In this document: positions 1 through 43,764 of the stretch, in pieces
Layout: every line of letters begins with the position of its first letter
Numbering within the stretch: position 1 is the first letter of the stretch
Assembly: GCA_003566455.1 (NCBI GenBank)
Contig: PXDF01000010.1
Span: 1-43,764 of the forward strand
Length of the DNA: 43,764 nucleotides
Direction of reading: 5' to 3'
Origin: Desulfonatronovibrio sp.
GTDB lineage: Bacteria; Desulfobacterota; Desulfovibrionia; Desulfovibrionales; Desulfonatronovibrionaceae
Made by a program: the position numbers and the translations under genes
The notes under the pieces: generated by a model
What the model was told of the DNA's origin: nothing
Database searches by the model: none
What the model saw: the letters and a program-made list of their open reading frames with translations, nothing else

Positions 1-1024
1 CGGCCTTTCTGCCGGCTCCCAGGGCGGTAAGATACATCTGGGGAAAAATATCCTGTCTGGAAAAGACCTGATCCAGGGCCTGTCCAGTGGCTACCTCACT
101 GGCGGCTGTTTCCACCCTTTCCTGAAAAAAGGTTGAACCCACTCCCCGGACAGAGCCGCGCATGGCCTGGACCAGAGAGATGCCGGCCTTGAGCTGAAAG
201 GCTAAGAGTCCGGAAAATCTGGCCAGGATCGTGTCTCTGACCAGAGGAAGCTTCCAAAGCCTTGAATCAACGCTGTATCTGACTCTGGGGAGTCTTTTAT
301 AAGCGACGTAACACCCTATAACAACGGTGCCCAAAGCAATAAACATTATGAGACTGTTGTTTTCCAGCCAGTTGCCCACACTTAATAAAATTCTGGTGTT
401 CAATGGCAACTCCTGATCAGAAGCGGAGAATATTCCGGCGATCCTGGGAAGAATTCTGGACAGAAGAAAATATATGGCCCCGAGGCCAATAAGAAGAACT
501 ACCAGAGGATAAGCCATGGCAGTGATAATTTTGCCCCGCATTTCCTTTCTTTGTTCTTCATAGCCGGCGATTTTTTCCAGGATTTCACCCAGGCGTCCCG
601 CCTGTTCAGCAACCTGGATCATACCTATGTATACCTGGGCAAAGACTTTGGGGTGCTGTTCCAGGGACTTGGAAAAGGATGTGCCGGATTCCACTGAATC
701 CCTTATGTCCAGCCAGGTGCTTCCGGTTCTGCCCTTGCCCATCCGACCGAGGAGGTCTAGACTCTGGGCCAGTGATCCACCTCCCTGGAGCATCAGTCCC
801 AGGTAATAAAAAGCCTCTTCCAGATTTATCTTTTTACTGAAGGGATTTGACAGCCTGAACCATGACCTGGCCTTGGCCATTTCTTCACTCACCCGGCTGA
901 GCTTGATGGGAGTCAGACCCTGTTCCTGGAGCTGGCTGAAGGCCCTGGCCTGACTCTCGGCTTCAAAGTATCCCTTTTTTTTCTTACCTTTCTGGTCCAG
1001 AGCCTGATATTGATAGGTGGGCAT
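1..1024 (-). CDS. gspF: Type II secretion inner-membrane protein GspF (partial)
   Basis: GspF is the polytopic inner-membrane platform protein of the type II secretion system; it contacts the GspE ATPase and helps assemble the pseudopilus. The N-terminus MPTYQYQALDQKGKKKKGYF is the typical family start. Two T2SSF domains follow, each with a membrane segment; one reads roughly VVLLIGLGAIYFLL and another IMFIALGTVVIGCYVAY. About 341 codons lie in the window. The family is usually near 400 residues, so about 60 C-terminal residues are beyond the left edge. The gene lies 124 nt downstream of gspE in the order C-D-E-F. No clear ribosome binding site precedes the ATG, so this start rests on homology. 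Confidence 0.93.
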   Translation of the reverse strand, partial: MPTYQYQALDQKGKKKKGYFEAESQARAFSQLQEQGLTPIKLSRVSEEMAKARSWFRLSNPFSKKINLEEAFYYLGLMLQGGGSLAQSLDLLGRMGKGRTGSTWLDIRDSVESGTSFSKSLEQHPKVFAQVYIGMIQVAEQAGRLGEILEKIAGYEEQRKEMRGKIITAMAYPLVVLLIGLGAIYFLLSRILPRIAGIFSASDQELPLNTRILLSVGNWLENNSLIMFIALGTVVIGCYVAYKRLPRVRYSVDSRLWKLPLVRDTILARFSGLLAFQLKAGISLVQAMRGSVRGVGSTFFQERVETAASEVATGQALDQVFSRQDIFPQMYLTALGAGRKA

Positions 1025-1067
1025 TATTGGTTATCGGTTGTCGGTTACAGATTATTAAGGAGCTGGG

Positions 1068-1087
1068 GCTGACAAGAGGCTGTCAGC
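1068..1087 (-). other. Perfect hairpin between gspE and gspF
   Basis: GCTGACA and TGTCAGC form a perfect 7-bp stem around a 6-nt loop in the 124-nt gap between gspE and gspF. There is no following U-run, so it does not look like an intrinsic terminator. It could be an mRNA processing or stability element that sets the GspE to GspF ratio; that role is inference. Confidence 0.4.
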
Positions 1088-1148
1088 TGGTTGCGGGTTT
1101 TTTATCCGGATAACAATAAAAAAGGGACATCTTCTGACAGCATCCATC

Positions 1149-2636
1149 TTAAAACCTGGTAACCCGAAGAACTTCTTCCAGGGTGGTTTTGCCTCTGGCA
1201 ACCAGGCTTAATCCATGTTCGAACATACTTCTTCTGCCTGATGAGCGCATGCAGGAACGCAGCTCTCCGGTTGAGGATTTTCTAACCATCATACTGCGCA
1301 AAGTTTCTGTAACCGGCATAATTTCAAAAATACCCTGCCGACCCTTGTATCCGCTTTGCAGACACTCATCACAACCGTTTCCCTTGACCTGTGTGGAAAA
1401 ACTCTGCTTTTTCTGCTCCACCATGGATAAAGTGGCCGGGCTGACCGGCTCTTTTTTTGAGCAGGCGGGACAATTGATCCGGACAAGCCTTTGACCAAGA
1501 ACCATGATCATGGACGAGGCCAGAAGGAAAGGTTCAATTCCCATTTCCAGCAGTCTGGTGATTGCCGTGGGAGCATCGTTGGTATGCAGAGTGGTCAGCA
1601 CCAGGTGTCCGGTGAGTGAGGCCTGCACCGCTGTGGAAGCGGTTTCATAGTCCCTTATTTCTCCCACAAGAATTATATCAGGATCCTGGCGCAGAAATCC
1701 GCGCACCGCACCGGCAAAAGTCACTCCCGCGGCCCTGTTGACCTGAACCTGGTTCACCCCGGGCAGATGGTACTCCACAGGATCTTCCACAGTCATGATA
1801 TTAAGGGACTCTCTGGTCAGCTCTGACAAAGCAGCGTACAGGGTGGTGGTTTTGCCGCTTCCTGTGGGTCCGGTTACAAGGATGATGCCGTAGGGTGATA
1901 TGGTTACCCCACGAAAAAGTTCAATATCTTCTTGTTCAAGGCCAAGTTCAGGCAGCGAAAGGACATTTTTGGATCGGTCAAGAATTCGAAGGACGGCCTT
2001 TTCTCCTGTAAGGGTGGGCATGGTGGAAACACGCAGGTCAATATCCTTGTTCCCTACCCGGACCTGGAAGCGTCCATCCTGGGGTATTCTGCTTTCAGCC
2101 ACGTCCATGTGCCCCATGACCTTGATTCTGGCCAGCACAGTCGCCTGCACAGCCTGTTCCAGCCGGCGAACTGTTTTGAGTTCACCGTCCAGACGATAAC
2201 GGATTAGAAATGACTTGTCCTGGGTCTCAAAATGAATATCGCTGGCCCCCTGGCTGATTGCCTGGTGCAGGGCCTTATTGACCAGGCGGACTATTGGAGC
2301 GTCTTCATGGGACCAGCCCAGAAGATCCCTTCCGGATACCTCACGGTCATCCAGTGTGCTGCCTTCATCCTGATCCGAATCCTGATCTTCTTCCCACAGA
2401 GAGAGGGCCTGTTCCAGAACTGGGTAAAAGGTATTCTCATCCACCATTTCCGTACGGATGGTTCTGCCAAGCTTCCATGCCAGATGATCAGCCAGGGGCA
2501 GGGCCTTAGGCGAAATGGTCAGCACCAGAATGGATTCTTTTTCCAGACTGACCGGTACAAATTCATTGCGCTGGGGAAAAGCCAGGTAAGCGCTGACCAC
2601 CTCTCTGGGAAGGGACCTTAAATCGAAATCAGTCAT
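1149..2636 (-). CDS. gspE: Type II secretion ATPase GspE
   Basis: GspE is the cytoplasmic hexameric ATPase that drives pseudopilus assembly in type II secretion. Seen in the 495-residue protein: an N-terminal N1E-type domain (about 1-100), Walker A GPTGSGKTT (256-264), Asp box around TVEDPVEY, Walker B IILVGEIRD (321-329), His box around LRTLHTND-like TTLHTNDAP, and a tetracysteine zinc site (CPAC at 389-392, CDEC at 422-425), which separates GspE/PilB-type from retraction ATPases. I chose the ATG at 2636 because it overlaps the gspD stop by 8 nt, a typical coupled start. An in-frame ATG at 2729 would add 31 residues that do not look like the family N-terminus. A linker rich in Asp and Glu (about 83-100) follows the N-terminal domain. 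Confidence 0.94.
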   Translation of the reverse strand: MTDFDLRSLPREVVSAYLAFPQRNEFVPVSLEKESILVLTISPKALPLADHLAWKLGRTIRTEMVDENTFYPVLEQALSLWEEDQDSDQDEGSTLDDREVSGRDLLGWSHEDAPIVRLVNKALHQAISQGASDIHFETQDKSFLIRYRLDGELKTVRRLEQAVQATVLARIKVMGHMDVAESRIPQDGRFQVRVGNKDIDLRVSTMPTLTGEKAVLRILDRSKNVLSLPELGLEQEDIELFRGVTISPYGIILVTGPTGSGKTTTLYAALSELTRESLNIMTVEDPVEYHLPGVNQVQVNRAAGVTFAGAVRGFLRQDPDIILVGEIRDYETASTAVQASLTGHLVLTTLHTNDAPTAITRLLEMGIEPFLLASSMIMVLGQRLVRINCPACSKKEPVSPATLSMVEQKKQSFSTQVKGNGCDECLQSGYKGRQGIFEIMPVTETLRSMMVRKSSTGELRSCMRSSGRRSMFEHGLSLVARGKTTLEEVLRVTRF

Positions 2637-4623
2637 GGGATTTAACAGGGCTTGACGTTTCAAACTCCGGCATTTCCACTCCAAAGGATTGCCTGTGTCT
2701 TTCAGACCTTCCCCAGAACTCCCGTTCAAGGATTTCTTCGTGACGTTTCCTTGCCTGGCCCACCCGGTCCATACGGTCGCTGGTCAGGTCATCGGCCTGT
2801 TCAAGGGTTTCAATGATCCTGGCACTCAAAAAAACCATCAAAGTTGTCTTGGGGGCTGAAACCCTTTCCCGTCTGAACATCCAGCCAAACCCCGGAACCT
2901 GTGAAAGTCCGGGAACAGCCCTGCGGGTATGGGTAAAGGCGTTTTCGATGAGTCCGGAAATAACCATGGTTGACCCGCTGGGAAGCTGGACATTGGTTCT
3001 GGTATTGCGGTTCATGGTTACAGGGGCCAGAGATTCTGTCTGGGCCAGCACATTTTTTACCTCCTGCTCCACTTCCAGACGGATCATGGATGTTTCAGTA
3101 TTGATGATGGGGGTTACCAGAAGTCTTATGCCCACGTCCCGGTAATCAAAGGACTGGATGACATTGTTCTGGGGATCAACCCTCTCGCTTACGACAAAGG
3201 GTCTGTTTTCACCGATAAATATTTCAGCTTCAGAGTTGTCCAGGGTCATGATCTGGGGGGTAGACAGGATATTAAAATCTGTGGCTGACTTGAGAAAGTT
3301 TACAAGAGCGCCCAGGGTGGAAAATCTCTGACCCGCGTAGGTGATGGTATTGCCAAGGGCGCCGATGGTGAAGCCTCCGGGGGCGATAGGCGGAGCAGGG
3401 GCTGACATAAGAGGACCAAGCCTGGAATCCGGGGCGACAAATCCACCCGTGACAATGCCATCACCACCACCAGCGCCGGCCAGCCATTCCACACCGAAGT
3501 CCTGGCTGTGTTCCAGGGTGGTTTCCACAATCAGGGCTTCAACAAAGACCTGGGCCAGAGGCCGATCCAGATGTTCAACGATCTCATCCACCTGAGGCAG
3601 CAGTTGAGGATCTGCCAGAACCAGAATGGAATTGGTTTCTTTGTCCGGCGAAACAACCATTCTGGATGTTCCGTCCATGCGGTCTTCCTCATCCCCGACT
3701 CTCTGCGTGGAAAGAAGATTGCGCAGAACTTCAGCCGCTGCTTCAGCCCTTGCATTTTTCAGGGCGTAGATTTTCAGGCCCACTGTTCTTTCAGTAATGT
3801 TGTCAAGGTCCATAACCATGCCCCGTACTGCTTCGATCTGATCATCAGCACCGGCCACCATAAGAGAATTGGACCATTCCACTGGCAGAACCACCGGGGC
3901 TTCTCCCATCTGGCCCTGTTCAATGAGACCCTGATAAAGGTCTCTTATCATGGCCGCTGTTTTCCTGGCGTCGGCCTGATCCAGCGGGATCATCCATGTT
4001 TTCCATTTAGGTCCTAGTTTTTGCACAGTGCTTATAATATCTGAGATTTTGAAAATACTCTGTCTGGTGTCCCTGATCAGGATGGCTCTGGCCGGTGCTA
4101 TTTCCTGCAGCATGCCGAACCTGGACAGGAAAGGCTTGAGCAGTTCCGCTGCCTGTTTGATGGGCACTCTGGGTTCCAGCTGGATAACGCTGGTAATGAG
4201 ATCATGCTCGACTCCCGGTTCAGGTGTCGGCGAAAATGGTTCGGACATGGTCTGAATCACCGGAGCCTGAAGTACATAGAATACATCGCCCCTGGAAACC
4301 AGCTCCAGATTGTTGCTGGACAGGATACTTTCAAAGACAGCCATGAGCTCAGGCTCAGCCATGGGTGTCTGAGTGTGCATGGATACCCTGGATGCTGGGA
4401 TCTGATCATCACGGAAAACAATGTTTCTGCCGGTGAACCGGCTTACAAACAAGATGAAATCCTTTAAAAGGACTCCATCCAGATTGGCCGTCATTTTCGG
4501 AGGCTGCTCATCAGAGTAGACCTTATCAGGTACTGGAAGGTAGCATAAGCCCCACAATAAAAAAAACACAACAACTGCTGCAATCTTATGACTTGGTTTC
4601 ATTCCTGAACTGGATCCTTGCAT
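2629..4623 (-). CDS. gspD: Type II secretion outer-membrane secretin GspD
   Basis: GspD forms the multimeric outer-membrane channel of the type II secretion system. The 664-residue product has a signal peptide (hydrophobic core AAVVVFFLLWGLCYL, cleavage probably near residue 38), an N0 domain (about 42-115), three N1-N3 repeats (about 140-365) and a C-terminal secretin domain (about 375-615) containing the VPGLSQVPGFGWMF motif. There is no lipobox, so it is not obviously a lipoprotein secretin. A Gly/Ala/Pro-rich insertion (around 395-440) sits inside the secretin domain before the conserved NILSTPQIMTLDNSEAEI. An alternative ATG at 4602 (MKPSHK) gives an equally good signal peptide and has an AAGGA upstream. 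The gene lies 19 nt after gspC and overlaps gspE by 8 nt. Confidence 0.94.
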   Translation of the reverse strand: MQGSSSGMKPSHKIAAVVVFFLLWGLCYLPVPDKVYSDEQPPKMTANLDGVLLKDFILFVSRFTGRNIVFRDDQIPASRVSMHTQTPMAEPELMAVFESILSSNNLELVSRGDVFYVLQAPVIQTMSEPFSPTPEPGVEHDLITSVIQLEPRVPIKQAAELLKPFLSRFGMLQEIAPARAILIRDTRQSIFKISDIISTVQKLGPKWKTWMIPLDQADARKTAAMIRDLYQGLIEQGQMGEAPVVLPVEWSNSLMVAGADDQIEAVRGMVMDLDNITERTVGLKIYALKNARAEAAAEVLRNLLSTQRVGDEEDRMDGTSRMVVSPDKETNSILVLADPQLLPQVDEIVEHLDRPLAQVFVEALIVETTLEHSQDFGVEWLAGAGGGDGIVTGGFVAPDSRLGPLMSAPAPPIAPGGFTIGALGNTITYAGQRFSTLGALVNFLKSATDFNILSTPQIMTLDNSEAEIFIGENRPFVVSERVDPQNNVIQSFDYRDVGIRLLVTPIINTETSMIRLEVEQEVKNVLAQTESLAPVTMNRNTRTNVQLPSGSTMVISGLIENAFTHTRRAVPGLSQVPGFGWMFRRERVSAPKTTLMVFLSARIIETLEQADDLTSDRMDRVGQARKRHEEILEREFWGRSERHRQSFGVEMPEFETSSPVKSHD

Positions 4624-4642
4624 GGTTTACAGGTTGATAAAA

Positions 4643-5476
4643 CTACTCAATCTCCACTAAAAAACTCACATTTTCTCCTCTACGAAGGATGTCCATACTG
4701 ACCAGGGTGCTTGAACTCAGACTGGAATAGGCCTGCAGAAGTTCCGTGGGACCAGTTATCGGCCTTCCGTCAATTCGCGTAAGCACGTCGCCGTTTCGAA
4801 GGCCAAGCTTTCGAAGTATGGAGTCTCCCCTGATATTGGTGAGTTGAAATCCGCTCATTTCTCCCTGCCGGGTATATGGCTTGAACTGAGCCATCTGAAG
4901 CAGGGAATTAGGGTCACTTAAAAAGGGCTGGATATCCTGGCTGGAGAGGGTCACTCTTTGTGAGCCCTGCTGGTCCTGCGCAAAGGATGTCCTTGAAGGG
5001 GGGCGCTGCTGGTCATGGTTTCGGTCTTCAGCCCACAGGGTCAAGGTTCTGGTTCTGGCCGAGGATTTCCATTTAGTGGACTGGGGAAGTATCTCAGATA
5101 ACTCCCAGCCATTAAGAGTTTGACCGCCTGCCACGAGTTCTGTCTGTCCGTCCACTGATACCAGCGCCATATCGCGCTCTCCAATAACTGTGCCCAAAAG
5201 CCTCCAGTTTTCCAGTTCAGGCGTTGTATCAGACTTTACTGGTTCTGGTACGTCAACAGGTATTTCCAGGTTCAGGATATTTTTTTCAAAAATCAATCCT
5301 TCCCAGGGTATGCGTTCATTTTCGGGGGACATGGCGGTGATATCCATGCGGGGAATGGTTCTGACAGGGCTTTTGTACTCAGCAAAGCCAGCCAGGACAT
5401 AGGCCGCTGACAAGCCCAGGACCATGGGCCAGGCAAGGTAAAAATTTGATTTTATTATGTTTTGAATGGATCGCAT
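4643..5476 (-). CDS. gspC: Type II secretion protein GspC with PDZ domain
   Basis: GspC links the inner-membrane platform to the GspD secretin and helps select substrates. The 277-residue protein has a short cytoplasmic N-terminus, one membrane anchor (about 13-31, FYLAWPMVLGLSAAYVLAGF), a periplasmic homology region (about 60-130, including WRLLGTVIGERDMALV), a Gln/Arg/Ser-rich linker and a C-terminal PDZ domain (about 195-277, with ILRKLGLRNGDVLTRIDGRP). This order is diagnostic of GspC. It is the first gene of the visible gspC-D-E-F group, so the operon promoter should lie in the AT-rich gap to its right. No strong ribosome binding site is visible; the ATG at 5476 places the membrane anchor correctly. 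Confidence 0.9.
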   Translation of the reverse strand: MRSIQNIIKSNFYLAWPMVLGLSAAYVLAGFAEYKSPVRTIPRMDITAMSPENERIPWEGLIFEKNILNLEIPVDVPEPVKSDTTPELENWRLLGTVIGERDMALVSVDGQTELVAGGQTLNGWELSEILPQSTKWKSSARTRTLTLWAEDRNHDQQRPPSRTSFAQDQQGSQRVTLSSQDIQPFLSDPNSLLQMAQFKPYTRQGEMSGFQLTNIRGDSILRKLGLRNGDVLTRIDGRPITGPTELLQAYSSLSSSTLVSMDILRRGENVSFLVEIE

Positions 5477-5866
5477 CTGCCAGAGATTTTCCTGAAATTT
5501 ATCAAAAGGTTAATAACAATTCATGTCCATGCCTGAAAGCGCGGATGAAGCTTCCGTATCTCTTAAAAGCATGGTATAAGTTTTTATCATTATTATTTTT
5601 AAAAAGAAAGAGGCCAAGAATCTTAGAAAGTCGTGCCGGGTTTCTTGGTCAGCCCTGGGTGAAAAAGATATTAAACAAATATTTTTTTGCAAAGAAACAA
5701 TCAAGCGCAAAAAATCAATTTTGTATTCAGTCTAAGATATGTGAAGAAACAACTAGTTTGCTCAACTATCAAATATTAATTATATTGACCAGTAAGCCGC
5801 AATAATTTATCTGCAGAATTTTTAACAGACTGCTAAAATTTTTTAAGTTGTATGTTCAGGGAGGAC
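5477..5866. other. AT-rich divergent intergenic region
   Basis: This 390-nt gene-free stretch separates divergently read gspC and the SLOG-like gene, so it should carry promoters in both directions. It is clearly more AT-rich than the flanking genes. CCAAGAA at 5614-5620 and TTCTTGG at 5642-5648 form a 7-bp inverted repeat with a 21-nt loop that could be an operator or a weak hairpin. A candidate plus-strand promoter lies at 5785-5813. I saw no convincing gspC promoter, RNA gene or mobile element. Confidence 0.5.
5785..5813 (+). promoter_or_regulatory. Candidate sigma-70 promoter for the SLOG-like gene
   Basis: TTGACC (-35, 5 of 6 consensus) is followed after exactly 17 nt by TATCTG (-10, 3 of 6). 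The predicted start would fall near 5820, about 50 nt before the coding region. The -10 is weak, so this is a candidate only. Confidence 0.35.
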
Positions 5867-5869
5867 ATG

Positions 5870-6427
5870 ATGCAAACAGCTGATTTTATATTGTTCAGTG
5901 GAGGTGCCAGGGGCGCTGAGGCATGTTTTGGAGAGCTCGCGGAAAAATATGGTCTGGATGAAGTCAATTACAGTTTTGAGGGACATTCCATTGAAAGGAC
6001 CAGAGGGGTCAGGTATCTGACCAGTGAAGAGCTGGCAAGAAAAGATGTGAGTATAACCTATGTTTCCAATCTTATGCATAGAAATTATTCCAGGGCCCCG
6101 ATATTCAGGAAGGTTTTGCAGACCATTTGCTGGCAGGTTTCCAGCGGGATGGAGGTCTTTGTGGTTGGCGAGATCCTGGAGGACAAGACAGTCAAAGGCG
6201 GAACAGGCTGGGGCGCTGAGTATGCCAAAATATGCAATAAACCCCTTTTCGTGTTTGACCAGATTCGCGGAGAATGGTTCAGATGGGTGGAAGTGGAGTG
6301 GAAGCAAGTGAAGGCTCCGGTCATTTCGAAACAGCATTTCACCGGTACAGGCACCAGGTTCCTGGAGGAGAGCGGCAAAAAAGCCCTGGAAAGCCTTTTT
6401 GCCGGATCCTTTAATGTTCAAACATAG
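5870..6427 (+). CDS. SLOG-like Rossmann-fold protein, function unknown
   Basis: The start decision rests on AGGGAGG at 5858-5864, five bases before the ATG at 5870; an ATG at 5867 is too close and one at 5852 lies upstream of the site. The 185-residue product opens with a beta strand and Gly-rich loop (ILFSGGARGAEACF). A second Gly-rich loop and strand follow (KGGTGWGAEYAKICNKPLFVFDQ). This pattern resembles the SLOG/DprA-LOG superfamily, which binds nucleotides or nucleotide-derived ligands, and no signal peptide or membrane segment is present. It could sense or process a nucleotide, but no specific activity can be assigned. It sits 23 nt before an RND adaptor gene and is probably co-transcribed with it. 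Confidence 0.72.
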   Translation: MQTADFILFSGGARGAEACFGELAEKYGLDEVNYSFEGHSIERTRGVRYLTSEELARKDVSITYVSNLMHRNYSRAPIFRKVLQTICWQVSSGMEVFVVGEILEDKTVKGGTGWGAEYAKICNKPLFVFDQIRGEWFRWVEVEWKQVKAPVISKQHFTGTGTRFLEESGKKALESLFAGSFNVQT

Positions 6428-6450
6428 GATCTTTTGCCCTGGAGTAGTTA

Positions 6451-7653
6451 ATGAGTCTGGATAATCAGGATATTTCCTTCAACGAAACAACTGGAAAGAA
6501 GAAAAACATTCTGAAAAGAATGTTTGGACCGTGGACTTTTTTCATCCTGCTGGTCGCCATGGCCGGGTATCTGTATCTAATGTCCGCCGAGGATGATCAG
6601 GTTGATGACGCGTCCAGGGAAAGGCCGCCGGTGGCCGTGGAAATCGCTCCGGTTGTGGAAAGAGACCTCGCGGAGACGATCAGGGGTGTAGGTACTTTAA
6701 GATCCATTCAACGTGTTGAAATAAAGCCGGAAGCAAGCGGAAGAATAAAGTCAGTGCATTTCCAGGAGGGAGGCTTTGTAAGTAAAGACAAGCTTCTTTT
6801 TGAAATTGAAGAACAAAAACAAATCCAGCGTCTTGCATCCAGCCGGGCCGCTCTGGATCAAGCCAGGGCCAGGCTTGATAATCTCCGGCGCAATTTTGAC
6901 CGGATTAAGACTCTGTATGTCCAGGAACTTGTATCAAGGGATGAGTATGACCGGGTCAAGACCGAGATGGATTCCGCTTCATCCGAGGTGGCGAGACTAG
7001 CGGCTCAGGTTGATCTGGCCAAAGAAGATCTGGGCGATACATTGATCAGGGCTCCATTTTCAGGCTTTATTTCCGGGCGGCTTGTTGATCCCGGGGCTTT
7101 TGTTTCCCAGGGCCAGCTTTTGGCAGTCATGTACCAGACAGAGTCCCTGGAGATATCCTTCATGGTTCCGGAAAAGTACGCGTCCAGTGTTGATTACGGG
7201 CAAAAGGTACTGATTGAGGTTGCGGCTTATCCTGGGGAACCGTTCAAGGGTAAAGTCAGTTTTGTCAGCCCGTCAATTGATGAGTCAACCAGAAGTTTAG
7301 AGGTCAGGGCCCATATTGATAACCGGGGAAACAGGCTCAGGCCGGGATCATTTGCTACAGCGGTCCTTGTTTTAGGCTACAGAGAGTCTGCAATGGTAAT
7401 ACCTGAGAGGTCCCTTGTGGCTACTCGTGACGGCTACCTGGTCTTTGTCCTGGACAATGAAAAAAAACAGGTCAAGGGCAGAAATGTGCGCACAGGATTC
7501 CGCAGGCCCGGCCTGGTGGAGATTGTTCAGGGGCTTGTCCCGGGGGAGCAGGTGGTGGTGTCCGGACACATGAATCTGGGTGACGGTTTCAGGGTCAGTG
7601 TGGTTGAAGAGGCCCCATCTGACTGGGCTCAAGCGGATGAAAACTATCTCTGA
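6451..7653 (+). CDS. RND efflux periplasmic adaptor (membrane fusion protein)
   Basis: This is the periplasmic adaptor that joins an RND pump to an outer-membrane channel. The 400-residue protein has an N-terminal membrane anchor (about 27-45, WTFFILLVAMAGYLYLM) and a lipoyl half-motif (IKPEASGRIKSVHFQEGGFV). An alpha-helical hairpin follows (about 118-190), then the second lipoyl half (LIRAPFSGFISGRLVDPGAF), a beta-barrel domain and a membrane-proximal domain. The order fits the AcrA/MexA/MdtA family. GGAG lies a few bases before the ATG. The RND permease follows 57 nt downstream. No TolC-like outer-membrane gene is adjacent, so the pump presumably borrows one encoded elsewhere. Substrate cannot be read from sequence. 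Confidence 0.92.
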   Translation: MSLDNQDISFNETTGKKKNILKRMFGPWTFFILLVAMAGYLYLMSAEDDQVDDASRERPPVAVEIAPVVERDLAETIRGVGTLRSIQRVEIKPEASGRIKSVHFQEGGFVSKDKLLFEIEEQKQIQRLASSRAALDQARARLDNLRRNFDRIKTLYVQELVSRDEYDRVKTEMDSASSEVARLAAQVDLAKEDLGDTLIRAPFSGFISGRLVDPGAFVSQGQLLAVMYQTESLEISFMVPEKYASSVDYGQKVLIEVAAYPGEPFKGKVSFVSPSIDESTRSLEVRAHIDNRGNRLRPGSFATAVLVLGYRESAMVIPERSLVATRDGYLVFVLDNEKKQVKGRNVRTGFRRPGLVEIVQGLVPGEQVVVSGHMNLGDGFRVSVVEEAPSDWAQADENYL

Positions 7654-7710
7654 CAGTTTAATAAAATTTTCCCAGCATGGTTTTGTAATAAGACCAAAGG
7701 ACTTGCTTAA

Positions 7711-10700
7711 GTGATCTGGAATTTATGTATTCGCCGACCAGTGATGACAATAGTCATTTTTCTGGTGTTCGCCATTTTCGGAGGATATGGGTTTTTGCAG
7801 ATGCCGGTCCAGGAAAATCCGGACGTTGAATTCCCTGTTATCAGTGTTTCTGTGATTCTGCCCGGAGCCGCCCCGGAAATCATTGAACAGGAGATTATTG
7901 ATCCTCTGGAAGCTGAGATCAATACAATCGAGGGATTAAAAGACCTTACTTCCACGGCAGGAGACGGACTGGGTCAGGTTGTGGCTGAATTCGAGCTGTG
8001 GAGGAATCAGGATCTGGCAGCCCAGGACGTTCGTGACGCTGTTGAGAGGGCCAGGAGAATGCTGCCCCAGGATGCCGAGTCTCCCATTGTCCGCAAGCTG
8101 TCTCTTGATTCCCAGGCCATCATGTGGATTGCTCTGGTTGGTGATGAAAGATGGGATGAAGTCCGTCTTACTGAGTATGCTGATAATTATCTTAAGCCTC
8201 AGCTTGAAACACTTCGAGGAGTGGGTCAGGTCATGGTGGGCGGAGCCAGAAACTACGCGGTGCGCATCCGTCTGGACCCGGAGCGGCTGGCAGGATACGA
8301 TCTGGTGGTGCAGGACGTGGTGGACGTCATTCAGAGGGAAAACGTTGATATTCCATCGGGCCGGATTGAGGGGGTGTCCAGGGAGTTTCTCATCCGCACC
8401 AGGGGTCAGTTTTCTGAGGCTGCTCCTTTTAATGATCTGATTATCGCCCATCGCCAGGGCTCTCCGGTCAGACTGTCCGATATCGGCGAGGCAGTGGACG
8501 GTGTGGAGAGTGATCGTCAGCTGGCCCGTTTTTCGGGTGAACCATCAGTAGGTCTTGGTGTGGTCAAACAGACTGGGGCCAATACCGTTGAACTGGCTGA
8601 ACTGGTCAAATCAAGGATTCATGAGTTGTCCGCTGGGTTTGCTCCGGGACTGGAATATCGTCTGGCCATGGATGCTTCTACCTATATCAAGGAAAACATC
8701 AGAGATCTGCAGGCAACCATTCTTGTTGCCTCCTTTCTGGTCATATTCGTAGTTCTTGCGTTTCTTCGAAGCGGAAGGGGGACCATCGTCGTTGCCCTGG
8801 CAATTCCCACCTCTCTTCTGATAGGTCTGGCCTTGATTAACATCATGGGTTTCAGCATTAATGTTCTGACCATGCTGGGTCTGATACTGGTCATAGGTAT
8901 TGTGGTTGACGACGCAATAGTTGTGTTGGAGCGAAGCTTTTATCACATGGAAAACGGGGCTGACGCCATGCCCGCGGCCAGAGTCGGGACGACCGAGGTG
9001 GCATTTCCCGCAGTGGCCAATTCCCTTTCTCTGGCAGCGGTGTTTATCCCTGTGGCCTTTACCGGGGGAATAGTCGGCAGATTTTTCTTTGAATTCGGGC
9101 TGACTGTGGCAATGACGGTTTTCGCCTCAACCTTTGTTGCCCTTACTCTGACTCCCATGCTCTGCTCCAGGCTTCTGAAATACAAGAGACGCAAAAGCTT
9201 CCTTTATCAGCTGTCTGAACACCATCTCAAAGGTCTGGAGAATTTTTACGTCTGGATTCTGCGCGGAGCTTTCAAAAGAAGGGGTCTTGTTGTAGTAATC
9301 GCTCTTTTTGCCTTTGGACTGGGAATTGCTGCCCTCATGAGCATACCCCAGGAGTTTCAGGCAGATGAGGACAGGTCGCGTTTCATGCTGGTTTTTGAAA
9401 CTCCTGAGGGGTCAACCATCAGGGAGACAGAGCAGTTTGCCCGAAAGATCGAGGCTGAACTGGCCAAAGATCCGGATATAAGCCATCAGTTCCTGGCTGT
9501 GGGCCTGGGACCGGCCGGGCCAGGACAGCCCAATCGCGGAATATCCTTTGTCACTCTCACGCCCAGGCATGAACGTGAGCTGCATCAAAATGAGGTCATG
9601 CAGAAATTCAGGCAGATTCTGGGATCAATACCTGATGGCCGGGCCTTTGTCCTGGAACTTACTCCGGGAGGAGTGGGTGGGTCACCCATTGAAGTAGTCC
9701 TGAAAAATCCAGATCTTGTAGAGCTTGATATATTGCAGAATCAGGTGATGAACTGGATGCGCCAGAGACCGGAATGGTTCGTTGGAGTCAGGACAAACCT
9801 GGAACTGAACAAACCTCAGATCGATGTGGCCATAGACCGTGAAAGAGCAGCGGAAATGGGGGTTTCAGTCTCAACCATATCCAGCACACTGCGCTTTATC
9901 CTGGGGGAAGTTGAAGTTTCCGTGATTGAAAAGCTGTCTGAAAGGTACGACGTCATAACTGATGTCCTGGGCAGGGGATCCATGACTCCTGACTTTCTGC
10001 GCGGCATTTATGTACGCAATTCAGATGACAGACTTGTATCCCTGGACAACCTGATAAATTTTCAAGAGACTGTGGGGCCAAGCGAGATACACCGTTTCAA
10101 CAGGATGCGATCAGCCACCATTTCTGCTTCAACCCCTCCGGGAGTGGCCATGGGAGACGCCGTCAATCTTCTTGGAGAATACTTATCCGCCGAGTTGCCC
10201 CCCCAGGCCGATTATGAACTGGCAGGCATGTCCCAGGTATTTGAAGAGTCTTTTTATTATCTGACCATAACCATCATTTTTTCAATTATCTTTATCTACC
10301 TGGTGCTTTCGGCTCAGTTTGAGTCATTTGTTCATCCCCTGACAATAATGACGTCGCTTCCACTGGCCACTGTCGGCGCCTTTGGTTCTCTCTGGCTGAT
10401 GGGCATGAATTTCAACGTATACGCCTTCATAGGTCTGATAATGCTCATGGGACTGGTGACTAAAAACGCCATCCTGCTTATCGACTATACCAACGTGCTT
10501 GTGGCCAGGGGAAGAAAACCCTTTGACGCGGCTCAGGAAGCAGCCAGGGAACGTTTCAGGCCTGTGCTCATGACCGCTTTTTCCACTATCCTTGGCATGA
10601 TGCCCATTGCCCTTGGATTCGGGACAGGAGGCGAGGCCAGGTCTCCTCTGGGCATCTCCATTGTTGCCGGCCTGTTTACTTCTACTGCCTTGACTTTGAT

Positions 10701-10788
10701 AGTTATTCCAGTTGTTTATACTCTTTATGACCAGTTGCAGAACTTCATTCTGAGCTTGTTCAGAAATCAGAGTACATTAAACCATTGA
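7711..10788 (+). CDS. RND family efflux permease (HAE1-like)
   Basis: This 1025-residue inner-membrane proton antiporter is a full-length AcrB/MexB-type pump. It starts with the usual MIWNLCIRRPVMTIVIF first membrane segment. It has a large periplasmic porter domain, a TM2-TM6 block with the conserved acidic pair in VIGIVVDDAIVVLERSF, a second porter domain, and a final TM block with LIMLMGLVTKNAILLIDYTN. The start is a GTG preceded by AAAGGA about nine bases upstream; there is no competing ATG near the family N-terminus. It forms an operon with the adaptor before it and the PG0541-like gene after it. Substrates could be drugs, bile-like compounds, solvents or lipids; the sequence does not decide. 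Confidence 0.93.
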   Translation: MIWNLCIRRPVMTIVIFLVFAIFGGYGFLQMPVQENPDVEFPVISVSVILPGAAPEIIEQEIIDPLEAEINTIEGLKDLTSTAGDGLGQVVAEFELWRNQDLAAQDVRDAVERARRMLPQDAESPIVRKLSLDSQAIMWIALVGDERWDEVRLTEYADNYLKPQLETLRGVGQVMVGGARNYAVRIRLDPERLAGYDLVVQDVVDVIQRENVDIPSGRIEGVSREFLIRTRGQFSEAAPFNDLIIAHRQGSPVRLSDIGEAVDGVESDRQLARFSGEPSVGLGVVKQTGANTVELAELVKSRIHELSAGFAPGLEYRLAMDASTYIKENIRDLQATILVASFLVIFVVLAFLRSGRGTIVVALAIPTSLLIGLALINIMGFSINVLTMLGLILVIGIVVDDAIVVLERSFYHMENGADAMPAARVGTTEVAFPAVANSLSLAAVFIPVAFTGGIVGRFFFEFGLTVAMTVFASTFVALTLTPMLCSRLLKYKRRKSFLYQLSEHHLKGLENFYVWILRGAFKRRGLVVVIALFAFGLGIAALMSIPQEFQADEDRSRFMLVFETPEGSTIRETEQFARKIEAELAKDPDISHQFLAVGLGPAGPGQPNRGISFVTLTPRHERELHQNEVMQKFRQILGSIPDGRAFVLELTPGGVGGSPIEVVLKNPDLVELDILQNQVMNWMRQRPEWFVGVRTNLELNKPQIDVAIDRERAAEMGVSVSTISSTLRFILGEVEVSVIEKLSERYDVITDVLGRGSMTPDFLRGIYVRNSDDRLVSLDNLINFQETVGPSEIHRFNRMRSATISASTPPGVAMGDAVNLLGEYLSAELPPQADYELAGMSQVFEESFYYLTITIIFSIIFIYLVLSAQFESFVHPLTIMTSLPLATVGAFGSLWLMGMNFNVYAFIGLIMLMGLVTKNAILLIDYTNVLVARGRKPFDAAQEAARERFRPVLMTAFSTILGMMPIALGFGTGGEARSPLGISIVAGLFTSTALTLIVIPVVYTLYDQLQNFILSLFRNQSTLNH

Positions 10789-10910
10789 GCCGGCGTTACG
10801 GCAAGACGGGGACAGAGTGCAACAGTCTCGACAGGGTTGAGTTCAGCCGATACGAGACAGGGAAGGTAAAAGACAGATTTTTATGGTCAACTTGAACAGG
10901 AATTATTTGT

Positions 10911-11207
10911 ATGAAATTTATTCATATCAGTTTCCGTTTTGAATATACAGATGCTGTTGAATTGATTCTTGATAAGCATGCGATCTGTGATTATGTCCGC
11001 TATCCCATGGTTGAGGGACAGGGTTCGGATGGAAAGCATTTTGGAAGTCAGGTTTTTCCGGGCAACTTCACTGTTGTCCAGGCCAGGGCTGATGATGATA
11101 AGGCTGGGCAACTTCTGAATGACCTGGACGCATTCAGACAACTGAAAAAATCCCATGAGCATTTAAGGGCCATAGTCCTTAACGTTGAAGACAGCCTGGG
11201 ATTCTGA
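10911..11207 (+). CDS. PG0541-like (PII-like) transporter-associated protein
   Basis: A 98-residue cytoplasmic protein without signal peptide or membrane segment. The size, the MKFIHISFRFEYTDAVELIL opening strand and helix, and the position directly behind an RND permease fit the PG0541/DUF3240-type family. These are small PII-like ferredoxin-fold proteins that accompany RND exporters. By analogy with PII proteins it may bind the pump or a metabolite to modulate transport; this is inference. The gene is 122 nt downstream of the permease, with AGGA before the ATG. It ends 3 nt from the convergent EIIC gene with no room for a terminator between them. The opposite-strand reading frame over the same bases has no family features. 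Confidence 0.7.
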   Translation: MKFIHISFRFEYTDAVELILDKHAICDYVRYPMVEGQGSDGKHFGSQVFPGNFTVVQARADDDKAGQLLNDLDAFRQLKKSHEHLRAIVLNVEDSLGF

Positions 11208-11210
11208 TCT

Positions 11211-11914
11211 TCATATTCCAGCCAGTTCCCAGACAAAATAAGCAGAAATCATCAAAATTCCAATGGTTAGAGACAGGTAAGCTTTTTTTATGCGAAGGGC
11301 TGCCAGGGCGCTTACCGAGGCAATCAAGAGCAGATGAGCCCATGAGGGATAGACTTGAGCCGGCAGATAACTATAAGCCATCCTCGTGATTGTCAGCAGT
11401 CCGTAAGTACTAAGAATACCTGCAGTTAGATAAATCAAAAGCAATTGGATAATGGAACTGCTGACCATCAGGCCGGGCCTGTAGTCAGCAGACCTGTTTC
11501 TGCTTTGCTGCAGGATGATATTGTAGTTTCTGTTCTGGGCATTCCGCTGGATTCCCTCAAGCCATGAGAATAAGAAGGCTACGGGAATGGTGGCGATCAT
11601 TACAGGAAAAATCTGGGAAGGATATTCAAGATTCAGGATTGCAACGACAGTTATGGTGGCCACCACACAGAATATAGCATTAGGGGGAATAAAAGTTCCG
11701 GCAGGGATCAGGTCTATCCAGAGCAGTTCGAAAAAAAAGGCTATATACATGACTGGAAAAACCTGACCCGTCAGTATGGAAATAATAAAACCGACGATGA
11801 TTGGTCTTTCAATGACACTTAAATTTATGGAGAAGCGGGTCAGGGAAAGCAGGGCAAAAAAAAACCGCCCAGAATAACAGTCCAATGAGTGCTTAAAGCT
11901 TCAAGATTTACCAT
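11211..11914 (-). CDS. PTS mannose-family EIIC component, frameshifted at a homopolymer
   Basis: Most of this membrane protein reads in one frame from 11885 to 11211: several membrane segments with ERPIIVGFIISILTGQVFP early on, as in the sorbose/mannose EIIC family. That frame offers only a TTG start at 11885 and lacks the normal N-terminus. A second frame starts at an ATG at 11914, overlapping the EIIB stop, with AGGTGG just upstream. It encodes MVNLEALSTHWTVILGGFF, then hits nine T residues (11856-11864 on the coding strand) and stops at 11840-11842. One extra T (or two fewer) would fuse the frames into a normal EIIC N-terminus. The gene is therefore a phase-variable, slippage-dependent or decayed EIIC, or carries a sequencing error. 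No EIID gene follows. Confidence 0.8.
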
Positions 11915-12372
11915 TCATCCACCTGGATTTGCTTGTGGGGTACACACCTGAAATCAAGATCAACCCCTTTTCTGGTGAAATAGTTCAGACATGTGCGGTC
12001 ATCGCGGCTCAGGGCGATATGCGAACAGATCTGCTTTTTTCCTGGACCGTAATGCAGATTGCCGATGTTGAGAGAGCTGAACATCAATCCCTTTTCAAAA
12101 GCCTGCCTGGCATCCGAACATTTGGAAAAAAGTATGAACAGGTATGACAGGCGGTGGTCAAATTTTTTTCGGATCAGATCAACGGATTCACTGACGGAGC
12201 TGAAAAAAATGTCAATTCCATGGGGCACTGCCAGGCCCATTATTCCCTGCCTGACAGGGTCTGCTGCCAGTTCATCATTAACTACCAACAGACTTCTGGT
12301 TCTGGTGTAGGGAATCCAGGTTTCTATTACCTGACCGTGAATCAGGCGATTGTCCACGCGTACCCAGAACAT
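11908..12372 (-). CDS. PTS mannose-family EIIB component
   Basis: EIIB accepts phosphate from EIIA and normally passes it to the sugar in the EIIC/EIID channel. The 154-residue cytoplasmic protein opens with FWVRVDNRLIHGQVIETW, whose His12 is the family phosphorylation site (consensus R-x-D-x-R-L-I-H-G-Q-V). It lies 7 nt downstream of EIIA and its stop overlaps the true EIIC start by a few bases, so the three are translated as one unit. In Desulfovibrio-type genomes such PTS genes sit next to rpoN and rapZ. A regulatory rather than purely transport role is plausible but not shown by the sequence. Confidence 0.9.
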   Translation of the reverse strand: MFWVRVDNRLIHGQVIETWIPYTRTRSLLVVNDELAADPVRQGIMGLAVPHGIDIFFSSVSESVDLIRKKFDHRLSYLFILFSKCSDARQAFEKGLMFSSLNIGNLHYGPGKKQICSHIALSRDDRTCLNYFTRKGVDLDFRCVPHKQIQVDEW

Positions 12373-12379
12373 TTCTGTC

Positions 12380-12802
12380 TCAAGCCTTTTTTTGAGATCC
12401 CGGGACAGGGCGTTTTAGGACGTCTCCGGCCACAAGGATGCCCTGTTTGCCGGCCCCCTTGATTTCCTGGGCCAGATCTTCCAGTTTTTTGTTCCTGCCT
12501 CCAATGGCTTTGAGGATCATGGGCAGATTGACTCCGGTGATTACTTCCGTCTGTCCGTGACTTAAAAGGGAAAGACTGATGTTGGTGGGTGTGCCTCCAA
12601 ACATGTCCGTTAAAATGAGTACTCCACTGCCCAAATCCATTCCCCTGACTTTTTTCTGGAGTTCTTCAATTATTTCATTCATTGGTCTGGATACGTCAAC
12701 CCCCAGGGCGTCACAGTTTTCATGATCGCCCATAATCATGGAAGCCGCGTTGAGCAGACTTTCACCAAAGTTGCCGTGAGTAACCAGAATAATTCCGATC
12801 AT
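12380..12802 (-). CDS. PTS mannose-family EIIA component
   Basis: EIIA of the mannose/fructose/sorbose family takes phosphate from HPr and gives it to EIIB. The 140-residue protein starts MIGIILVTHGNFGESLL; His9 in VTHGNFG is the phosphorylation site. LTDMFGGTPTNISL and a C-terminal helix complete the EIIA-Man fold. It is 9 nt downstream of rapZ and 7 nt upstream of EIIB. Genes for HPr and enzyme I, its expected donors, are not in this window. Confidence 0.92.
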   Translation of the reverse strand: MIGIILVTHGNFGESLLNAASMIMGDHENCDALGVDVSRPMNEIIEELQKKVRGMDLGSGVLILTDMFGGTPTNISLSLLSHGQTEVITGVNLPMILKAIGGRNKKLEDLAQEIKGAGKQGILVAGDVLKRPVPGSQKKA

Positions 12803-12811
12803 ATTTTTCTT

Positions 12812-13744
12812 TTATCCTAAATTAAAATGCCTGTGTTCAATGGAAACCAGATAACCCTTATCCTTCAGAAAATCAGCCATATTCTCAACAACGGCTACGG
12901 ATCTGTGCCGCCCTCCAGTACATCCAAAGGCCATGGTCAACCTGTATCTTCCTTCCTCCACTATCAGAGGAATGAGAAAAGCAAGGTAATCCCTGGTGCG
13001 AATAATATAATCTATTCCTGGATTTCGGTTCAGGACATAGTTGACAATTGTCTGATCCTTTCCGGACATATGACGCAGGTCCGGATCAAAAAACGGATTA
13101 GGCAAAAACCTCAGGTCAAATATCATATCCGCCTCAGAAGGAACTCCATATTTAAAACCAAATGATATCAGGTGAATTCTCATTCCAGAAAAATATTGTC
13201 CAGAATACTCCCATTTTTCCTGAATCACTCTTCTCAAATCATGAATGGAAAAGCCTGAAGTATCAATGACCATATGAGCGTCAGAGCGAATCGTGGCCAG
13301 GATTTCCTTTTCTTTTTCCAGGGCCTGCTCCAGTCCAAGATCAAGGGATTCCAATGGATGGGGCCGCCTTGTGGTGGCGTATCTCAGAATCAGAGCATTT
13401 TCCGAGGCTTCCAGGAAAATGATCTGCAGATGGATACTGGCTTTGCTGAGTTCCTGTCTGACCTTTTTCCATTCTGTGGCAAAATCTGATTGTCTGAGGT
13501 CCATACCCAGGGCGAGTCCGCGATAGTTCCTGGGATTTTCCCTGGAGAAAAGGCTTAATACCGGTGGTACCAGAGTCACAGGCAGACCATCAATAGTAAA
13601 AAAACCCAGATCTTCAAACACATTAAGAGCGGTACTTTTACCAGCGCCTGAAAGGCCGGTGATGATGATCAAAGAAAAACTCCGGTCATCACCCTGGTAA
13701 TTAAAGTCATTGAAAGGCTTCAGGTCCTGGTTATCAGGGTCCAT
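12812..13744 (-). CDS. rapZ: RNase adapter / nucleotide-binding protein RapZ
   Basis: RapZ (YvcJ family) is a P-loop protein; in enterobacteria it guides RNase E to the GlmZ small RNA and so controls amino-sugar synthesis. The 310-residue product has Walker A GLSGAGKST (30-38), a Walker B-like region and a C-terminal domain with the family signatures ISFGFKYGVPSEADMIFDLR and GCTGGRHRS. Its start overlaps the end of ptsN by 25 nt. The rpoN-hpf-ptsN-rapZ order is the same as in many Proteobacteria. The regulatory RNA partner known from E. coli cannot be assumed here. Confidence 0.93.
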   Translation of the reverse strand: MDPDNQDLKPFNDFNYQGDDRSFSLIIITGLSGAGKSTALNVFEDLGFFTIDGLPVTLVPPVLSLFSRENPRNYRGLALGMDLRQSDFATEWKKVRQELSKASIHLQIIFLEASENALILRYATTRRPHPLESLDLGLEQALEKEKEILATIRSDAHMVIDTSGFSIHDLRRVIQEKWEYSGQYFSGMRIHLISFGFKYGVPSEADMIFDLRFLPNPFFDPDLRHMSGKDQTIVNYVLNRNPGIDYIIRTRDYLAFLIPLIVEEGRYRLTMAFGCTGGRHRSVAVVENMADFLKDKGYLVSIEHRHFNLG

Positions 13745-14169
13745 AGTTCATCCCTGCTCTCAGCGCGCATAAAGGATTCCTTGAAAGCATGATCCTGAAG
13801 TAATCTTGATATGAAGGCCAGAATTTTCAAGTGTTTGCCCGCGCTTTTTTCCGGGGCCAGGACAAGAAAAAAGATATGCGCGGGTTTATGATCCAGAGCG
13901 GCAAAATCCAGACCCTGTCTGCTCCGTCCAGCAACAATGAGAACTTCATCCAGTTCATCAATCTTGCCATGGGGTATGGCCACTCCATCACCAATGCCGG
14001 TTGTGCCCAGGTTTTCCCTGGTCAGTATTATATCAAAGACCTTATCACGTATCAGGGAAGGGCGTTTTTTTATCAATTGATCAATGAGTTCAGCCAGGAC
14101 TTCGTTTTTGGTCCTGGCTGAAAGCTCTATAATAACCTGATTTTTATCAATATATTGCGCAAGGTTCAT
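13720..14169 (-). CDS. ptsN: Nitrogen PTS EIIA protein PtsN
   Basis: PtsN (EIIA-Ntr) is the phosphate acceptor at the end of the nitrogen-related PTS; it regulates potassium transport and other targets rather than moving sugar. The 149-residue protein has the EIIA-fructose-type fold with His67 in GVAIPHGK as phosphorylation site. It follows hpf by 22 nt and overlaps rapZ by 25 nt. No ptsP or npr gene is seen in the window. Confidence 0.92.
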   Translation of the reverse strand: MNLAQYIDKNQVIIELSARTKNEVLAELIDQLIKKRPSLIRDKVFDIILTRENLGTTGIGDGVAIPHGKIDELDEVLIVAGRSRQGLDFAALDHKPAHIFFLVLAPEKSAGKHLKILAFISRLLQDHAFKESFMRAESRDELWTLITRT

Positions 14170-14191
14170 GTCTTCTGTCTTTACTCATTAA

Positions 14192-14737
14192 CTACATGCC
14201 TGGGTCAATTAATCCGAAGTCACCGTTTTTACGCCTGTACACAACGTTGACGCGGTCGAATTCAGAATTCAGGAAAACCAGGAATTCATAATTTAATGTT
14301 TCAAGCTGCATGGCAGCCTCTTCCAGAGACATGGGCTTGGGTTCATAAAGGTCAGTGGCTACAATTCTTGTTTCTCTCTGTCCGCTCTCAACAGGCCCAA
14401 AATTTATTATATCCATTCTGACCTGTTTTTCCCTGATCTTCTTCTTTTTATCCTTGACCTTTTCACGCTGTTTTCTGAGCTGAGCCTCAAGTTTGTCCAG
14501 GCTCAAGTCCACGGTTGAATACATATCTTCAGTTTCCTCAGTGGCAGAAATATGTATATCCTTGGCCGTCAGAATTACTTCGGCAATATGCCTGAACTTT
14601 TCAACTTCAAGATTTACCTGCAGTTCTGCCACATCAGTATCGTGCAGATATTTGGAGAGCTTTTCATATCTTTCCCGGGCGTATTTCTTAAGATGCTCAG
14701 AAGGCTCAAAGTTTTTGAAATTGAATTTGATCTTCAT
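14192..14737 (-). CDS. hpf: Ribosome hibernation promoting factor, long form
   Basis: HPF binds ribosomes in slow growth; the long form pairs two 70S ribosomes into inactive 100S dimers through its C-terminal domain. The 181-residue protein has the N-terminal S30EA domain (about 1-95), a charged linker (KDKKKKIREKQ), and a C-terminal dimerisation domain (about 125-181, with MSLEEAAMQLETLNYEFLVF and NVVYRRKNGDFGLIDP). This is longer than the roughly 95-residue E. coli HPF. AAAGGAGG lies just upstream of the ATG, a strong ribosome binding site. It sits between rpoN and ptsN, the usual position. Confidence 0.94.
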   Translation of the reverse strand: MKIKFNFKNFEPSEHLKKYARERYEKLSKYLHDTDVAELQVNLEVEKFRHIAEVILTAKDIHISATEETEDMYSTVDLSLDKLEAQLRKQREKVKDKKKKIREKQVRMDIINFGPVESGQRETRIVATDLYEPKPMSLEEAAMQLETLNYEFLVFLNSEFDRVNVVYRRKNGDFGLIDPGM

Positions 14738-14772
14738 GGGAATCCTCCTTTGAGATATGGAATTGGTAAAAA

Positions 14773-16206
14773 TCAGAAAAATTTCTTTCGCCTGGATGAT
14801 GAGGGAATTTTGAGGGCTGCTCTGTATTTGGCAACTGTTCTTCTGGCAATATTCACTTCCAGATCTTTTTTAAGGTTATTGGCAATTGCGTCGTCGCTCA
14901 GGGGCTTTAGGGGGTTTTCCTCAGCAACCAGTTTTTTGATGGCAGCCTTCACGCTTTCAGAACCCACCACCCCTCCACTGTCCATGGTCAAAGAGCTGTT
15001 GAAAAAGAATTTTAATTCAAAGATGCCAAAAGGTGTGGAAACATACTTGCTGGTGGTAATCCTGCTTACAGTTGACTCGTGCATGCTGATGTCCTCAGCT
15101 ACTTCCCTGAGTATGAGAGGTTTAAGTCTGCTCACACCGTGTTCAAAAAATTCCCTTTGAAATTTGAGGATGCTCTCCATTACCTTATACAGGGTCCTCT
15201 GGCGCTGGTGCAGGCTTTTCATGAGCCATACTGCTGAACGGGTTCTCTCCTGGATATAGTCATAGTCTTTTTTATTATTGCCCTTGTGAATGGAATTCTG
15301 GTAATAAGGACTCAGATGTAAGGCCGGCATTCCGTCTTCATTAAGGACAATGGCAAAGTCGTCTTCAAATTTGTAAACAAAAATATCAGGGCTGATATAG
15401 ACCACATCATCTGATCCGTAGCTCGAACCCGGAAATGGATCAAGACTTTGCAGGACTTCTATATACTCTCTTAATAGCTCCTTACTTATCCTGAATTTTT
15501 TGAGCAGAGGCGTAAGCCTGTTTTTTTCAATATCTTCAAGGTGCTCCGTGACAAGTTCCATAAGTATGGGGTCTGTTTCGTTAAGGGCTTTGAGCTGAAT
15601 TCGGAGGCATTCCCGGAGATCCCTGGATGCTATCCCCACCGGATCAAAGTTCTGAATTTTTTCTAAAATACTTTCCACTGCTGATTCTGAAACCGAGCAC
15701 GCCTTAGCCAGCTCTTCAGTGGTAGCCTTGAGATAACCCCTGGAATCAATATTTCCGATTATCTCCTCACCGATCATCAGTTCTTCATCAGTGAAGCTCT
15801 GCAGGAAAAGCTGCCACAGAAGATGACCCTCCAATGACGGCTTGGCAGAGTATCTGGCTTCATAGCTCTGTATTTCCTCTGGAACTTCCCATTCCCTTGA
15901 GCCGGACTGTTTGGAAGTACTGGAAAAGTGACCAAGATAGTCCTCCCAATCAGCGTTGTTGATCATTTCCTTTTCTTCGCTGGTCAGCTTGGCATCCTGA
16001 TCCCGGTCATTAAGGGCGTCTTTTTCAGTTTCTTCGTCAACAAGGGGGAGAGATTCCTCCAGCATGGGGTTTTCTTCAAGTTCCTGCTGGACAACTTCCA
16101 GCAATTCCAATCTTGATAACTGCAGAAGCTTAATGGCCTGCTGAAGCTGCGGAGTCATTACCAGCTGCTGGGTCAGCTTTAAATTCTGTCTTAGTTCCAG
16201 GACCAT
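14773..16206 (-). CDS. rpoN: RNA polymerase sigma-54 factor
   Basis: RpoN directs RNA polymerase to -24/-12 promoters that need AAA+ activators. The 477-residue protein has the Gln/Leu-rich region I (1-50, LRQNLKLTQQLVMTPQLQQA), an acidic region II (about 50-120), the core-binding domain, a helix-turn-helix, and the RpoN box ARRTVAKYR (454-462) that reads the -24 element. It follows lptB after 141 nt. That gap is AT-rich and may hold a separate promoter, though I could not define one. I found no clear sigma-54 promoter in the larger intergenic gaps of this window. Confidence 0.95.
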   Translation of the reverse strand: MVLELRQNLKLTQQLVMTPQLQQAIKLLQLSRLELLEVVQQELEENPMLEESLPLVDEETEKDALNDRDQDAKLTSEEKEMINNADWEDYLGHFSSTSKQSGSREWEVPEEIQSYEARYSAKPSLEGHLLWQLFLQSFTDEELMIGEEIIGNIDSRGYLKATTEELAKACSVSESAVESILEKIQNFDPVGIASRDLRECLRIQLKALNETDPILMELVTEHLEDIEKNRLTPLLKKFRISKELLREYIEVLQSLDPFPGSSYGSDDVVYISPDIFVYKFEDDFAIVLNEDGMPALHLSPYYQNSIHKGNNKKDYDYIQERTRSAVWLMKSLHQRQRTLYKVMESILKFQREFFEHGVSRLKPLILREVAEDISMHESTVSRITTSKYVSTPFGIFELKFFFNSSLTMDSGGVVGSESVKAAIKKLVAEENPLKPLSDDAIANNLKKDLEVNIARRTVAKYRAALKIPSSSRRKKFF

Positions 16207-16347
16207 GATTCAGTTCCGTGGCAAAGGTTAAAGATTGGAGTTATGATTGAAACATTATGGGATTAATTAGCATTAGACAAGGACAAAAATATTATTCAGG
16301 ATCAACTGATTCATAACCTTTGAGATTATTTATAAAAAGAGTTTCAG

Positions 16348-17085
16348 CTACAGGCTGAATGATTCTCCCAGATATACTGTCCTGGCCCTTGTGTCTTGGA
16401 TTATTTCCGATGGTGTTCCATCCAGAATCACCTGACCTTCATAAACAATGGAAGCCCGGTCGCAAATTTTCAGAGTTTCTCTGACATTGTGATCAGAAAT
16501 CAGGATTCCGATATTTTTTTGTTTAAGCCTCAATATTATTTTCTGAATATCATCCACAGCTATGGGATCAATCCCGGCAAAGGGTTCGTCCAGGAGAATA
16601 AATTTTGGATTTTTGATAAGCGCCCTGGCAATCTCCAGCCGCCTGCGTTCACCCCCGGACAAGAAAGACGCTTTTTGATGAGCCAGTTTGTGTATGCCCA
16701 GCTCGTTCATCAATTCATCAGCCTTTTTTTTTCGATCCTGCTTATTACTATGAGTATATTCAAGAATAAGCATAAGGTTTTCAAGAACAGTCAGTTTTTT
16801 AAAAATTGAGCTTTCCTGGGGCAGATAACTAATGCCCAGTCCGGCCCGCCTGGGCAGGGAATGACTGGTTATGTCCTCATGGTCAAAGACCACATTGCCT
16901 CTGCTTGGCGAGATAATACCCACGAGCATGTAAAAAGTGGTGGTTTTTCCTGCCCCATTGGGACCCAGAAGCCCGACGATTTCTCCGCGCCTGATATCCA
17001 GGGAAATTCCCTTGACTACAAGCCTTTTGCCGTACTGCTTGTAAACCTCAATGGCCTTGAAACTATCCACAGATGACTTATTCAC
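16348..17085 (-). CDS. lptB: LPS export ABC transporter ATP-binding protein LptB
   Basis: LptB is the cytoplasmic ATPase of the LptB2FGC complex that extracts lipopolysaccharide from the inner membrane. The 245-residue protein shows Walker A GPNGAGKTT (41-49), signature LSGGERRRLEIARAL, Walker B FILLDEPFAGID and a switch His in LISDHNVRETL. The start is a GTG overlapping the lptA stop by 8 nt, so translation is coupled. The partners lptF and lptG are not in the window. Confidence 0.95.
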   Translation of the reverse strand: MNKSSVDSFKAIEVYKQYGKRLVVKGISLDIRRGEIVGLLGPNGAGKTTTFYMLVGIISPSRGNVVFDHEDITSHSLPRRAGLGISYLPQESSIFKKLTVLENLMLILEYTHSNKQDRKKKADELMNELGIHKLAHQKASFLSGGERRRLEIARALIKNPKFILLDEPFAGIDPIAVDDIQKIILRLKQKNIGILISDHNVRETLKICDRASIVYEGQVILDGTPSEIIQDTRARTVYLGESFSL

Positions 17086-17590
17086 GGGTTTCTGAATCCG
17101 AGTGGAAGATTACCCTGACCCTTTTCTCTGGTCCCCCCAGGACTTCGGAGGTATTTTCATTCATATTCAGGATTATGGTTTCTCCCTCAACGCTGTTTTG
17201 ACCCTCAACCAGCCTGGGACTTCCTTCAAGCCGGGCAATACCTGTATCTGGAGAATATGTGAGCAGGTCACTATGCCCATCTCTGCCGTCACTTCTGATG
17301 AGAACTTCGCCTCTGGCCAGGATTTTTTCAATGTTTTCCTGCTGGCCAGGAAGATCATTTTCCTGACCGGGTTTAAGGAAAACATGCAGTTCATCTGACC
17401 AGAGCTCAAAATCTGGCCTGACAACATGAACATTACCGGAAAATATTACGAGATTTTCCTTGCCTGTGTAGGTCATTTTATCCGAAGTGATGTCTGTGGA
17501 ATGGTTCTGGCCATCTTCCATGCCAAAGACCAGGGTTTTGGCTAAAATAATTAACACATAACATAAAAAGACTGTTGATATTTTTTTCAT
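17078..17590 (-). CDS. lptA: LPS periplasmic bridge protein LptA
   Basis: LptA oligomers form the periplasmic bridge carrying LPS from LptC to the outer-membrane LptD. The 170-residue protein has a signal peptide (KKISTVFLCYVLIILAKTLVFG), then an OstA-type beta-jellyroll with repeated ITSDKMTYTGKENLVIFSGN-like strands. I start at the ATG at 17590. An in-frame TTG two codons upstream is possible but adds nothing to the signal peptide. It overlaps lptB and is separated from lptC by a 131-nt leader with its own candidate promoter. Confidence 0.88.
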   Translation of the reverse strand: MKKISTVFLCYVLIILAKTLVFGMEDGQNHSTDITSDKMTYTGKENLVIFSGNVHVVRPDFELWSDELHVFLKPGQENDLPGQQENIEKILARGEVLIRSDGRDGHSDLLTYSPDTGIARLEGSPRLVEGQNSVEGETIILNMNENTSEVLGGPEKRVRVIFHSDSETRE

Positions 17591-17603
17591 AAACAACTCA
17601 CTT

Positions 17604-17660
17604 CAGGCCTGAATGGCCTGGATCTATCCTTGTCTGGCCACTGTCTGGAGCAAACTCCAG
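17604..17660 (-). promoter_or_regulatory. Two hairpins in the lptA leader
   Basis: CAGGCC/GGCCTG with a 5-nt loop (17604-17620) and CTGGAG/CTCCAG with a 4-nt loop (17645-17660) lie between the candidate promoter and lptA. Neither has a U-run. They may stabilise or regulate the lptA-lptB-rpoN message; that is inference. Confidence 0.3.
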
Positions 17661-17671
17661 CAAGTTATCAA

Positions 17672-17700
17672 AATATAAGATACTGGATTTCATTTTGCAA
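17672..17700 (-). promoter_or_regulatory. Candidate internal sigma-70 promoter for lptA-lptB
   Basis: On the minus strand TTGCAA (4 of 6) is followed after 17 nt by TATATT (5 of 6), with transcription predicted to start about 75 nt before lptA. A perfect TTGACA occurs about 10 nt further upstream but at poor spacing. In E. coli the lptAB genes also have their own stress-responsive promoter, which makes an internal promoter here plausible. Confidence 0.4.
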
Positions 17701-17721
17701 GAGGGCCTGTCAACGCTGTGT

Positions 17722-18258
17722 TTATGGCAGAAAAGTGCTGACTCCTCCTGTTGCCACTATCTGGTCTTGATCAATATTGAATCTGGCTTCAGGACTTTTG
17801 ACCGTGATCCCACGCCCTCTGAAGACCACGTTGTCTTCAAGAAGTATATAGTTTTCTCCGCCCACGTAAGTCGCCTTGTCTGAATTTACCGTTATCTCGC
17901 CGTGATCAGCCCGGACATCTGGCCAGAGGTGGACAAGGTTTTCCTGTTGAAGGACCATCCCCTGGGAGGCCCTGATTACCAAGGAGCCGGCATTATCTCG
18001 GGTATGATAGGTGATAGCCGGATTATCTAGGACAAAGACATCTTTATCTTCAAGAAAACCGGCATTATCTGAGAGCAGCTCCCAACTGCTTTTTCCTTCC
18101 TGTCCCTGGATCAAACTGAAATCCCTGATATTCATGTCAACCTCCATCTGGTGCCTGATTTCAGTCAGCCTGGGACCTGGACTTCTTTGCCAGAAAGTCA
18201 GAAAAAGAACAAACAGGACAGCCGCGCTGAAAAAAATAGGGGCAAGTTTTCTAACCAT
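17722..18258 (-). CDS. lptC: LPS export protein LptC
   Basis: LptC is the bitopic inner-membrane protein that receives LPS from LptB2FG and hands it to LptA. The 178-residue product has one N-terminal membrane anchor (IFFSAAVLFVLFLTFW) and a periplasmic jellyroll domain. Sequence conservation in this family is low; the assignment rests on domain size, anchor and position between kdsC and lptA. Its ATG overlaps the kdsC stop by 8 nt. Confidence 0.87.
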   Translation of the reverse strand: MVRKLAPIFFSAAVLFVLFLTFWQRSPGPRLTEIRHQMEVDMNIRDFSLIQGQEGKSSWELLSDNAGFLEDKDVFVLDNPAITYHTRDNAGSLVIRASQGMVLQQENLVHLWPDVRADHGEITVNSDKATYVGGENYILLEDNVVFRGRGITVKSPEARFNIDQDQIVATGGVSTFLP

Positions 18259-18787
18259 TTAATGATGTCCACTTTTCCCATTGTTTTTCCAGTTTGCCCT
18301 GTGCGCTGAGTATAAAAGTTATTGCTTCCCTGACTGCCCCGTGACCGCCTCTGGCCTGGCTGATCCACTTTGCGATCCTGATTATTTCAGGCTGAGCGTT
18401 GACCACAGCCATGGGCAGGCCAACCATCAGCATGGGAGCAGCATCCACCCAGTCATCTCCAATATAGGCCATTTCACCAAGGCTAATATCTTCATCCCTT
18501 GCCAGTTGTCCAATAAGGGGAGCTTTTTCAGTAAAGCCATGGAAATAGTGCTTTATGCCTAATTCACTGACCCTGGACTGCACTGCAGATGAGGAGAGAC
18601 CTGACATGACGGCCAGCTTCAGTCCGGCTGCCTGGGCAAGTTTTATTCCCAGGCCATCCTGGACATTGAATCTTTTCGTGATCCGGCCCATGGAATCATA
18701 ATATAGACCGCCGTCTGTCAAAACGCCATCCACGTCCATAATCAGCAGTTTGATTCCGGCAGTAACAGCAAAAATATCCTGATCCAT
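18251..18787 (-). CDS. kdsC: 3-deoxy-D-manno-octulosonate 8-phosphate phosphatase
   Basis: KdsC removes the phosphate from KDO-8-phosphate to give KDO, a core LPS sugar. The 178-residue HAD-family protein has catalytic motif I MDVDGVLTDG with Asp18 and Asp20, motif II in AVMSGLSS, and motif IV IGDDWVDAAP. There is no cap domain, as expected for the tetrameric KdsC type. It lies 44 nt after kdsA and overlaps lptC, placing KDO synthesis directly before LPS export. Confidence 0.94.
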   Translation of the reverse strand: MDQDIFAVTAGIKLLIMDVDGVLTDGGLYYDSMGRITKRFNVQDGLGIKLAQAAGLKLAVMSGLSSSAVQSRVSELGIKHYFHGFTEKAPLIGQLARDEDISLGEMAYIGDDWVDAAPMLMVGLPMAVVNAQPEIIRIAKWISQARGGHGAVREAITFILSAQGKLEKQWEKWTSLNG

Positions 18788-18831
18788 TGCAATATCCTTA
18801 TTTAATCAGGGTTGGGAGAGGATTAAGAGGT

Positions 18832-19647
18832 TTAGGACGGCTCATGACCGTTGGAAGAGAGCCTGATCTCAAGAAGTTTTTTTAATAGAGGCTTCAACTT
18901 GTCCAGAGGCCAGGAATTGGGGCCATCGCACAGGGCCTGATCAGGAAAAGGATGGACTTCCATAAAGACTCCGTCTGTTCCTGCGGCAACCGATGCTCTG
19001 GCCAGCACCGGGACAAATTCTCTTTGCCCCCCCGAGCTGACTCCCTTTCCGCCGGGAATCTGAACAGAATGAGTGGCGTCAAAGATTACCGGATATCCCA
19101 AGTCTTTCATAACAGGGAAAGACCTGAAGTCAACCACCAGATTATTATAACCAAAAATCGACCCTCTTTCAGTGAGCCATATCCTGTGGTTTCCATGAGT
19201 CCTGATTTTTGAGACTACCTGAGCCATATCCCATGGCGCAAGAAATTGTCCTTTTTTTACATTTATGATTTTGCCGGTTGCGGCTGCTGCCAGAAGAATA
19301 TCTGTCTGTCTGCATAAAAAGGCCGGAACCTGGATAATGTCCACCACCTCTGCCGCAGTTTCGGCCTGATCCGGAGAATGAATATCAGTGATCAAGGGCA
19401 GTCCGGTTTTGTCTTTGATTGATGACAGCCATTCAAGACCCTGTTTTAATCCTGGACCGCGGAAACTTGTGACAGAGGTGCGGTTGGCTTTGTCAAAGGA
19501 ACTTTTGAAGATTACTGGAATTTTCAGATCATTACTGATCTCGGCTATTGTACAGGCAATCTCCATGGCTGGTTCAAGCCCCTCCAGGACACATGGACCG
19601 AGTATAAAAAAAAGTTCTTTTTGACTTCGGGTAAAGATATCAGACAT
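18832..19647 (-). CDS. kdsA: KDO-8-phosphate synthase
   Basis: KdsA condenses arabinose 5-phosphate with phosphoenolpyruvate to make KDO-8-phosphate in the cytoplasm. The 271-residue TIM-barrel protein starts with [11 protein letters not shown]. The Cys in GPCV is the metal ligand of the metal-dependent class (as in Aquifex), in contrast to the Asn of the metal-independent E. coli enzyme. Other family motifs are [34 protein letters not shown] and [12 protein letters not shown]. It starts 6 nt after the pyrG stop, so the two are co-transcribed. Confidence 0.95.
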
Positions 19648-19653
19648 GTCAGC

Positions 19654-21357
<1,704 letters not shown>

Positions 21358-21395
21358 TTAAGCAAAAAACTAGAAAATCAGTTCAGCCAGAAGTC

Positions 21396-21424
21396 TTATT
21401 AGCTCAACAGAGTGCAATTGCCAA
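21396..21424 (-). promoter_or_regulatory. Candidate sigma-70 promoter for pyrG-kdsA
   Basis: Minus-strand TTGGCA (5 of 6) is followed after 17 nt by TAATAA (3 of 6). The predicted start is about 105 nt before the pyrG ATG. No CTP-sensing pyrG attenuator was recognised. Confidence 0.33.
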
Positions 21425-21469
21425 GCATGTTATTTTTGATAAAGAAAAAATTGAAAGCAAGGACCTTTG

Positions 21470-21498
21470 TTGACAGATAGAAGGGGAGCAGGTAGTTT
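21470..21498 (+). promoter_or_regulatory. Candidate sigma-70 promoter for adk
   Basis: A perfect TTGACA is followed after 17 nt by TAGTTT (3 of 6). Transcription would begin near 21505, downstream of an in-frame GTG at 21502. That supports translation from the TTG at 21529 rather than the GTG. Confidence 0.4.
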
Positions 21499-21515
21499 CA
21501 AGTGAAATTTTTATC

Positions 21516-21522
21516 AAGGAGG
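21516..21522 (+). promoter_or_regulatory. Ribosome binding site that sets the adk TTG start
   Basis: A perfect AAGGAGG lies 6 nt before the TTG at 21529. The earlier in-frame GTG at 21502 has no such site and would add nine residues foreign to the family. Confidence 0.85.
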
Positions 21523-21528
21523 CATAAA

Positions 21529-22200
21529 TTGAATAGTTTAATTTTTGGTCCAAATGGCAGCGGCAAGGGCACTCAGGGTTCACTGGTCAAACAGAAGTAC
21601 AACCTGGCGCACATTGAATCAGGCGCCATATTCAGACAGCACATCGGTCAGGGTACTGATCTCGGTAAAAAGGCCAAGGAGTATATCGACCGGGGCGAAT
21701 TGGTTCCTGATGACATTACCATACCCATGGTTCTGGAAACCCTGAAGGAGAAAGGTGCTGAGGGCTGGCTTCTGGACGGTTTTCCAAGAAATATTGTTCA
21801 GGCCAAAAAGCTGTGGGAGGCTCTGAATGAGGCAGGCATGAAACTCGATTATGTCATCGAAATCCTTTTGCCCAGAGAAGTGGCCAAAAACAGGATCATG
21901 GGGAGAAGGCTCTGCGACAATGACCCGAACCATCCTAACAATATTTTTATAGATGCCATCAAGCCGGACGGCGACAAGTGCCGGGTTTGCGGAGGAGGGC
22001 TCAAGACCAGGGCTGATGATCAGGACGAGGAAGCCATAGATAAGAGACACAACATATACTATGATGATAAGACCGGTACCCTCGCGGCCGCGTATTTTTT
22101 CAAAAACATGGCTGACAAGGAAGGCTACAAGTACATTGAACTTAATGGAGAGGGCAGTATTGACCAGATCAAGGACATTCTTCTGAAACAGCTGGATTAG
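21529..22200 (+). CDS. adk: Adenylate kinase with Cys/His metal site
   Basis: Adenylate kinase converts ATP and AMP to two ADP. The 223-residue protein, started at TTG, begins MNSLIFGPNGSGKGTQ with P-loop GPNGSGKGT (7-15). It also has the NMP-binding region, LLDGFPRN, and a LID domain. In the LID, Cys129, His135, Cys151 and Cys154 follow a C-x5-H-x15-C-x2-C pattern. This spacing and numbering match the zinc, cobalt or iron site described for Desulfovibrio gigas adenylate kinase. In sulfate reducers this enzyme recycles the AMP made during sulfate activation, so it is metabolically central. The gene has its own promoter and a following hairpin, suggesting a single-gene transcript. Confidence 0.95.
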   Translation: MNSLIFGPNGSGKGTQGSLVKQKYNLAHIESGAIFRQHIGQGTDLGKKAKEYIDRGELVPDDITIPMVLETLKEKGAEGWLLDGFPRNIVQAKKLWEALNEAGMKLDYVIEILLPREVAKNRIMGRRLCDNDPNHPNNIFIDAIKPDGDKCRVCGGGLKTRADDQDEEAIDKRHNIYYDDKTGTLAAAYFFKNMADKEGYKYIELNGEGSIDQIKDILLKQLD

Positions 22201-22268
22201 CCATAAATAGAATATGGTTGATCAACAAGATGTGGATTGTCTGCAAATTAAGTCAACCTGATTTATAC

Positions 22269-22289
22269 GGGGCGCTGCAGCGCCCCTTT
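22269..22289 (+). terminator. Terminator-like hairpin after adk
   Basis: GGGGCGC and GCGCCCC form a 7-bp GC stem around a TGCA loop, followed by only three T residues. It lies about 70 nt after the adk stop. The short T-run makes it a weak intrinsic terminator. Confidence 0.5.
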
Positions 22290-22380
22290 GCAGGCCGTTT
22301 CGCTCGTCTCGACACATAGAGAATCGCTAAGTCAGATGTGTGTTAATGACGTTTTCAATAATCTGTGAAATGGTGATTAC

Positions 22381-22866
22381 ATGGAAGTTAATATTATCTC
22401 CCCGGAACAAAATCTCCCCCTGGACAGGGCTTACATGGTCAGCATAGTGATCAGGTCATTCAAGGGAAGAAAGGATGTGGAAGTTCATCTCTACAGACCC
22501 AGCTGGGATCAGTCAGAAGAAAACAGTTATAATTGGGATCTGATTATCAGTCAGACTCCCGGCCAGACCGGGCATGATCTGGAAAAGTCCAGACACGTGG
22601 TTATGGAGTCATTCACAGTTGAGGAACGTGACAGTCTGGTTGGCTATCTTCAGGACAGATATTCCCAGAAACTAAGGACGATCAATAGTGCCCCCCTTTC
22701 GTTTCCAGTTCCAGGCGGCCTTATGCCTTTATCCATGTTGCCGGAAAATGAGAATCACGGGCGGATCAGGTTTGACCAGATTCCAAACTATACTCTTTCT
22801 TTTCCAGTGCATGGCTTTTATGATTTGAGTGCTCATGCGCCTATTTTGACCGGAGAAGAGGTTTAA
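22381..22866 (+). CDS. Hypothetical protein, not recognised
   Basis: I do not recognise this 161-residue protein. It has no signal peptide, membrane segment, Cys or obvious catalytic motif. The first half (about 1-60) alternates short hydrophobic strands with charged turns (AYMVSIVIRSFKGRKDVEVHLY), and the middle has an acidic amphipathic helix (EERDSLVGYLQDRYSQ). The C-terminal 50 residues are Pro-rich with the near-repeat SFPVPGG and SFPVHGF. Codon use resembles the flanking genes and no better frame overlaps it, which supports it being real. It stands alone between adk and convergent aat. The ribosome binding site is weak (AATGGTG). Confidence 0.6.
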   Translation: MEVNIISPEQNLPLDRAYMVSIVIRSFKGRKDVEVHLYRPSWDQSEENSYNWDLIISQTPGQTGHDLEKSRHVVMESFTVEERDSLVGYLQDRYSQKLRTINSAPLSFPVPGGLMPLSMLPENENHGRIRFDQIPNYTLSFPVHGFYDLSAHAPILTGEEV

Positions 22867-22995
22867 CAGGGGTAACAGCCTTTTCAACAAGGATTTTTTA
22901 GTCAAGCTGATAAGACTGAACTAACTGAATATTCAGGCGGCAAGAGGCAAGCCCCTTGATTTCAAGGCCAATGTTTTTGACCGTAACCAGTCAGA

Positions 22996-23682
22996 TCAGG
23001 CCGAGTAATGCCACTTTCCTGTTTTATCCTTTTCACCGGCCGCTGCTTCCAGCTGTTTCAAAAACTCGTTTCTTGACACTTCATGTGCGCCAAATCTGAG
23101 CATGTGTCTGGTTGTCTGTTGACAATCCATAAAATGGTAGCCATTTTCCTTGAGAAAGCGCATCAGGTGAACCAGGGCGACTTTTGAGGCATCAGGAGCA
23201 TGGTAATACATTGATTCGCCAAAAAACGCTTTTCCCAACGCAACACCGTAGATTCCACCCTTAAGACAAGAGCCTTGCCAGGTTTCAAAAGAATGGGCCA
23301 CTCCTGCCTTATGCAACCTGATATATGCTTCAATCATTTCAGGTACCAGCCATGTTCCGTTCCATCCAGGCCTGGTTACAAGGGAACAGTTTTCAATAAC
23401 CATCTCAAAAGCGGTATCTGAAGAGACTCTGAATTTTTCCGAGTTGATAACCCGTCGCAGGCTTTTGGGAATATGGACTTGATCAGGATAAAGCAGCAGT
23501 CTGGGTTCAGGGCACCACCATAAAATTGGTGATCCCGGACCATACCAGGGGAAAATGCCTTGAGAATAGGCCATTAGAAGTCTTGTTTCACTTAAATCTC
23601 CGCCTATGGCCAGGAGACCGTCGGGATCGGCCAGGCTGGGATGTGGAAAAACAGGTTCCCTGGTCAGGAAAAAAGCGCTCAC
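22996..23682 (-). CDS. aat: Leucyl/phenylalanyl-tRNA-protein transferase
   Basis: Aat adds Leu or Phe to proteins with N-terminal Lys or Arg, creating N-degrons that ClpS delivers to ClpAP. The 228-residue protein has the family motifs FPHPSLADPDGLLAIGGDL, SQGIFPWY, ILWWCPEPR, GGIYGVALGKAFFGESM and FMDCQ. Its ATG overlaps the clpA stop (ATGA), so it is translated with clpA and clpS. E. coli has FGESMFS where this protein has FGESMYY, a small variation. It ends convergent to an unrecognised gene, with no clear terminator in the 129-nt gap. Confidence 0.95.
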   Translation of the reverse strand: MSAFFLTREPVFPHPSLADPDGLLAIGGDLSETRLLMAYSQGIFPWYGPGSPILWWCPEPRLLLYPDQVHIPKSLRRVINSEKFRVSSDTAFEMVIENCSLVTRPGWNGTWLVPEMIEAYIRLHKAGVAHSFETWQGSCLKGGIYGVALGKAFFGESMYYHAPDASKVALVHLMRFLKENGYHFMDCQQTTRHMLRFGAHEVSRNEFLKQLEAAAGEKDKTGKWHYSA

Positions 23683-25916
23683 TTGAATTGCAACTGGTTT
23701 TTCTTGTTGTTCAGTTCAATTTTGATGGCGGTTTTTTTGTCCAGGTTTTCAAAAAGAAGTTTTTCTGCCAGAGGGTCCTTGATCATTTCCTGCATGACCC
23801 TGGACAATGGCCGTGCTCCAAACATCGGGTCATACCCCTTTCTGGCAAGCCATGATCTGGCAGGTCCTGAAAGGGTTAGAACAACCTTTTTATCTTTAAG
23901 CTGGCGGTTAAGTTCATTGATGTTTTTATCCACAATAAGCTCCATCACCTTGGAGCTCAAAGCTTCAAAAGTCACTATGGCATCAAGGCGGTTGCGAAAT
24001 TCCGGGCTGAACAATTTTTCCACCGCGGCAATACCTTTGGCAGTAAGGTCGTCCTTGGCTTCCTGGCCAAAGCCGATGCTTTTGGAGCCCATTTCCCTGG
24101 CCCCTGCATTGGATGTCATGAGGAGGATTACGTGTCTGAAATCCGCCTTTCTGCCGTTGTTGTCGGTAAGGGTGGCATAGTCCATGATCTGGAGAAGGAT
24201 ATTAAACATATCCGGATGGGCTTTTTCAATTTCGTCCAGCAAAAGCACGCTGTAAGGACTCTTGCGGATGGCTTCAGTGAGAAGTCCGCCCTGGTCAAAA
24301 CCCACATAACCCGGGGGAGCTCCGATTAACCTGGCCACTGCGTGTTTTTCCATGTATTCGCTCATATCAAAGCGGATAAATTTAATTCCAAGAACCTCTG
24401 CCAGCTGCTTGGAAAGTTCAGTCTTGCCCACTCCGGTGGGGCCGATCATAAGAAAGCTCCCCACAGGCTTGTTCTCTTCGCGAAGCCCGGCTCTGGATCT
24501 TTTAATGGCCCTGGCCAGTGTATCCACAGCCTTATCCTGGCCAAAAATAACATTTTTCAGATCTCTGTCCAGATCCAAAAGCTTGCCCTTGTCAGAAGAA
24601 GATATCTGTCTGGCTGGAATTTTGGCCATAGAGGCAATGACCCTTTCAATATCCTTTGGCGTGACTTGTTTTTTTCCCCTGGGGGCACCCTCAAGAACAT
24701 GGACCGCTCCTGCCTCGTCCATTACGTCAATAGCCTTGTCTGGAAGAAAGCGATCATTTATGAACCTGGCAGAAAGGTCTACAGCAGCATCAATTGCCGA
24801 GGGCATATATCTTACATGATGGAAATCCTCATAATAAGGTCTCAGCCCTTTGAGGATTTCAACGCTTTCCCGGATACTTGGCTCAGGCAGTTCAATCTTC
24901 TGAAACCTTCTGGACAGAGCCTTGTCCTTTTCAAAATGGTTTTTGTATTCTTCATATGTTGTGGAACCAATGCATCGGATTTCACCTGAAGCCAGGACAG
25001 GCTTTAAAATATTTGAGGCATCCATTGAACCGCCGCTGGTGGCGCCAGCCCCGACGATTGTATGAATCTCGTCAATAAAAAGAATAGCCCCTTTTATTTT
25101 CTGAAGTTCGTTGATCACGCCCTTAAGTCTTGCTTCAAAGTCACCTCTGAATTTGGTTCCGGCAAGAAGAGACCCCATATCCAGAGCATAAATATTTGTT
25201 TTCAGGAAAGTATCAGGGACTTTTCTGTCGGATATCTGAAGAGCCAGGCCTTCAGCCATGGCAGTTTTGCCCACACCGGGGTCACCAACGAAAATAGGGT
25301 TGTTCTTTCTGCGCCGCAGCAAGACCTGGATCACCCTTTTCATTTCAGGTTCACGGCCAACCAGGGGGTCAATAAGCCCCTTACGGGCTTTTTCCACCAG
25401 ATTGTCAGTATACAAGGCCAGGAAGTTACCGTCCTTGTCGCTTTTTTCCTTGGGTCTGCAGTCAGGACAAGCAGACCCGGGCTGATCCGACTCCATTTCG
25501 TGGGAAATATACTCAAGTATGTCAAGACGTGATAAACCCTGGGTGCGCAGATAATACACGGCAAAGGCTTCTTCCTCTTCAAACATGACAGCCAGAAGGT
25601 CACCTGCCTGAATCATATTTTTCCCTGCTGACTGAACATGGCCCAAAGCCCTGTGCATAACCCTCTGCACTCCGATGGTCTGAACTATCTCCCTGTCTCC
25701 AGAAGGAGGCATAACCTCAAGGTGGTCCAGGAAAAATCTCTCCAGCTGGTTCTTGAGCTTAAACATGTCCACCCCACATCCTGAAAGGACTTCCTTGCCC
25801 TTGTCATCGAGAAGGTATGCATAAAGTATATGCTCCAATGTGAGATATTCATGGTGTCTTACTTTTACTTCACGAATAGCTCTGGCAATTATTCTTTCCA
25901 AATCCTTACTTAACAT
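23679..25916 (-). CDS. clpA: ATP-dependent Clp protease ATP-binding subunit ClpA
   Basis: ClpA is the AAA+ unfoldase that feeds substrates to ClpP. The 745-residue protein has an N domain that docks ClpS (about 1-145), a short linker with a CPDC motif, AAA1 with Walker [10 protein letters not shown] and Walker [10 protein letters not shown], and AAA2 with Walker [10 protein letters not shown] and Walker [16 protein letters not shown]-terminal ClpB-type small domain ends it. It lacks the long middle coiled coil of ClpB. It starts directly after the clpS stop and overlaps aat. clpP is not in this window. Confidence 0.96.
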
Positions 25917-26231
25917 TTAAACCTCTTCCATTGTGCATTTCAGGGGAAACCCCTCTTTTCTGGCCAGATTCTTGACCATGATAACCTTTGTTTCGGCAAC
26001 TTCCTTGGTGTAAACGCCGCATACTCCAATTCCGTTTTTATGCACTTTCATCATAATCTGAACTGCTTCGCCTTCAGTTTTATTAAAGACCTTTTTCAGG
26101 ACATATATTACGAAATCCATAGTGGTATAATCATCGTTGTGCAGCAACACCTTGAATCTTCGCGGCTCTTTTATTTCATCCTCAGCAGATATTTCCGGCG
26201 AAGATTGTGTTCCGGTCAGCTCTTTAGTCAT
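25917..26231 (-). CDS. clpS: ClpA adaptor ClpS
   Basis: ClpS recognises N-degrons and hands them to ClpA. The 104-residue protein has the conserved binding pocket VLLHNDDYTTMDFVIYVL and the helix EGEAVQIMMKVHKNGIGVCG. I chose the ATG at 26231, which gives normal length. An upstream in-frame TTG at 26267 would overlap the truA stop and add twelve residues, with no ribosome binding site. clpA follows with no gap. Confidence 0.93.
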   Translation of the reverse strand: MTKELTGTQSSPEISAEDEIKEPRRFKVLLHNDDYTTMDFVIYVLKKVFNKTEGEAVQIMMKVHKNGIGVCGVYTKEVAETKVIMVKNLARKEGFPLKCTMEEV

Positions 26232-26263
26232 AGTTTCTAAGCCTAATATTTTTTGAAAAAAAG

Positions 26264-27022
26264 TCAATGAGCGCTGTATTGATCTGGATACTCAACATAT
26301 TCCAGGCATAATCCTCTGGCCGGACTGGTGGCCGGAGCAAGGCCTCTCTTTCCAGCAGAAAGTGTTTGTTCCAGAAAAGTGGAGGGATATTTATTCAAGC
26401 CGATAACCACAAGCACGCCGACAATATTTCTGACCATCTGTTTCAAAAAACCGTCAGCTGTTATGGTGAACACCAGTTCCTGGGGGTAAAGACCTGAAGC
26501 AAAAGAAATCCCTTTAACCTCGCGCCAGGTGCTTCTGACTCTTGTTCCGGTATTCATGAGCGCACGGAAGTCTTTTTTCCCCAGAAGAAAGAGGGATGCT
26601 TCCCTCATGGAGTCCACATCCAGGGGACCGGTTTTCCAGACGTAATTTCTCCTCTGAGGCAGGACAAAATCAGATTCAGTCCAGAACGTGTAAGAATAAG
26701 TCTTGGATATTACGCTGAACCGTGAATGGAAATCCTTATTCACAGCCATAGACCTGATCACTCTCACGGATTCGGGAAGTATGGAGTTAAGGGCCTGTTG
26801 CCATGGTATACCGGTCTTGCCTTCAGGTACGTCAAAGTGAGCTACCTGACCAGAAGCGTGAACTCCGGCGTCGGTCCTGCCGGAACCATGAACGCGAACC
26901 GGTATGGAACAGATTTTTTTCAAGGCGTCTTCCATGACTCCCTGTATTGTGGGCCTGTCTTTTTGTACTTGCCAACCGTGGTAATCTCCGCCATCATAGG
27001 CCAGAGTGAGTTTTATTCGCAT
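26264..27022 (-). CDS. truA: tRNA pseudouridine synthase A
   Basis: TruA makes pseudouridine at positions 38-40 in the tRNA anticodon arm. The 252-residue protein begins MRIKLTLAYDGGDYHGWQ, and the catalytic Asp lies in GSGRTDAGVHA. The reading frame stays open 40 codons further upstream, but the ATG at 27022 fits the family N-terminus and lies 8 nt after the preceding gene. The truA stop is 33 nt before the chosen clpS start. Confidence 0.95.
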   Translation of the reverse strand: MRIKLTLAYDGGDYHGWQVQKDRPTIQGVMEDALKKICSIPVRVHGSGRTDAGVHASGQVAHFDVPEGKTGIPWQQALNSILPESVRVIRSMAVNKDFHSRFSVISKTYSYTFWTESDFVLPQRRNYVWKTGPLDVDSMREASLFLLGKKDFRALMNTGTRVRSTWREVKGISFASGLYPQELVFTITADGFLKQMVRNIVGVLVVIGLNKYPSTFLEQTLSAGKRGLAPATSPARGLCLEYVEYPDQYSAH

Positions 27023-27030
27023 ATAAAAAT

Positions 27031-27960
27031 TTACAGATTTTTCTGGTATTGAAAAGTGTTCCAGTATCTGCCCTGCCATAATTCCTGAACATGCATTACA
27101 TTTTTTATCTGGTTGATGATGCTGTTTTTTCTGCGCGCCCATTCAGGTGCTATAAGCTCCCCCGGAGCAGGGTCTCCGGTCAACCTGTGAATAATAATGT
27201 CAGGCCGGAGCCCGGCAAGGCCCAGAGCAACCCAGTGAGCGTATTCTTCCATATCCTGGGGTCTGTATATGTTCATTTCCCACATCCTGGCCAGGGTGGT
27301 GTTTCTGCAAATATAAAGGTTGTGAAATTTTATTCCTTTGACTGGTTCTTTGTTCAGAAATTCTATTGTTTCCAGAAAGTGATCAAGAGTTTCACCGGGA
27401 AGGCCGGCAATAACGTGGGCGCATACTTTTATTCCTGCCAGGGATGACAGTCGGCATGATCTGGAAAAGTCCTCGGCAAGGTGTCCTCTGTTGATTCGCT
27501 TTAAAGTTTCATCACGGGAACTTTGAAGTCCCAGGTCCAGCCAGACTTCATCACAGGGAAAAGAAGCCAGGATCCTTATTTTTTCTCTATCCAGACAGTC
27601 AGGCCTGGTTCCAACGCATAAAACACAGAGATCGTCGAGATCACTAAGCTGGTCCAGGACCAGTTCCAGCCTTGCCGGCGAGCAATAAGTGTTGGAAAAA
27701 GATTGCAGGTAAGCGGCAAACTTTATGGGGCCATGTTTTAATATTAATTTTTCCCTGCACAGATTGTATTGATTTTTTATCGAGATGGATTTAAGGCTTT
27801 GACCTGTTCCCGATCCCTGTTCGTTGCAGAAAATACAACCTGTTGAAGAAATGGTCCCGTCTCTGTTTGGGCAGTTAAACCCGGCGTCCAGGGGTATTTT
27901 CCAGACCCTGATCCCAAATTTTTTTTTCCAGTAAGATGAGAGAGTATAGTATTTCTCCAT
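27031..27960 (-). CDS. YhcC-like radical SAM protein (TIGR01212 type)
   Basis: A 309-residue radical S-adenosylmethionine protein. The iron-sulfur Cys residues are Cys30, Cys42 and Cys45 in FNCPNRDG...GCIFC, the CxNRDG...GCxFC layout of the YhcC/TIGR01212 family, rather than the common CxxxCxxC. Other family signatures are LGLQSSRDETLKRINRGH and GLPGETLDHFLETIEFL. The reaction is not established for this family. The ATG at 27960 has GAGG about ten bases upstream; an in-frame TTG two codons earlier is less likely. Its place next to truA could hint at RNA modification, which is inference. Confidence 0.88.
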   Translation of the reverse strand: MEKYYTLSSYWKKKFGIRVWKIPLDAGFNCPNRDGTISSTGCIFCNEQGSGTGQSLKSISIKNQYNLCREKLILKHGPIKFAAYLQSFSNTYCSPARLELVLDQLSDLDDLCVLCVGTRPDCLDREKIRILASFPCDEVWLDLGLQSSRDETLKRINRGHLAEDFSRSCRLSSLAGIKVCAHVIAGLPGETLDHFLETIEFLNKEPVKGIKFHNLYICRNTTLARMWEMNIYRPQDMEEYAHWVALGLAGLRPDIIIHRLTGDPAPGELIAPEWARRKNSIINQIKNVMHVQELWQGRYWNTFQYQKNL

Positions 27961-28036
27961 GGACAAAAGACCTCAAACAAAGTTGCCTGGCTGTTATTAA
28001 TCTGGTAATGTTTTCATGTTCAGAATGTCTGACATT

Positions 28037-28208
28037 TTAACAGGTCGTAGAAAAACTTCCAATTGTTGCGTTGCTGCACCGGCACCTGCGTGAGCAGGTA
28101 ATTCTTCAGCTTTTGATTAAATTACACCTCATGTAGATGACGGATCGCTCCTTGCATTAGAAATTTTTAAACGTCCTGCAAGTAAGGACTTTTTCAACAA
28201 GCTGTTAA
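28037..28208. repeat. MITE-like element with imperfect terminal inverted repeats
   Basis: The left end (28037-28060, TTAACAGGTCGTAGAAAAAC) and the inverted right end (28186-28208, TTAACAGCTTGTTGAAAAAG) match at roughly 18 of 22 positions. The 172-bp element encodes nothing. Its interior has a small hairpin, CACCTGC...GCAGGT, near 28083-28099. This is the form of a miniature inverted-repeat element or the remnant of an insertion sequence. No target duplication is obvious. Confidence 0.5.
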
Positions 28209-28236
28209 CATCTATCTAATTTGAGTGACTTTTGTC

Positions 28237-28315
28237 TGTCATTGCCAGGGAAGAGAATCAATCTCAGCCAGTTATTAAAAGATTGCCGCGCACCCTTCAG
28301 GTTCTCGCAATGACA
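28237..28315. repeat. Dispersed palindromic repeat (TGTCATTGC type)
   Basis: TGTCATTGC at 28237-28245 is exactly inverted as GCAATGACA at 28307-28315, and inside it CAATCT (28259-28264) pairs with AGATTG (28280-28285). Short elements with GTCATTGC...GCAATGAC ends are scattered in many deltaproteobacterial genomes. The 79-bp copy sits about 57 nt before mreB, so it would lie in or near the mreB leader. Confidence 0.6.
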
Positions 28316-28363
28316 GGCGTGTCAAACAGTTGCAGGAAAGTTGCTCATTTTAAAATCTACTAA

Positions 28364-30269
<1,906 letters not shown>

Positions 30270-30272
30270 AAA

Positions 30273-30755
30273 TTGAAGCTGGCGTTCTTCTGGATTTTAT
30301 TCACCGGAGCGGCGATCTGGGCACAGTATTTTTTCCGCACCATGGACTTTTTTTCTCCCGGTCTGGTGGTAATGCTTCAGTTCGGGCTTTACAAACCTTT
30401 CCTGCTGGCGGGGCCTTTATGGATGCTCATTCAGGAAGGCTCAGGCGGGCTGGCTTTTGGCACCATGATTCTTTTTTATCTGGGTTTTATGGTTTTTTTT
30501 TATATCGGCGGTTTTTTTCTGGAAGTCAGAAACGTCTTTTTTACCATGTTCCTGTTTTTGTTCATGGCGCTGTTCAAAATTTTGATCGTTTTGGCTATGG
30601 CGTCCCTTCAGGATTTTGTACTGTCAGGACAGTACGGTTTTGAAGACTTTCTGGTTCAGGCCGTGGTCTATTTTCTGGTCTGGATGATAATTTATAATCT
30701 ATTTCGAAAGTATTTCATCAATGAGTCTTTTAAAGGCAAACAGCATATTCAATGA
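30273..30755 (+). CDS. mreD: Rod-shape membrane protein MreD
   Basis: A 160-residue, very hydrophobic protein with five or so membrane segments, between mreC and mrdA where MreD belongs. MreD proteins are poorly conserved, so the call rests on size, hydropathy and position. The start is a TTG just after the mreC stop, the only usable codon that keeps the first membrane segment. The upstream site (TTGGGGT) is weak, which suggests coupling to mreC translation. It overlaps mrdA by 35 nt. Confidence 0.82.
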   Translation: MKLAFFWILFTGAAIWAQYFFRTMDFFSPGLVVMLQFGLYKPFLLAGPLWMLIQEGSGGLAFGTMILFYLGFMVFFYIGGFFLEVRNVFFTMFLFLFMALFKILIVLAMASLQDFVLSGQYGFEDFLVQAVVYFLVWMIIYNLFRKYFINESFKGKQHIQ

Positions 30756-32511
30756 AAAGTTCGGTTCATACTTTCTGTTGTTTCTCATTATCTCCCTTTT
30801 TTGTATTTTTTCAGTCAGGCTCTGGTATCTTCAAGTCTACAAAGCAAATTTTTTTTCTCAGAAGGCCCAGGACAATCTTCAACGAAGACAGCTGATTTAT
30901 GCCCCGAGAGGTCTTTTCCTGGACAGGCACGGGGAGCTTCTTGCCGTTAACGAACCATCATACAGCCTTGCCATCATAAGAGAAGACTGTCCGGATATTG
31001 AGGCCACCCTTGAGCAGATCAGCAGGTGGACACAAATGCCCGCTGACCAGGTTCATGATGAATTTAAAAGGGGGAAAGGCATGGTCAGGTCTTTTGAAAA
31101 CCAGATTATTGCCTCAAACCTGTCCTTTGATACCCTGACCAGGGTGGAGACGGAATCTCCCTACTGGCCCGGGGTAAAAATTGTTATTCAGCCGAGGAGG
31201 AGGTATCTTCAGGGGGAAGTTCTCTCGCATGTCCTCGGTTATGTTGCAAGGGCCAGTGAAGATGAGCTGACAAGGGATCCGGAGCTTCGTCTTGGCGACA
31301 ATGTTGGCAAACAGGGTCTTGAGCTTTCCATGGAAAGGATTCTTCGGGGCCAAAAGGGACTCAGAAAGATGGAAGTTGATGCTTCAGGAAGGGTTTTGCA
31401 TCAGGAAGTACTTGACTATCCTGTTCCTGGAAACAACATTCAGTTAAGTATCGACCTGGGAATACAGCAAAAAGCCTTTGATCTTATGGATGGCAAGTCT
31501 GGATCGGTTATAGTTATTGATGCTGATTCCGGACAGGTCCTGGCTCTGGTCAGTGCTCCAGGATATGATAACAATGAGTTTGTTTTTGGCATTTCCCACG
31601 AAAAATGGCAAAATATTCTGAGCAACCCCCATCATCCCTTGCAGAACAGAAGCATTCAGAGTACTTATCCGCCAGGCTCTGTTTTCAAGCTGGTCATGGC
31701 CGGCCTGGCCCATATTCAGCCTGATATCCGGGCCGCTGACAGGATTTTTTGTTCCGGATCAGTCGCCCTGGGCAACCGGGTCTTCAGGTGCTGGAAAGGC
31801 CATGGATGGGTAGACATGAAAAAATCTCTGGTTGAATCATGCGACTCTTATTATTATCAGCTGGGGGACAGGCTGGGGGTTGACAGGATCAGCGAGTTTG
31901 CAGTGGGCAGCGGTTTCGGGAGGTCCACAGGCATAGACCTGCCTCATGAAAGGTCCGGCCTCATTCCTACCAGGGACTGGAAAAGACAGAGATTCAATGA
32001 TGGCTGGCGGGGTGGAGATAATTTCAACCTGGCCATTGGTCAGGGTTTTATTCTGGTCACTCCCTTGCAGGTGGCCAGGTTTGTTGCGGCAATCGCCAAT
32101 GGGGGCAGTCTTTACAAGCCTTCGCTGCTCCTGGATGAAAAAAAGGTTGATCCTGTGCAGTTACCATGGAGCGAGTCCTCGCGTAATTTTGTGTACCAGG
32201 CTATGATTGAGACAGTCGAGGGAGAAAGGGGAACCGCCAGAAGGCTTTATACAGATGGAGTAATTGTTGGCGGTAAAACCGGCACATCCCAGGTTGTGGG
32301 ACTGATGCCGCAGCATCTGGAAGATGATCCTGAGGCTGTTGATTACTGGCTGAGACATCATGGCTGGATGGCGGCCTTTGCCAGGAATAATGACAGGACG
32401 TACTCCATAGTGGCCCTGGTGGAGCACGGAGGTTCAGGGAGCAGGGCTGCCGGCCCGGTGGTCAGAGATTTGCTTGACTATCTTTTTGATGAATCACACC
32501 CGCACCAGTAA
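30721..32511 (+). CDS. mrdA: Penicillin-binding protein 2 (elongasome transpeptidase)
   Basis: PBP2 crosslinks peptidoglycan during cell elongation. The 596-residue class B PBP has an N-terminal membrane anchor (about 16-36) and a pedestal domain with YAPRGLFLDRHGELLAVN. The transpeptidase domain has SVFK (catalytic Ser320), SCD (373-375, usually SxN, with Asp typical of PBP2) and KTG (519-521). The ATG overlaps the end of mreD. rodA follows 3 nt downstream, giving the matched polymerase and crosslinking enzyme pair. Confidence 0.96.
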   Translation: MSLLKANSIFNEKFGSYFLLFLIISLFCIFSVRLWYLQVYKANFFSQKAQDNLQRRQLIYAPRGLFLDRHGELLAVNEPSYSLAIIREDCPDIEATLEQISRWTQMPADQVHDEFKRGKGMVRSFENQIIASNLSFDTLTRVETESPYWPGVKIVIQPRRRYLQGEVLSHVLGYVARASEDELTRDPELRLGDNVGKQGLELSMERILRGQKGLRKMEVDASGRVLHQEVLDYPVPGNNIQLSIDLGIQQKAFDLMDGKSGSVIVIDADSGQVLALVSAPGYDNNEFVFGISHEKWQNILSNPHHPLQNRSIQSTYPPGSVFKLVMAGLAHIQPDIRAADRIFCSGSVALGNRVFRCWKGHGWVDMKKSLVESCDSYYYQLGDRLGVDRISEFAVGSGFGRSTGIDLPHERSGLIPTRDWKRQRFNDGWRGGDNFNLAIGQGFILVTPLQVARFVAAIANGGSLYKPSLLLDEKKVDPVQLPWSESSRNFVYQAMIETVEGERGTARRLYTDGVIVGGKTGTSQVVGLMPQHLEDDPEAVDYWLRHHGWMAAFARNNDRTYSIVALVEHGGSGSRAAGPVVRDLLDYLFDESHPHQ

Positions 32512-32514
32512 ATC

Positions 32515-33621
32515 ATGGTAGATCGGCAACTTTTTCTGCATATAAACTGGTCAATACTGGCCATTGTCATCCTGTTATTCATTGCAGGAGTGCTCAATCT
32601 CTATTCTGCAAGCGCGTTCAGAATCGGAGACGGAACAGCCATTACCCCTTTTTATAAAAGGCAGATACTTTGGGGAGTCATAAGCATTCTGGCAATGATC
32701 ACGACCATGCTTTTTGATTACCGCCATTTAAAAAACAGTTCATGGTTTATATTTTTAGTGGCTGTTGCCTCTCTGATTGCGGTACTCTTCTGGGGCAAGA
32801 CCATTTACGGCGCTCAGAGATGGCTTGATCTTGGCTTTTTTAACTTTCAGCCCAGTGAACTGGCCAAGGTAGGAGTTGTGCTGGTAACTTCTGCTTTTTT
32901 GTCCAAAATAAATCATTCCCTGGGACTCAGGGACATTCTAAAGGTCCTGATCATCGTTATAATTCCGGCCTATCTCATAGCCAGACAACCCGATCTTGGT
33001 TCTGCCCTGCTTCTTGTTTTTCTCATGGCCGGGATGTTAATTTACCACGGCATAAGAAAAAATACCTTCAAGACGCTCCTCTTGACAACGCCCATTCTGA
33101 TTCCCTCAGGCTGGATATTTCTGAAAGATTACCAGAAAGTCAGGCTGTTGACCTTTCTGAATCCCGGCCATGATCCCCTGGGTTCAGGATATCATGTGAT
33201 CCAGTCACAGATCGCCATAGGTTCAGGGGGATTCTGGGGAAAAGGGTTTATGGAGGGCACACAGAGTCAGCTTCGTTTTTTACCTGAAAAACACACTGAT
33301 TTTGCTTTCTCTGTTTATGGAGAGGAATGGGGATTTATCGGGTCATTAATCCTTTTGTTTTTGTTTTCTTTATTCCTGTATCAGATATTTCTCAGTTCCG
33401 AGGAAGCCAAGGATAAATTCGGCACCATGTTATGCGTTGGTGTGTTTTTTTATTTTTTCTGGCAAATCTTTATAAATATTGGAATGGTTCTTGGGCTGAT
33501 GCCCGTGGTGGGTGTTCCACTCCCCTTTGTCAGTTACGGGGGAACTTCTCTTCTGGTAAACTTCATCATGGTCGGTCTCGTGCTGAATGTGTCAATGCGC
33601 AGGTTCATGTTTAAGAGCTAA
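32515..33621 (+). CDS. rodA: Peptidoglycan glycosyltransferase RodA
   Basis: RodA is the SEDS-family membrane enzyme that polymerises lipid II with PBP2 in the elongasome. The 368-residue protein has about ten membrane segments and SEDS signatures: LGFFNFQPSELAKVGVVL, ARQPDLGSALLL, FLPEKHTDFAFSVYGEEWGF and GVPLPFVSYGGTSLL. It is 3 nt after mrdA. Also called mrdB. Confidence 0.96.
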   Translation: MVDRQLFLHINWSILAIVILLFIAGVLNLYSASAFRIGDGTAITPFYKRQILWGVISILAMITTMLFDYRHLKNSSWFIFLVAVASLIAVLFWGKTIYGAQRWLDLGFFNFQPSELAKVGVVLVTSAFLSKINHSLGLRDILKVLIIVIIPAYLIARQPDLGSALLLVFLMAGMLIYHGIRKNTFKTLLLTTPILIPSGWIFLKDYQKVRLLTFLNPGHDPLGSGYHVIQSQIAIGSGGFWGKGFMEGTQSQLRFLPEKHTDFAFSVYGEEWGFIGSLILLFLFSLFLYQIFLSSEEAKDKFGTMLCVGVFFYFFWQIFINIGMVLGLMPVVGVPLPFVSYGGTSLLVNFIMVGLVLNVSMRRFMFKS

Positions 33622-33673
33622 ACACAACATGTTGAATTGGTATAAAAAATCCTCCAAATCAAAAGGAGTAAAA

Positions 33674-34018
33674 ATGGCCAAGGATGAAATAAACGCCTTC
33701 ATGGGTATGGGTACTTCATACCATGGAAAGCTGGAATTTAAAGGCACGGTTCGAATAGATGGCGAGTTTGAGGGAGAAATTGAATCGGAGGGGACACTGA
33801 TAGTTGGAAATGAAGCCCGGGTTAAGGGCAGTATTAATGTGGGCCAGCTTGTTCTGAGCGGTACCCTGGAAGGCGAGCTTAAGGCTCAGTCCAAGGTGGT
33901 GCTGTATAAACAGGCCAATCTGTATGGAAAAATTATTACTCCGGTGCTGCTGGTGGAAGAAGGGGCTGTGGTTAAAGGGGAGATTGACATGCATCAGAGG
34001 GATGCGCTTGAGGAATAA
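33674..34018 (+). CDS. Bactofilin
   Basis: Bactofilins are self-assembling beta-helical cytoskeletal proteins with roles in cell shape and polar or wall-related positioning. The 114-residue protein has a short N-terminus (MAKDEINAFMGMG) and then a right-handed beta-helix of repeats such as FKGTVRIDGEFEGEIES, VKGSINVGQLVLSGTLEGEL and LYGKIITPVLLVEEGAVVKG. AAAGGAG lies 5 nt before the ATG at 33674. An upstream in-frame ATG at 33629 would add a basic, aromatic segment (MLNWYKKSSKSKG) resembling bactofilin membrane-targeting tails, but it lacks a ribosome binding site. The gene ends the mre operon, 52 nt after rodA. Confidence 0.88.
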   Translation: MAKDEINAFMGMGTSYHGKLEFKGTVRIDGEFEGEIESEGTLIVGNEARVKGSINVGQLVLSGTLEGELKAQSKVVLYKQANLYGKIITPVLLVEEGAVVKGEIDMHQRDALEE

Positions 34019-34233
34019 TTTTTTAAAAAATTTGTTGTAAATATTTTTAAATATTTTTAAGGTTGCAAAACAATGTGAAAATATTAACAAACCTTGTATT
34101 ATCACTGCAAATAAAATGTTAAATAACTGCAAAAAGGTTTTGACACAAAGTTAGAAATTAGCTAAATGCACTATGTCTTTGAACAAAAAATATCAACTTT
34201 GAACTAAATTTCACATTCTCCGGGGGAGGCGCC
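34019..34233 (+). other. AT-rich upstream region of the ATP synthase operon
   Basis: The 215-nt gap is strongly AT-rich. It contains a 16-nt palindrome AATTTTTTAAAAAATT near its left end and an exact tandem 10-bp repeat ATATTTTTAA at 34041-34060, a spacing of one helical turn. A candidate promoter follows at 34140-34168. No intrinsic terminator for the mre operon was found. Confidence 0.55.
34140..34168 (+). promoter_or_regulatory. Candidate sigma-70 promoter of the atp operon
   Basis: A perfect TTGACA is followed after 17 nt by TAAATG (3 of 6). The start would be about 60 nt before atpF'. The position and the AT-rich upstream sequence support it; the -10 is weak. Confidence 0.42.
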
Positions 34234-34656
34234 ATGATTGAACTGAATGTAACTTTTTTTATTCAATTGGTAAACTTTCTGATTGTTCTTCTGCTTCTTA
34301 ACATTATCCTGTACAAGCCCATTCGAGGTATGCTCCAAAAAAGAGCGGAAATAATGTCTCAAAAGGTTTCCGAGGTGGAAAGCTTTTCCTCTTCAGCTGC
34401 TGAAAAGATGAAAACATATGAGTCTGAGCTGGACAAGGCCAGGATCAAGGCCCAGGAAATCAGGTCCGACCTTAAAGGGCAGGGATATTTAAGGGAGAAT
34501 GAGATTGTGGATGTTGCTTCAGGAGAGGCCATGAGCATGGTCAAGGCTGCCAGGGAAAAGGTATCCAAGGAAAAGGAAGCAGCCATTAATAACCTTAAGA
34601 ACGAAGTTCAGAAATTTGCGGAACAGGCGACTCAAAAGATTCTAAGTAAGGCATAA
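34234..34656 (+). CDS. atpF': ATP synthase F0 subunit b'
   Basis: This 140-residue stator subunit has one N-terminal membrane segment (FFIQLVNFLIVLLLLNIIL) with the family motif NxxLYKPIRGML, then a long charged coiled coil. With the next gene it would form a b/b' heterodimer, as in photosynthetic and many deltaproteobacterial enzymes. A very strong GGGGGAGG precedes the ATG. It is the first gene of the visible operon; the genes for subunits a and c are absent and presumably elsewhere. Confidence 0.9.
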   Translation: MIELNVTFFIQLVNFLIVLLLLNIILYKPIRGMLQKRAEIMSQKVSEVESFSSSAAEKMKTYESELDKARIKAQEIRSDLKGQGYLRENEIVDVASGEAMSMVKAAREKVSKEKEAAINNLKNEVQKFAEQATQKILSKA

Positions 34657-34689
34657 CGTTAATATATTTCAATATTTAAGGAGGGCTGT

Positions 34690-35259
34690 GTGTTGAAAGG
34701 AAACAAAACCGTGCCGCTTATTTTGGCGCTCCTGCTGCTTGCAGCTACAATTTTCAATGTTGCTGACCCCATGAATCTTCATCCTGATCTGAAAAATCAG
34801 ATCTGGAGGGTGATCAACTTTGTAATTTTCCTGGCTGTTATTTATTATGCCGGAGGCAGGAAGCTGTTTACTTTTTTCCCAAGCCGGAGCAAGGAAATTG
34901 AGACAGAGTTGAGTGATCTGGATGCCCGGCGTAAACAAGCAGAAAAAAGGCTGTCCGAGGTGGAGCAAAGCATTGCCAATCTCGATGAAGAAAGGGAGCG
35001 CATTCTGGCTCAGGCTCAATCCCAGGGTGAGGCCTTAAAAGCTGACATTATTGCCAAGGCCGAATCCGCGGCTGAGATTATAAAACAGCAGGCAAAGATC
35101 AGCGCTGAACAGGAAGCAAAGCTGGCCCTTGAGGAGATCAAGGCTGAACTGGCTGAAAAAGTAACTGAGGCGGCCGAAGCCATGATCAGGAAAAAATTAA
35201 AGGCTGAGGACCATCAAGCTCTTATTAACGATAGCCTAACAAGGGTGGTGCTAAATTGA
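34690..35259 (+). CDS. atpF: ATP synthase F0 subunit b
   Basis: A 189-residue peripheral stalk subunit. It has an extra N-terminal hydrophobic stretch (PLILALLLLAATIF), then the main membrane segment (IWRVINFVIFLAVIYYAGGRKL) and a long coiled coil from about residue 65 to the end. The extra stretch may be a signal peptide, which is seen in b subunits of this group. The start is a GTG, 5 nt after AAGGAGG. Confidence 0.91.
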   Translation: MLKGNKTVPLILALLLLAATIFNVADPMNLHPDLKNQIWRVINFVIFLAVIYYAGGRKLFTFFPSRSKEIETELSDLDARRKQAEKRLSEVEQSIANLDEERERILAQAQSQGEALKADIIAKAESAAEIIKQQAKISAEQEAKLALEEIKAELAEKVTEAAEAMIRKKLKAEDHQALINDSLTRVVLN

Positions 35260-35807
35260 TAGGAAATATTATTGCCAGAAGATATGCACGCGCTCTGTTT
35301 GCTCTTGGCGAAAAACAAGGCGAAAAGGAGCTCAAGGCTTATGGACAAGACCTGGCAAAAATAGTCAGTGTCTTGGAGGGCGCTCCCGAGTTGGTCAGAA
35401 TTTTTAAGAACCCCATATTCAATATGGATGAGAAGAAAAAAATTCTGAAACAGCTTTTTACAAAAATAAAACCCGGCACAGTGGTGAGCAACTTCTGCTT
35501 TCTTCTGGCCGACAAAGCCAGGCTGGATTATATCCCAGAAATAGCCATCTATTATGCAAAGCTTCTGGACGAGCATCAGGGAATAGTCCGTGGTGAAATA
35601 GTTACAGCCATTAAACTGGCTGATAATATTAAAAAGGAAATTGTTGAAAAACTTGAAAAACAGTCCGGCCTTAAGGTAGTTCTTGACTATAATGTTGATG
35701 AGAACATCCTGGGAGGACTCATGTTGAAGGTTGGAGATAAGGTTTTGGATGCCAGCATCAGGGCGCAACTTCAAATACTCAAAGAAAACATAAAGAGGGG
35801 TGAGTAG
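35256..35807 (+). CDS. atpH: ATP synthase F1 subunit delta
   Basis: Delta joins the peripheral stalk to the top of the alpha-beta hexamer. The 183-residue protein starts [20 protein letters not shown] and ends with the conserved C-terminal motif [19 protein letters not shown]. The start is a TTG that overlaps the atpF stop (TTGA), with AGGGTGG upstream; this gives coupled translation. Confidence 0.93.
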
Positions 35808-35811
35808 GGCT

Positions 35812-37320
35812 ATGCAAATAAAAGCAGAAGAAATCAGTCAGATCATTGAAGGTCAGATCAAAAACTACGAAAAGCGCGTTGAAATGAGCGAAACCGGAGT
35901 GGTTCTCTCGGTTGGCGATGGAATCGCCCGCGTGTACGGCGTGGAAAATGTTATGGCTATGGAGCTTCTTGAATTCACCGGTGGGGTAATGGGAATGGTC
36001 CTGAACCTTGAGGAAGACAGCGTGGGCTGCGCTCTTCTTGGCGAAGACACCGGAATCAAGGAAGGCGATCTGGTTAAAAGAACCGGCAAGATTGTTCAGG
36101 TGCCTGTGGGAGACGCGGTTGTCGGTCGGGTCATAGATCCCCTGGGCAATCCCTTGGATGGAAAAGGCCCTATCTCTCATAAAGATACTAGACTGGTTGA
36201 AATCAAAGCTCCGGGAATTGTTCCCAGAAAATCAGTTCATGAACCCATGTATACAGGGCTCAAGGCTATCGACTCCATGACCCCGGTGGGCAGGGGCCAG
36301 CGCGAATTGATCATTGGCGACCGCCAGATTGGCAAGACAGCTATATGCATTGACACAATTCTGGCTCAGAAAGAAACCGATGTATTCTGTATCTATGTAG
36401 CCATCGGCCAGAAAAAGTCCACCGTAGCCCAGGTGGTTGACATCCTCCAGAAACATGGGGCCATGGAATACACCACGGTTATATCCGCCACAGCTTCAGA
36501 ACCGGCCTCCCTGCAGTTCATCTCGGCTTATGCTGGATGCACCATGGGCGAGTACTACCGAGAAAGCGGAAGGCACGCGGTAATCATGTATGATGACCTT
36601 TCCAAACAGGCCGTTGCATACAGGCAGATGTCTCTGCTTCTCAGGCGTCCTCCAGGACGCGAGGCCTTTCCCGGCGACGTGTTTTACCTGCATTCCAGAC
36701 TGCTGGAAAGAGCCGCCAAAATGAGTGATGAACATGGGGCAGGTTCATTGACCGCCCTTCCCATTATTGAGACCCAGGCCGGAGACGTATCTGCTTATAT
36801 CCCCACCAACGTAATATCCATCACGGATGGCCAGATTTATCTGGAAGGAAGCCTTTTTTATGCCGGTGTCCGACCAGCCATCAACGTAGGCCTCTCAGTA
36901 TCGAGAGTTGGTGGTGCCGCCCAGACCAAGGCCATGAAAAAGGTAGCCGGAACTCTTCGTCTGGATCTGGCTCAGTTCAGGGAACTGGCAGCTTTCGCCC
37001 AGTTTGGCTCCGATCTGGATAAGGCCACTCAGAGAAGGTTGACCAGGGGTGAAAGACTTGTGGAACTTTTAAAGCAGCCCCAGTATAAGCCCATGCCTGC
37101 TGAAGAACAGGTTATTGCCTTATATTCCGGCACAAAGGGTTTTCTGGATGATCTGCCTGTTGATGCTGTTTCCCGCTTTGAGGAGGGAATGCTTGAATTC
37201 ATGCGCAGTCAAAAGCCGGATATCCTTCAACAGATCAAGGAAACCGGAGATATAGACGTTGACCTGGACAAGAAAATTGCAGCGGCCATTGATGAGTTTA
37301 AAAAGACCTTTAAGGTTTAA
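35812..37320 (+). CDS. atpA: ATP synthase F1 subunit alpha
   Basis: Alpha forms the non-catalytic nucleotide sites of the F1 hexamer. The 502-residue protein begins [20 protein letters not shown], which is why I prefer the ATG at 35812 over an in-frame GTG at 35800 that overlaps atpH. The P-loop reads GDRQIGKTA, with Ile where many bacteria have Thr. Other motifs are [13 protein letters not shown] and [13 protein letters not shown]. All other conserved features are intact. Confidence 0.97.
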
Positions 37321-37333
37321 ACGGGAGTAATAA

Positions 37334-38209
37334 ATGGCACCATTGAGGGAGATTAAAAGGAAAATCGGCGCGGTCAAAAAGACCAAGCAGATAACCAAGG
37401 CCATGAATATGGTGGCCTCGGCCAAACTGCGCGGCGCCCAGCAGCGTATTGAGCGTTTTCGTCCTTACGCGGAAAAATACTCCGAAATCTTAACCGATCT
37501 TTCATCCAGGGTGGATGCTTCAATTCATCCTCTTCTGGAAAAACGCGCTGAAATTAAGACAGTGGGCATAATCCTGATTACTTCAGACAAAGGCCTGTGC
37601 GGCAGTTTTAATGTTAATCTGTGTAACACAGCTCTTAGGCTCAGCAATAAGAAGAAGGAAGAAGGCAAGGAGGTTAAACTGTTCTGCGTAGGCAAAAAGG
37701 GTCGCAATTTCTTCCGTGTAAGAAAGTACGATATCGAGGAGAGCTATCCCGATGTCATGAGCAATTTTGACTTTCAGCTTGCCAGTGAAATCGGTTCCAA
37801 AATGAACGACATGTATCTTAAAGAGGAACTTGACGAGGTGCATATAGTCTTTGCGGAATTTGTCAGCATGGTAAGACAGTTGCCTCAGACCTCACAGCTC
37901 CTGCCGGTACAGCAGGATGAGGAATCTGTTCAGGAAGGACCTACCAGCGAATACATTTTTGAACCATCCATGGAAGGATTACTGGCAGAAATATTGCCCA
38001 GATTTATTAAGGTTCAGGTTTACAGGGGGCTTCTGGACACTTCCGCCAGTGAGCATGCAGCCAGAATGACGGCGATGGATAACGCGACCAAGAATTGCGA
38101 CGAAATGGTTGGACAGCTTACTCTGGTCTATAATAAGGCCAGGCAGGCTGCCATTACATCTGAATTAATGGACATAGTAGGCGGCGCTGAAGCGCTGAAA
38201 CAAGGATAA
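37334..38209 (+). CDS. atpG: ATP synthase F1 subunit gamma
   Basis: Gamma is the rotating central shaft. The 291-residue protein has the conserved N-terminal coiled coil (LREIKRKIGAVKKTKQITKA), the Rossmann-like middle with ITSDKGLCGSFNVNL, and the C-terminal helix (MTAMDNATKNCDEM...NKARQAAITSELMDIVGGAEAL). It lies 13 nt after atpA and 17 nt before atpD. Confidence 0.96.
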   Translation: MAPLREIKRKIGAVKKTKQITKAMNMVASAKLRGAQQRIERFRPYAEKYSEILTDLSSRVDASIHPLLEKRAEIKTVGIILITSDKGLCGSFNVNLCNTALRLSNKKKEEGKEVKLFCVGKKGRNFFRVRKYDIEESYPDVMSNFDFQLASEIGSKMNDMYLKEELDEVHIVFAEFVSMVRQLPQTSQLLPVQQDEESVQEGPTSEYIFEPSMEGLLAEILPRFIKVQVYRGLLDTSASEHAARMTAMDNATKNCDEMVGQLTLVYNKARQAAITSELMDIVGGAEALKQG

Positions 38210-38223
38210 TTAGGGGGCTATAA

Positions 38224-39636
<1,413 letters not shown>

Positions 39637-39653
39637 ACAAAAAAGGTGAAATT

Positions 39654-40082
39654 ATGGCTAACTTGATAAAGCTGGAAATCGTAACGCCGGACAGAAATCT
39701 TCTCAGTGAAGAAGTAGAATACGTCGGCGCCCCGGGAGTGAGTGGAGAGTTCGGTGTACTGCCCAGCCACATTCCATTTCTTTCCGCCTTGAGCATTGGA
39801 AGCCTGTTATACAAGCAGAATGGCAAAAGGTACTATATTTTTGTAGCAGGCGGCTTTGCTGAGGTCACTCCCTCCAAGGTCACAGTACTGGCTGAAGTGG
39901 CGGAGAAGGCTGAGGAAATCAGTGTGGAAAGGGCCAGAAAGGCCAGAGAAAAGGCTGAACAGCGTATCAATCAGCAAAAGGAAGAGATTGATTATGTCCG
40001 GGCTAAAGCAGCCATGGCCAGAGCCATGCATAGGTTGAAGTGCAGGGAAAGCGGTGTGAGTGCCGGAACCTGTTCCCTTTAA
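39654..40082 (+). CDS. atpC: ATP synthase F1 subunit epsilon
   Basis: Epsilon couples rotor and catalytic head and inhibits ATP hydrolysis. The 142-residue protein has an N-terminal beta-sandwich (about 1-88, with [18 protein letters not shown]) and a C-terminal pair of helices (about 90-135). A short Cys-containing tail ([14 protein letters not shown]) extends past the usual helix end. It is the last gene of the operon, before a strong terminator. Confidence 0.95.
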
Positions 40083-40106
40083 CACATCCCTTTGACTTGT
40101 TTCTTT

Positions 40107-40137
40107 AAAAAAAGCCCCGCCAGCCGGGGCTTTTTTT
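40107..40137 (+). terminator. Strong intrinsic terminator after atpC
   Basis: A GCCCCG/CGGGGC stem with a 5-nt loop is flanked by seven A residues before and seven T residues after, so the stem can extend with A-T pairs. It lies 25 nt after the atpC stop. The A-run could also make it act on the opposite strand. Confidence 0.95.
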
Positions 40138-40197
40138 GTGTAGACAATCTCTAATTATAAATTTAATTTTGCGCATTATAAATATTGAGAATAGAGC

Positions 40198-41592
40198 ATG
40201 AGAAGATTATACGGCAGAGATTTTGTCGCAGTAATACTGGCGGCTGGAAAAGGGACCAGAATGATGTCTGACTTACCCAAGGTCATGCAAGAGCTTCTGA
40301 GAAAACCAATGCTCTGGTACTTACTGGACACTTTTCGCAAAATGGATTTTCATAAAAGATTGGTGGTCACAGGACACGGCCATGAGCTACTTGAGAAAAA
40401 ATTTCCTTATGACAAGGATGATTTCATAATACAGACTGAGCAGCTCGGTACAGGCCACGCCCTTCAGGAGGCCTGGCCGGCCATAAGAGACTCCGGAGCT
40501 CAATGGCTGATAGTGGCCAATGGCGATACCCCCCTGGTCTCAGACCAAAATCTTGACAAGTTAATTTCTCAGATGATTTCGGCAGGAGCCGATTTGGGCC
40601 TTCTTTCTCTACGCCTTGACCACCAATCAGGCTATGGCAGGGTGGTCAGGGATAAGGCCGGCCGGGTCAGGGCTGTGGTTGAGGAAAAGGACTACAACCC
40701 GCAGCTGCATGGTCCCAGTTCAGCTGAGGTTAATTCCGGCATTTACATTTTCAGGGTCTCCGCCTTAGCGGAAGTAATTTTTGATCTGGATGCCAATAAC
40801 GAACAGAAGGAATTATACATAACCCAGCTGATATCTCTGGCCAATGATCGAAACATGCACGTCCTGGGCGTATCAGCCGGGAACTGTCCAGAACTGATGG
40901 GGATCAACACTCCGGCTGAACTGGTTATGCAGGAAGAATATTTAAGGTCCAAAATTGTGGACAGGATGATCTCTCAGGGAGTAATAATCAGAAACAAGGA
41001 TCAGGTTCGCATCGGACCGGAAGTACGAATCGAAGCCGGTGCTGACATTACAGGACCCTGTGAGATTTATGGCGCTTCGTTTGTGGGAAGCGGGACCAGG
41101 ATCAATTCCCATTGCTACATAGAAGACAGCTCTATCCTGGACTCTGAAATTTTATCCTTTTCTCATATTCACAAGTCTGATATAAAAGAACAGACATCCA
41201 TCGGACCTTTTGCCAGATTAAGGCCCGGTACTGTTATGGAAAAAGGTTCAAAGGCGGGAAATTTTGTTGAAATAAAGAATTCCTCTATCGGAAGATACAG
41301 CAAGGTGAATCATCTGTCCTATATTGGTGACACTGAGATGTCCCAGAAAGTAAACATCGGTGCTGGAACCATAACCTGCAATTATGACGGCAGGAATAAA
41401 CACAGAACAATAATTGAACAACAGGTATTCATCGGCAGCAACACATCACTGGTGGCACCGGTCAGGATCGGGGAACGCAGCATGGTTGGGGCCGGATCAA
41501 CAATAACTCGGGATGTGCCTGAGGAATCCCTGGCCATTGCCAGAACCAGACAAGAAAATTTGATTCAAAAAAATCCCTTGAAAAAAAGTTAG
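40198..41592 (+). CDS. glmU: Bifunctional UDP-GlcNAc pyrophosphorylase / GlcN-1-P acetyltransferase
   Basis: GlmU acetylates glucosamine 1-phosphate and couples it to UTP, giving UDP-GlcNAc for peptidoglycan and LPS. The 464-residue protein has an N-terminal nucleotidyltransferase domain with LAAGKGTRM, LPKVMQ and NGDTPLV. The C-terminal left-handed beta-helix has PFARLRPGTVMEKGSKAGNF, the catalytic His region KVNHLSYIGD, and IGAGTITCNYDG. It follows the atpC terminator, so it needs its own promoter; AT-rich TATAAA near 40177 is a possible -10. A ZapB-like gene follows after 22 nt. Confidence 0.96.
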   Translation: MRRLYGRDFVAVILAAGKGTRMMSDLPKVMQELLRKPMLWYLLDTFRKMDFHKRLVVTGHGHELLEKKFPYDKDDFIIQTEQLGTGHALQEAWPAIRDSGAQWLIVANGDTPLVSDQNLDKLISQMISAGADLGLLSLRLDHQSGYGRVVRDKAGRVRAVVEEKDYNPQLHGPSSAEVNSGIYIFRVSALAEVIFDLDANNEQKELYITQLISLANDRNMHVLGVSAGNCPELMGINTPAELVMQEEYLRSKIVDRMISQGVIIRNKDQVRIGPEVRIEAGADITGPCEIYGASFVGSGTRINSHCYIEDSSILDSEILSFSHIHKSDIKEQTSIGPFARLRPGTVMEKGSKAGNFVEIKNSSIGRYSKVNHLSYIGDTEMSQKVNIGAGTITCNYDGRNKHRTIIEQQVFIGSNTSLVAPVRIGERSMVGAGSTITRDVPEESLAIARTRQENLIQKNPLKKS

Positions 41593-41614
41593 AATAAAAT
41601 TAAGATTTATTATT

Positions 41615-41791
41615 ATGGATGCCATAGAAAAGTTATCTCAAAAAGTTAACGCTCTGCTTGATGTTAAGCAAAGTCTGGAGCAGGAAAACCTTTCTCTTAA
41701 AAAAGAGTTGGAAAATGAGCGTCATAAAGGCAACCAGGTGCTGGAGAAGATTAATGATCTATTGCAAAAGATAGACGATGAAATACCCTGA
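41615..41791 (+). CDS. Small ZapB-like coiled-coil protein
   Basis: A 58-residue, highly charged protein (MDAIEKLSQKVNALLDVKQS and so on) that is almost entirely heptad coiled coil, with no membrane segment. Size, composition and the stop-start overlap with zapA (TGATG) suggest a ZapB-like or similar cell-division factor. ZapB in E. coli stabilises the Z-ring through ZapA, which would explain the pairing. No strong ribosome binding site precedes the ATG. Coiled-coil proteins of this size are hard to assign by sequence alone, so the function is a cautious inference. Confidence 0.7.
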   Translation: MDAIEKLSQKVNALLDVKQSLEQENLSLKKELENERHKGNQVLEKINDLLQKIDDEIP

Positions 41792-42063
41792 TGCCCGGTT
41801 ATAACATAAATATTTTAGGCCTTGACCTGACCTTCAGGACTGATACGGGTCCGGAACGAGTCGAGCAGGCACGTAAATTACTTGAGGAGCGTTTTGCGGA
41901 GCTTGAACAGAGAGGAAATAAGCTGAGCAAGGAAAGATTGCTGGTATTCCTTGCCCTTGGTTTGGCTGATGACTATCTCTACTCTGATCAAAAGCTTGCT
42001 GACCTGAACAACAGGGTCAATGAGCTTTTGCAGAAAATAGATCGACTTGAGACAAGAAAGTGA
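41791..42063 (+). CDS. zapA: Cell division protein ZapA
   Basis: ZapA crosslinks FtsZ filaments at the division site. The 90-residue protein has the family N-terminal domain (YNINILGLDLTFRTD, then the ARKLLEERFAEL helix) and a C-terminal coiled coil (LADLNNRVNELLQKIDRLE). Its ATG overlaps the stop of the preceding small coiled-coil gene. A probable 6S RNA follows directly, the same zapA-ssrS order as in many Proteobacteria. Confidence 0.87.
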   Translation: MPGYNINILGLDLTFRTDTGPERVEQARKLLEERFAELEQRGNKLSKERLLVFLALGLADDYLYSDQKLADLNNRVNELLQKIDRLETRK

Positions 42064-42089
42064 AAAAGATAAAAACTTTTTTCAATGAT

Positions 42090-42274
42090 AATCCCTGGTG
42101 GGTTTGTGATGAAGGCAATTTATTTTGAGCCAACACTAACCTCAAGGGGGCCGTTGTGCGGTTTTGGTGCGCATACCCCGGATTCAACGGGGGAGCCTGA
42201 AGGAGCCGCTTTGGCGCCCATTTTTAATTACGAGGTTCAAAATAAGTTCCCACACGGCCTGCCGGGGGAATTTT
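42090..42274 (+). ncRNA. ssrS: Probable 6S RNA
   Basis: 6S RNA mimics an open promoter and sequesters sigma-70 RNA polymerase in slow growth. The closing stem pairs CCCTGG (42093-42098) with CCGGGG (42262-42267), and an outer GTGGG/CCCAC pair continues it. ATTTTGAGCC near 42121 pairs with GGTTCAAAAT near 42233 over ten positions with one G-U pair. The apical arm has CCGTTG/CAACGG and TGCG/CGCA. Length of about 185 nt and the position behind zapA both fit. A possible promoter is TTGAGA-N17-TAAAAA at 42047-42075. The exact ends are estimates. Confidence 0.78.
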
Positions 42275-42549
42275 AACAGCCAAACTTCCTCGCTGATCAA
42301 GTCACTCCGAATGTCTTGTCTGGATTTCTTCAGACCACAAGACACTCCTTTTTTGGAATTTGAGCCGGACAGACTCTGTCTTGAATTATTCCATCATTAA
42401 TACCCCGATGCTGCGTTTTAAGACTCAAGGTCCGACTGGAAGAGACTTCAAACAACTCCTTCAGCAGCAGACTGTTTTTTAATTTTCCCTGTCCAGGGCC
42501 TTTCAGGTTGGGGTGTACAGGGGAAAATAACATATAAAAGGAGAATGCC
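42275..42549 (+). other. Leader region between 6S RNA and rny
   Basis: This 275-nt stretch has no supported coding frame. TTTTCCCTGT at 42483-42492 and ACAGGGGAAAA at 42517-42527 form a 10-bp inverted repeat with one bulge, about 23 nt before the rny start. It would be a leader hairpin in the rny message and could affect its stability or autoregulation (inference). No clear promoter was found. The folate cyclo-ligase gene that follows 6S RNA in E. coli is absent here. Confidence 0.45.
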
Positions 42550-43764
42550 ATGTGGAGCTCTATTGTAATAACAGCCTTTATCGCCGCCGGTGTTGGTGCG
42601 ATTATCGGTTTTGCCGCGCAGAAGTATTTTATAAATAAAGAAATGCGCGACAACCAGAAGCTGGCGGGCAAGATACTGGAAGAGGCTCGAAAAGAGGCTG
42701 CAGCTCATAAAAAGGAACTGTTGCTTCAGGCCAAGGACGAGACATTCAAACAAAAGAAGGAACTTGAAAGAGAGACCAGAGAAAGGGAAAAAGAATTAAA
42801 AAAACAGGAACAAAGACTCCAGGAAAAAGAAGAACGCCTGGAGAAAAAGCTGGAAAATGTAATTCAGAAGGAAAGCGAGGTGGTGGCCTGGGAAAACAAG
42901 GTGGCCAAACAGGAGAGGGCCATTGAGGACAAGGAGCAGAGCCTGAAAAAGATTATTGAACAGGAAACCACAAAACTTGAGGAGATATCAGGGCTTACCA
43001 GGGAAGAAGCAAAGGCCAGGCTAGTTGCTGAGATTGAAAGCAGAACCAGACACGAAGCTGCAAAAATGATCCGCCAGATAGAAATGGAGGCTCAGGAAAC
43101 AGCGACAAAAAAATCAAAGGAAATTCTTGCCCTGGCTATTCAGAAATATTCTGGAGATTATGTTTCAGAACACACTGTGTCTACCGTAGAATTGCCCAGC
43201 GAAGATATGAAGGGAAGGATAATCGGGCGGGAAGGCAGAAATATCAGGGCCATTGAAGCTGCCACCGGAGTAGATCTGATCATTGATGATACTCCGGAAA
43301 CAGTAGTTCTTTCCGCGTTCAGCCCTTTAAGAAGAGAAGTGGCTAAACAGTCCCTCGAGCGTCTAATCAGCGACGGCCGGATTCATCCTGCCCGGATAGA
43401 AGATATTGTGGAAAAAGTTAAACAGGAAATGGACGTCAAATTGCGGGAAATCGGCGAACAGTCCACGTTTGATGTTGGCGTGCACGGTATTCACCCTGAA
43501 CTGATCCGTTTACTTGGACATTTGCATTACAGAACAAGTTTTTCACAAAATGTGCTGCAGCACTCCATTGAAGTGGCTTTTTTGTGTGGAATCATGGCAG
43601 CTGAGCTGGGGATTGATCAGAAAAAAGCTAAACGGGCAGGGCTTTTACATGATCTGGGCAAAGCAGTGGACCACGAAGTGGAAGGTCCTCACGCAATAAT
43701 TGGTTCTGACCTGGCCAAAAAATTCAATGAGTCAAGGGAGATCATTCACGCAATCGCCGCTCAC
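42550..43764 (+). CDS. rny: Ribonuclease Y (partial)
   Basis: RNase Y is a membrane-anchored endoribonuclease that starts mRNA decay. The visible 405 residues have an N-terminal membrane anchor ([20 protein letters not shown]) and a long charged coiled coil (about 30-190). The KH domain has [17 protein letters not shown], and the HD domain begins around LQHSIEVAF with the HD pair in [12 protein letters not shown]. The family is about 510-520 residues, so roughly 110 C-terminal residues lie beyond the right edge. AAAAGGAG precedes the ATG; a nearby ATG at 42545 is out of frame. Confidence 0.95.

Follow-up and report, generated by a model that had tools for sequence, protein, structure and literature searches.

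Most known cases of bacterial recoding come from mobile elements, prfB, dnaX and a small number of secretion genes. The frameshift site of prfB lies early in the gene, as it does in the gene described here, and the dnaX frameshift has stimulators; E. coli ManY, by comparison with the EIIC gene at issue, is one intact reading frame. Slippage on A/T runs operates in IS transposases, Thermus dnaX (A9), Shigella mxiE and Citrobacter tssM1 (A11), each with a homopolymer of at least nine and a slip that restores a longer product (PMC5009743, PMC1088944, PMC4256274). Selection against slippage is visible at run length nine across a large share of bacterial genomes (PMC1088944), and one-base insertions predominate among transcription slips on A/T runs (PMC5574713). 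The mannose-class EIIC gene examined below has a homopolymer of the same kind, at which a slip would likewise restore the longer product.

The EIIC locus of the window

The window is a stretch of 43,764 nucleotides from Desulfonatronovibrio sp., whose source assembly comprises 2.75 Mb in 245 contigs. The closest named relative found was a Desulfonatronovibrio MAG, with 67% protein identity in EIIC. On the minus strand the genes are ordered rpoN-hpf-ptsN-rapZ-EIIA-EIIB-EIIC, with EIIC last (Table 1). EIIC starts at an ATG (11914-11912) that overlaps the EIIB stop and has CAGGTGG, a Shine-Dalgarno (SD)-like sequence, directly 5' of it. Translation from this ATG gives the leader MVNLEALSTHWTVILGGFFLPCFP, which ends after 24 codons at a TGA (11842-11840). 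The homopolymer is exactly T9, in the context GGCGG-T9-GCC, and the remainder of EIIC is open in the frame reached by one extra T. A first-pass annotation of this DNA had described the overlapping ATG, the T9, the stop after 24 codons and the continuation of EIIC one T away, all of which were confirmed when the minus strand was read again.

Table 1. Positions of the EIIC tract, its reading frames and the adjoining genes in the window.
Feature	Position	Strand	Remarks
Zero-frame leader ORF of EIIC	11840..11914	-	ATG, 24 codons, TGA; EIIC N-terminus up to the tract
T9 slippage tract (candidate)	11856..11864	-	A9 on the + strand
EIIC body, mannose/sorbose class (PF03609)	11211..11864	-	Frame read after insertion of one U or a ribosomal shift of -1
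EIIB (PF03830)	11908..12372	-	Stop overlaps EIIC start
EIIA, mannose class (PF03610)	12380..12802	-	
RapZ-like protein	12812..13744	-	Context
PtsN-like EIIA (PF00359)	13720..14169	-	Context
Hibernation promoting factor family	14192..14737	-	Context
RpoN, sigma-54	14773..16206	-	Context

The EIIC body matches Pfam PF03609 (EII-Sor) with E 6.5e-07, better than the curated cut-off, and the gene has the features of a mannose-class PTS EIIC, namely the EII-Sor domain and the partners EIIA, EIIB and EIID. EIID, which is one open frame, lies together with HPr on a separate contig of the window's genome, adjoining a frame that we take from its look to be EI-type. The permease genes of this genome (L108, G000:C84) stand in two rows, with EIID/HPr away from EIIA-EIIB-EIIC. 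ManY of E. coli belongs to the same family as EIIC (profile positions 18-165, E about 1e-4); profile position 18 aligns to ManY residue 29, and extrapolation puts the tract at about residue 12. The leader has the length expected for the first residues of helix 1. The IIA gene of D. vulgaris was reported to be related to its counterparts from the rpoN cluster in other Proteobacteria, and either a regulatory or a transport function was suggested (PMC2405797).

Other features of the window were also recorded. A + strand ORF of 98 residues (10911-11207) is convergent with EIIC and has no Pfam match. Two further A9 coding runs (27919-27927 and 16724-16732) lie in minus-strand open frames of 313 and 253 codons, respectively, both in frame, and a T9 run (30493-30501) lies in an in-frame + strand open frame of 161 codons, with a 125-codon frame overlapping the run.

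Conservation of the tract across the order

EIIC was found in 250 of the 348 Desulfovibrionales genomes searched. We examined 249 of the 250, leaving G235 unread as its match was limited to the C-terminal part, and obtained 250 loci; the N-terminus could be read in all but one of them (L155), which was dropped from all counts. L024, at a contig edge, was dropped from frame and codon counts, L072 and L156 were dropped from codon and SD counts, and L031, from a Desulfonatronovibrio MAG, went uncounted as apparently the same genome as G005.

Inspection of the tract in relatives, a check that the first-pass annotation had proposed, found T9 at the same Phe-Phe-Phe site in 232 of the 249 loci, the others having T8 (five), T10 (four), T6 (two) or no run of at least six (six). 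The T9 form was present in 44 of 48 genera, and each of the order's six families was represented. All 30 single-contig genomes of the first set had T9, as did G109, G156 and G328 of the second set, in which G314 had T10, for a total of 33 of 34. Outside the order but within the same phylum, 102 genomes matched EIIC; 34 of those were read, and the tract was found in none of the 34. Exact T9 is infrequent genome-wide, with just 8-75 occurrences per genome on both strands (12 whole genomes, 2.5-4.3 Mb). On a FastTree tree of 192 proteins from the order and 14 outgroups, computed with the Phe-Phe-Phe residues omitted, the T9 state changes 11 times, corresponding to one gain and about ten losses, a count that long branches make approximate. 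Escapes from T9 are singletons in which the frame is restored. One break and its shift site are retained in many independent lineages, as is characteristic of a programmed frameshift, and the T9 break is best read as an ancient programmed frameshift with a single origin and about ten later losses.

The shift required is also the same across the order. Of the 231 T9 loci that were testable, i.e., that had readable upstream DNA, 230 hold a start in the frame that one added T would join to the EIIC body. In the first set, 163 loci had an ATG only in that frame, nine had one there as well as in the third frame, and seven had GTG or TTG there, while 51 of 51 T9 loci in the second set need one added T, three of them with an additional non-ATG start in the frame of EIIC itself. 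The sole exception, L072, is in frame, with a full GCA codon before the run; L156 carries T9 in a different codon phase, yet needs the same shift. The 17 non-T9 loci have their start in the EIIC frame (L163 is ambiguous), and in-frame starts other than ATG occur at L057, L149 and L250. The conserved start of L163 (G117, T8) does not match the EIIC frame, and only another ATG does; in no other locus is the conserved start displaced in this opposite sense, and the near sisters L160-L162 have T9.

The out-of-frame start of the T9 loci lies 9-20 codons 5' of the tract (mostly 13-16) and often overlaps or adjoins the stop of EIIB, which is directly 5' of EIIC in 192 of 193 loci. SD-like bases precede this start in 170 of 229 loci, compared with 260 of 2290 control windows. 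Judged by these features, the out-of-frame start is the real EIIC start.

Codon usage at the tract points to the run itself. In the zero frame, the codon ending in the first T was GCT, GGT, AGT or TGT in 178 of 178 first-set loci, whereas the same codon boxes in the EIIC body were T-ending in only 466 of 3434 codons. The ninth T was invariant in 178 of 178 loci even though only 1456 of the 2842 Phe codons in the body were TTT, and TTC was avoided at all three Phe codons of the site. Under free codon choice, with one draw per genus (42 genera), the chance of this would be about 1e-16 for T at the ninth position and 1e-37 at the first, values that are overstated because genera are related. Across the 114,891 bases of EIIC body, no second T9 was present, whereas T8 occurred 28 times. 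The base 3' of the run was G in 176 of 178 loci, and the base 5' was always C or G (178 of 178). The shift site is conserved beyond what the protein demands, in its first and ninth T and in the lack of any further T9 in the body, and selection evidently acts on the nine T's as such. The holding of both tract ends fits a homopolymer of nine, since no more than seven T's are required for a single -1 heptamer.

Slippage and the competing explanations

The T9 tract within EIIC is likely to serve as a site of programmed transcriptional slippage, and production of full EIIC probably relies on the copying machinery slipping there. RNA polymerase would slip backwards on U9, a run of about its RNA:DNA hybrid length, so that some of the transcripts gain one U. 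Slipped transcripts would yield full EIIC of about 234 residues and unslipped ones a short dead-end peptide, 24 residues long in the window. The locus has what such a site calls for, an A/T homopolymer of about nine or more at which one slip joins the frames, and one-base insertion, as the usual slip, matches the direction required at the EIIC tract. Shifts in either direction among orthologues, which serve as a mark of slippage by rule of thumb and not as a requirement, were not seen, one direction accounting for 230 of the 231 testable loci.

This fixed direction favors programmed -1 ribosomal frameshifting at U_UUU_UUU or U_UUU_UUG in the tract, whereby the mRNA would stay at nine U's and the ribosome would re-read one of them. 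A single fixed shift direction is taken as the mark of ribosomal frameshifting in Antonov 2013 (PMC3711429), where longer runs also shifted more in reporters, and ribosomal frameshifting free of stimulators exists. In the window, both heptamers are in the right phase for the X_XXY_YYZ pattern. However, the first and ninth T are both invariant, and neither heptamer alone needs both. The stimulator of a -1 frameshift, either a downstream structure or an internal upstream SD, is not an absolute requirement, and neither kind was detected: 3' of the tract, mean z ranged from -0.45 to +0.18 at 30 offsets against synonymous shuffles, and an internal SD was present in just 15 of 229 loci (10.1 ± 2.7 expected), too rare for a shared stimulator. 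On balance, we consider ribosomal re-reading possible but unlikely. A candidate RNA structure further downstream was rejected. In the 50-base segment starting 129 bases after the tract start, it had a mean z of -1.24 ± 0.20 against dinucleotide shuffles, but z -0.24 ± 0.14 at the matching offset in the synonymous-codon control; with the signal gone under that control, it reflects protein sequence.

Of three options given in the first-pass annotation, slippage is strongly supported by conservation across the order, and the same conservation speaks against on/off switching and recent inactivation. Long homopolymers do change length in replication, and T10, the length that would turn EIIC on, occurs in 4 of 249 loci. 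A phase-variable switch toggling between T10 and T9 should nonetheless show both states among relatives, whereas T9 is held in the great majority of loci and six families deep, which makes switching very improbable. The fragmentation of the window's assembly would suit a pseudogene or a homopolymer sequencing error, the latter also suspected in the annotation. Yet the break is common to six families and to all but one of the single-contig genomes, and the EIIC body is open and conserved; this distribution refutes both, and we give them a negligible probability. Also highly improbable is that EIIC initiates in its own frame, for instance at TTG 11885, with the tract a by-product of Phe-Phe-Phe. 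That TTG, named in the annotation, is indeed in the EIIC frame, and some loci have GTG, TTG or ATG in this frame 6-7 codons 5' of the tract, but it is not a shared start, as 126 of 178 T9 loci lack any ATG, GTG or TTG in the EIIC frame between the upstream stop and the tract. Where an EIIC-frame start does occur within 21 codons (53 of 229 loci), none of the 53 has an SD. Nor does a by-product of Phe-Phe-Phe account for the avoidance of TTC, and the run-less lineages (L084, L085) do not retain Phe-Phe-Phe. T9 and the same shift across the order argue for a programmed frameshift, and not for sequencing error, pseudogene or phase-variable switch.

If slippage is the mechanism, a gate about 14 codons into the row's last gene would set the amount of the membrane subunit relative to EIIB; more speculatively, the slippage rate could track polymerase pausing and respond to UTP supply. 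A stronger version, which we regard as doubtful, holds that the order makes EIIC solely via polymerase slippage on U9, that the rate is a control signal tying EIIC-EIID permease assembly to nucleotide and energy state, and that constitutive T10 is selected against. The last element would follow from how seldom the run escapes and from the T10 copy of G314. In that single-contig genome EIIC (L280) has an in-frame start and a second frame break downstream at a G7 run, perhaps reflecting loss after constitutive expression, or decay. L281 (G164), which has T9 and a non-ATG start, likewise contains a second frame break farther along the gene.

Comparison with known recoded genes

We found no description of slippage or programmed frameshifting in this EIIC in the open-licence literature; an earlier listing in Sharma 2011 or the GeneTack supplements is possible. 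The text of Antonov 2013 (PMC3711429) lacks the terms 'phosphotransferase', 'PTS', 'IIC' and 'Desulfo', and the available part of the Atkins 2016 review lacks 'phosphotransferase', 'mannose' and 'Desulfo'. A BLAST search of phage records gave no match. For an ordinary bacterial gene, the EIIC tract would be a slippage candidate with very wide retention, spanning 44 genera, among them high-GC genomes in which T-ending codons are otherwise avoided. Gene-finding programs are likely to label EIIC broken or to trim its start, and the roughly ten independent escapes to an in-frame gene form a natural control set.

The -1 ribosomal frameshifts of dnaX and of the poly-A magnesium chelatase cluster are, like the shift at EIIC, homopolymer-based, with longer runs shifting more in reporters (PMC3711429), but their runs are poly-A, and stimulators were sought at EIIC and not found. 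The +1 ribosomal frameshift of prfB (release factor 2) resembles EIIC in its dead-end short product and wide conservation, the spread of the prfB shift being documented in the same paper (PMC3711429). It differs in its opposite direction and different site type, and EIIC has no in-frame stop at the shift site and no known sensing loop. Compared with the A/T-run slippage genes, the EIIC site sits some 14 codons into an ordinary transporter gene, nearly the whole protein would depend on the slip, the run is fixed at nine across the order, and no functional short form is apparent. Slippage at A9/T9 is already known as a kind, and EIIC, placed by its sequence features, would be a further member of it.
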